From contig OX387199.1 of NCBI GenBank assembly GCA_947561715.1, positions 21,333,001 to 21,397,000 on the forward strand: 64,000 nt of DNA, written 5' to 3'. This document shows, piece by piece, positions 1 through 64,000 of the stretch. The DNA comes from Ascidia mentula. Its lineage: Eukaryota; Chordata; Ascidiacea; Phlebobranchia; Ascidiidae. A model generated the notes under the pieces. That model had not been told where the DNA came from. It searched no databases and saw only the letters and a list, made by a program, of their open reading frames with translations. The position numbers and the translations under genes were made by a program. Every line of letters starts with the position of its first letter. Positions within the stretch are counted from its first letter, which is position 1.

Positions 1-1383
1 GATTCTTCCACATAGAGAACGCAACACTACCCACGATTTTTATTCTTCGATGTTTATTGATTTACTAAATATGTGTTGTACCAGTAATAGTTGCACTGAC
101 TACCAAAAATCTTTTTTTTGATTGTTAATAATTACAGTAATCAGTGAATTAGTTTAGGATTTGTATGTTGCTTGAAATTGGTGGATATGTAATCACTAAT
201 AACCTACTGCCTCCACACAGCTGAAGGCGTGGTCATTTTATAGAAACATTGAGGACAAGGTGGGTTTTGGTCACATTTTAGCGAAGGATCTTACGCAGGA
301 CAAACCTTCGACAGGTGTAATTTACCACTAGATAAGAAACGTCATAACCGGAAATTCGAATAGAAACTTCTGTGAATGACTTGTGATTCCCATTAGTTTT
401 TGCAAACAGCACGATGTCCACAAGGACGTGAATAAGCTGATTTTCCCCCACACAGTGTACTACACCGTGCCTTGTGAGTAAACGGGAGAGGGTGGGTGAA
501 GGCTTATGCAGTATCATGGTGTGTGGATTCAGTTTTCCATTATTTTGTTAGTTTTGTTTCGCTCACGAAACTCGTCGCCTTTCGCATCTGTGGATTGCGC
601 TTTATGCGAGGTATAAACTGTCTATCGATTTTTTTTTTGCTGGTTTGGTCATGCTGACCATGTTCTTGGGGAAGAGTAATCGCAAAGATTTAGGAGTTCA
701 GCTTCTGTTGATTGATTCAGTGGTACGCGACAGCATTCCAGGTATTACGCGAGCACCGTAATTTGCGAATCTAGTTCGAATTTAAAAATCATATCACAGA
801 GGCAATACATTGTCACAAAGGCCAAGACCCACCCCACATTCGGATGAATGTTTGCTTCCCGCAAAACATGCATTGACTCAACATGTGAGCAACAACAAAA
901 TACCCTATCCTTCATTTTCTTTAATGGGTCACGAATCTCACCTTTTGTAAGTCACGTAACTCAACGTACTGAACTTTATTCACGTCATTTTGGTCTTAGT
1001 GTTTTTGTTTACTTTCCGATGTAGCCAACCAGCATTAAAATGCAACATCTACCCACATATAAACGCAATATAAACAGCGCCTCGAAATACGAATTCAGGG
1101 TTTTTAAATAAACAATATTGCCAACTTTGTTGCACTGTACAGAGAATCAGTTATCGTACGAAGTTAGGCTTGGTTGCGCGGGTCGGTGGGAGACTAAAGG
1201 CTACTGCTGTGCACATAACAGTTCCAAACTCTATTGCATGGTAGTCAACTATTTAAACGAAAAAATCTGAGAATATTTAAATACTACGAAATGATTCTTT
1301 GAGTATTTTATTTCAGGATTTTTTGTTAGAAATTTTGAGCCTTGCTGAAGAATAACTAACTATTACATAGCTTCTTTTTATAG
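1..1383. other. AT-rich flank without recognised gene
   Basis: No coding exon, RNA gene or mobile element is supported here. From about 1085 the sequence resembles the stretch from about 14620, which precedes GTPase copy 2. The duplication that made copies 1 and 2 therefore included at least several hundred bases of upstream DNA, and the shared part may hold the promoter. Confidence 0.5.
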
Positions 1384-1457
1384 GGAATCCTTGAAATTAT
1401 CTTCCTTGTAACAAGTAGCAATATTTATAGAGATTATCTGCGCCTGATTCTGTTGCA
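1384..1457 (+). promoter_or_regulatory. Conserved 5' leader of GTPase copy 1 behind a splice acceptor
   Basis: A pyrimidine-rich tract ending in tatag is followed by GGAATC and then by about 75 bases leading to the ATG at 1458. Copy 2 has the same layout: acceptor ending at 15110, leader 15111-15185, ATG at 15186. The paired acceptors without an obvious upstream donor fit either a 5' UTR intron or spliced-leader trans-splicing, which ascidians use. I cannot tell these apart from sequence alone. Confidence 0.45.
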
Positions 1458-4400
1458 ATGTCGTCTGCGGAAGGCGGTAAGTAGGTTCTCTTACATTGTT
1501 GGCGAACCCCAATGAAGCAAAAACTGTTTCGGTTATTTCAAGCATATGTTTTTTTCAAGAACACAGCGGTACTGGACAACAACACAAAGCTATACAAATA
1601 GTCCGACCGAGTTCCCAACAAGACAACATTTATGAAATCGATGCTGATGAACTTGAACGAATATTTGGACATTCAAGTGTGGCCAACAAACCGGTTGCAA
1701 TCTATTCAATCGCTGGAGTTTTTAGAGGAGGAAAATCACTGATGTTAAATTTCTTCCTCCGTTATTTGTGGGCGAAAAAAAATAATAAAGTAAAAATATA
1801 TCAAAAATTAGTGGTAACCGTTTTAAATGTCGCTTGTAACAGTCAGATTCATGGCTTGATTCCAAAGAAGATGAACTGGTGGCAGGATTTCCATGGCGAG
1901 GTGGTAACGAGGGACACACACAAGGAATTTGGATTTGGGATGAGCCGTTTTTCATTGATACACCACATACACAAGTAATGATCAAATTTGATGGTTGTGG
2001 GAAAACGCTTTCCAACTTGTTGCCTTTCGGCCTTTTGTAAAGTTCCATATATATTTGTAGCAGCAAATAGCAAACACACGAGCATTCGTATTAAAAGTTG
2101 TTAACAGACCTGAACCACTACCTACTAGGTTTGTTAAAAATGACTAATAACGACGAAATAATTTCCTATTTTTTTATTTTTGTGAACGTGAAAAAAAAAA
2201 TAATGAAAAAAAGTAACGCAAAACATTAATACAAAACCGTTTGATTTTTGAGAGCCACTGTTTTGGAATATTTGCAGTTTTGCTGCGGTTATCCTCTTTC
2301 GCAGGGTAAATACAAATAGTAAATTTTTAGGTTGCTTTATTTCTTATGGATTCTCAAGGATCTTTTGATAATCAAGACTCAGTGAAAGGCTGTTCTTTTA
2401 TATTTGCACTCAGCACTTTGATGAGCTCCGTTCAAATTTATAATGTGTACAGACAAATTGGAGGAAACGATTTACAGCATCTTCAGGTAAGTCACAGTGG
2501 CGATATTAAGTGAATTAAGTGCATAAATGTGGTTTTTATTTCGGGAACTCCAAAAGGAGTAAATGACGTTCAGCGCCAGTACAAGATCTTGATTTATTAA
2601 CTGAAATATTAATTTCGCCTATTGGCATCCTCGGTTTTTGCCAAATGTGAAACGCGTGTAAATATATTGTTCTTTTCACGTGGTGCAGGTAGCCACGTAA
2701 ATTCCGTAATTTTTGCATGTACGTTTTGTCGTAATGGATGGATGCTGTAGTGGCAAAGTGTATCATCGTCTTAAATTTCTTTTGGCCGCCGCATAATGCG
2801 CATTTCCTGCAAGGCCGAGAATACTCACCAGCCTGTGTGTTTCCGAATGCAAGGGCACGGTGGTTTGTTAAAATGGCGTCAAGTGTTTTTGGTCGGTTAA
2901 GGGTAACGGACGATGCAGGTATAACCTGTTATCACATCGGCTTGTCGCAGGAAAAGTTTCATTGTTTTTGATCGTTGCGGTTTTGGCAATCCCGATAGTA
3001 GAATTACTGTTGATTTTTTTGTTTTGGTTTTAAATTTTTTATTTTGTTGCTATTATTTTTAGACAGAAACTGAGGATGCAATTAGGCGTAATTAATATTT
3101 CAGTTAATAAATCAAGATCTTATACTGACGCTGATCGTCTTTTACATCTTTTGGATTCCAGAAATATGGCCTATAATATTGATTCGTAAACACTGATCCG
3201 TCGGTCACCGACTTGCGCAGACTGATTCCTGCAGTCACTTTTGACATTTTCTCTATTAAATGTTGTTACTCTTTTGTTTTGTGATCACAATAAAGGCGTA
3301 ACTTTATAGGTTAACAACCACTATTTTAACAGCTATTTACACAATACGCAACAAGCGCTCATTGGATGGATTATGTCAAAAAGTTTTCCAGCCTGACAAA
3401 GTTAGTTTCGGCCGCAAGACAGACTTTGAAGAAACGGACGGAAACTGGAAAGGAAAAGTCGAAAAGCAATAAAACATCATTTCAGGTTACTAAACATTTT
3501 CATTTCATTTTACATGAAAACGATGAGAAATATTCAGCAATAATTTATTTTACTACATTATTTTCTTCCTACAAATTATATTTAATTTCAATTTTATTTC
3601 AAGCACTTAATGTTTCTTGTTCGTGACTGGGGTGACAAAAAATACAAATGTGATTTCGATGGTGGCGAAGAATATCTTCAGAAAGTTCTGAAACCAACTT
3701 CAAAAAATTCAGAAGTTGAATCAGTTCGGAAGGGCTTGCGTGATGCTTTTGAAAACATTTCTTGTTGTTTGATGCCATATCCAGGACAAACAGTTGCTGT
3801 AAGAAGTGATGATGAAGGAAGTCAACTTAAATTGAAAGGTGACGTTTTTAGTTTTTGGAAAACTGATAAAATTTTACTACTATATGATGAAACACCCTGT
3901 GCTATAGTTTTTATTGTGAATTCCAGATATCGATGTAGAGTTTCTTGACACTGTCAAAATAATTGTGAACAATCTCTTTGCCCATGATAAAGTTGTGATT
4001 AAAAAATTCATCGGTACAGCGATTACAGGAAATATGCTAGTGGAGTTTAGCTTGTCTTACTTTAAAGCACTTAACAATGGAAAAATGCCAAATGTTACAA
4101 CAATAGCTAAGGTAAAGTTTCATTAGGACTAATTTATTATGAAAGTTTTTTGAACACTTTCTGCTATGATTGATTACATTAAATGTAAACTTTATTTTAC
4201 CAAAAGTCGTTGTTAATTTTTATCGTAGTTTGTCACCATATAAAAGCTGCTTAATATTATAACTAAGGAATCTGCAGAAAAGAATGCTCTATACGCCACA
4301 GAAGAATGCGTCAAAAACTATAAAAAACAAATGAACGAGGTATCAGTAAAATATTTGTAAAATTGTAAAAACAGTAAATGACTTATAATTTTAATTTCTT

Positions 4401-7400
4401 GCAGTTCTGTAAACAACAATGCTACAGCCAAGGTTTGTTTGTGAATAAACATGAAACCCTAAAAACAAAAGCTCTGGAGTACTTTGATAACCAACCAAAT
4501 TTCGACGACGACGAAATCCTTGTCAAGTTCTGCAAACATTTGAATGAAAACATAGATTTGGAGTTTGCTTATTTTCAAAAACTTAACGAACAGCAGTTGG
4601 TGCGTGCAACCTATCATGCGACTATTTGTCATAGCTTCAACAATAATTTAAAAAAGAATATATTAGCTTTCGCCAATTTTTTTTCTGTTTTTGGACCTAC
4701 TTTCCATCATAGTTAAAAACAATAAATTTATTTATTGAAGAAACAATGGAAAATGACTGTCAACAAAGCTACAAGGGACGCAAAAAAAAACTACGAAAAG
4801 GAAATGCAAGAAGTAATGTTTTTTGTTTGAAGAATTTGAATTTAATTTAAATTGTTAATAATTTTCTTGAAAAAAAACTTTCAATTGTTTTCAGTTGTTT
4901 GGTAACAGAAAGCATTTATTAGCATTATTAATTGAATTTCTAGGCGTTCAATGGAAAATATGTAGAAAAATCTCAGTTTGCAGAGATTGAGAAACAATGT
5001 CGAAAGAATGCTTTTGAATCGTACAATAAATTCATGAAAAACACCCCCCCCTGGCCTTGAAATAACTGGCAGAGCATTAAAAGATTTCTTGGATAAGCTG
5101 CGTAAACAGTTCGAAGAAGAAAACAAGAAAAAGCTTGTAAGTGCGTTTATAACCACTTTGTGTTAAAATTGCCAGGTTGTATACAACAGTAAGGCTTTGA
5201 TTAAAAAGTGACACCTTAAATGCTAACCATTGTGAAGTAATCGGTTCTCAAACTGCTCTCCTCATCATCAGAGCTCCGAACTAACTGAGTTACGTGTTAC
5301 CTTTGGCTTTCCTATTTAAAGTAATTTACTCCTAGTTTTCATACTTAGAAAAGCTATTGTTTTTAACCACTAGACGACCAGAAGTATTTAAACGTGGTGA
5401 TGTGTTTAGGAAACAACATTTAAAAATAAATTATTTCAAATGTGTCATCTTTATGCTTCTTGTTTTTGAATATTTCAGGAGAAACAAACAGAGTTCCAAA
5501 AAAAAATTTCAGAAATCTTCTCCAACTATCAACATGGAATTAGAAATGTAACTACGCTTTTGTGTGTTAACTATTTTATTTTGTACAATGGGTTCGAACT
5601 TAAATCCCAAAAAATTATCACCAGGAAATGGGGAAGTATATGACGCCAGACTCATTACAAAATGTTCATTTTAAACACAAAAAACTTGCAACGGATGAAT
5701 TCACAGAACTTGACAAGAAAGATCTTGGTGTCGAATACGAATACCAGAGGAATATGTTGGAGAAAAATATAAATGAATATTATGAGATGGTTAAGTATGA
5801 AAATATGGAGAAAAAGGCAAGTATAAATTTATATAAGTTGTTTTATTTACACTAGAGTTACGCAAGAAATGACTTATTTTTTTGGGTATATTTTAATTTA
5901 CACATGTGCATTTGACACGGGAATTGCACCTTATGGTACGTTTACAACAAATATATAAAAAACTTTGTTGTAGACGTACCATAAGGTGAAGCAAAATCAA
6001 ATGTACGTCTACAACAAATATATTTCTAAATTGTTTACTTCTACGTGAACCAAATAAAGCAGAAAACTCCCCCAAATGTAGCGGCGATCATCACCGCAGC
6101 GAGAATCCCAAAATTTTACTTTACATCGAAGGTCAGGGCAAGTTGTAACGTCCCACAAAAATACGTTACTGACGTCACAACCAAAGACGGAGGCATTGGT
6201 TTTTACTTCTGTTTGCTCATTGACATCACATGACGTCATTTTGTGTGTGGTGACATAACTTTAACCACACCTTAGTGTTGAAGCAACTGGATGTTTGAAA
6301 CATTCAATGTTACAGTGGTTGATTGCAGCGGATTTTAATGTAATAACGAACTTGAACAAACACTATCGTGACGTACCGCTTTATGTAGGCTCTGGCCGAA
6401 AAAACTGTTCGGCAGTTTATCGGAATATATTTTGATGAATTAATGAAATAATTTTATGATGTCACCTTAGATTACGCTATTATCACAGATAAATTATTGT
6501 AGTTTTGATGGTTTAGAAGTTTTTCTCGGTGATCGTTGCTAGCATAAAAAAATAATCGTTAATCATTTGTCGGCTGTGGACAATGCACCAATAAATAATA
6601 ACTGACGCAATAATGAACCATGCAATAACATATTTTTTTGCGAAAAACGTAGCTTGATACGACGACTAGTTTCTAAGATACAGCTGATCAAAGTTACGTT
6701 TAAACCGTTGCAAACGAAATCGTGCGAAAGCGAGATTATTGTAGCGTGATGCCATAGAAGGCGCTTTGGTCGTGTGAATGCTGGCAGCAAGCCTTATGCG
6801 CATGAATGGAAAACATTGTAAAACTTGGTTTAGTATGGTTTTACATTAAACAGGGGACAACAATCGAACAAGGGCAATAAACGGATTTTGATGTTAATTT
6901 GAGCTGCAGACAGATGGCCGCTGTTTCGACCTATTGTGTCTTGTTTAGTCATTTAGTTGTGTTATAATAAAACAGTTACTGGAACAGTTTATTCTTGAGG
7001 TTAAACATTAATGATCGCTAACCTGATGCATGAACTTTCAAAACACGACAGATACATTTTTTTACAGATAATCCAGGAGGAAACTAGTGAACCGCGTTTA
7101 CATCAGCAAATCGGCATCTACTTGAGAAAAATGAAAGATGTGAGTAATATATTCCGTTTTTCGGTTACTATTGGGTCCAAATGTATCTTTTAGCGATAGC
7201 TATTGCTTCTCTTTAAAATTGTTCGCTTAGGTTTTTTTTTCTAAATGACACAATTGCAACGAAAAACACGAATTTCTAAATAGAAATATTTGAAGATGGT
7301 ATTTTCCCCAAAATATGCCAAAAAACAAGTTTGTATAGTGCTTTTATTCATAGTTATGCGACGGGAAATATGTAAAACCGTCAGTTCTAAAGGAAGAACA

Positions 7401-7791
7401 CACCAGACTTGTGACAGAAGGAAAGGAGAAAATATCTGCAGAGTTCACAGAAGAATTTTCAATCATGAAAGATGAGTTTGTGGAGAGATACAACGACGAA
7501 GTCGAGGAATTTTACGACAAAGTGAAGGAATACAACGAACACAACAAATCTATATTTGTAAGAGTTCTTAATAGCGCTCTGAAGGGAGGGGCAGAAGGAG
7601 CAGGAAAGGGGGCTGAGTTGGGGGCAAAAATTGGGGGTGCTCTTGGCGGCCAGGGCCGGGTTATTGGGATTGGTATTGGTATAGGGGTGGGTGCTATTGG
7701 CGGGTTTGTAAAGGGGATTGTAGAAGAACTTAATTCACCAAAGTTGCCGTTCACCGATTTTGTCAATCCAGACACTACCGATGCCCCATGA
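1458..7791 (+). CDS. Atlastin/GBP-like GTPase with tandem helical modules and glycine-zipper C terminus (copy 1)
   Basis: Exons read by splice sites and phase: 1458-1476, 1560-1789, 1843-1974, 2331-2486, 3333-3485, 3604-3838, 3927-4111, 4268-4339, 4405-4599, 4741-4812, 4944-5136, 5479-5547, 5625-5816, 7068-7139, 7354-7791, about 803 residues. The start MSSAEG is shared with copy 2. The G domain shows a P-loop (AGVFRGGKS), a switch region (GIWIWDEPF), G3 (MDSQGSFD) and the atlastin/GBP G4 RD motif (FLVRDWGD). Then come three helical modules, each a 69-72 nt plus a 192-195 nt exon, and a fourth half module. The last exon encodes a charged helix and a Gly-rich hydrophobic segment (GIGIGIGVGAIGGF) likely to insert in or pack against membrane. 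Oddities: a C8 run at 5044-5051 puts exon 11 out of frame by one base relative to its paralogues, and the donor after 5816 is GC. Family: dynamin-superfamily GTPases that remodel or attack membranes; the target here is unknown. Confidence 0.82.
2543..3171. mobile_element. Short element with ~70 bp terminal inverted repeats in intron 4 of GTPase copy 1
   Basis: The sequences at about 2547-2625 and 3090-3165 are near-perfect inverted copies; each arm contains AAGATCTTGATTTATTAACT or its complement. The roughly 480 bp between them contains open stretches on both strands but no protein I recognise. Size and long TIRs fit a non-autonomous DNA transposon (MITE or foldback). Copies 2 and 3 of the gene lack it at this intron, so it arrived after the duplications or was lost there. 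Confidence 0.6.
5929..6340. repeat. Repeat family B with 5' hairpin, intron 13 of GTPase copy 1
   Basis: 5929-5951 and 5964-5986 form a near-perfect 23 bp inverted repeat (CCTTATGGTACGT arm), and a third copy of the arm sequence begins at about 6002. The following 340 bp, which includes several TGACGTCA-like sites, is alignable with 19318-19865 in intron 11 of copy 2. As the two copies sit in different introns, they are better explained by independent insertions of one MITE-like family than by the gene duplication itself. Confidence 0.5.
6635..6800. repeat. Repeat family C (inverted relative to its copy at 20.1 kb)
   Basis: The stretch containing GTTTAAACCGTTGCAAACGA and the run to GCCATAGAAGGCGCTTTGG is the reverse complement of 20100-20265. 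Both lie a few hundred bases from a repeat-B copy, in introns of copies 1 and 2 of the GTPase gene. Opposite orientation suggests a mobile or inverted module, not shared ancestry of the introns. Confidence 0.45.
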
Positions 7792-8387
7792 GAGACATTA
7801 ACATACCGATCATTTTTACCTTTGCAAAACGTTACATGATTATTGTCGGATATTATACAGAATATTTGTCTTTGCTGTTATAAACTGCTGTACTTTGGCT
7901 TAAAAATACGTGTTGCTGTTTGCCACAATGTTATTTTGTTTTTTTATGAAAGTTTTGTTAAGTAGATCCATGCATCTGTGAAGTTGTATCGCAATTCATA
8001 GCTGTCAAGTTAATCGCCTAATTGAACACAGGAGCCACACGAACTTGATTAAATCTACCATAACTACAATAGCTTATGTTTAGTTTCCAAGCGTAAATTC
8101 TTTTTATTCGAGTTAGTGTGTTGTGTTTGTAGAGTTTATACTTTTTAAAGCAGTGTACATAAGTAGTGTTCGCATTTTGTAAATAAAATACATTGGCTGC
8201 ATAATATCGTTGTAAAACTGCATTAAAGTTTTCCAGACATGAATACATTTGACGCCTGCTTGGTTAATTGCGAGGTTTTTCAAAATTAAATGGAAGGAAT
8301 GTAAAATGTAATACGCGATACAGTTTTGGGTAAAAAGTCGAGAGGTCTGCTTTTGGGTTGTGCTTTAAAACATTGCGATACTTTTCG
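7792..8387. other. 3' flank of GTPase copy 1
   Basis: Contains the presumed 3' UTR and an AATAAA-type signal near 8179. Nothing else is recognised. Confidence 0.4.
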
Positions 8388-8570
8388 TACAGTTACGGAA
8401 TTATTACGGCTCCGCGACGCTGCTTCCCTAATTCAGAATTGGCCCGGACCCTGCAACAACGGCTTATCACTAAAGCCAAAATACCTCACACTAGTTTCAC
8501 TGAATGGGCGCCCGACTTTAATAAAATATACTAATATTGACACAGAGCTCTAATAAACACCAATAAATTC
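8388..8570. repeat. Diverged partial LTR of the 26-32 kb gypsy family
   Basis: The block from GTTACGGAATTATT through CCCTGCAACAACGGCT and on to about 8530 aligns, with many differences, to the outer part of the LTRs at 26346 and 31765. It is a partial, old copy without recognisable internal element sequence next to it. Confidence 0.5.
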
Positions 8571-8716
8571 TTCGGTTCGAAAAAATCGCTTGGCCACAAT
8601 CAATGGCACTGTACAGCGCATGGCCCATGTCCCATCTCAAGACTAACAGGTTATACACACAGCACTCCTTGCACCGGCCAATCAACCACTTGCATGTTAA
8701 CCAATAGAGCGCTACA

Positions 8717-9115
8717 GGACGCATATTGGTATTTCTATGAAAATTAGTTTTGGTGCTGGGAAATGCCCACCGTGTAGGCCTGTGTCACAATGCAAAGTCA
8801 TGCATCACCAAGCAAAGCAGTGACGCAATTAAGTTAAATTTACGGTTGAATGAGCGCACATGTGCGTGCTGTTGTCATGGCGAATTTTAAGGTGTTTGGG
8901 GCAGTTTTAGTGTGGTTTTGAGCTATTCCAATTAGGTAGTAACTTGCTGGTGGGTGCTGCTGAAATTTATGTTGAAAATGGAGCAAAAAAATCAGGCTGT
9001 GTTTGTGGCAAAATGAATCGTTTAAGTGTCCAATCATTTGTGATTTTATGAAAGATCCATTTCATATATACAAATTTTGATCAAAATTAGTCTCCGAAAA
9101 AATGGTTTAGCCACC
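8717..9115. repeat. Interspersed repeat family A, first copy
   Basis: About 400 bp beginning GGACGCATATTGGTATTTCT is alignable along its whole length with 44686-45075, ending in the same TTAGC-ACCCCC tract. There is no coding potential I can recognise and no clear terminal repeats. It is probably a fragment of a longer interspersed element. Confidence 0.55.
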
Positions 9116-9411
9116 CCCCTAGGGCCATTTGCCCCCCTGGTTACATTTTTTTGTAAGTTCCAACTCTTCTCTATGCGATGGCATCAAATTTAGTTGCTGA
9201 AAAAGTGTCAATGCCCTCCCCCAAGGGCTGGGTATACCCCCCGGTTGGTCAAATGATCTTCCAGGAGGCCCAAAAAGTCCTTGCTCTGTACAGTCTCATC
9301 CAGGAGCAATTTTTTGCGAAATACACAAAAAGTCATTACTATGTCGTGGGGGTGATAACAATGCGAGAAACTTCACCCTTAAAAAAAAGATTTATGGATA
9401 GGGCCATGCGC

Positions 9412-12144
9412 CTATGCAGTAGGAGGTGCGGCTGGTTCTTGCTGGGCATTTACATTTTGTAAATCAGGGTGCAATTCATGTAAGGGATTATTTTCAGCCT
9501 CGTTTTGTACTGCTGCTTCAGGTTCGTTACCTGGTGCATTCCTATTAAAGGGATTTAAGTTTTTCCGAGCCCGTGCTATATAATGAGCAATAGTTGGTCT
9601 TACACGTGGGTATAGGCGTAGCCAGACATGCTTAATTGCAAAGCCTGTTAATATGACACCCCAAATTAAGGATAAAATGACTAAAATAGCCAAAATACTG
9701 CTCCAAAATGGGTCTGTTATAGAGGAGAGTGTCATTAATAACGTTTGTTTAAGTACTGAATGGATGCTGCTTGAAGATGCGCAAGTTTGCCACATCCGAC
9801 GTTTTGGGGAAGTCCTTTTGCCTCCAAAATACGAGTCTAAGCGTTCATTCTGCCGTTTGGTCTGTGCCAGTGACGCAAGAATTGAGTCTAGATCCCTCAG
9901 CGGGTAATGAGGGGTTCCTATAGGGACATTCTATAGAATGTTGGAAGCTTCGATAAAGTTATCTTACTTAATCGACTTATTTATAGGAAGCAATTGCGGG
10001 TTTAATTGGTTGATATTCGTATCAACGTGAGACATTGTACAATTAATAAACCGAAAGATTTTTCCTTGTATTTTAAAGTGAAAAATCCTATTAGGTTGGT
10101 AGTGCTCTACAAACTATACCTTTGAGTGTAATTCTCTGTTAGAATACAGCTGCCACTTGGTTTGCTTCGATTTAGCGGGCCCTGCTAATTCGGTAAACAA
10201 TGGATTGTGGCATACACATTAATGTATTGTAAAGAGCGTATACGTACATTTCGGTACGTGCAGCCTATCTCTGTGATAGTTTCTCCAGTAATGGCTGCTT
10301 TCTGTTGTCCCGTGAGTAATGATATAGTAAGAGAGGGGTAATGCGCGCGTTAGTTGCAAGTAGCAACGAGAGATAACATTGCATTTGGCATTCTAGGTAA
10401 GATACATCAGCATTCAGGTGTTGGAAACTTGATCGTAATTGATCATTTAAATCGTTTTGGTAAAAACCAATAGCAGTCGGCATTGCCTTAGCAGGCGGGT
10501 TTAAATAGTGCCTGATAATTGGGCTGGACAAAATCGCATGGAGTGGGATGTTTGTGCTCCAAAAAAGTAATAAGTGTCTGTAGTAATTAATTCTACAGCG
10601 GGATATGATATGGCTGGAATTTCCTTTAAATTTCTATCAAGGTGGAAACCATTAACATGGCATTTTTTGGTCATGTTGAGCAGGTAGCGATGGCAGGTTT
10701 CCGGGGGAATATCTCGTATTCCGCAACTTGTTGCGGCGAACAAATGCGCAAATTGAAATCAAGGTTAGTTGTGCCAGTGCACCAAAACATGTTTAATAAT
10801 AGAATTATGTACAAGGAGGGATGTCTTGTTAATTGCCTTTCCATTGGCAAGGGGGGTGCATTTATTTGCACGGGGACCGAAACGCGCGTGATAAAAACTT
10901 AAGTCTGAGTTATAACGCTGTCTATTTGGGGGATATCCCGAAAATGGCTTGCTCGGCTGCTGTGACGTACTGTACTGCTGCGGCTGCTGAAACAGCTGAT
11001 AAGAGCTTCCGGTCGCGCGTTGCGGTGCTGTATTACGTGGCAGAAATGCGTTACGCCTCGAAGGTTGTGCTTGCCTGTTGTAAGATTGATAATTTTGGCG
11101 ATCAGAATAATTCGGTTTTAGCATTCCCTGTCCTGTAGCTGAAGATTGAAACGTAGTTAACAATTCCTGTAGCTGGCTTGTTAAACGTTGCATTTCATTT
11201 GGTTGCGTGCGGTCGCTTGGCGCATTGGGGATAATGGGGTTACTGTTTTACTTCGTGTGCGCTTACTTACAGGCGAAAAAGTGGCTTCCTTTATGAATTT
11301 ACTCAACGTGGCTGTTACAAGTTTGTTGGGTTCAAACCAAACACAAAGGTTGATAAAAAAATGCGACTGGAGCAATATGCTGGCTTGGGGAAAATGGGTT
11401 GCAAATGCCGAAACAACAGGCGTTTGCATTAATTTGTAATTGCCAAAAACAACAGGCTTTTGCGTTAGCAGTCTGTAATTATAATGGTTTCCTATTGGTA
11501 GTGACAAACCGTTATGCCGGACAAACAATTGGCGCTAAACTATGTAAGTTAGCGACCTAGGTCTTATGGGAGCTATTAGGCTTTTAAAGGGGTGAAACAC
11601 AATGTGCACATTGAAAAAAATGATCATGCAATAAAAAGTCGGTTATCAATAAACAATTAAATGCGTGTGCGAGCGATTATAGTTTTTGAAATATCCCTTT
11701 TTGTTATTGTCGAAGGTATTCTACCTCTAGTTGGGCAGAGTTGCTGGGGTTGTTCCGATCTCCTTCGCTGTGCTGTTGGGTTCCAAGATGTTGAGTGGGG
11801 CGTCATCCTTGTTGTGGAAACGAGTCCGCTGGTCCAAGTGGTGAACGTGATTTGGTTCTGATGTTGCGTGGGGGAGGTGTAGAAGGTTCCTTGCTTCCAG
11901 ATGATTGTCTTCGGCGCCTAAGTGCGCTTGCCAAGAGGGGGGCCAAGGTTGAGTGGTTGCGCGGCCGGGAATAGAGCTGGAATTCCTGGTCGAAAAATGT
12001 TTGAGATGTTGGGGACAGATTGTCCTCTGGGCGTCTGGTTTGGCGTGCTGGTCGCCTGGGATTGTACGGGCTGCGTCGTCGGTTTGCCGGGTATCTTGGT
12101 CTACTGGCTGGTGAAACACGTCTGCTTATTCTCTCTGATCTCAA
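9412..12144 (-). mobile_element. Fossil LTR-type retroelement with gag-like and env-like parts
   Basis: Read on the minus strand, the first part (about 12.1-10.8 kb) is Pro/Gln/Arg-rich. Near 10.9 kb it carries a gag-like end (FYHARFGPRANKC) resembling the gag end of the element at 51 kb (YHQRFGAKAKACR). The following part (about 10.7-9.4 kb) looks envelope-like: Cys-containing stretches with a possible N-glycosylation site (NMT), a basic cluster, then a strong membrane helix near 9.70 kb and a short basic tail. I do not recognise protease, reverse transcriptase or integrase. No LTR pair was found. The element is old and broken in several places. The family is probably Ty3/gypsy; the env call is tentative. 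Confidence 0.4.
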
Positions 12145-13252
12145 GGGAGTTGCCGAAGACGGGGCACTATTGTAAATAACTCTAAGGGTCTCAGAGATAT
12201 TTAACAGTGTCTCGATGGCCTGAGCGGTTATTGAGTCTCTTCGATTGTTAAATCTGCTTCTGCCTCGTTCTCACCAGCAAACCGCTGATTCCAAATAAAC
12301 AGTTTATTATCAGGCTATGGGAATAAATCCCAAGCCGGCGAATACCTTGTAGAGTCTCAGTAATATTAGCAGTGTAACAGTAATAATATAAAACAAGTAG
12401 AATCGAATGGAAACAGAATGGCAGCAAATAGAATGAATTTACTGGTCTAAACTGGGCTCTTTAACGCTCTCCATTATGAGAGCTGATTGGTCAATAATGT
12501 CACGTGATATCATGAGGCGCTTGAAGTAATATATTGCAGGAACATAAACTACAGTACACATCAAGATTATCTGTGGGAGCGGATATAGATGATTCACGCG
12601 TGCTGTACTAGCAGTCGCTTGTTCACACATTCTGTTGCGCACTAGCTGAAGCAGTTGATCCTCCTTGTACTATTTTACTCGAGAACATTCGATGAATTTA
12701 TCATATGGGCCGCAGTATGGGATTGTGCAAGCGCTGGCCTCTGTGACGTATGTTACAGTGTGATGCTCAACGCACCTATAAATATTTGGTAGGCCCAATG
12801 TCATTTTGCGGCAGCTGTAGGTTAGATGCAGCTCTTGCCTCGGTTTTGCTTTAGATACTTCATGTATCTTTAGTTTAGAACAGTTTTTGTTGTGTCTTAG
12901 CTGCGGTTGTTGGGCAGTTATTTGTAATTAGCTCATTTCCCTTTCAGAATAGGTATGTGTTCAGATTTTTGCCCTTCTGTTTGACGTTTGCACATTCTTT
13001 CGTTTTAGTTAGATTAGCCTACAGCCATGTTTGGCTCCAACGTTGCCACTTATTTTGTATACTGCCCTATTTCTATGTGTGTCTACTAACTTACCTAACT
13101 GTTTTTCAACTTAACTGTTTACTCAGTAATTTTATTCGAGAATAACCAGGGTCTTGTTTTTTCCTAAAAATCTGCTAAATTTTCATAGTTGTTTGTGATT
13201 TTTCGAAATTGCGAAAACATCAAATACGCACGACAACAAAACTTGGATATAC
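12145..13252. other. Region without recognised gene
   Basis: AT-rich sequence between the fossil retroelement and the hAT transposase. A tRNA-like A-box sits near 12210 but no B-box follows. A CAGGG motif at 13148 could be one hAT end, but no matching inverted end was found downstream. Confidence 0.35.
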
Positions 13253-14446
13253 ATGCGAGAGTTTCCAAAAGAGTTTTGCAGGAACCCGAATGGCGAACTG
13301 TTTTGCGTCCTGTGCTGTAAAATGGTGAACTGTGACAAGCGTTTTAGAGTGAAAAGCCACTGGTCATCAGCAAAACATCAAAGACTGCTACCAGTAACGG
13401 AGACTGCCGACGCAAGGACTCCAATGCAGTCTTTCATTCAAATATCAAAGAAGGACTTCAAGAGCAAGTTGGTTGGGGCCTTCCTAGCGGCAGGCATCCC
13501 TTTGCACAAGCTACAAAACTTAAAGTTCAGACAACTGTTCATCGAACTTGGGCAACAAGTTCCGTCTGAGGGATCTTGCCGTGCGCATGTAGAAAAGTTA
13601 GCTGCAGACGAGGTGATGTTAATCAAGGAGCGCCTTTATGGCAAGCACGTATTTCTTAAAGTTGATGAGAGCGAAGTTGTTGGCATTAAGTACTTCAATA
13701 TACTCTTCGGCGACATTGCTGTGCAAGAAAAGACATACATCTTAGACTGCAGCTTTGTGGAGACAGTGAACCAGCGTAGTGGCAATGAAGATTGACGACG
13801 CACTCAAGAAGCTGGACATCAAAAGAAACAATTTCGTTCTTCTGCTTTCTGATGCAGCCAGGTATATGACTGCTTGCACTACCGCGATTAAGATTCTCTT
13901 CCCGCGACTCTTCCACGTCACATGCTTAGCTCATCTGCTGCACAACTGCGCTGAGAAAGTGCGCGCTCACTTCCCAAAGATCGACAAACTCATTACAACA
14001 GTCAAGGCGGTGACAGTGAAGAACAAGCAGCGGCGCTACCAGTTCAACATGATCGGAAGTCCGCCACAGCCAGTGCTCACTCGCTGGGGAACATGGCTAA
14101 TGCTGCAGAATACAAAGCCAAGAACCTCGTGGAAGTGCGCCACATTGTCAATTTGTTTGAAGGCGATGGTGTTTTGGTAAAGCGAGCAAAAGCAGCTGTG
14201 AATGACTGCAAAGTTACAGAGTCTCTGGTCAATATCCAGCGCGACTACCAAGCACTGCCGCAGCTTATCAAAACGACGAGGAGCTCCCACTATGCATGCC
14301 ACAGTGCGTGGAATGTGCCACAGTACTTTCCGCGTGATCATTATTTGTATGTGTGTTATATTAAACTACAATTACTTCCCTATAAATGCGTGTGTGCTTG
14401 CTTTCCTTTCCATTCTATGATTTGCATAGATAAGAACAAAATATAA
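13253..14446 (+). pseudogene. Decayed hAT-type (CGGBP1-like) transposase
   Basis: The 180-residue frame from 13253 starts with a BED-like zinc-finger region (LFCVLCC..VNCDKRF..K.H..S..H) followed by a helical stretch (QNLKFRQLFIELGQQVPS) as in CGGBP1 and related hAT proteins. The catalytic-core-like part (KVDESEVVGIKYFNILFGD, then HVTCLAHLLHNCAEKVR and LTRWGTWL) continues in a second frame from 13779 and a third from 14093, so at least two frameshifts separate them, near 13790 and 14095. Homology fades after about 14285. No terminal inverted repeats or 8 bp target duplication were identified. The element is inactive. Confidence 0.65.
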
Positions 14447-15110
14447 AGAAACACAACACCAACAAACTCAGATAAAACGTTTCTTCTCCCAATATGCAAC
14501 CCTGTTTACGGTGTATGATAAAATTAAAAGTGTAACGAGAGGTTAAACTCTCGAAGTCGTGGCATCCCAGCATTACAATATATCTTACAAGCGGATGTCA
14601 TTGGAGAGTTTCTAGAGTAAATACGAACCAGGGTTTTTAAATTCAAAGTGTTTTCCACTTTGTAAGTTGATATATAATGCCTTTATGATAGATGTGTTAA
14701 ATTTGTATCGGGTCACTATTCGAGACTGGATGAACCTGCTGACTGCGCCACAGCGTGCTGTTTATAGTAACTGTTTATTGCAGTCTTTACTCGTTTCCAA
14801 GTCATTTCAAAGAAATCTTCCACAAATGAAAGCATTTATTAAAGAAGCAATCCTGTTGGAAAACGGTTTAACACTGTTTTTACAGCTTGTCCGATTACAG
14901 CCTAAATTAAATTTTAATGGTGCTTAATATAATATAACACCTTGTTTGTTCAATTATAGTAAAAATGTTTTTGACAGAACAAAAACACAGGTGTAAACTT
15001 GGAAGAATATTCCTTTTTTTCGTTCGATAATGAGAAATATTTTATCCAGGAAGGATATAGTTTTGCGCCTTGCTGAAGACTAACTAACTGTTACTTCGGT
15101 TGTTTGTTAG
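14447..15110. other. Upstream flank of GTPase copy 2
   Basis: From about 14620 the sequence parallels 1085-1383 upstream of copy 1 (both contain ATACGAA..CAGGGTTTTTAAAT). A small open frame at 14667-14927 has no recognisable family and no sign of splicing, so I do not call it a gene. Confidence 0.4.
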
Positions 15111-16386
15111 GGAATCTCTAAAAATTATCTTCTTTGAACTAAGTTGCAACACTTATAGGGATTTTTTGTGCCTGTTTCTGTTGTAATGTCTTCTGCGGAG
15201 GGGAGTAAGTAGGTTCTCTTACTTTGTTGGCTAATCCCAATGAAGCAAGCAGAGTTTAAATTTAAGTTTAGGTTATTTCAAAATTTTCTTCCAAGAATGC
15301 AGCGGCATTTGACAACAAAAAATACTTGATTCACAACCAAAAAACTTTTATTTAATCGATGTTAATTGGATAGTTTCTCATTTAGCTTACTTCATATTTA
15401 CTCAACTATTGCAACGAAGGTCATTAGTTAGCCAAACTTTATTTAGATTTTCTTTGAAGGTTCATTCCGTAAATAACATTTACATCTTGTAAACTTTCCA
15501 CCCTTTGTATGGCAAGTTATCTTTTTCTTCACGCGATATTTGTGGACAGAAAAAAACAAGGTAAAGAAACTAGTGATACACTGTACAAAGCTACTTCTTT
15601 CGGCCGGAAAAACTACGGCGCAGAATACATTATAATAATATTTTACAAAATTGAAGAAGATATCGTTTAATTCGAAACCGAATAATTTTTTCTGTCGTTC
15701 CCAACAGTCAGATTCATGGCTTGATTCCAAAGAAGATGAATTGGTTGAAGGCTTTTCATGGCGAGGTGGTGGCGAGGGACACACAAGGAATATGGATTTG
15801 GAATGAGCCCTTTTTCATTGATACACCACAAACAAATGTAATGAAAAGATTTGCGTTACGAGCAATTGTTAAATGCTATGAACGTTTTTACAGCATAAAC
15901 ATATGCAATATGTTTATAGGTTGGTTTATTTCTTATGGATTCCCAAGGTTCGTTTGACCATCAAGACACAGTGAAAGGTTGTTCCTTTATATTTGCATTC
16001 AGCACTCTGATGAGCTCGTTTCAAATCTATAATGTGTCCAATCAAACACAAGGGGACAATTTACAACATCTTCATGTAAGTCAAAGTGACGATGACACAA
16101 ATGAAGTCAATCATCACAATATACTCATAACTTCATGGGTTTAAAACCACTGTTGTCACAGCTATTTACGCAATACTCAAAGAGTGCTGATTGGATAGTT
16201 TATCTCGAAAGAAAATACTACCAGACAAAAAAGATTACCAAGGCCCCAATACAGACTTTTAGTGAATGGAACAAACCGAAAAACATCACAGCTTCGTTTC
16301 AGGTTACTAAACTTTTTTTTGTCATTTTGCATAAAAACGATCATCTGGCAAAAAATTTAATTACATCATCGTTCCAATTGCTATGC

Positions 16387-17165
16387 AGCAGCCTTCATCA
16401 CGTTGTAGAAAAGTGAGTGTGCAGAATAACATAACGTGGACAATTTCGAGGCGTACAAACTGAGAAAAACGTTAGAATAAAAAAAGACAAAATGATGAAC
16501 GATAAAGAAAGGTGGGACGAACACATCTGCACTACAAGTATCGGCAACAACAGGTTATCATTGTGATTGGAGTGCATGAGGTGGAAGGACAAAATTGCCC
16601 AGAAATGTCAATAAACTAGAGGAAACAGAGTTTGTTTTTTGTCATTTAGTGAAGAAGCATGCGCATTTATATTCAACTACTCCAAAAGCTAAAAGCAGTG
16701 TCTTGTACCTGTCAGATTTTTGATCCAATATCACAATATTTTTGAAGTCCACTTTGTATCCCGTTTGGGCCGCATGGTGAGAGAGAGTCGTGTTTTCTTC
16801 GTGTTTGGTCACGTCCCGCTGGTTTAAGCTTTGTTCTCAGCACACGGCCGGTTTTCCCAATGTACACGCTGCACCCACGTGGGGCGTGGTTTACAGCATT
16901 TCCTGTTCCCCAGTGTACAGACACTTGTCAGGCAATTCTCTCCCTGCACCTTGTATACACCAAACACTGTGATAATCTGTTTATGGTTGCTGATAATTGT
17001 AGTGCAAATTTGTTCTTCCTGCTTTTTCTTTTTTATTACTTCTTTTCGACTCCAGCGCTTTTTCCTCAGGTTGTGCGCCTCGACGTTGTGTTATTCTGCA
17101 CACTCACGTTTCTACATCCTGATGAAGGCTGATGCATAGTAACTGAATCGATGATGTAATGAAAT
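16387..17165 (-). mobile_element. Penelope-like element remnant (GIY-YIG part) in intron 5 of GTPase copy 2
   Basis: On the minus strand, 16924-16712 reads GCSVYIGKTGRVLRTKL, the GIY-YIG endonuclease signature common at the C terminus of Penelope-like polymerases, and a HAAQTGYKVDF-type stretch follows. Stretches at about 16387-16480 and 17040-17135 are inverted copies of each other (CTTCATCA..GTAGAAA.GTGAGTGTGCAGAATAAC), as expected for the paired terminal repeats of this class. It is a short, old, broken piece. Confidence 0.55.
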
Positions 17166-19317
17166 TATTGCCAGAAACGCCGTATTGGAGTAATTGGTTT
17201 CTTCCTACATAGTTTGCCTAATTTTTTTTTAATTTTTTTTCAAGCACTTGATGTTTCTTGTTCGTGATTGGGGAGACACAGATTACAAATGCGATTTCGA
17301 TGGTGGTACGAAATATCTTCAGAAATTATTGAAAACCACTTCACAAAGTTCAGAAATTGAATCAGTTCGGAAGGGCTTGTGTGATGCTTTTGAAAACATC
17401 TCTTGTTTTTTGATCGAACATCCAGGATATAATGTTGCTGAAAGAAATGTACAGCAAGGAAGTCACCTTCAGTAAAAAGGTGTCGTTTGCAAGTTAGGCA
17501 AACCATTCAAATTTTCCTGATATATTAAATTCGTATAACTTACGATTTTTAAACCAGTGTTTTGATTTTTAAACCACTGTTACAGATGTTAGAAAGGAAT
17601 TTCTTGACACCGTCGACATACTCGTAAAAAGATTATTGTCAAGAAAACAAGTTGTGATAAAGAAAGTTAACGGCAATCCAGTTACAGGAATTGATCTTAT
17701 TAATTTAAGCTTGTCTTACTTTAAAGCACTGAACAGCGGGAAAATGCCTGATGTTAAGGGGATAGCTGAGGTAATAACTTTGATTGCATAACCAACATAC
17801 CAAACGAGAATTTACAATTTTATGTAGTTTTAAATTTATGTTGCTTACTCAGTATTGACATTCAGAAGTCGGACATTTAGTAACATAGTTGTAAAAAAAA
17901 CAGAAAAACATCGTTATTGCATTGCTGTTATTGCTCTCCTGTCACATAAGAAGTTGATAAAAAATAATTTTGAAATTTTGGTGTTTATGTACAAGACAAA
18001 AATTAGCTTTTTGTAGAGTCTTATTGTGATTTTTTTGCCAAAAAGTTATCACCCAAAGAAAGTGGACGTTAAATTATAGCATTTTGTGTTTAGGCGCAAG
18101 CAGAAAACATAGCCTTAAAAGCAATTGACGAATGTATCACGGACTATAGACAACAAATGTACAAGGTAATATCAAAATGAAATTTCTTTTAAGTTGCTAA
18201 ACAGTTTGAGACTCCCCTATTCGTTTCATGCAGTTTTGTGAAGACCGATGGCACAACAAAACTACCTTTAAAGAGAAACAAAAAAATTTAAAAGAACAAT
18301 GTCTAGTAAACTTCGATAGCAAACCACATTTAGGCAACGCTGAGTTTCTTGCCAAGTACCGGAAACAATTGGATGAAAACATGGACTTGGAGTTTCTTGT
18401 GTTCACACAAACTAACAAAACTAATGAGGTGTGTAGAACGCATGTAACTATTTGTGATTTGTGGTGTCATTGACAAATGTGCTGAATTTATTATCTAACA
18501 CGTAATAACCTAATAAGTAGTACTGTAACTTTGTTGTATTGAATGTTATTATCTTTCAAAAATTTATTATGCAAACTTGGTTTAAAGCAAAATTTGAAAA
18601 TGGAAGTTAACAAATCTTTGATGGATGCCAAAGAAAACTACAAAGATGAAATACAGAAGGTAAGATTTTTTAATTTTTGCCAAGCAAAATGAACGACAGT
18701 AATCCCAAATGCTTTTAATCGCGTTTTTCTTAACTATTGGATTCTAACCGATGGGAAATTGTATGTTTGTAGGTGGGTAATTAGTCGGCACCAAAATATA
18801 CAGAAGTATTTAGAAAAAAAATATCATGTTCTGTAATCACTGTGTGTCGCAAAATTATTGGTAATTGGTCATCGCGGCCGAAAAGTTAAAAAAGGATAAC
18901 AGATATGGTGCAAAAATTAAATTTTTACAAAAAATCTAACGGGAAATAAGGATTTCGTTATAACTGAAAGTGTGAAATGAGATAAAAACGTTTGTTATTC
19001 AGGTTGTCAACAAACAGTGTTCAGAAGAGATTCAGCTTGTAGAGATTGAAAAACGATTTCGAGAAAAAACGATTCAATCTTGCGTAGAATCCTTAAATTC
19101 AAAATATAAGGATTCTACGCAAAATCTGCCCCCTGATCTTGAACCCGAAAAACAATTGGAAGATTTGTTGACTGAACTGAGTCAACATTTTATGGAAGAA
19201 AACGCAAAAAATATTGTGAGTATTGTTGTTGCACGGGTGAGTTTGCATCAATAAGTCACAGTTTTCAAAAGTCACAAGTGCATATGACATGTTCATGGCA
19301 ACTTTAATACTAAATAC

Positions 19318-19865
19318 TAAAGGTACATCTACAACAAACATATTTCCAAAGTTTTTCGGTTTTACGTCAACTAAAAAATGAAGAAAACTGCACGAAAAGT
19401 AGCGGCGACCAAAAATCGTGAACCTTTTTCGCTGTGGCGAAATTGACATCACACAGGGCGCTCGCGTCGAAAAAATTTATTGTTTACATAGGAGAAGGCG
19501 CCTTGTATTGCAGGTATCGAATAGTTTTAAACAGAGGAGAATCCACAAGTTACGTTACCTCAAAGGTCAGGACAATGTTTTACATCAAACAAAAATATGT
19601 CACTGTGACGTCAGAAACCAAAGGCTTGTTTGTCCCTAATTATCTAAAGACCAAAGGATATAGCAGCAACGACATTACCCTGTACTTCGATAAGACGGGG
19701 TTGGTGCGTTTCTGTGCTCAGTGACATTACATGGCGTTAGTTTGGGTGTGATGTCATAACTTTAACCTCACCTTTGCGTTGACTTTAATTTGATGATTCC
19801 AACATTTCCAGTTACGAACTATATTGCGAAAAATACATTAGTGGTTGATTGTGGCGAATTAATCA
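19318..19865. repeat. Repeat family B, second copy, intron 11 of GTPase copy 2
   Basis: Aligns with 5990-6340: TACATCTACAACAAACATAT, GTAGCGGCGA, AAAATATGTCACTGTGACGTC and the ATAACTTTAACC tail. It includes about 200 bp not present in the first copy. Confidence 0.5.
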
Positions 19866-20099
19866 AATCATTGATGACGAGAACTCGTAGGCAACGCTAC
19901 TGCCAGGCAAAACGTGGTGCTATGGCAGAATAAATGTGTTGCATAATCAGCTAATATGGTCGGTTTTTCTCTACAGTCTTTGCCAGCCTCAAATTCATTT
20001 AACCTACTTCTATCATTTGGTACCATTCGCTCTCAATTATTATGTCTTTTTAGCACATACACTAAACCAGTTTTACAATGTTTTCCCTTCCTACGCACA

Positions 20100-20265
20100 A
20101 GGCTTGCTGTCAGCACTCGCGCACGACTAAAGCGCCTTCTATGACGTCACGCAACAATAATCTTGCTTTCGCACGATTTCGTTCGCAACGGTTTAAACGC
20201 AAATTTGATCAGCTTGTATCTCAGAAATCAGTCTCCGAATCAAGCTGATTTTTTCGCCAAAAATA
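20100..20265. repeat. Repeat family C, second copy (inverted)
   Basis: Reverse complement of 6635-6800, containing AAAGCGCCTTCTATGACGTC and GCAACGGTTTAAACGCAA. Confidence 0.45.
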
Positions 20266-22895
20266 TTTAAAAATTTATGAGACCATCTCTTAGTTTATTT
20301 GTTAATATGTTTTATTTTTTCGATTCACATGAGCTGTAAACTGTAACCTGTAAGGATAGCTCATCTCAAACAAGTTTTAGCGGCACTAGCCAACAACGCG
20401 GGGTTCAACAACTGATCACAACATGAACATAAATTTTGCAAAGATTGTGTTTTAGGAAACACTGACATTAAAGCTTGAAACTGAAGCACAAATTTCCCTA
20501 GAGATTTACAGAGAATTTATGAACGAGGTAAAAAACAAAATTAAAGTAAAACATTATCAATTGTTCTGTGTCACAATGAAACATGAAATATTTCTATATT
20601 TTTGTCACAGAAATGGAACAAAGAGTTGCTCAATGGTGATCTTCTTGATGAAGCCCACGAATGTGCAAAAAGAAAAGCAGTCGCAAAGTTTGATAAATTA
20701 AATTCTGACAACAACACAAAATGGATCAACAAAGAACGCGAAATCCTCCAAACAAAAATTGAAGAAAATAAAAAAATATTCCATCAAGTTAGCGTACTAA
20801 ATAAAACATTTCCCTTTAATAGTGCAGATGAGATAAAATGACTTTTGTGTTTTACATAAGCTGAGGATGGAGCAAAAGAAAGTATGTGATGCTCTGCATG
20901 AAGCAAAGCAACGTTATAGACAAAATATGGATATGGTTAGACACAAAATTTAACGTTTAATATCTTCAACACAAATAATGGAAAGTGTCTTACTAGTATG
21001 TGTAATGTTTGAAGGTGTGTGGCACCGGTTACAAAACACCGAAAACTCTGAGAGAACAACATAAAACCAGCAAAAAGTATGCAAGAGATGCTCTAACTGG
21101 AATGGAACTCAAGGACAAACAATTTAAAACAATGGTCAAGAAGGAATTTACTCGTATTGAAATGAGAAACAAGGAATTTGAGGTTGATTTTACATTGGCA
21201 ATTTTTATAACTTCTTGGTACAAAAAACCAGGATTAATAATGATCGAACTACTAGCGCCCAAAGAAGAAATTTAAGTAGTGGGATGGTGCGAATTTTCTT
21301 TGTGAATTTTTGTTTATAATTCCCCGCCCTGATAGCAGTTTTCTTTTTTTTAAATGCAACCCATGCCCCCTACTGGACGCTCATGTATAGGCATATTATA
21401 GAAGTAGATGTTTCGCATAAGTTTGTCCTTATCTGACATTTTTGTGTTTAATTAAATTCAGGAACAAACAATTCGAGAGTTTCGGAACAAAAAGTTAGAA
21501 ATATACGGCAAATATCAACAAAGAATGAATGAGGTAAATACGCCATGAAACCTATTTTGTAAGTAATTTGATGTTAACAAAACAAAAACAAAATATTACT
21601 AGGAAATGGGGAAGTGTATGACGAAAGCCTCATTACGTGAAGCTCATTCATATAACAAGTCACTTGCAATGAAAGAATTCGGAAAACTTTCTGCAGGAGA
21701 TTTAATTCACGATTACAATTCTATACAAAATGAATTGCAGGAAGGCATAAAAAAATACTATGCAAGAGTTCAGAAAAAAAACCAACAGCGCAAGGCAAGT
21801 GTAACAAAATCATACATATTATATTTTCAGCAAATATGCGAAAACAATAGCTCTTGTTTTTATTTGATATTATAGTTCGTTGTTAGTAAAAGTTAGGAGT
21901 TTGAACTCTATAAATTATAAAAGTTTACATTAAATTTCATATATCAAAAAATTGCTCTCGGTAATTCTATTTCGGTTGTAAGTTTGTTGGTGTATTAAGT
22001 TCGAATAACCCGTACATGAAACCAGTCATGTCGAAGCAAATGCATTCTGTAGTGGTTTGTTATCAGTTGTTTTTTCAAAAACGTAGAAAAAGTTGAAAGA
22101 CAAATACGAAGCTGAGCTGCAGAAACAAATTGGCATTTACATGAGATCAATAAAGGACGTAAGTTTTATTTTAAAAACCAGGATAAGCCTACACCGGATG
22201 CTAATGAGCGTTCATTAAGCCAAGTGGCACAATCTGCTGAAAAATAATTCCGTTTTTGACTTAATTTTAACTTCTGCATTTTATTTGGATGAGCGGCGAA
22301 GCTGGGTTTTGAGTTCTATTATTGGAAAACGGAACAGAAAGTTTTAAAGCACTGGCATATGCAAGACCACATTCATTTGGACAAGAAATAAGTTGAAACT
22401 TATATTAAAAAAATATAAAAATATACAGCTTTGCAACAAAAAGACGCAAATGTCAAAATATAGAGTCATTTTCATGACGGATGTCCCGTCATAAAGATGC
22501 AAATTGGAATGTTTTTAATCTGTTTTTTTGTTGTTTTATTTGTAGTTATGTGAGGGAAAATATGTGAAACCAGCGGCTTTAGAAGAAGAATATCTTAGAC
22601 GTATGAAAATGGGAAAAGATCAATTATCCGCAGTGTTCACAACAGAATCTTCACTCATAAATGATAAGTTTGTTGCGAAGGTGCAAACTATGGTGTAAAT
22701 GCAGCAATAAAGGGGGCTGATATTGGGGCAGCGATTGGAAGTAATTTTGGCGATCAGGGCCGGGTTATTGGGACTGTCGTTGGTGCAGGGTTAGGTGGTG
22801 TTGTCGGGTTTTCAACGGGGGTTGCAGTAGAAATCAATTCACCAAAGTTATCGTTTGACGAATGCGTCAATCGAAAAACTACCGGGGCCAAATAG

Positions 22896-23249
22896 AAAAA
22901 TAATAAACAAACCGATATCTTTATGAGAAAAAAGAGAAAATTTTTTTCGCAGATAATAAAAAATATCTGTATAGATTACATAAAATAAAAATAAAATGTT
23001 TAATATTTGCCTTGCATGTTGCATTGTGTTAAAGTAATTAGGTGGATTTATGTATATGATGATGATGTATCTTGATCATTTTATTTAAAACAAAATTGTT
23101 GCATCTGGTCACCCAATGAATTCTGTGTACATTGTTGTTCGATCTGCTTCAAGTTTCTTTCATTACCCGCTAGTGATACATGTGTGTTTCGAATCAGTTG
23201 TATATTTTTTATTTGGTTTTCAGTTAATTTTGAGTTGAATACAAATAAG
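22896..23249. other. 3' flank of GTPase copy 2
   Basis: AT-rich, with AATAAA-like motifs just after the stop codon. Nothing else is seen. Confidence 0.4.
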
Positions 23250-23704
23250 TGTTACGGAATTATTTCGGCAGCTTTGCAATTAAGCGGTTAGATGTTTTTG
23301 GGTGGCGATGTTATCCCCCAATTAACCCTTCGACCTAATTCGGTACTTTGCACAAAACTGCCTCCCTAATTCTGATACTGCCCAGAACCCTGCAATAACG
23401 GCTCAGCACAAAGCCAAAGTAACCCAGGCTGATTTAACTTATTGGACGTCGTGTTCAACTATAAAACGAATAAGAACAGTAGAAAATGCCACTGGCCAAG
23501 ATCTCAATTATCCACAACACCGTAAAAGAGATGCTCACTACACGACGCCCAGAAGAAGACTCGCCCGTTTTAGGGAAATCGTTCGTTAAACTAAAAGCAC
23601 CAACCAATCAGGATGCGCCTTCCCGACACGCGGCACATCCGGGGCATACAAACATAAGTGGAGCGTTAAATAATCGGAAAGGGAGGGGAGACGAAGGTAA
23701 ATAG
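23250..23704 (-). repeat. Truncated solitary LTR of the 26-32 kb gypsy family
   Basis: Starts TGTTACGGAATTATTTCGG like the intact LTRs at 26346 and 31765 and follows them with modest divergence for about 455 of 632 bases. It stops abruptly where sequence homologous to 57676 onward begins. It therefore marks the left edge of a segmental duplication and is older than the full element. Confidence 0.75.
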
Positions 23705-26345
23705 TAAAAATGGTTGCGATTGAAAAAATCGTTTCCAAAACCGTTTCGCCGAAACGAATTTTGTTTTGAAACTACAAAATTGTTTCCGAGTAATTTTTAA
23801 TTTTTTTTCTCTTAACAATTTTTGTAACAAATTTGTTACCGAATATTCGTAACGATTTTCTGAACACTAGATAGTGACAAAGAGCATTTTTTCAAAATCG
23901 TTATGCTCATTTGTGTTAATCGTATTTCCTGTGTAGTACACAGGTTGTTAAACAAAGGTGTGATAACGTTGAAACTCAAGAGAAATGTTGTCATACCTGG
24001 GAAAGTTGCTGATACTGCCGTTTCAATTGGTAACTTGACGAATGTTTCATTGCAATTAACACGCTGGCTGTTTTCTGTTTTGTTTGGTTTTTGTCAGGTT
24101 TTGAGTAAAAGAAAGAGCTTTGAATTCAATGTTAGTGAAAATTTACGCTCAGACTAAAATTATCACAGGTTTTTGTTTTTCATATACGCTCCATTGAAAA
24201 TCTGCGCTCATCTTTTATTGCAATTAACAGCAGTTTGACAGATTTTTTTAAATCAGTTCTACTTGCAAACAGATTGTATTGCTCTAGTAGATTAATCTGA
24301 AATGTGTAACATAATTCCACAGGGTATTTTACCATTTTTATCCTCCCAAGATTCTTCTTGCTCATGGGCTTCGTCACAAGCACTTGCGTCAAAATCAGAA
24401 AAACCTTAAAAACATGATAATAAATAAAAAGAATAACAAAGTGTCGAAATGAACCACAATATGCTTCCAGAACTGTATAAAAAAATTCGTGTTAGGATCA
24501 CTAACCAGGAATTTACGCATAATTCTGAGAACAAGAAGACTGTCCCATACTGCAGAAAACATTTAAAAAAAGAAAACAGGTAGCATGTAATTTGAGCCAG
24601 TATCTTTGTGCTCACAATTTAAAATAATTATGGTGTAACGTGGTGTACATTGCTCAGCAATATCGCTATAGTTGGATTGAATATATGTCTTAATGTTGCA
24701 AATAAATGTAGGTGTACTACAAAAGTTTTATAAGGAAACTGGTGCTATATTTACTATTCCAAGTGTCCTCATCGCTACCAAAGCCGTCGGTGGTGGAAGA
24801 GACCGATATTTTCTGGGTGTCCCGCGATGGTAAGAAATGTGTCGTTTCTATTGCAAAAGTAATTGTCGTGGATATAACAGTCGGTAATTCACGAAACTAA
24901 TAAACTTCTAAGTTATTCTTCAGTGCTACTTGTAAATATTAAAATAGCAATTTTCAAAAAAAAAGAATCATTTGACTATGTTAATACCCCCGACAGGTGT
25001 ACTGTCGTCAGTTGTCACTTTTTTATCGTTTTTTGTCGCTTCGCCTGAGATATTAACAGATGGTTAGAAAGCGGTCAGGAAATGATATGATGGGAGAATT
25101 ATTCTCACGTAATGCTGTTAGTCACGGATTGTCGGCATGAATTGTCATGTGATTTACATATTACAAAATGGCATGGGATCAGGCAGAGGATGATGTCAAC
25201 CGCAAATATTCATTGGACGATAATGGTTTATCATAGGATAAAGATAGTCACAAACTTACAGTATGAAGTGCAATTCTCTCAAAAGTTTTGCTATGCAATT
25301 TGCGAACTAACTTTATGATTTACCTGTAAGTTTTGTTGCGCCCTTTCGCACAGTTTCGGTAATTGTCTGTTTAATTTTCTGTGATCAAAAATGCAAGAGC
25401 TGAAATGTTGTTCGTTTGTTCGCAATTACTTGTTTTCAACTTGCCTGTAAGTTTTTCCGGACTGCAGGTATTGGACGAACAAAATTCCGTGACCTAACAA
25501 AAAAAATTTGCGAATTTGTCGCAGGAATTTTTTTTTCTTTTTACAAAGTAATTTGTTGGACGCATACATATACCAACCGTTATTCTGTCGTGTGTGTTTT
25601 ATGTAATTGGTTATACCCCTATAGTGTCGTTCATTTTTTTAAGGTATCTATGCAACTTCTTGGTGCGTTTAATGACTCATAAAGCCCCAGTCTCTATTGA
25701 GACCGTGGTTGATAGAGTCAAATTTTTCGATGTGGCGTTGTTCTGCCGTCTCTCTCGCTGGTCTAGTTCTTCTCTTAACCCTCTGTAGCACCATGACCCT
25801 CAAGTCTTCAACACTGTGGTCAGGCTCGTTGAAATGAGCTCCTACCGGTTTCTCGTAGTTGTTGTGTCTCGTAGGGCATTTCAACGAGCCTGACCACAGT
25901 GTTGAATGAATTATATCTAACTGATCTTTCAAAACTATATTTACCGCCAGTAAACGGGGAAACTCAATTTAAGCCACGTGGTCATTTAAATTGATATTTT
26001 AATAATTTCAGATTTAGATTAAACCTTTCTTGTCGCTTACCTTCTGGCTTTTTCGTTACATCTTTGGCATCTCGTATATTTGCGCTGTTCTCTAAGTGAT
26101 TACAAACAATAATAAATTTTAATAAAAATTCAGTGGGGTAGCGGCAATGGGGAGGGCGGTTGCTTCGACCTCTAAATGTATTTCTGCTTAGTTCGATTTT
26201 CCCTTCAGCGAATACAATGGCATAGTTAGGTATTTCTACTCAAACAAACAAATTTTGCAAAAAACTTGCATATACATTCACGATTGTGACGTCAGTGTGA
26301 AAAAAGTTTCAAATAATATATTTGCCATCGGGTGGAAAACGTTAT
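23702..26345. repeat. Left copy of a segmental duplication (partner 57676-61092)
   Basis: Nearly colinear with 57676-61092, with over 90 percent identity by eye across long stretches. After the gypsy insertion the homology resumes at 32397-32560. The right copy carries about 1 kb extra (59.61-60.64 kb), and the left copy has a Penelope-like fragment at the equivalent place. Both copies carry minus-strand microexons of the tyrosine-motif array. Confidence 0.8.
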
Positions 26346-29300
26346 TGTTACGGAATTATTTCGGCAGCTTTGCAATTAAGCGGTTAGATGTTTTTGGGTG
26401 GCGATGTTATCCCCCAATTAACCCTTCTACCTAATTTGGTACTTTGCACAAAACTGCCTCCCTAATTCTGATACTGTCCAGAACCCTGCAACAACGGCTC
26501 ACCACGAAGCCAAAGTAACCCAGGCTGATTTAACTTATTGGACGTCGTGTTCAACTATAAAACGAATAAAAACAGTACAAATGACACTGGCCAAGATCAC
26601 AATTATCCACAACACCGTAACAGAGGTGCTCACTACACGACGCCCAGAAGGAGACTCCTCGTTTTAGGGAAATCGTTCGTTACATGCAATCGCCAACCAA
26701 TCAGGATGCGCCTTTCCGACACGCGGCACATCCGGGGCATACAAAAATAAACGGAGCGTAAAATAATAGGAAAGGGGAGACGAATGTAATAAACTAGTGT
26801 GGTGAAAGTGAAGTGAGAGAAGCGATATACGTGCGTAAAACAATATAATAAATAAGTGGTTACAACGAAAGAAAACAGTGAAATTACAAGGTGCCAGCAA
26901 GAGAGGTGAAAACAATGAAATAGATACAATGACTAACCAAAGTGAAAGGTGACGTGAAGGAAAGAAAATTCGTAACACTCCCCCCAACCCAAGAATTGTC
27001 CTACTCCTGTTGGACATTGGTCTACACGTGTGTCTCCGACGAGAATCGAACTGGCCGGCGCCGGGTCCGTGTAGACCTTCTGCATCCGCCCGAATTATCC
27101 GGTGAACTCGATACCTCTCCATTGTCCACTCGGGTTGTATTTGGCCTAAATACATACACCAACGTAGGTTGTTGATCTTCAGTCTGCGGAGGTTCCGCCG
27201 TTTGCTCAGCGGGCATTGGGAATGTATCTGTGGTCGGTTTCAGCCGATTGAAATGGACAGTCTGTTGTTTACCAGTCCCATCTTCAATGACATAGTTCAC
27301 AGGCCCGCGTACTTCGACCACTCGGTACGGACCTTTGTAGGGATACTGCAATTTCTTGCACCGACCTACGGGAACGACCGGGTTCGTTAACAGCACATAG
27401 TCTCCCATCGAGTATGGCTTTCCCCGTTGTCGCAAGTTGTAGCGGTCTTCCATACGATTGCGCTGTGTCATAAGACTTTCCCTGACAATTTCTTCGGCCA
27501 GCTCTAGGCCGTCGCGTAACTGGTCGATCTCCACTCCGTAAGATCGTCTTGAATCTTCTCGGAGGGATCCCAATAAATCTGCCGGAAGGCGCAACGGTCG
27601 GCCGGTCAGAAGGGTGTGCGGAGCTTCTCCCGTTGCTTCATGGGCGCTTGCGTTGTAAGCCGCGACTACTCCTGGCAACGCCTCGTCCCATCGTCGTTCG
27701 TCTTTCTGTATGTAATTTCTTATCATTGTTATTATGGTCTTATTATTACGTTCGACATCGCCATTTCCGGGCGCGTGATATGACGTAGTTCGGCTTTTCT
27801 TACAGCCCATCAGGCGCAGCAGCTCGGAAAACAGGTGACTTTCAAAATTTGTCCCTCTATCGGAATGGACCGTTTCCGGGACGCCTTGCACCGTAAACCA
27901 ATTGCGGTAAAGCAAGCTAGCGGTCTCATTTGCGGTTTGGTGTCGCATCGGCCACGCTCTAACGTATTTCGTGAAAAGGTCGCAGGCTACCAGTATAAAT
28001 TGGTAACCCGAACGGGTAAGTGGTAGTGGCCCAATAACATCTACTTCAATCCTTTGCATGGGTTTATCCTCATGCGAAGGTATAAGCGGCGCTTGAAAAT
28101 GTTGTGTTGACTTTTTGTTGTATTGGCACGGCAATGCCCAAATGTCCCCCTCCATGTACATCATCATGTAAGCTGGACGTCGCTTCCCCGACAAGGCTTG
28201 TCGGCAAAACGATTTTTAAATCATCCTCCTAAGAGGAGTTTCCGCGGCAGCAAAGAATGTCCGCCTTCAGTAACAAGCCACTATAGCGGGACCAGTAGTG
28301 GCGATTCGCGGCGGATTCTCGCTTGATCGCTTTAAATTTCGGGCGTATACCTCTCTTGACCCATTCTCTTACGGCAGCTAGCTCCGGGTCGTTACTCTGC
28401 CGCTCCAGCAGCTCGTTCTGTTCATATCCGATGGTTGCTTTCAAGTCCACGGCGTTAACCTGTTCAATCCCTCGGCCTTCATCCACTATCTTGTATGGAC
28501 ATTCTGGATCATCCTCCAGGGAGTATAGACGGGAAAGTGCGTCCGCGTTACGGTGTTTGCTTCCCTCCCTGTGATGTATATCAAAATCATAAGCGGAGAG
28601 ATGTTCGACCCAGCGCGCGCATTGCCCGTATAATTCTTTTGACTTCCACAGCCACCACAACGAGGAATGGTCAGTCCGTAACATAAATTTTTGACCAAGG
28701 AGATAGCAACGGCAAAGCTTGGTCGCAAATATTATGGCGAGCAGCTCTTTTCGCGTGGTGGAGTAGTTGCGCTCTGACCTATTTAGGGTACGGCTGCCAT
28801 AAGCCACAACACACTCCTTACCGTCAACTTCCTGGGAAAGGACGCATCCCACGGCCGTATCGGATGCGTCCGTGTCAAGTATGAATGACTTATTGAAGTT
28901 AGGGTAACAAAGGATCGGAGCGGTCGTAAGGTACCGTTTCAATTGAGCGAAGGCCTCCTGGCATTGGTCGCCCCACTGGAACCGCTTTCCTTTTTCTGTC
29001 TGCCTGTGGAGGGGCCCTGCGATCTTCGCATAGTCACGAATAAATTTGCGATAGTAAGATGTTAGGCCTAAAAACTGCCGGATCTCTTTCACATTACGCG
29101 GTGTTGGCCATTCGGAAACCGACTGTACTTTGTTGGGGTCGCATCGTATTCCGTTCGACAACACGTGACCTAAAAAAGCCACCTCCTCTTTGAAATTCGA
29201 ACACTTAGACGGCTTTAACGTCAGCCCCGCGGTTTGAATTCTCTCTAGGACGTCAGCTAGTCGATTTAAGTGTTGCTCGAAAGTATTGGAGTAAACAATA

Positions 29301-32300
29301 ATGTCATCCAGATACGCTAAGGCACCCCGCCACTCGATCCCGCTTAATACCATGCGCATTAAGCGTTGAAAGGTCGCTGCCGAATTGCATAGACCCATAG
29401 GCATTACTTTAAATTCAAACAGGCCGACGTGACTGGTAAACGCAGTTTTCTCTTGCGAAGAGGCATCCATAGCGACCTGCCAATAGCCAGATTTCAGGTC
29501 TAGCGTAGAAAAATACGCCGCGTTCGACATTTGGTCAAGGCTGTCGTCTATCCGGGGGATCGGGTAACTGTTCTTTTTAGTTAGCTCGTTTAGCTTGCGA
29601 TAATCGACACAAAAACGAGTCTCACCGGATTTCTTCCGAACCAACACGATCGGACTGCTCCACGGCGATTTAGACGGCCGAATCAGTCCTTGTTTGTCCA
29701 TTTCTGCCAAAATCTCTTCCCCTTTCGCCTTGTTGTGGTGGGGCATGCGGCGGGGTGGCTGTCGCACTGGAGCGTTATTTCCTGTGTCGATCACGTGACG
29801 CACCACATCCGTGCGTCCAAGGTCAACGTCAGATGTTGAGAAGGCGTCCTGGTTGGCGCGAAGAAGGGCAAACAGCTCTCCTCTTTGTTCTTCAGTTAGG
29901 TGGTTTCCGATCTGAGCTTGCTCTATAATGCACTTAAACGGGTCACGGTTATCCGCTGTTTCGTGTGGTGACACCGAACAAATTTCAGCGCAGCCGCCAA
30001 AACAATCCGGGTGTTTACATTTCGCCGACGATCCATCGACTACCACACATGCGCCAGACATTGGACATTCGACATTGCCAAAGGCATAAACAGGCGATGC
30101 CTGGGCGATCATTGAGCCGCTTGGTATTTCTACCGCTTCGTCCCCCAAATTCGCGACATAGACCCCAACAGTGTTACTCTGCGCCATTGTTATACTCGTA
30201 GCCGTCAACAACCCATATTTTTCCACAAACCCGTCTATCTTCTCAGTTAGAAAAGGGGTTTCCCTGGTGTGCGGCTTTTGGCAAAAGTTTGCTGTTACAC
30301 ATACCTCGGTAAACGCGGGGATGGTGACATCGTCGACGACGTACACCTCGGAAGGTTGTGGCAACGGCACCGGAGAATGCGAGAGTGGCACGCTTGCATC
30401 CCCTGCTGTTAGCACGTTGGCTTCGTAGCAGATCTGGCATTTGTTTGACTGGAGGAAATCTAATCCTAGAATAAGGTCGTGTGTAAGATTGTCCACAATG
30501 TAAAAACTCGCGTGAGTCATCAATCCTCCCACTCGGAGGGGAAGCTCGACGCAGCCTTTTACCGCCAATTGGTGTCCGCCAGCCCCGACCAAGTTCTTCT
30601 TTGAGCACCTCTTTACCCGGTCGTGATGCTCGGCGCTTAAGGAATGCCACTTTAGGTTATTAATCAAGCAGACACTGGACCCGGTGTCCAACAACGCACA
30701 CATCCTCGTCCGGTCGACCAGTAGGTTGACAAACCGCAACGGCGCGGCGGGTGTAGCGGGTTTTTGTACCGACTTTGGCGCCAAACATTTGGGTGCATCT
30801 CGAGTTATACGTTTTTGGTCGAAGTGACATTTTATCTCCGGTTCGCGACGAATCGATCTGGGAAACGCAGATGTACATGGTATGTTTTGACGTCTCGTGT
30901 CGACGTCCTTTGTGCGCATACCCGTATGCGGGCAGTCGCGCCTCATATGGCCCAGTCCACCGCAACCATAGCAAGTCCGTGCTCGCACGTTGTTGTATTG
31001 TGGTCGTTCGCGCTTTATGGCATCCACTTGAGCTTGTAGCGCCGCTAAGGTGTCCTCGAGTTGTGTGTTCTTTTCCTTGGACCGTTTCTCCATGTCTTCT
31101 AACTTTTTTAGCACTAATTCCATCTCTGATGCTTTTGTGTTCACTGCAGCGACTTGGACAAAGCTCGGTGTTTGCGTATTGACAACGACTTGAGCTGCGG
31201 CTCTGAATGATCGCTCATACTTGATGGTGATCGGGATCGTGTCCGCGAGGCGCCGGTCTTGCAAGCCTTGCAGTAAGGTAATACAGAACCTCATTTTTAA
31301 GGGCCGCGTCAGCGGAGTTGCTGTGGGCACCATCGCCCAGTGTCTGTAGGACGTAAACAAATTCACGTGCTGATTCGCCAGGTAATTGCACGCGCCTTAT
31401 CAGCTCGGCGCGTTGACGCTCTGCGTGTTGACCAGTAGCCCTTTGGCGCAGAGGTCTTTGTCGGAAACCTCGAACAAGTTTTTTTCTTGTATTGTCCATT
31501 TCAAGTCGTTGTCAATGCTTGCCAGGAACAGGTGTCGTTTCATTTCTTCTGAGGCCTCGTCGCTCATACAATATGAGTCAAATACATTAAAATACTGTCC
31601 TAGGTCAGCTCCCGGCCGTAAAGGCGGAGGTTGCATTAAAACATTAAAAGCCATTGTTAAGAAAAACCAACCTTTAAAATATCATAAAACCAAAGTACAC
31701 GTGGGGAGTCTTCCCAGTAAAACCAGCCGGGTGTGGTGACAGGGTCCTGGCGTGCTCGCCAAGTTGTTACGGAATTATTTCGGCAGCTTTGCAATTAAGC
31801 GGTTAGATGTTTTTGGGTGGCGATGTTATCCCCCAATTAACCCTTCTACCTAATTTGGTACTTTGCACAAAACTGCCTCCCTAATTCTGATACTGTCCAG
31901 AACCCTGCAACAACGGCTCACCACGAAGCCAAAGTAACCCAGGCTGATTTAACTTATTGGACGTCGTGTTCAACTATAAAACGAATAAAAACAGTACAAA
32001 TGACACTGGCCAAGATCACAATTATCCACAACACCGTAACAGAGGTGCTCACTACACGACGCCCAGAAGGAGACTCCTCGTTTTAGGGAAATCGTTCGTT
32101 ACATGCAATCGCCAACCAATCAGGATGCGCCTTTCCGACACGCGGCACATCCGGGGCATACAAAAATAAACGGAGCGTAAAATAATAGGAAAGGGGAGAC
32201 GAATGTAATAAACTAGTGTGGTGAAAGTGAAGTGAGAGAAGCGATATACGTGCGTAAAACAATATAATAAATAAGTGGTTACAACGAAAGAAAACAGTGA

Positions 32301-33499
32301 AATTACAAGGTGCCAGCAAGAGAGGTGAAAACAATGAAATAGATACAATGACTAACCAAAGTGAAAGGTGACGTGAAGGAAAGAAAATTCGAAACATTAT
32401 CAATACGATTTCAATGGTATCAGCAGTTAGAGCCGAACATTTGGACAACAATTTATTTGATAGGAAAGCAAACGTTTGGAGTGGTTTAGTGTAAGTTACA
32501 TATTCATCAATCTCTTGCCAATTATCCAAGTTATTTTTGTTTGTCAGTCAATCACTTGTTTAGGCTTTTTGTTTAGGAGTGTGAGTAAAATATATTTATA
32601 TACGAGTGGGTCAACAAATAAATTTTTAGTCCCAGTTTTTCCATACCTTGATAAGGTTTTCTAAAATCCACTTCGTTGGAATCTTCAGGTGTTTCGTATG
32701 TATGTTCATCTTTAAAAGATTTAAAAAATTAACTACAGGATTTTATACGTTTAACGTTTAATGGTCAAAACCAAGCGTTAAAAGGTAACGAACATAAACC
32801 ACAGGGTAACCTTAGAGAATGAATGTTGTTTATATGACTGCTAAAGACAACGAAACGAGTTTCTGCAAAATGAAATTCAACATCGTACCTTGCGTTACTT
32901 CGTCATCGACAGTGACGTAGGCGTTTCTAGAAAACAAAATGAAAGAATTAATGTTTGGAGAAAATATGAGGAATAACAATTCATAAATGTTTGTTTATTT
33001 TTCTCCTCTTTCTGCTTAGATGAGTTTCGCAATGAGAGGGAAAGTTATCTACACTTACGTTTGATTTGTTGTCGGGTCAGCGTCGGACTCGATTGAATCT
33101 GAAATAGCGAAGAAAATATGAATATGGTCAAAATTGGTTTAGTTTTAGTGGACTAAATAAAAGCAATTAAAACTAAACCCCATTCTTGTACGTGGAGATT
33201 TGTCTGTGCTGGTGTGGCTTAAGAATACAAACGTGCGACTATCAAATCAATATCAGTACAAAATTTGTGGGAGCGCCAAGCGAAGTTAATAATTCTGTAG
33301 CTCGTACCAAGCCTTTACGTCAGTCAGTATCAACTTCGGCCAACACTTCAATTGGGGCTTAAATAAAACTTATGTGCTTGTTAGCTCACCCCACAAGTTC
33401 GTTTTCATCTAAATAAAGTCAAGCAAATTTACTGACAGCAAGGATTTTCGGAATCCACCAGCTTTGAATCCTCTGGCTTGTCGTGTGTATAATCCTTCC
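24333..33499 (-). CDS. Microexon array downstream of the pseudokinase (gene A), interrupted by a gypsy element
   Basis: Minus-strand exons, in transcription order: 33499-33433 (YTHDKPEDSKLVDSE; reading uncertain), 33098-33059 (SIESDADPTTNQ), 32926-32889 (NAYVTVDDEVTQ), 32709-32647 (DEHTYETPEDSNEVDF), then across the gypsy insertion 26091-26041 (ENSANIRDAKDVTKKPEG), 25044-24988 (EATKNDKKVTTDDSTPV), 24847-24755 (SVSSTTDGFGSDEDTW) and 24404-24333 (DEAHEQEESWEDKN). Most begin and end in phase 1; the 40 and 38 nt pair is phase 1-2 then 2-1, so whole cassettes can be added or lost without frame change. The products are acidic and unstructured, with Tyr motifs (YVTV, YETP) resembling SH2-docking or phosphorylation sites. 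Copy A ends at the LTR fragment at 23704 and has no recognisable 3' exons like those of gene B. Exon calls are manual; the order is supported by phase. Confidence 0.55.
25669..25905 (-). mobile_element. Penelope-like polymerase C-terminal fragment with 30 bp foldback
   Basis: The minus strand reads KPVGAHFNEPDHSVEDLRVM, then a Glu-rich helix and INHGLNRDWGF, the usual end of GIY-YIG-bearing Penelope-like proteins (HFN..GHS, E..IxxF, GlN). At its upstream end, 25807-25836 and 25876-25905 are a perfect 30 bp inverted repeat. It is a small remnant inside an intron of gene A. Confidence 0.5.
26346..26977 (-). repeat. 3' LTR of the gypsy element
   Basis: Direct repeat of 31765-32396 with almost no differences; inner edge next to the purine tract. 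The short open frame inside it is present identically in the other LTR and is not a gene. Confidence 0.92.
31765..32396 (-). repeat. 5' LTR of the gypsy element
   Basis: Direct repeat of 26346-26977. It carries the promoter side of the element on the minus strand and is followed by the primer-binding-site-like sequence at about 31750-31764. Confidence 0.92.
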
Positions 33500-33881
33500 C
33501 TGAAGGTTCTTGAAAATAATTTAGGCAAAAACATTTGTTAAAAGCGTACAGGAAAACAAAGGATTGCAAGATTACCAGACTGAACAACCTCTATCAGTCA
33601 AAAGACATTTTGTTCTTGAAGATGTTAGTCTTGATGTGTGCTATTGATGCTAACCACTACGATTATTCTTGTTGTTGTTTTTAGAATACTGAGGGTGCCG
33701 CATAGGCGAAATATATATATTCAAAAAAAACATCTTGATTGGATGATTAAGTAGAAATCTAGGCGAGTCCTAGTTATCACTTTTTGTTCTTGAAATATTC
33801 GTTCACCAGCAGTTGGAAAATGGCCAACATTATTTTTCGGACTTTCCAACATCATTTTAGTAATAAGAAAAAAACGCATAC

Positions 33882-35049
33882 CCATTGAAACCACTGGTTG
33901 TTCATCTAATGGAGGCCAACTTGCATCAGGTTTAATTGGCAAATCCGGTGTTGAGAGGCCTTCATGAACTTTGCAGACCGCCTTGCTTATGTTAATCAGG
34001 CTCTGCTGTTTTAACAAATTAAACAACGTCTGTTGTAAAATTTGTATCGATGGTCGTTGTTCTGGGATGTGTGATGAACATTGCAACACCATTTTCTTCA
34101 GCTCGTTCTTGATGGGACTTGCCTGTATGCATTTAATGTTAGGGTGCTCCATGCCGTAACTATCCATAAGTTTTCGGATGTCCAAGTCGTTTTCGAATGG
34201 CATCTGTCGGCTTGTCGTCGTAAACAGGACCATGCCAAAAGCGTAAATATCCTCGCTTACAGTTGATGGCAATTTGACGTTCGCCATCCTCTCTGGAGAC
34301 GTGAATACGGTTTGTGTACGCACGTTATTACCGTCGGCGTAGACGTAACCGATTTTGCAACGTAACTCAAGTGAAACAAAAATATTTGCAGGTGTTAAGT
34401 CACTCTTTGTTAGTTGCCTGTAACCACTTGTGTTGTGGAGGTATGATAGACCGTCGCAGACATCGCTGGTCATTCTTAGCAGGAGTGGATCATCTATTTC
34501 CACTGCATGGTTTAAAAGCAGATTTTCGAGGGTTCCGAATGGCATGTATTCAGTGATAACCCCAAAACCCCATTTCCATTGCGTGTAACCGTAAACTCTT
34601 ACAATACGGTCGTAGTTAGCCTGATGCAAAACATCGAACAAACGAAGGACTCTAAAAATATAGTTGACAAATGAAATACTGATATTTTTGGTCCGGTACG
34701 TAATTGATTTTAGGTTTTAGGCCTACCTGTTTTTACGGCTTTGGCTTTCATCTTTTTCTTCAATGGAAATACTATTAACTGCAACATACTGATACAACTC
34801 GTGATGGCACAAATTTACAACACCTTCTGATCCAGGATATAAACTTCCTGACTCCGAAATCACTCTTCGGACACTTTTTACATTAAAACATTTCATCTCG
34901 ATGCTTGTAATGTTGTTACCGCCTAATTGCTTTACGTAATGGGGTTTAACTGAAGGCCACCTGAGTTGCGCCCACAATTCAAATATGTCCAACCGGACAA
35001 ACACAAAAAAGTCAAACAACACGAAGACCGAGACACGAAATCTTTTGCG
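33882..35049 (-). CDS. RIP-like pseudokinase exons (start of gene A)
   Basis: Two exons, 35049-34727 and 34651-33882, join in phase (KN-R-VLRLFDVLHQ). Domain order: a hydrophobic N-terminal stretch (VFVLFDFFVFVRLDIF), a Gly loop (GSEGVV), then VAVNSI where active kinases have VA.K, so the ATP-binding Lys is Asn. The hinge is VITEYMPFGTLENLL. The catalytic loop is KSDLTPANIF, keeping Asp and Asn but losing His-Arg, and the DFG position reads IGYVYAD. SPERM replaces APE, and DIYAFGMVLF and EQRPS mark the C lobe. Missing catalytic residues point to a scaffold or allosteric role. The closest type is the RIPK/TKL group. The donor at 33881 is phase 1 and feeds the microexon array. The true start codon lies upstream and was not found. 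Confidence 0.72.
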
Positions 35050-35094
35050 CTATTAAGTAATAGTGTTATTGCGATACAAGGTGGATGTAAGCCA

Positions 35095-35280
35095 TTAGTC
35101 CGCAAGTCGTATCAAGATTTAAAACGCTCCCTGTGAGGTTTGAACTCCCGACCCCAATCCAAATCTACGCCTGGCAAGTTGCACTTGCGCACCAGTGTCG
35201 TTTGGCAACACCTCTAACAGCAGGTGGAGCAGTTAGCCCTATGTGCCTCGGAATGTAAGTTCAAACCTCTCCTGGACTCA
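35095..35280. repeat. Two tRNA-like modules, possible tRNA-derived SINE ends
   Basis: The minus strand of 35095-35215 has GCGCAAGTGCAACTTGCC followed by GGGAGTTCAAACCTCAC, in the spacing of pol III A and B boxes. The plus strand of 35231-35280 has GGAGCAGTTAGCCC and AAGTTCAAACCTCTCC. Neither folds into a clean cloverleaf by eye, so these are tRNA-derived repeats or pseudo-tRNAs, not tRNA genes. Confidence 0.35.
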
Positions 35281-35492
35281 CAGCAACAATTCAGATAGAC
35301 CTATTAGAAATTGCCCACAACACAGCGGTCAGCTTGGCACCTGTGACGTAACAACTATTGACCTTTTATTACTTTACCAGGCATTGTAGTCTCGTAGCAA
35401 ATTTAGCCATGTTTTCATGTTTACATGTGATATGCATGTATTCTCATAGCATTCTCCTATGATACCATGATCCCATAGTGTCATATATATTA

Positions 35493-36000
35493 GAGAAGGC
35501 GATTTGGCTAATGAATGGAGAAGGGAGAATCCAGTGATGCAACGGAACGAAAGGGAGTAACGAATATCTCTCTTCAATTATGTGTTTTTTGTTCTTCTAT
35601 TGCTTGTAGGTCTATGCGGTTATTTAGGGGACAAGTTAACCGACAATTCCTGCCAACCAAATTGCTAACCCCAGTTATTATCCAATCCACACACAAACAC
35701 CTTGTTTTCGAGGTCGAAGAGTCATCTGGCACGCGTTTAAAACAGAACGACGACAGCGCTCCTAGCGGGAATACAAATAAAAAAGTGATGGCACCAGCGG
35801 CGATAGAGACTAACTTGTCCCTTTTTGCTGAGTGTCAAACTTACTGCGTTTGTTTGGAACTTGAAAACTTCACAGTTCAAATGTCTATTTGATTCCCTAA
35901 TTTTCACCTTAATGTTGAACGCCATAGCATCATTTTTATGGTGGATAATAAAGACCAAACTGCACGATATCAACAGCGAACTGTTTTAGATTCAAGAGTT
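35493..36000 (+). pseudogene. Duplicate of the sulfotransferase 3' end
   Basis: Aligns with 50426-50870: the end of the last sulfotransferase exon (GGCGATTTGGC.AATGAATGG, GTGATGCAACGGA) followed by its 3' region (GCGATAGAGA, AACTTGAAAACTTCACAGTT). The coding part is short and disrupted by base changes, and no other exons of the gene are present. It lies just upstream of the pseudokinase gene, in opposite orientation to it. Confidence 0.65.
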
Positions 36001-37345
36001 TAAATTCAATCCAAACGATCCCTAATAAGAACTGCGTTAAAATGACTTTGGGAGTGACAAAAACTTCACAGTGCCAAGAAATTGTAAACGAGAATTTAGA
36101 AAACCAGCAATTTTCCGATAACGACTTTTTGTTCCTGTCCACCTGCTGACGTTACTGCATACAACGTCATTCTCTGTTAAGCAAAGTGGAGCCTATAATA
36201 CGAATTGTGTAAGCTGCATACAGATGGCCACTGTTTCGACCTATAAGGTTTTATCAGTGCAGCTGGTGTGACTATCAGACGACTTTGCCGACCAAACGGC
36301 CAAGCAAAGACTTCCACTTTGTGGTGACTATACAATCACCGTCATCCGTTGGGCTACTAAACTTGGTGCAACTTGACGGAGAAAACAAGGTGGAAACACT
36401 ATACGCAATAAATTTCCAACCAATAGTGCCGTCAGGCCCCGTGTCACAATAGTCATATGATAAGCAAAGTGGAACCAATAATATGAAGTCTTTGCTTGTT
36501 TAAATTCGTTGTCTGATGCAATTTTTTGTTCTCCTTCACTAACTTGCTAAACTTGTCTATCGAATATTTAAAACAGGGTTGAAAATTAGCGAATCACATC
36601 CACAGTGCACCGCTGTATTGTTACATAACGGATTGTCACAATCTTCGCTAATATCTTTTTTGGGAGTTTCAGGTAATTACCGAGTCTTCGTATACATCCA
36701 AATCGTCGGCTTTTGGAGAATTGTCGTTCGCAAGTTTGTATTTCGTGTAAAATTTGTTAAAGCAAGACATGCATTTCATTGGTAAACTGCATTTAGCATA
36801 TGTGTTTTCTTCTTCCCCTCATAAAAACAGTTATGCTGTGGCCATAGCGCCCTCATGTAGTGAGGTGTCTGATTGTGGCGTAATTTGGGGTTTCCCCATA
36901 TTTTCAGAACAAATCAAACAATGGAATGGTGCGCAAAAGCAAACCTTTCTTGATTTGAAATAAAAGATTAGTTTTCAGTAGAAAATTTATAGAAGTCTGA
37001 CAAAGCGCTATTTAGTTTTATGAAATCTTGAAGACCTAACACATTGGCCAGCTATTTGCGGGTTATTAACCAATCCGATTCGCACTTGTGGCTAAATTCC
37101 ATTTGATTAATAAACAATTAAGTGCTTGTACTTAGCATGTCACTAACTGAACGCGAATTATTTCTGCACGTCCATTTGTATATGGATGTAGTTGCAGTTT
37201 TGTATATTATATAATGGTAACTATGTGATTGTTCATCTGATGATCGAAATGCATTCTGTGGTTGCGGTAGGGTAATTTATGATTATTGATTGGACTATTC
37301 TGTGTGTGAAAGTTGTAGTAGTTGAACAATTGTTTTTTTTTTCAG
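36001..37345. other. Upstream region of GTPase copy 3
   Basis: No exon is firmly supported. The first coding exon of copy 3 may lie here; ATGCATTCTGTGGTTGCG followed by GTAGGG at about 37250 would be in phase but is weak. A short stretch near 36215 (AGATGGCCACTGTTTCGACC) is shared with 6910. Confidence 0.35.
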
Positions 37346-40300
37346 AGCCGTTCCCATGGAGCTGTACAAATATTACGACCAGTTCCTCAACAAGACAACA
37401 TTTATGAAATCGATGAATGTGAACTTGGACGAATATTCGGACAACCAGACGTGGCCAACACACCGGTTGCAATCTATTCAATTGCTGGTATTCTCAGAAA
37501 AGGAAAATCCTTCATGTTGAATTTTTTCCTGCGATACCTTTGGGCCAAGAATAATAACAAAGTAAGTCAGTCTAAAATTTAATTTTATCTTTTTTTTAAT
37601 GTTGTTTCCAACAGTCAGATTCGTGGCTTGATTGTAAAGAAGATAAACTTGTTGAAGGATTTCCATGTCGAGGTGGCTCCGAGGCCCACACACAAGGAAT
37701 ATGGATTTGGGATGAACCTTTTTTTATTGATACACCAAAGACAAAAGTAATATATACAAAGTGAATGTTTAAATATGTGTTTGCAGTGTATCTACATGAT
37801 CTTTTGCAGCCCAAAAACATGCAGTGTTTTTTAGGTGGCTTTGTTTCTTATGGACACCCAAGGGTTGTTTGGCTTGAAGGGCACAGTACAAAACTGTTCC
37901 TTTATATTTGCTCTAAGCACTCTGATGAGCTCGATTCAAATATACAATCTGTCGGGGTTTATAAACGATAGCAGTTTACAATTTCTTCAGGTAAGTGTGT
38001 ATGAGATTTACCTCTGTTAGTCGCAAAGCTTCAGTTGTTACCTAATATGTCAAGTTTATACTCTTTTAAACTGGAGCCTCCACTTTGAATTATAGGTAAC
38101 ACATGTTTAGTTAGGTATCGACTTACTGCTTCCAATAGCCACTTTATACCAGTTTATCTTCTATATGTGAATAACTTTAAGTGCACAATTGTCAATAAAA
38201 CTAGTTTCAAATTGTTTGGACAACTCAATATATAGTTGGAATTTTTGGATTTGCATTTGTTTCTATTTAAGATTCATTACATGCCTTTGGATAATTTAAT
38301 CAGAAAACATTGCATTGTACAAACCACGATTTAATCAGAAAAATGCCCTGCACAACCATTTATGCACTGTAGATGTTTTTTTGAAATAAATTTTGTTTTG
38401 TTTTTTGATAAATTTATTCACTGCACCCAGAGTAACATAGTGCAATTACTTTATAATCATCAAAGAAATTATTGAGGAAATCCTGTTTGCCATGTGATAG
38501 CGTAAATTGTTTTGATTTGAAACTATGAGCCTCATGCAATGCTCACTCTGTAACGTATACTGGTTCGATTCACAAGGCTTAAAAGAATAAACATATTTTG
38601 ATTGGAACGGTTGACTGAAAATATTATATCACTGGAGAAAGTACAAAGAATCCAGGTCTGTTGACCTGAGGCATATTTACCTAAAAACTTACAATAAACT
38701 AAAGTTCACCTAGGAACTCTATGCTTAACCAAACGGTAAGCGGTACCTACTGCGGCATACTTTGCGATAGCATGATTGATTAAATTCACTGATATTATCA
38801 TGTAATAATTAAATCACATTTGACAGCTTTTCACAGAACATTCTAAAAGTGGTAATTTACAGAATATTTTAAAAGTGGAAAATGCCGATGCCCTGTCTTT
38901 ACATAAGATCTTGAGAATGAACAACACTGCCAGTCCAAAGCCCATCTTTCAGGTTTGGGATTTTATTTTATGTCACATAAAACTGTGCAAATCTGCCTCT
39001 CTTTAACGAAATTCTCTCTTTACGTCACTCTTTTTTCTAGAGTATACCTAAGTTTAATTATATTTCAAGCACTTGATGTTTCTTATTCGTGATTGGGGAG
39101 ACCCAGATTACGAATTGGGTTTCAATGGTGGTGAGAAATATCTTCAGAATGTCTCGCACCACATTGAAAAAAAATCAAAAGCTGATTCAGTTTGGAAGGG
39201 GTTGCGTGGTAATTTTGAAAACATCTCTTGTTGTTTGATGCCATATCCAGGAAGACGTGTGTCTCAGAGAAAAAGAAACTCAGATGAACTTCAAATGAAA
39301 GGTTAATTGTAAAATAACTTGTCACACGAAATAAAATACAATTTACTGATGTTATTACTTATGCAACCATTGTTTTCTCTATCTGTCACAGATTTAGATG
39401 AGGATTTTCTTGAAACAATCAATTCAGCTGTGAAAAAACTATTTTCGAGAGAACAAGTTGTGATAAAAAAAGTCAACGGCAATCCAATTACAGGAACTGA
39501 TCTTATTAATTTAAGCTTGTCTTACTTCAAAGCACTGAACAACGGAAAAATGCCTGATGCTAAGGCGATAGCACAGGTAATAACTTTGATTGCACAAACC
39601 AACATAAAAATGAAAATATACAACAAATGATGTTATTTATAATTTAATACTTAACAAACAAACTGTGTTTGTTGTTTGTTCAGTAACTTTTCTTTTTGAC
39701 AAGTTAGATATTTTATGACATGCTTGTTTCAATACAAAACTTAACTGCTCAAAAAGTGTTAACCCTTTACTTTGTTTGGGTGGTAACTTTTTTTGTAAAA
39801 AACATGTTAGAAGAATTCTAGCCATACTGTTGTTAACCTTGTCATGTTTCAAATAAAAAAACACGTGAGTTGTGTTCCTATGTTAGAAGAATACAATAAA
39901 AAAGTTTTTGAAACTTCTCTTGTGTGTTTAGGTACAAGCAGAATACATTACTGAACAACTCATTCAAGAATGCATTAATACCTATAAACAACAAATGAAA
40001 AAAGTAACTTCCAAATGACTTTTGTTTATTCATTTGCTAAAACAATGTATAACACACATGTTTTTCTTGCAGTTTTGTGAAGATGGATGTTATAGCCAAA
40101 CTCACTTTGAACAAGAACACAAACATTTAAAAGCAGAAGTTCTGAAAAATTTTAACAGCAAGTCAAATTTTGGCGATGTTGAGTTGCTTTCCCAGTACCG
40201 CAAATGTTTGGATAAAAACATGGACTTACAGTTTGCCTTGTTGAAACAAATCAATGAAGCGAAACTGGTGTGAGAAACTTATGTAACCATTGGTTGTGAC

Positions 40301-43300
40301 GTTGGCAATAATGTACTAAATTTAAGTTCTTTTGTACATAGTAAACCAGTAAGTAAGACTGCTGAAAATTTAATATACAAACTTAGTGTAAAGCAGAATT
40401 GGTAGCAATGATTGCCAACTCCAAGTTAAACACATGTTGCTTATGCAGTATATTGCACCAGGAATGTAGTAGATCTGACAAGCTTGAATGTACCATTTAA
40501 GAAAAGTTTAAAAAGTTTAAATTGTCCCTAAAAGTTTTGAGAAATCCTAAAGTCGGTCACATCTAACATGAATGACTAAAATTACCAATCTAGATGCAAG
40601 CAGAAAACACAAGTGTGGCTTTAAAAGCCACAGAAGAAAGCATAAATATTTACAAGATACGAATGGACAAGGTAAGTTATAAATAATTCTTTCAATCATC
40701 AAAGATCTGATTCTAAACTTACTGCAGTTTTGCAAAGAACAATGTCGCAGTCAACCCTCCATCAAGGGGGAACATTACATTTTAAAAGCAGAAGCTCGGC
40801 GAAACTTTGAGAGCAAACTAAATTTTGGCAATAGTGACTTGGTTGCAAAGTACTTGAAACACTTGGATGAAAACCTGGACAAGGAGTTTCTTGTGTATGA
40901 ACAAAAGAATGAGGAATATTTGGTGAGTAAACTTCTGTTTCATTTGAAATAATGTGCTAATGGAATGGGACATGAAGTAGTGCGATTTAGCAAAATATGT
41001 GTCTAAGTTTATTCTTTCAAAAATTGAGATTTTTTTCCAAGAGTTTAAAAGTGAAAATTATTTTTAGCAACATTGGCAAAACATTTTGTGTAAAGCCAAA
41101 GAAGATACCAAAAAACACTACAACCAGAATATGCATAAAGTAAGATTTTTTTCCCATCAGAAACTGTTTATTGTCATAAAGGAATTTTTTTCAGGCACTC
41201 AATGAACAATATTTGGATGAAACTCAGTTTGAATTGGTTGAAAGGCGGTGCCAAGAAAGGTCGTTTCAATTTTACAATGAAATGACAAAAAACTTTCCGT
41301 CTGGATTTGATCTTAAACCTGACTGTAAAATTAGGGATTGGTTGACTGAGCTTGGTCAAGACTTTTTGAAAGAAAACACAAGAAGTCTTGTAAGTAATTG
41401 CCCACTTGACACTTGTTAAAGTTGTAAATTAACAGTGAAAAGTTATCAAAGGTGTTAGCAAGGTAGTCATGAATATTGGCATTCTCACAACTGTCAAAAA
41501 TATGAAAGCATAATGTAGATTATTCCAAGCATGTTTGTTCAGAAACTGAATGAAAAAACAACCCAAACCGAGAAAGTGCAAAGTTTCCATAACTAATTAG
41601 ATTCCTATTTACAATTTGTGGTACAAGAACATTGGTCGGTGTTGAGAATGAAACATGCCTATGGCCCACTAATGACTATACTGGGTTTTATAAATTTAAA
41701 TGTTATGTAATAAAACCAAATCTTAAATCTGGAATTTAAGAAAAAAAGAAAGACTTTTTAGAAAATGACTTTTGAAAGTTATAAAATTCACCAAATACTT
41801 AATTTTTCAGAAACAAAGAGAATATAAAGTAATGCAGACAAAGTCATCAGTGGTTGGTGTGGAAGGTGGCAAACTTGAAGTGATGGGTTGCGTTGTTGAT
41901 ATTCCTCCCAATGCACTTGATACAGATGCTAAAATTTGTCTACGTAGCTACTATGGAAATACGAAGCACAGTGTATGTGGTTGCATATTTTCATTAAAAA
42001 CAAACATTGAAGAACGCTCTTGTCCATGTCTTATTTGTTTTCATTGGATATTATTTTATTTAACAAGCTCGTATTAGTTTTTTTCTCTTGTATAAACAAT
42101 TAATACTTGTTTTGATCAATACCAGAAAATTATCAAATAATTGACTATAATTGGCAAGCAGATATGAATGATCATCATTTACTTTATTTCACAGAAAGAA
42201 ATTACTCCAGTGTTGTATTGTGGACCAAGTGGGTTAAAGTTCACCAAAGATGTCACCATCACTTTACCAACATGCTTTTTGTGTGAAGATCCTCCCCAAC
42301 CAGTTGTGGTAAGAGCAATTGCTTTTACTTTGTATGGCAAAAGCCAGCGTGTAGATTCAGATTTAAATAGTTACTGACCTAATAAATTTTAAACTGTTTC
42401 TGTATAACATATGCTGTAAATAATGTTGCCATTATACTCAATGTAAAGGTTGAAACAAGCCATGATGGAAAAACATGGAAAGATTACAAAAGTTTGACCT
42501 ATAGTGGTGAGGGAGAGTTTAAATTTGAAGTTACTCATTTCACTTGGTGAGCGTAACATTAGATAAAGTTAAAGACATATTTTTAATTTGTGTCGTACTT
42601 TAGGTTTCGTGTGGTCAGCAAGAAACTATCAAATTTGTCAAAGCAGAAAATGGTATTGGTTGGATTTTCAGAAAAGGAAAATTGTGACTTGGTAAAAAGA
42701 TCATGGAAATTTCTCATTTGTGACAGACTGAAATTTAACCTCATTTCAAATCCCACTTTGAAATTTTTGTTTGGTTTTCCATTGAGGTAATAAATCACAT
42801 CATGGTTTTTAATTTTATCGTTTTGCAAAGCTTTAAGGTCTTGATCTCCTCTTGCATGTCCGGTGTTCTTTAAAAAAAGGCATTTTATATTTGAAGCTTT
42901 AAAGTAGTGTCAACAAAGTTAACAAATCTACTGTAATTATTTGAAACTTTTAATTAAAAGTCACCTTAGTTACTAAAAGATTAAATATCCCACATCTGAT
43001 ACAATATTCACAGCAACTTAATCTAATACAATTTTAAGCAATATTTTTGAAACATTACCCTTTTCAGTAAATGGTCTAAGTTTGACATAGCTATTGTAAA
43101 ATTTCATTAAATTTCTGTACATGCTTGTGTTAATTTGATCACTAGATCGAATCAAAATGAAGCAACGCTGACACTTGAAAGTGAAAGTGGTCGAGTTACC
43201 TTTGATCAGAATGACATCAAGTTGAAAAACATTTTCCTGAACAATTTGGAAAAACTCAAAGTTGTTTTCAATTTTGCTCCACATAATGGTGATGAAATAG

Positions 43301-44009
43301 TTGACCTTAAACTGGATTTGAATGGAAAGTTTTACAAAACAAACTTTAAAGTAAAAGTTGAAATAACAGACAAACAACAAGAAGTAAGTTGGAAAATAAT
43401 CTCTGTAGCACTCTATAGAAACATGCAAGTTTCTACATATGTACATTTGTATCCAGGAAGAGAAAAAACAGCAATCTGATTCAAAAAATGACAGGCTACA
43501 TCAAGCAAGTATGATAAAGTATATATTTTAGTTTATGGGTGTATTTCATTCTTGTAAAATGTGATATTCAGATACTCTGTTCTCTGCCAACACATTTTAC
43601 AACCCAAACATTCATATAGCAGGAGGCTCAATTAACAAAACGAATAATTAACAACTGACGTCTACTAGGCTTTAATAAGGTTTGTAAGGCTGAAATACAC
43701 TTGTATGAAACATAATTCTACAAAAACAGTTTAATTTTACTTGACACAATATAAATTGAAGCTGCATGAACAATAAAAAAATCTTATAGGCATTGAGTTG
43801 AATAATTTCCATAATATTGTTTTGTTCTAGCCTAGCTTGTCTCTAAAAATATGCTATTTGCAAGTAACAAAAAAAATTTGGATTTTTGTGAAAAAAATAG
43901 CACTGTATGATTATCCTGGTTAAATGTGCATAATAAATAAAATTGGCACATATAGATATTTTGAAGATTGTCACGTAATAAATCTTATTGTTTTTCAGAA
44001 CAAATGTAG
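37346..44009 (+). CDS. Atlastin/GBP-like GTPase fused to ZU5-UPA (copy 3)
   Basis: Exons: 37346-37561, 37615-37746, 37835-37990, 38827-38952, 39070-39301, 39392-39576, 39932-40003, 40073-40267, 40594-40671, 40728-40922, 41068-41139, 41195-41389, 41811-41972, 42195-42308, 42449-42546, 42604-42786, 43146-43383, 43457-43508, 43999-44009. Together they total 2712 nt, one open frame of 903 residues; the first exon with ATG is missing. The G domain is intact: [33 protein letters not shown]. Three helical modules follow; the first two (72+195 and 78+195 nt exons) are recent duplicates. Then comes a ZU5 domain ([37 protein letters not shown]) and a UPA-like beta domain starting at THFTWFRVV. The HF-T step sits where NLRP1, CARD8 and PIDD self-cleave at HF-S. 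No death domain or CARD follows; the tail is Gln/Lys-rich. Known atlastins and GBPs do not carry ZU5-UPA to my knowledge. Confidence 0.82.
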
Positions 44010-44685
44010 GCAACAATTAAGGCGAAGGCAAAGAAAGGTAAATTCGAACCAAAACGAACCATCAGTAACGAAAAAATATAAAGCACTTCAAATCAATATG
44101 TACAAAAATACAAAGCACTTCAATGCCTTGTTAATCTATTCTGCATGTCATTCCCCATTCTATTGCAATCACTATGGGTTGTCCCACCTCTTAAACTTTA
44201 TATCATAAGAATGGAAACGTTGATTTTAGTCAAAATATTTCTGGCATCTTTCCTATGAAAGACAAATATACTCTAAAGCAAGCACTGTCTAAGAAACACT
44301 GAAAAGTTTAGACATAGAAAAAATTGGTGTTGGTGTTTTGCACAACGATTCCATTCTTGTAATAATTTTTTTTGCAAATGTACATATTCTCTATTTCATA
44401 TCTTTGCACTTTTTTTATACGTTTTCAAACATACTTTGTTTTTGGAACTTTGTTGTCCTCCTGTTGGTGCTCAGCAGTTTACCTGTGCAATGTATACAAA
44501 AGTTGTTTGTTTATTATCCAGTTTGTTTTATTGAAATTGCCTTTGTGGTCTTTTCGTGCCCTTCGTGACTTTCATGTATGTTAATCGTGTTTATTGATTT
44601 GATTTTGTGAAAGCCGTAGATTGTAGTTTCGCTAATATAGATTTATAAACGCCTACAACGATGGTCGCAGTTGGCAACGCTCGAG
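44010..44685. other. 3' flank of GTPase copy 3
   Basis: AT-rich; an alternative longer reading of the last exon runs on to 44208 but looks non-coding. Nothing else is recognised. Confidence 0.35.
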
Positions 44686-45075
44686 GACGCATATTGGTAT
44701 TTCTGTGAAAATAAGTTTCGGTGGTGGGAAATGCCCAACGTGTGGACCTTTGTCACAACGGAAGGGCACGCAACAGAGCAAACCAGTGATGCATGGGGGT
44801 GTATTGTGCATTCGAATAAGCGCACATGCGTTGTCATGGCGAATTTTTAGGGTGTTCGGTGCAGTTTAGTGGGGTTTGGGGCTATTTCAATTAGGTAGTT
44901 ACTTGCTGGTGGGTGCTGATAAACATTTGGTGAAAATGTAGCTCAAAATTTAGGCTATATTTGTGGGAAGATGTATTGTTTACGGTAGCCGATTATTCGT
45001 GATTTTATGAAACATCAATCCCAGTTCTACAAATGTTGATCAAAATTATAGTCTCTGGACAAATTGTTTAGCTAC
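44686..45075. repeat. Interspersed repeat family A, second copy
   Basis: Aligns end to end with 8717-9115 in the same orientation (GGACGCATATTGGTATTTCT; TCAATTAGGTAGTTACTTGC). Confidence 0.55.
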
Positions 45076-45691
45076 CCCCCTGGTTAGTCAATATTTTGCT
45101 AAAAAAACAACAATTAATGGTACTGGATTTTGCAAAAAAATTAATTATTTAACTGACCTGTCATTTGCATTTTTGTGGTAGTTTTAAGGTAAGTCTTTGC
45201 ATAACCTCCCCGTGTGCTTTGTTAATGCAGCTGCAATCAATTTTTCTCAGTTAAGCAATAGTAGCCCCCAAATAGATTTTTTAACCTCAGAGTCTACTAT
45301 TTGTGCATCGTAGTCTTTTTCTTTGATTTTCTTTGGTAATAAGCACCCCTGCTATAAAGCTATCATCAGGACCAAAAGACGTGTATTGGGCAGCGCATTC
45401 AATACAAATTAACTGGAAACAAAGTAAAAAATATACAGCTGATACGAAACATACAAAGCCTACATCACCAGGTGATTAACGAAATCGTACAATGATAAGA
45501 AGTATTCGTTTGGTGAGCAGTGGCAAATCGTTATTATACACGTGAAATGACGATATTCATATAAAATGCAACAAGGAAAATCATAAACACTACAGTTTTA
45601 TCTCATGTAATACTCTGTACAGTTTTGTACGTTCTGCATGACAAAGCGGCTCCTGTGTTTGTTTCGTACAAACGAGATTGTTAAAGGATCG
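45076..45691. other. Intergenic stretch
   Basis: No gene or repeat family recognised. It is the 3' flank of gene C, which is transcribed from the minus strand. Confidence 0.35.
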
Positions 45692-47502
45692 TTAGCAAAC
45701 ACATTGAAACTGATCAATCTCAACATACAGGTTGTAGTCCATCTGTGAGCGTTGTTCACTTAACTCCCTTAGTTTATCTTTGCAAGCTTTCTCCAATTGA
45801 AATTTTTCGATCGATGATCGATCGACGCATCTTTCATACAATTCTATTGCTCTGTTCAAACTTTGCTCAGCTTTCTCATAGAAATCATAACAATTGTAAT
45901 CAGGCTCTCCGAGTTTCCGATCTTTGACTTTAGGCCTACCTGATCTTACTGAAGTTTGGATCATTTTAGTGTAAACATCTCCTTGTAATTCATGACTCCG
46001 AGCGAGTATGGAAAGATCTTCAACTCTGCGGGTGGCGTTGGTCGCAATTGTCGCCAGCGTCGCTTCTGCTTTGATGAGGTCACCCAACATAAACTCAACG
46101 TGACCAACACAATATAAACACTCGGTTTCAACAAGTGCTTTAACATCTTCGTTCAATGAACCGATCGTTCGCAATTTACTGGTGGATCTTATCATAAATG
46201 GAAGGATTATGGTTCTGGCCATGTCCTTCGTGGTCTGGTTTTTGGTAAACAGCTCCACCAACACTACCAACTCATTTAAACACCCCTGAATCCCGCCTAC
46301 AGCATTCTTTCGATCATCTAACTTGTCGAAACTTTGAAGTGCCACGATACAAAATATGGCCGCATCTGCATATTTTTCGTTTGCTCGTTCCTGCATTGAA
46401 AACTCCAACAAATGCTGACAAGTTGTTTCTGTCACCTGAAATTCCACCTTCGGTTTTTCGTACTTGTCGTGTTCTTCTTTGGACTTACATATTTCTCTCG
46501 CCATGTAAGAGGTGTATTTTTCCGTTTCCATTTTGTTTCCTCTGTTGAAGCTGTCTTTCGCTAGACCCCGAACCTTCAGAAGTTGCGAAAGCGTGTTGTG
46601 CAAGTTTAAATCTGAAATAACTGCTGTGTTTATCTCATTGTGTAATTAACTTAACATAATAATTCTATCGAACCTCTTTTTTTAAAGAAGGATTCCAACC
46701 TTTTCTTGTAGTTGCAACTTTTGTAAGCCACACTTGCCTCGGCTGTTTATAAAATAAACTTTAGCGACTACTGAGTTGCGTAAGCCATAGCAAATAATAC
46801 AAGACAAAAATGTCAAAGAGGATTCGTGTCTTGTATTGTAAAGATTTTTTGTACCTGTGAAGATTGCTTTGTCGTTCATTTTCTTCTGGGCTATGTATTC
46901 ATAAACCGGTACACTGACATTTGGGGTCTTACGTGTTGTTTTCTCTGCGCAAAACAGGCTTTTATAACAAAATTCCAGTAACAAAACGCTTTGAAACTGT
47001 GTAGGTTGTTGTAATTGTATACCATTGAAGGTTGTAGCAGTCAATCACAACTATGACGTAATAGTATCGTCACAATGTCAAAGAGTTATCCTAAGTTTGT
47101 ATACACATAGATTTTATATCAAGGGGAAATGTCAGTATATGGACGTTTAAACCTTGCACAACAAAACTCGTTGAGTCCATAAGTCAAAAATTATCATGGT
47201 AAGAGCAAACGTTTCGCAACTTTGCGTGCAAACCGCTTTGTTTACTTCACTGAAATTTCCCTACTTGTTGGAACAAGCTATTGACACACAGCTTGTGTTA
47301 GGTGATAGCTGGGCTTGTCAGGGAACAAAACTATGTGTTTATCTACACAACTATGTGCTGCAACACTATATGCCAAATATTAAATTAAAATATCTTCATT
47401 TAAGAAAAATACAAATCTCCCATGAATAAAAAAAACGTGTGAATGTCCAGAAAAAGTTTTGAGCAGAAATTTTGTACCAAGGTGTTCGTAGGTGTCGTCC
47501 AT
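45692..47502 (-). CDS. Short TPR-like protein with Tyr motif (gene C)
   Basis: Three exons in phase 1, 47502-47478, 46944-46855 and 46611-45692, give 344 residues from MDDTYEHL to stop. After a short N-terminal part with PVYEYIAQKK (YEYI, a possible SH2-docking or Tyr-phosphorylation site) comes a helical domain of about 300 residues with TPR-like pairs (YADAAIFCIVALQSFDKL; LGDLIKAEATLATIATNA; AEQSLNRAIELYERCVD). It is a paralogue of the 3' end of gene B and shares ERANEKYADAAIF and GDLIKAEATLATI. A further possible exon upstream at 47803-47763 (DEIEDDNICEEPQQ) does not join in phase, so this start may be an internal one. The function is unknown; an adaptor role is inference. Confidence 0.7.
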
Positions 47503-48716
47503 ATTGCTGTTTTACTCCTGGTAAAAAAGAAATGTATATTTATTAGTTTCAATATGTTTTGAAATAGTGGTAGTTGCACACCGTAAAGTTACGTTTCTCG
47601 TTTTATCTGAAAGTTAAAAATACTGAATCAAGTTGGACTTGGTTGAAACCGCACGGTTACGAAGAATTACCGATAAACTAAATTGTTTACAGTTGGAAAA
47701 ATCCCCATATTTTATGCAGAAGTCAAGATTTATTTATTAAGTTTTTTTTTCTTGTTGTTTACCTGCTGGGGTTCTTCACAAATGTTGTCGTCTTCTATTT
47801 CATCTGTCCAGAAAGCTACTTTTGTTCAGAAGGTTAAAAAATAATTTCTAAATTTCAAAAATCCTGAACTGCATTCAGATGGAAGCACACACACACATCT
47901 GTTAATTGTATGAAAGAACTACTGATTTAATATTTGAAGTAGGCTAACAGACGTGTTGCAAAGGTTAATTTCATATCTAGTAAAAGGCACGTGCACTGAA
48001 CAAAGAGCAACTAACTTGGTTGCGGCAACCAACTGTTAGTCAATATCAATGTGAAAGCAAACATTCCGCAATGAACTGCGTGATCACAAATCGACTCGTT
48101 TACTTTGCTTTGAGTTCAGTAAACGCATACAGACAAATTCACAAATTCAATTCAGTCTATTTATTTTTTGGTCATCATTGCATACATTTTGCACGTAAGA
48201 ATTTTTATACAAAAGAGAAAATCGATACAATTGATAAAGGCGTTGAAACGTAAAAACGAAGGTAACGTTTCTGCATCAGTGCTAAACATAGAGGGCGCTA
48301 TGGTGCTAAACTTTTAGGGGTATTCCCTAAATAGTGACAAAAACATAAGAGAACGTTGTTTGTTTGTTTTTGTTTGTCACTGGAAATATGCCACACGAAA
48401 CACGTGCAAAAATGTATTGGATAAAATTTTGAAAAAATGTGCAATTCTGTTAGTCATGTATTCTTTTTATGCCCGCAACTAGTTTTTTATTTGCCTCGAG
48501 CATTTATGAGGCTTTATATAAAGAAGTGTTATTAATCAGGCTAATCATAAAATAGTTGATTGTGCAGCATTTACATACATTCAGGACAAGTAAAGATTTT
48601 TTACCAACCAGAGTTTCGTAACCTATCAAATTGCCAACTACATCCCTGGATATGTGTTACAAAGGCACAGTAGCCTAATGCTGTAACTGCCAATAAGTAG
48701 GCTAATTATCGGCAAA
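47503..48716. other. Region between gene C and sulfotransferase
   Basis: One possible minus-strand microexon at 47803-47763 (acceptor and donor present, acidic). A stretch near 47196-47330, inside the neighbouring intron region, resembles 54850-54970. No other feature is seen. Confidence 0.35.
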
Positions 48717-50552
48717 ATGAAAGTGTTGGTGGCTGGTTTGACCAAAACCGGAACCAAGACAATGGCAACAGCTTTGAGAGTTCTGGGGTATGAGGTGTAT
48801 GATTTTTTGGAAAACTTTTATTACCTCGGTGAGGATTGGAAGAGGCAAGTCATACATGGGTTTAATATGGAGGACATGAGGCAAATGTATGAGAATGTTG
48901 ATGCTGCAGTTGACACTCCATGTGATGCTTACTGGGAGGAAATATTTGATGCTTTTCCAGATGTAAAGGTGAACAATTAAGATTTTAGGCAGAGGTGTAA
49001 AAAAGGTTCATGCAATTTGTTTGTGGAGGTTGTAATTTTATTATGTATTATGATTTCTATAATCTTAGCCACGAAAAACATTACACCTATATTTTACATA
49101 TTGTCAGCCATTTAGGGATGGCATGGTATGATCTCTTGCAAGTATTTAAACTGTATGAAGCAATGCATGTCTTGGTCCTAGTTTCCTCTTAAAATAGCTT
49201 TTTAATTTTTAAGGTTATTTTGACGACTCGCCAAGAAGAGAAATGGGTCAAAAGCTTCAAAAATCAAATGGATCAGCTGAGCAACGACTTGATGTTTCGA
49301 CTTGCATGCACTTTAACCTACACCGGCGCGAAGGGACAAAATTATAGGGCAATTTGCAGTAATTATTTTTGCTTTTTGTGGTTGGACAACATCAAATATT
49401 AATAGTGGTTTAATGTATATACATGTTTATGCTGTATTTTGTCATTTTCAAAAGTCAATTTTTAAAATTGAAGAATGACATTTTTAAATATTTGTTAGAT
49501 AAAAATAGCATACATCCTCTGCTTACATTAATGTAGGATCCGTTGTTGTTTCAGACCTAGGAGCGCTGCACACCAACATCATAACGTGCGATTGATCATC
49601 AGCAAGACCTACAATGATTCAAGAAGCGCAACCTCCATACGATCCTGACCATCTCCAACCAAAACCACCACGTTTGGACTGTCCTCGGGACGTTAAGGTC
49701 TGTCGATGTGGATCAAAGGAAACGTTCTGAGAACCGAGTTGGCGTTTGCGTTTCGATGGGTTTTGCTTTGGCCAGCACGGCCGGGTGGCCACCTTTTCGT
49801 CACATGCAGCTTGTCGCAACCCATCACCTCCCAGTGCGACTGGCTGCGATCCTACGGCAGACGGTGATTCTCCGTGAGGAAATCACCATTACATGGGCGC
49901 CTGACTCGATAACCTTTATGGTTTTATCGGTGCCCATGCCATTTCATTTCCTTGTTTTTTGTTCGTCGCGTAGTTGCTTTTCTCGCAAAATAAACATGAT
50001 TTGATTTGATTTGATTTAATGTAACAATTCATTGCAAACAAACAAAAACGTTATTATCATTCAGCCAATCCTCTTGTGAAGTACCAAAGTTGGCCATTCT
50101 CTGGACGGACTTACCTCCATGATAAAGCTTTAATACGTGCAAAAAGAAGGCATGAACGCAATGTGAAACAGGTGGGTCTTTGATTATACATTTGTTTATT
50201 AGCTGTCAGAACAGCCAACTTGACAGCTGTATCTACAATATCAAAACCAACTTAGCTGATCAATTACAGATATTGTATGTCAGTCCTACAACCTTATATG
50301 TAGGTTGTACCCGAAAAGCAGTTGTTGGTTTATGAAGTAACGCAAGGGTGGAAACCTCTGTGTGAATTTCTTGGCGTCCCTGTGCCAAAAGTCCCTTTTC
50401 CTCATAAGAATAAAGGAGGCGATTTGGCAAATGAATGGAGAAGAGAGAATCCGGTGATGCAACGGATTGAAAGGGAGTTACGAATATCTCTCTTCTGTTT
50501 GTGTCTGTTGTTCTCCTATTGCTTGTATGCAGTATTTCATTGGACAAGTTAG
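48717..50552 (+). CDS. PAPS-type sulfotransferase-like protein with C-terminal membrane helix
   Basis: Exons 48717-48968, 49214-49358, 50065-50171 and 50304-50552 join in phase to 250 residues. The N terminus KVLVAGLTKTGTKTMATAL is the 5'-phosphosulfate-binding loop of the Sulfotransfer_4 family (NAD-domain-like sulfotransferases of chordates and molluscs). WEEIFDAFPDVKVILTTR continues the core with the 3'-phosphate-binding strand, and LLVYEVTQGWKPLCEFLGV and VPKVPFPHKN are the usual C-terminal block. The final residues ISLFCLCLLFSYCLYAVF form a membrane helix, as in other family members. The start follows CAAA and is the only in-frame ATG before the loop. The third intron carries a retroelement tail. 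The substrate is unknown. Confidence 0.85.
49553..50018 (+). mobile_element. Non-LTR retroelement 3' end in a sulfotransferase intron
   Basis: A GC-richer block (from about 49553) unlike the surrounding intron ends in AATAAACATGATTTGATTTGATTTGATTTA, summarised as a TTGAT tandem tail at about 49996-50018. A short repeat tail instead of poly(A) is typical of 5'-truncated LINE copies of the I/Nimb or related groups. No coding domain is recognised, and the family assignment is tentative. Confidence 0.45.
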
Positions 50553-51019
50553 CTTACAATTCTCGCCAACAAAACTACTATCCGCTGTTATATCTTGTCT
50601 GGTCAAATCCACACACAAACGTCTGGTTTCGAGGTCGCAAAAGCCACCTGGCACGCGTTTGAAACAAAACGACGACAGCGCCCCTAGCGGCAATACAAAT
50701 AGAAAAGTGATGACACCAGCGGCGATAGAGATTAACTTGTGGATTTTTTGATCAGTGTCCAACATACTGCGTTTGTTTCGAACTTGAAAACTTCACAGTT
50801 CAAATGTCTTTTTGATTCGCACATTTTCACACTAATTTTGGACGCCATAGCAACATTTACACGGTGGATACGTTGTGGCTAATACACACCTCTGTGTAAC
50901 TGCAATAAAAGAAGCCTCATTTAATGAGAGCGATATTGTGTGCGTTCCCACAACAATAACTAGGCCTTGATTGGATTGGCAGGCATAACAGATAAGATAT
51001 GTCGCCGGTTTAATTACTT
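50553..51019. other. 3' flank of sulfotransferase
   Basis: Contains the sequence duplicated at 35.5-36.0 kb (to about 50870). Otherwise unremarkable up to the gypsy target duplication ACTT at 51016-51019. Confidence 0.5.
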
Positions 51020-51151
51020 TGTAGCGACTACTGCGTATTTATCGAACCGTGACATGCGTCGATTGCCTTTTTCTACATGTGTCTCGTTTTATGTTGCTCG
51101 TTGAAGTGCCCGTCAGTCTGATTTGTTGGCGCCTGAATAAACATCGCCACA
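51020..51151 (+). repeat. 5' LTR of small gypsy element
   Basis: Identical to 54054-54185 over 132 bases; flanked on the left by ACTT. Confidence 0.93.
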
Positions 51152-54053
51152 TTGGTGACCCCGAGTATCAAGCACGACTGCTGATAAAATGGAAGAACAC
51201 GCTGTTGCTCTGAAGTTACCGCAATTTTGGGTGAAACAACCCCGCGTGTGGTTCAAGCAAGCTGAAGCACAGTTCGCACTGCGAAGAATTTCAGATGACC
51301 AAACCAAGTACTTCTACGTGGTGGCGGCTTTGGATCAGGATACCGCCCAACGTTTCATTGATTTTCTTAATTCTCCACCAGCAGAAGACAAGTACGCATC
51401 GCTCAAGGAAGAACTGCTTAATACATTAGGTCTGTCAAGGTACGAACGAGCGTCTAAGTTGCTAAACATGCCCCGTTCTGAGGATCGTAAACCTACTGTT
51501 ATTATGGATGAAATGCTAGCAATGCTGGGTCAACATAAACCTTGCTTTCTTTTTGAATATTTGTTTATCCAACAAATGCCAGAAGAAATTCGTATTAATC
51601 TGGCAAAAGAGGATTTTGTAGATCTTCGGTCTCTAGCAAAGAAGGCAGATTTGTTATGGCACGCCAGGGAAGACAGCTGCAACTTTGCAGTTGCCAAATT
51701 ACGGCCAACACTACGCCAAACAAATGACAATTTCTGCTACTACCACCAACGCTTTGGTGCAAAGGCGAAAGCATGCCGCAAGCCATGTGCCTATCAGGGA
51801 AACGACCAAGCCGGCCGTCCTCAATATTTTCGACGGCCGGCGGACAAAGCAATCTCATTTTCGTCTCTGACCGAAACTCAAAAATCCGATTTTTAGTAGA
51901 CAGCGGTGCAGAAGTCAGCGTAATTCCGCCAACGGTCTATGAAAGACGACATTTCCAGAGCCAATCCTCGGCAGTCATACATGTAACGCATGTTCGGCAA
52001 ATATTTCAGAGGCTTAACGACCATGGACTTATTATTAACATTTCGAAGTGCTCTTTCGGTCTAACGGAAATAGACTTTCTCGGACACCGAGTCGATAAAA
52101 ATGGAGCTAAGCCTTTGCAATCAAAAGTACAGGCCATTCAAGCATTTTTACGACCCACGACCCTAGCGGGCCTCCAACAGTTCAATGGGATGATAAACTT
52201 TTACCATCGCTTTATACCATCTGCGGCACGAATTATGTCACCCATTTACAAAGCGATAGCGGCAAAGAAAAAAGAAGTCATGTGGACTGATGAACTCAAT
52301 CGTGCGTTTCTCCAAGCTAAACAAGCGCTTGCAACCGCCACGCTTCTCAGCCACCCTCAGGCAATGGCTGACACTGCTTTGTCAGTGGATGCGTCGCAAA
52401 CAGCTGTTGGGGCTGTACTTGAGCAATTTAAACGAATGGAAACCTTTAGCATTTTTCAGCAAACAGCTTCGCCCAGCGGAAACAAAGTACAGTGCATTCG
52501 ATCGAGAGTTGCTGGCTTTGTATTTGGCGGTACGTCATTTCAGATATTTCCTTGAAGGTCGTACGTTTACGGTTTTCACTGATCACAAACCGCTCACATT
52601 TGCTTTCACAAAATGTTCCGATCCTTGGTCGAGTCGTCAACAACGACATCTTTCTTACATATCAGAATTTACCACAGATGTACGGCATGTCGCCGGCAAG
52701 CATAATCATGTCGCTGACGCGCTTTCCCGATCTTTAGTAGCGGAGGTCCAACTTTCTGCAACACAGTTTGATCCCAAATCTCTTTCTGCAGCACAACGAG
52801 CAAATGAGCAAGAAATGGCAGATTATCGATCGTCGATAACCAATCTCCACTTTAAAGTGCTTAATTTCGAAAAGGATGGTTGCGACATTCTTTGCGACAT
52901 CTCCACTGGTGTACCGCGACCTGTAGTGCCGACAGCATGGCGCAAACACGTCTTCCATGCACTGCATGACATTTCTCATCCCTCGGTGAGGAGGACTAAA
53001 AAGCTCATTACACAACGTTACGTGTGGCATGGAATGCAGAAAGATGTAGGAAATTGGGCACGGCAGTGTCTTTCTTGCCAACGCTCCAAAGTACAACGCC
53101 ATGTACGAGCTCCGATTGAAGACTACCCTTTTGTTCATGCACGTTTCACTCACTTAAACGTTGACATAGTGGGTCCCCTGCCACAGTGCCAAGGTTTCGC
53201 ATATCTTTTCACTGTCATGGACCGCGTCACACGATGGCCAGAAGCCATACCCATGCCGGATGCAACAGCTTTGATCTGCGCCAAAGTTTTCATCAGCGTT
53301 TGGCTTGCCCGCTTTGGCATTCCTACACATTTAACGTCGGATCGAGGACCTCAGTTTACCTCCGAACTCTGGTCAGCTGTTAACAAGCTCCTCGGTATTA
53401 AACTGCATCTAACAACTGCTTTTCATCCCCAGGCCAATGGCCTTGTGGAACGATTCCACAGGCATTTGAAAAGCGCTCTTATGGCGCGCGCAACGTCAAC
53501 AGCTAACTGGGTTGACAATTTACCGTGGGTACTTCTGGGCATCAGGACAACTCCCAAAGAAGACTTACAAACTTCGTCGGCCGAACTGGTTTACGGTGGA
53601 CCGCTCGCAGTGCCGGGAGACATCACACCCAACATTGCTGCAACACCAAATGTTGCAAATTTGCTTTCACAACTCCGACAGTCAGTGAGAAGCCAGATTC
53701 CGATATTAATGTCTCGCCACGGTGCTAAAAGAAGCGCACTTCCGAGGAAGCTGTTAACTGCGAAGTACGTATTCGTACGGAAGGATACTCATCGACCCCC
53801 ATTAACAGCCCCTTACGCGGGTCCCTACAAGGTTGTTGAGACTTCTCACAAAACGTTTGTTTTGGATTTTGGCGGCCGACATGCAACAATTTCTGTTGAT
53901 CGGCTTAAACCCGCAGAAGTTGACCTGACGGAACCGGTCGCAGTTGCGCGCCCACCGCGTAGAGGCAGACCGCCTAGACATCCTGCGCTTAGATGATCTT
54001 GTTGTGTAATTGTCTCCTTATTTTACGCATTGTACGTTTCTGAAAGGGGGTGG

Positions 54054-54185
54054 TGTAGCGACTACTGCGTATTTATCGAACCGTGACATGCGTCGATTGC
54101 CTTTTTCTACATGTGTCTCGTTTTATGTTGCTCGTTGAAGTGCCCGTCAGTCTGATTTGTTGGCGCCTGAATAAACATCGCCACA
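54054..54185 (+). repeat. 3' LTR of small gypsy element
   Basis: Identical to 51020-51151; preceded by the purine tract and followed by ACTT. Confidence 0.93.
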
Positions 54186-54189
54186 ACTT

Positions 54190-55648
54190 CATGAATAATC
54201 GATGCCTCGGGGTTGGGACACCTACAACTGCTGCCTGTTTTGTATATTGGAGGCTTTATTAATTTTCACTGAACATTTTTCTGTACCAATTGGCTTCATT
54301 TTATTATAGTGTTGTATATTCAGAGATCATATATTTCATACATTTCACCAAGAAACGAGTGTCTCGTTTTGTTTTTTTCTGACATCGAGCGTAAAAAAAA
54401 CAAACAATAAAGGTTTGGTTTCAAGATTATACCACCTCTGCTTGAAGAATCAATATATTTACCTAAAAAAGCGAACTATCTCAGACTTTTGCGTGGAATC
54501 AACCAAATGCGCTGGTGTCAAAGCAAAACCCAATAAATCACAGTTTGATTGTAAGAAACAACGGCATCTGGAATGTATATACTGAAGAGCAAAGTTAATT
54601 TGTGCTCAAAAAAAGTTCATTAAATACGGTTTGCACATTTTTTATGAGGATTGATTTTAAATAGTTTGGAATTTTAATTCACGGCATTTGGATATCATGA
54701 TGATATATAGTGATGTGTCTAACCAGCGCATATAACTTGCTTAAATAAAACTGGGAGTCCTAAAAATAAAGGCCAACCGTTTTGTCGTGTTTATGTCGCA
54801 GACCGAACAAAATCATAATGCGGGCCATAGTTTGACTTAGGATCGGTAGAAGCAAACATTTACCAACATGTCGAAACCGCTTTGTTTACTCCAATTAACT
54901 TTCCTTACTCACAGGAACCAACTACCGACATACGACGTGTACGTAATATTTTGGTTTGTCAGCGAACTAATCTATAGCTTGAGCATAGCCAAATTGTTTG
55001 CAACCACAATTAACATTAACGTACTCAACCACTTCGCGATGGAAGATATATAGTGCAAATTTGGTCAGTTATAATGAAATCTCCCTTTGCGCAAAAACAC
55101 ATGTTTAGTGATTAATTGTTAACTCGATACAGATTGTAATTCAAGCATTTTGTCACACACTACCAAGCACCATTTTATGTGAAATGAGGCTAGAAGCAAT
55201 GTCAATGGCTGTTTTTCTTCCAGCGCCTGTCGTCATTGCCAAACCACGTGATTTTGATCAGTCTATACTCTCATGTATTCAATTTGGTAACTGGGCAGCA
55301 GAATAAACGACCTTCACCGACCATCATTGCACCTCCCTTCGAGCCTTGGGAAAAGATAACTTACACTGATTCTTGGTGTAACGAACAAATAAACCAAATT
55401 TTCGTAGCTTGTCTAAATGATTTTATCCATTTTATTAATCATAATATCAATCAAGATCACTGAAAAACACGAAACACTTTTGAAATTACGAAATATATAA
55501 ATTCAGCACCAACATACAAAAATCTTAAACATCCGTTTTCAGGTAATTGCTAATATTCTGAATTATGAGTGTATTATTTATAATTTGTTTTTACAAAAAT
55601 ATTTCTGCCATGTTTTTATATCAGAGATTTTCATAACAACAAGGCTTA
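54190..55648. other. Intergenic region downstream of gene B
   Basis: No gene recognised. A stretch at about 54850-54970 (AAACCGCTTTGTTTACT) resembles 47196-47330 and may be a low-copy repeat. Confidence 0.4.
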
Positions 55649-57611
55649 TTACCAAAAAGTTCCATATGTGTCTGTGCTAGTTGACACCCCAATTTGCAAC
55701 GACTGCAATTTATCATTGCAAATTTTCTCCAAGTGAGGTTTTTCAACAGCTGATTTATCGACACATCTTTGGTACAATTCTATTGCTTTGTTGAAATTCC
55801 TTTCTGCTTTCTTACGGAGGGATTCGTCGGTGAGATTGCATGGCATATTGTAAATATCATTATAGACAACCTCGGGATCCTCGACTGCGGGTTCACAAAA
55901 TTTACCTCGTATCATTTTGGTATGAACATCCCCGAGCAATTCATGACATTGTGCCAGAATTGAGAGATTCTCAACCCAAAATGGGGGGTCTGTTGTAATT
56001 GTCGCCAACGTCGCTTCTGCTTTGATGAGGTCACCCAACATAAACTCAACGCGACCAACAAAATACAAACACTCGGTTTCCGCAAGTGTTTTCACGTCTT
56101 TGTTCAGCGAGGCGACCATTTCCAATCTACTGGTGGATCTTGTCATAAATGGCAGGATTATGGAGCTAGGTATTTTACTCATATTTACGTTCCCGAACAT
56201 GTATTCTGCCAAAACTGCTAATTCTTTTGAACACTCCCGCATTCCAATTACGACAGTTTCTCGGTTATTCAACTTCTCAAAGCATTTTGCTGTCACCATG
56301 AAAAAAATGGCCGCATCTGCATATTTTTCGTTTGCTCGCTCCTGCACTGAAAACTCAAACAAGTTCTGACAGGTTTGTTCTGTCACCTGAAACTCCTCCT
56401 TCGGTTCTTCGTACTTGTCGTGTTCTTCTTTAGACTTGCATATTTTTCTCGCCATGTAAGAGGTGTATTTTTCCGTGTCTTTGTGGTTTATCTTTTTTAG
56501 GCTGTTTTTTGCTAGACCTCGGACTTTCAGTAGTTGCGAGAGTGAAGTGTACAAGCTGAAATCTGTAAAATAAATTGCATTTTGTCAGTCATTTTCTTCT
56601 GGGCTACGTGATCATAAACCGCTTCTCCAACTCTGGGTGGCTTTGGTGCTTTTTCCTCTGCAAAAAAACAACAAGCGATTATATTTCAAGCACTTGCCAA
56701 ACATGTTTGCATTTTTCTCACCGCTAACTGGCATTGGCGAAGCGTTTGTTTTGTTGCCCGGCATCCTGAAAAAGAAAAAAAATATGCTAGGTTTTTTTCA
56801 AATTTTCAAAAATCTACATAGGCGTTTAAATTCAACATTGAATGAGCAGTGGTGAGTAAAGGTGTAAGTACGCAAAATAATTGTATATGAAAAAGCCAAA
56901 GTGTAAATGCCTATTACAACATAAAAAAAAACAATTTCTTCCGTTTTGATAATTTGTTTGAATACAGTCATACACCTTGAAAGTCATACACCTGCCTCGG
57001 CTTGGGTGGAATTGGCGGAGGTAGGTCTCTTGAATTTCCTGAAACTCTAGTGAACAGTGGTCTTCTTGTTCTCTTGTCAGTATCACCCGCTAAAAGTAAA
57101 AACAAGCAATTGATGGGCGTAAGTGTATCTAGTTTGTTTTGCGGAATACACTAAACAAATATACTGAACAAAGTTTGCATTGGAGTAAATTATTATTAAC
57201 AATGCAGTAACCTAGCTAGTTGTTTTTGCACATCTTACTTTCAAATACTTTTTTTTTCTGTGCAACGCTTCCCTCAAAGATGTCATAGTGTTCAAATCTT
57301 TGTACGTTGGACTTATTTTCCGGAGTGACTTTCATTTCAATGTAACCGGGAGGAGTGCGTTTGCCCATTTCTGCAAGAAAAATAATCAGAAACTAGTCTT
57401 ACAATTCTAAAAGAAAAGTTATCGTTATCATGCAGCTATCACAAGAAATAGAAAAAGCTGCACTATTGACTGCACACGATCAGGCAACCATGAAACGTAC
57501 TTCTAGTAGTTTTCTCATCTGGATGTATATCCGTCACATTTTCTTCTTTTTTGAAAGGGGGGAGGCCTTTGTCCGTGGAAGTTGTCGGTAAATTTGGTTG
57601 TAAAAGAGCAT
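55649..57611 (-). CDS. 3' exons of gene B: Tyr/Pro-rich scaffold with TPR-like C terminus
   Basis: Minus-strand exons in order: 57611-57501 (ALLQPNLPTTSTDKGLPPF), 57370-57239 (PPGYIEMKVTP and FEHYDIFEGSV), 57089-56992 (RDLPPPIPPKPRQ), 56765-56722 (NKTNASPMPV), about 56657-56595 (EEKAPKPPRVGEAVYDHVAQ) and 56562-55649 (terminal, 300 residues). YIEM fits a PI3K-p85 SH2 docking site, YDIF and YDHV other Tyr sites, and PPPIPPKP an SH3 ligand. The terminal exon is TPR-like (YADAAIFFMVTAKCFEKL; AERNFNKAIELYQRCVD) and paralogous to gene C. Junction oddity: the sequence corresponding to the last intron is only about 30 nt, lacks a GT donor and does not keep frame, so this copy may be damaged or spliced unusually. 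Exons 57611 to 57089 join in phase; the next junction is unresolved. Confidence 0.6.
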
Positions 57612-58308
57612 CTATGAAACAGAATTTCCTGGTGTTAATCGTACTTCCTGTGTAGTACACAGGGTTCGGCAGACGTAGTAAAAATGGTTGCGATTGAAAA
57701 AATCGTTTCCAAAACCGTTTCGCCGAAACGAATTTTGTTTTGAAACTACAAAATTGTTTCCGAGTAATTTTTAATTTTTTTTCTCTTAACAATTTTTGTA
57801 ACAAATTTGTTACCGAATATTCGTAACGATTTTCTGAACACTAGACAGTGACAAAGAGCATTTTCTTCGAAATCGTTATACTCATTTGTGTTAATCGTAT
57901 TTCCTGTGTAGTACACAGGTTGTTAAACAAAGGTGTGATAACGTTGAAACTCAAGAGAAATGTTGTCATACCTGGGAAAGTTGCTGATACTGCCGTTTCA
58001 ATTGGTAACTTGACGAATGTTTCATCGCAATTAACACGCTGGCTGTTTTCTGTTTTGTTTGGTTTTTGTCAAGTTTTGAGTTAAAGAAAGAGCTTTGAAT
58101 TCAATGTTAGTGAAAATTTACGCTCAGACTAAAATTATCACAGGTTTTTGTTTTTCATATACGCTCCATTGAAAATCTGCGCTCATCTTTTTATTGCAAT
58201 TAACAGCAGTTTGACAGATTTTTTTAAATCAGTTCTACTTGCAAACAGATTGTATTGCTCTAGTAGATTAATCTGAAATGTGTAACATAATTCCACAGGG
58301 TATTTTAC

Positions 58309-61300
58309 CATTTTTATCCTCCCAAGATTCTTCTTGCTCATGGGCTTCGTCACAAGCACTTTCGTCAAAATCAGAAAAACCTTAAAAACATGATAATCAA
58401 TGTGAAGAATAACAAAGTGTCGAAATGAGCCACAATATGCTTCCAGAACTGTATAAAAAAATTCGTGTTAGGATCACTAACCAGGAATTTACGCATAATT
58501 CTGAGAACAAGAAGACTGTCCCATACTGCAGAAAACATTTAAAAAAAGAAAACAGGTAGCATGTAATTTGAGCCAGTATCTTTGTGCTCACAATTTAAAA
58601 TAATTATGGTGTAACGTGGTGTACATTGCTCAGCAATATCGCTATAGTTGGATTGAATATATGTCTTAATGTTGCAAATAAATGTAGGTGTACTACAAAA
58701 GTTTTATAAGGAAACTGGTGGTGTCCTCATCGCTACCAAAGCCATCGGTGGTGGAAGAGACCGATATTTTCTGGGTGTCCCTCGATGGTAAGAAATGTGT
58801 CGTTTCTATTGCAAAAGTAATTGTCGTGGATATAACAGCCGGTAATTCACGAAACTAATAAACTTCTAAGTTATTCTTCAGTGCTACTTGTAAATATTAA
58901 AATAGTAATTTTCAAAAAAAAGAATCATTTGACTATATGTTAATACCCCCGACAGGTGTACTGTCGTCAGTTGTCACTTTTTCATCGTTTTTTGTCGCTT
59001 CGCCTGAGATATTAACAGTTGGTTAGAAAGCGGTCAGGAAATGATATGATGTGAGAATCATTCTCACGTAATGCTGTTATTCACGGATTGTCGGCATGAA
59101 TTGTCATGTGATTTACATATTACAAAATGGCATGGGATCAGGCAGAGGATGATGTCAACCGCAAATATTCATTGGACGATAATGGTTTATCATAGGATAA
59201 AGATAGTCACAAACTTACAGTATGAAGTGCAATTCTCTCAAAAGTTTTGCTATGCAATTTGCGAACTAACTTTATGATTTACCTGTAAGTTTTGTTGCGC
59301 CCTTTCGCACAGTTTCGGTAATTGTCTGTTTTATTTTCTGTGATCAAAAATGCAAGAGCTGAAATGTTGTTCGTTTGTTCGCAATTACTTGTTTTCAACT
59401 TGCCTGTAAGTTTTTCCGGACTGCAGGTATTGGACGAACAAAATTCCGTGACCTAACAAAAAAAATTTGCGAATTTGTCGCAGGAATTTTTTTTTCTTTT
59501 TGCAAAGTAATTTATTGGACGCATACATATACCAACCGTTATTCTGTCGTGTGTGTTTTATGTAATTGGTTATACCCCTATAGTGTCGTTCATTTTTTTT
59601 AAGTATCTATGCAACTTTGTTTGAATCATTTTGAAGGAAAAGGCTTACAGCATATTAAAGGTTTATGACTGGTGGTAAAACACACATCTATTTTTTTCGT
59701 TATTCAGCGATACATGGTTTTTAATTTATAAATGTACAGATACTGTATAATTGTTTGAACAATAACCTTTTTGGTTAGTTCTACTGATACTTTATTGTTA
59801 CTTACGTGTCAATTGGGGACAAGCTATCCACCGGAGTGCTCTCACCTAAAAAAAATGTTTTTTTTGCTCGTCGTTTGTACAAGGAATTTTGCGAAAAGCA
59901 TACGCCATCCACCAATAGCTTACCTTCCCAACAAATTTATACTTTAAATAAAAAAATCTTAAACAACAACTGAAAAAATGAAGATTGTGATGTGCTCTGC
60001 AGGACAGCATTTTGACCATACTGAGTTACAATTAGATTTGGTGAACCAAAAAATATTACCGCATCATTTCTTTAAACGAAGCCATTTTTTTCCTCGCTTT
60101 TGATTTATAGTATTTCCAGGAAACTACTTTACACAATTCAATTTCTTCAATTTGTCGTGTCAGTCTCTGTCTATGACTATATGCTTGCTTGTGCACTGCT
60201 TTTATAAGAGACTGACTATGAAACTATTTTAATGGCACGAGCTTTCGCGAGATTGATCTCGCTTCATCAGGTGCAGCAAATAACGTGTCAAATAAAATGC
60301 GGAAACAGCGCTAAAAACAAGGAAGAAAAAAAGGAAAAACGCACGAAGAGGTGATAATTGTTGGTCACTGAGTGCCCGTGGCATCTTGGTGCGTATAATG
60401 ACTCATAAAGCCCCAGTCTCTATTGAGACCGTGGGTGATAGAGTGCCACGGGCACTCAGTGACCAACAATGATCACCTCTTCGTGTTTGCTGCTCATTTT
60501 GTCTTGTCACAGAAAAATAACATTTGCAATGCATTAACACAAAATAACATTTGCAATGCATTAACACAAAATAACATTTGCAATGCATTAACACAAAATA
60601 ACGTTTGCAATGCATTAACACAAAATAACGTTTGCAATGCATTGCAAATGCATGAATTATATCTAACTGATCTTTCAAAACTATATTTACCGCCAGTAAA
60701 CGGGGAAACTCTATACAATTTAAGCCACATGGTCATTTAAATTGATATTTTAATAATTTCAGATTTAGATTAAACCTTTCTTGTCGCTTACCTTCTGGCT
60801 TTTTCGTTACATCTTTGCCATCTCGTATATTTGCGCTGTTCTCTAAGTGATTATAAACAATAATAAATTTTAATAAAAATTCAGTGGGGTAGCGGTAATG
60901 GGGAGGGCGGTTGCTTCGACCTCTAAATGTATTTCTGCTTAGTTCGATATCCCCTTCAGCGAATACAATCGCTTAGTTCGGTATTTCTACTCAAACAAAC
61001 AAATTTTGCAAAAAACTTGCATATACATTCACGATTGTGGAGTCAGTGTGAAAAAAGTTTTAAATAATATATTTGCCATCGGGTGGAAGACGTTATCAAT
61101 ACGATTTCAATGGTATCAGCAGTTAGAGCCGAACATTTGGACAACAATTTATTTGATAGGAAAGCAAACGTTTGGGGTGGTTTAGTGTAAGTTACATATT
61201 GCGTAATTTCTCAGAGAATTGGGCTTTTAACAATCTCTTGCCAATTATCCAAGTTATTTTTGTTTGTCAGTCAATCACTTGTTTAGGCTTCATTCCTAGA

Positions 61301-63810
61301 GTTGATATCTTTAGCCTGAGTCAGAATTTCTTAACTGGATTTATTTGTTGTCTATGAATATAAGAGTAAGCGTACAATTAAATTACTCTATACCCAGACG
61401 TTTTTCGGATTCCAATTGTTCTGTATCTTCTGGTGTGTCGTATGTATGATCATCTTCTGGTTGGTCAATATCAAATAAAAAAAACATTTGCATTTCATAG
61501 GAAATAAACATTGAATAACAGAAAAACAACTTTTAAACATCATCTAGCCCCAGTAAACATTTCAATGTGAAAGACGTACATTACGCTACATTCTCATTTC
61601 AATTGATATTCCAGAACACCAACAATTTCAGATTTAGAATAATGGCCTTTTTTGTCACTTACCTGTTGACGTTTCCTTTAAGTCGGAGGCATCTTGTACA
61701 TTTGCGCTGTTCTCTACGCAATTACAGACAAGATAAAAACATCTTTAAACAGCACAGTGTGAGTAAAATATATTTACATACGAATATGGAAACAAACAAA
61801 TTTTAAGTCTCTGTTTTTCCATATACCTTGATAAGCTTTTCCGAAATCCACTTCTTTGGAATCTTCAGGTGTGTCGTATGTATGTTCATCTTTGAAAGAT
61901 TTATAAAATTAACTACAGGATTTTATCAATTTGGCATAATGTTTATTGGTCAAAGCCAAGCGTTAAAAGTTAACAAACATAAACCACAGGGTTGTGTTTG
62001 CGAAGAAACCATTTGAAACAATTAAAACTGAAAGCACAATTAGACAATATTTGTAACTGTACAAAATTTTTGGAACCACAATGTCATGTAAATCATAATT
62101 ATTTTGCTCATGCTACTGCATGTAGTTGATGCAACGTTACATATTTGTCTGAATGTTATCTTCGGCAAACACTTTAACTGGGACTTGGGTAAACACTTAT
62201 TTGCATACTAGCCCAGTCCAAAGGTTCGTTTAATCAAATTAAATGTCATGCAACTTTACCGAGAGCTTTGTTGCGCAAAACAATGTTTGCTGCTCGTTAT
62301 GTCTGGTCACAAAAAAAATAACATTTGCAATGCATTACCACAAAATAACGTTTGCAATGCATTGCAAATGCATGAATTATATCTAACTGATCTTTTAAAA
62401 CTATATTTACCGCCAGTAAACGGGGAAACGCAATGCAATTTAAGCCACATGGTCATTTTAATTGATATTTCAGTAATTTCAGATTTAAATTAAACCTTTC
62501 TTGTCGCTTACCTTCTGGCGTTTTCGTTACGTCTTTGGCATCTCGTATATTTGCGCTGTTCTCTAAGTGATTACAGACAATATTAAATTTTAATAAAAAT
62601 TCAGTGGGGTAGCGGTAATGGGCGGGAAGGTTGCTTTGACCACTAAACATATTTCTGATAGTATTTAATCGAATTCCCATGTGGGGCGTGCAATCGCTAA
62701 GTTAAAGATTCCTATTCAATATTGGATTGTATTTTGCACCAAAAAAACAATTATACCAAACTTTAACTGCAACCAAAAAACTTCTTAAACTGTAGAGTGT
62801 GAGAAAAATATATTTATATACGAATAGGGAAACAAACAAATTTAAGTCCCAGTTATTTGCATGCTTTGATAAGGTTTTCGGAAATCCACCTTAACCAAGC
62901 GTTCAAAGTTAACAAACATAAACCACAGGGTATACTTAGAGAATGAATGTTGTTTATATGACTGTCAAAGACAACGAAACGGGTTTCTGCAAAAGGAAAC
63001 TCAACATCGTACCTTCCGTTACTTCGTCATCGACAGTGACGTAGACGTTTCTAGAAAACAAAATGAAAGAATTAATGTTTGGAGAAAATATGAGGAATAA
63101 TAATTCATAAATGTTCGTTTATTTTTCTCCTCTTTGTGCTTAGATGAGTTTCGCAATGAGAGGGAAAGTTATCTACACTTACGTTTGATTTGTTGTCGGG
63201 TCAGCGTCGGACTCGATTGCATCTGAAATAGCGAAGAAAATATGAATATGGTCAAAAACATTGCACAACTCATTGGTTTTTGTTTGGTACTTATAATTTA
63301 TCACAGTATTTGTGCAATCGGGGTTCGCTTTTTCCCTAGCTTTCAATTTTGTATAGCTGATGAGATGAGAGTTGTGTTTGCGAAGAAATCATTTGAAACA
63401 AAACTAAAAGCACAATTAGACAATATTTGAAAACTATACAAAGTTTTTGGAACCACAAAGCCATGTAAATCATAATTATTTTGCTCATGCTGCTGCATGT
63501 AGTTGATGCAACGTTACATATTTGTCTGAATGTTATCTTTAGCAAACACTCCAACTGGGACTTGGGTAAACACGTGCCTGTTAGCCCAGTCCAAAGGTTC
63601 GTTTAATCAATGGAAATGTCATGCGACTTTATCGATAGGGACTTGCAGCTTTGCTGCGCAAAACATTGTTTGCTGCTCATTATGTCTCATTTCAATTCGT
63701 ATTCCAGAAAATATCACAGTAATTTCAGATTTACAATAAAGATCTTCTTTGTCACTTACCTGCCGGCGTTTTTGTTACGTCTGTGGCCTCTCGTACATCT
63801 GGGCAGTTCT
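58309..63810 (-). CDS. Tandem microexon array of gene B
   Basis: Exons found, in transcription order: 63810-63760 (W type, ENCPDVREATDVTKTPAG), 63222-63183 (X, AIESDADPTTNQ), 63050-63013 (Y, NVYVTVDDEVTE), 62562-62512 (W), 61889-61827 (Z, DEHTYDTPEDSKEVDF), 61713-61663 (W, ENSANVQDASDLKETSTG), 61453-61394 (Z, DDHTYDTPEDTEQLES), 60842-60792 (W), 59845-59806 (X-like, ESTPVDSLSPID), 59003-58947 and 58380-58309. W is 51 nt and Z 60-63 nt, both phase 1-1; X is 40 nt phase 1-2 and Y 38 nt phase 2-1. A decayed Z lies near 62870. Cassettes recur every 0.85-1.25 kb together with their introns, so the array grew by tandem duplication and continues past the right edge. Products are acidic repeats with YVTV and YDTP motifs. 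Confidence 0.6.
60230..60290 (-). ncRNA. Hammerhead-ribozyme-like motif of a Penelope-like element
   Basis: On the minus strand CTGATGA (60270-60264) is followed by a hairpin with a perfect 6 bp stem (GCGAGA..TCTCGC) and then GAAA (60246-60243), the conserved core order of a hammerhead. Penelope-like elements are known to carry such ribozymes in their terminal repeats. Stems I and III are not clear by eye, so activity is uncertain. Confidence 0.45.
60342..60485. repeat. 42 bp foldback around a Penelope-like terminal sequence
   Basis: 60342-60383 and 60444-60485 are inverted copies with few mismatches. The loop shares GACTCATAAAGCCCCAGTCT and flanking bases with 25658-25716 in the left duplicate, where the foldback arms have a different sequence. 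Confidence 0.65.
60514..60654. repeat. 27 bp tandem repeat, five copies
   Basis: The unit is AAAATAACATTTGCAATGCATTAACAC with one variable base (A or G in ACATTT/ACGTTT). Two copies of the same unit occur at about 62317-62370 in the next array cassette. The 27 bp period creates open frames on both strands that are not genes. Confidence 0.85.
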
Positions 63811-64000
63811 CTACGCAATTACAGACAAGATAAAAATACCAATTATAATTAAGTGGGGTAGTGGTAATGGGCAGGGCGGTTGATCTGACCTCTAAACATA
63901 TTTCCGATAGTATTTAATCGAATTCCCATGTGAGGCGTGCAATCGCTAAGTTAAAGATTTCTACTCAATATTGGATTGTATTTTGCACCAAAAAACAATT
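63811..64000. other. Continuation of the gene B cassette array, cut by the window edge
   Basis: Resembles 62590-62760 (GGGGTAGTGGTAATGGGC, CAATCGCTAAGTTAAAGATT), so another cassette starts to the right of the window. Confidence 0.6.

Follow-up and report, generated by a model that had tools for sequence, protein, structure and literature searches.

The described systems that come closest to the protein reported here combine a sensor part with a ZU5-type module or cut themselves at a comparable site. In the FIIND of NLRP1 and CARD8, cleavage is abolished by mutating H942 (rat NLRP1), H270 (CARD8) or H1186 (human NLRP1) (PMC8081665, PMC3210808), and E279A lowered cleavage of CARD8 (PMC3210808). 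Adhesion-GPCR proteolysis sites read H-X-S/T, with the His as base and Thr as a normal nucleophile, but the motif is insufficient by itself: ADGRB2, with HLS, is uncut (PMC13062082). One paper groups this site with ZU5; it presents ZU5 as a domain by which bacterial surface proteins process themselves and notes an expanded set of it in sponges (PMC3482391). Several combinations of sensor and module have also been published. In zebrafish, the GBPs Gbp3 and Gbp4 bear a CARD at the C-terminus, and a FIIND is named in the legend to their domain diagram, with its bearer not stated (PMC4932187); NACHT with ZU5 is reported from cnidarians and sponges (PMC8260672, PMC12909245), and FIIND with TRADD-N is reported as well (PMC8195603). 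Proteins that place ZU5-UPA behind a sensor are thus of a kind already known, and the suggestion in an earlier note on this DNA that such a combination would be a new immune-like design is weakened at that level.

We analysed a stretch of 64,000 nucleotides of Ascidia mentula DNA (the window), in which a gene on the plus strand joins an atlastin-like GTPase to ZU5. Reading exon by exon with GT/AG sites gave 19 exons between 37346 and 44009 that encode, stop-free, exactly the 903 residues that had been claimed for the product. All 18 introns are GT/AG, the exon chain is phase-consistent and the reading ends at 44009. The encoded order is GTPase, helical repeats, ZU5 and a tail of UPA length. 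Exons 1-5 (37346-39301, residues 1-288) hold the GTPase domain, with a 21-residue P-loop stretch recognised by eye; exons 6-12 (39392-41389, residues 288-618) hold the helical repeats and the start of PF02841. A phase-0 intron (41390-41810) separates the helical part from the first ZU5 exon, and GTPase, helical part and ZU5 share a single frame across it. An intron of 351-421 bases stands at this junction in all six copies on contig C52, to which the window copy belongs. The earlier note had treated the two parts as one gene with the ZU5-UPA part in 41811-44009; the exon chain and the common junction intron agree with both statements. Copy 1 of the window carries a glycine-rich tail, in line with the glycine-zipper tail that the earlier note had mentioned. 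The start-codon exon was not found in the window gene. Its first modelled exon has no in-frame ATG ahead of the P-loop, so the start codon lies upstream of 37346, and a search for a start exon resembling that of copy 1 returned only copies 1 and 2. At the other end, the last exon, of three codons, is weak, and because the unspliced reading past 43508 also stops within about ten codons, the tail is the last part of the protein whichever reading applies.

Other features of the window lie close by. Directly after the gene, 43872-44808 is 92-93% identical to a stretch behind copies A and E and may be a repeat. Three open frames on the minus strand were classified by eye: a Gypsy-type retroelement polyprotein (28229-31396, 1055 residues), a protein kinase-like frame (33721-34716, 331 residues) and a frame that resembles helical TPR-type repeats (45692-46645, 317 residues).

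Pfam profiles matched the GBP N-terminal domain (PF02263, 182.1 bits, residues 21-310) and GBP_C (26.1 bits, 317-436) in the window protein. The closest solved structure to the GTPase is Atlastin-1 (E 4.7e-66), over residues 5-428, which comprise the GTPase and first helical bundle. Since the best chain named GBP reached only E 2.3e-18, we rejected a GBP identity; in the original description of a GBP/atlastin-like enzyme, the atlastin half stands and the GBP half does not. The note's term of a membrane-attack-type GTPase gained no support from the analysis. The C-terminal transmembrane hairpin of atlastins is absent: the highest 19-residue Kyte-Doolittle mean is 1.29, within the GTPase, and 1.11 from residue 619 on. 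As a database query, the whole protein matched 1604 proteins. Precomputed domain annotation placed PF00791, PF17217 or PF13553 in none of the 120 listed proteins, among which query coverage was highest for three from Clavelina and Ciona (63, 64 and 58%) and at most 50% for the others. The tunicate atlastin-like proteins Clavelina P0012 and P0013 and Ciona P0035 and P0105 share the GTPase with the window protein. For P0012, P0013 and P0105 the shared stretch is longer (58-64% of the query), and P0012, unlike the window protein, has a glycine-rich tail at its end. A scan of six tunicate GTPases gave no ZU5 match, which suggests that the GTPase-ZU5 fusion may be particular to the window's lineage. 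In P0025 (Clavelina lepadiformis), also atlastin-like, the GBP match begins at residue 170, and the part preceding it has no Pfam match at E 0.1.

Three exons encode the ZU5 region: a (41811-41972, residues 619-672), b (42195-42308, 673-710) and c (42449-42546, 711-743). The ZU5 profile (PF00791, cut-off 21) scored 25.1 bits over residues 630-703 when run on the full protein and 28.5 bits on the excised part, and it matched the excised parts of all 13 family members examined (best E 8.6e-07), confirming that domain. What follows is encoded by two UPA-like exons (42604-42786 and 43146-43383, to residue 883) and two charged tail exons (43457-43508 and 43999-44009, with the stop codon at 44007-44009 and an uncertain last splice). 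Neither the UPA profile (PF17217) nor the FIIND profile (PF13553) matched any of the 13 members, the window copy included, and an exon-by-exon search of the genome with both found no match, in a setting where the control genomes were also without a match and so gave no positive control. The UPA assignment consequently draws on position and on length: 162 residues follow the proposed cut, and UPA constructs of CARD8 and NLRP1 have 150-152 (PMC7794386). We regard UPA identity as probable on these grounds; the earlier claim of a UPA domain has support from position and length but none from profiles. Searching the protein database with the ZU5-UPA region, or with the 13-member alignment, returned nothing under the E-value limits, and a search of solved structures with the same region gave only marginal matches to ZO-1, ankyrin and unrelated proteins. 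A C-terminal CARD is absent, the window protein ending after its tail. The genome holds 3 CARD and 17 Death matches, none of them near C52:21.1-21.5 Mb or the array on contig C70 described below.

The motifs quoted in the earlier note, including an HF-T step, are present. His740, Phe741 and Thr742 are encoded at 42536-42544 in ZU5 exon c and stand, at the end of ZU5, where FIIND and PIDD are cleaved; the proposed cut falls between 42541 and 42542. None of 25 distinct copies departs from His(-2) or Phe(-1), and at the nucleophile position 24 of them have Thr and one, C52 copy C, has Ser. His(-2) is the only invariant His in this alignment, whose most distant member, a gene on contig C1, is 41% identical to the window copy; HFT is also found in the four copies dropped for stops. 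The set is not a census. It joins the window copy, 10 assembled or single loci, the best 30 loci of 91 matches and the C1 gene, less those four and 13 duplicates. The match that located a locus began at or after the site in 14 of the 30, began 4-19 residues before it in another 14 and was the site-bearing exon in 2, so there may be some pull towards the motif. Because these 25 paralogs do not vary in 27 of 221 well-filled columns, the invariant HF amounts to modest evidence. Three other ZU5 genes have the motif too: HFT in L004 and L005 on C69, through low-scoring spliced alignments, and HFS in L086 (C71:4352951-4354400, minus strand). The last is an intronless frame of 411 residues with an N-terminal hydrophobic stretch and a ZU5-like part ending DHFS. 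At the ZO-1-like and ankyrin-like loci of the genome the alignment did not run through the site, and these loci therefore supply no uncut control.

Residues that matter for the FIIND are less regular. The window copy has a His (H715, codon 42461-42463) 27 residues before Thr742, which is also the distance between His and Ser in the NLRP1 and CARD8 pairs H1186/S1213, H942/S969 and H270/S297. This canonical FIIND His had been overlooked, yet position -27 holds His in only 4 of the 25 distinct copies, with Gln in 11, Glu in 9 and Ala in 1, and we dropped H715 as support for FIIND chemistry on that account. Position -18, that of CARD8 Glu279, is Lys in 4 copies (the window copy has Lys), Glu in 4 and Gln in 17. 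As each of the two FIIND residues is present in 4 of the 25, the H-X-T chemistry of GPCR proteolysis sites is a better fit than that of NLRP1, and we think that the bond, if cut, would be cut by GPS- or PIDD-like chemistry. The earlier proposal that Thr could act as the nucleophile is plausible in the light of the H-X-S/T sites cited above. PIDD peptidase S68 (PF10461, cut-off 31.9) matched the window copy with 12.8 bits and E 0.15, over residues 119-130 of the excised part, which hold HFT. Sub-threshold matches to S68 occurred in 4 of the 13 members (best E 0.036) and to the Nup98 autopeptidase in 3 of 13 (best 0.0078); these matches are weak, given that unrelated families gave similar E-values (Laminin_N 0.02, F5_F8_type_C 0.044). 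A genome-wide S68 search returned five matches (best E 0.5), none over the cut-off or at ZU5-UPA genes, and 3 of 14 bacterial or archaeal controls matched as well.

The ZU5-UPA exons are not confined to GTPase genes. In the window's own genome (196 Mb, 79 contigs), we found at least 6 sets on C52 (21.15-21.45 Mb), at least 34 first-exon places on C70 and additional matches on C1, C69 and C71, counts that are lower bounds from the matches listed. Each of the six C52 sets has GTPase exons upstream on the same strand. On C70, no GTPase match was among those listed; instead, 32 of the 34 listed places (all but 2494696 and 3823495) have an LRR match within 6 kb upstream on the same strand, against 1.1% of random plus-strand positions, when compared with the 150 scored of 1114 LRR candidates. 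The interval C70:2.09-2.64 Mb (L051-L053, L084) holds 27 of these places, 26 of them with such LRR matches, and from its sequence is a tandem array of LRR-ZU5-UPA genes. In one C70 gene that we checked, the 8 kb upstream of the LRR exons contain no frame longer than 111 residues and thus no NACHT exon of usual size. The C1 gene (L085, C1:24504001-24514000) encodes a 500-residue NACHT frame (67.1 bits) followed by LRR-like exons and the ZU5-UPA module, an NLRP1-like order, with VSHFTWY at the site. No listed CARD or Death match lies near it, the sequence after its UPA-like exon being covered for about 0.4 kb. In the GTPase genes and the C70 copies the first ZU5 exon begins at the same Lys, behind an AG acceptor that is CAG-type on C70, and in the C1 gene it begins at most 3 residues off, a pattern expected of an exchangeable cassette. 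That LRR and NACHT-LRR genes bear this cassette too suggests an output module of innate immunity that would serve several input modules. NACHT matches as such are numerous on C71, where C71:14.2-15.35 Mb and 0.68-0.95 Mb hold about 40 of the 95 listed, in tandem and mostly as frames of about 480 residues.

In 15 pairs of C52 copies, dN/dS was 0.24-0.82 for ZU5, 0.36-0.54 for the helical part and 0.34-1.14 for the UPA part; the last was below 0.6 in 13 pairs, and its two values above 1 belong to pairs that differ by few changes. For the GTPase, the four pairs that are closest in its synonymous distance (window-B, A-B, D-E and window-A) gave 0.95-1.10, and the other 11 gave 0.43-0.85. Between the window copy and copy A, synonymous distance is 0.098 in the GTPase, 0.069 in the helical part, 0.291 in ZU5 and 0.698 in UPA; such inequality between domains of one pair marks the C52 copies as mosaics. 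In 40-codon windows, replacements peak around residues 121-280 (window-A and window-B), and synonymous changes are frequent in part of the same stretch. These patterns fit a family with exchange between copies and with relaxed or diversifying selection on the GTPase. A junction intron common to six copies, together with dN/dS mostly below 1, indicates that the fusion is more than chance.

We slightly favour the reading that the protein is a two-part sensor, a GTPase with a self-cut ZU5-UPA-like output module, in which the cleavage is predicted. The protein would be cytosolic, judged by the absence of a membrane-like stretch. Its atlastin-like GTPase and extended helical repeats carry an exon cassette where neighbours have a glycine-rich tail, and this cassette codes for ZU5 and, by position, length and conservation, for a UPA-like domain. 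Folding of ZU5 would strain the Phe741-Thr742 bond, His740 would deprotonate Thr742, and an N-O acyl shift followed by hydrolysis would cut the chain. The half with GTPase and ZU5 (741 residues or more) and the UPA half (162 residues, about 19 kDa) would stay associated until a change in the GTPase half, either nucleotide-driven dimerisation or degradation, freed the UPA half to assemble with others, as in NLRP1 and CARD8. With no CARD or death domain attached, the output partner would need to be recruited in trans. The observation and the interpretation of the earlier note are thus each borne out in part.

Three other readings address the same data. UNC5b is not known to be cut, and a ZU5-UPA-like module could likewise be structural here, as in UNC5b and ankyrin, folding back on the helical part to regulate the GTPase, with HF-T kept for packing. 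The absence of His(-27) and Glu(-18) from most of the family would suit such a module, as would the example of UNC5b, which keeps the fold with Leu at the Phe position (PMC3210808); moreover, all aligned copies are paralogs from a single genome. Against it, the nucleophile position holds only Thr or Ser in every distinct copy and in the three further ZU5 genes, and Phe is never lost there, so that we consider an uncut module unlikely, though the most serious competitor to a self-cut sensor. Degeneration is a far less probable account: the tandem family does include copies with stops relative to the window protein (2 in copy B, 8 in copy C, which has a sequence gap) and the domain alignment has stops in 4 of the 30 loci fetched, but the window copy and copies A, D and E are stop-free over the stretches read, and ZU5 dN/dS is 0.30, 0.30 and 0.38 for window-A, window-C and window-E. 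Least probable of all is that our gene model has run two genes together, one coding for the GTPase and ending near 41389, the other coding for ZU5-UPA. The fusion was read from genomic DNA alone and its start-codon exon was not located; the frame, however, is open across the junction, the intron recurs at every C52 copy, and the identical first ZU5 exon follows LRR exons on C70. Extending the favoured two-part sensor to the whole genome, we tentatively propose, as a possibility held with less confidence than the sensor itself, that a single ZU5-UPA cassette, which cuts itself, has Thr as its nucleophile and lacks a death fold, is a common back end swapped between atlastin-type GTPases, LRR proteins and NACHT-LRR receptors. 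Some forty loci would then make up a FIIND-like sensor system whose signal comes from UPA assembly alone.

Set beside the described systems, the window protein resembles each in part. Like zebrafish Gbp3 and Gbp4, it joins a large GTPase of the GBP/atlastin superfamily to a FIIND-type module; the zebrafish proteins are GBPs that end in a CARD, whereas the window protein is atlastin-like, has HF-T and contains no CARD or death fold that we could find, and the two fusions are probably independent. With the FIIND of NLRP1 and CARD8 it has in common a ZU5 followed by a UPA-length piece, a Phe before a hydroxyl nucleophile and, in the window copy, the His at -27. It differs in reading HFT where those proteins read SFS, in lacking Glu(-18), a CARD and a FIIND profile match, and in belonging to a family mostly without His(-27). 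PIDD (HF-S, peptidase S68) and the Nup98 autopeptidase likewise have HF before the nucleophile and gave the weak profile matches, that of S68 over the site; those matches are far below cut-off, the nucleophile here is Thr instead of Ser, and PIDD has a death domain. The adhesion-GPCR site offers His(-2) as base and allows Thr, but it sits in the extracellular GAIN domain, and its likeness to HF-T is one of motif. Among the matches listed, searched at the level of titles and abstract openings, we found no literature on an atlastin with ZU5 and no account of a ZU5-bearing GTPase from a tunicate. Within that scope, what is new here is the atlastin-type partner, a Thr at the site, the lack of a death fold and the use of one cassette on three sensor types. 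Because the copies already vary in nature, with 24 Thr and 1 Ser at the site and with His, Gln, Glu or Ala at position -27, the residue requirements of the reaction are directly testable. If the HF-T bond is cut, the cassette would be a portable one with Thr chemistry, probably with His(-2) as base, here joined to an atlastin-type GTPase, and self-cut sensing would be free of the CARD output to which NLRP1 and CARD8 couple it.
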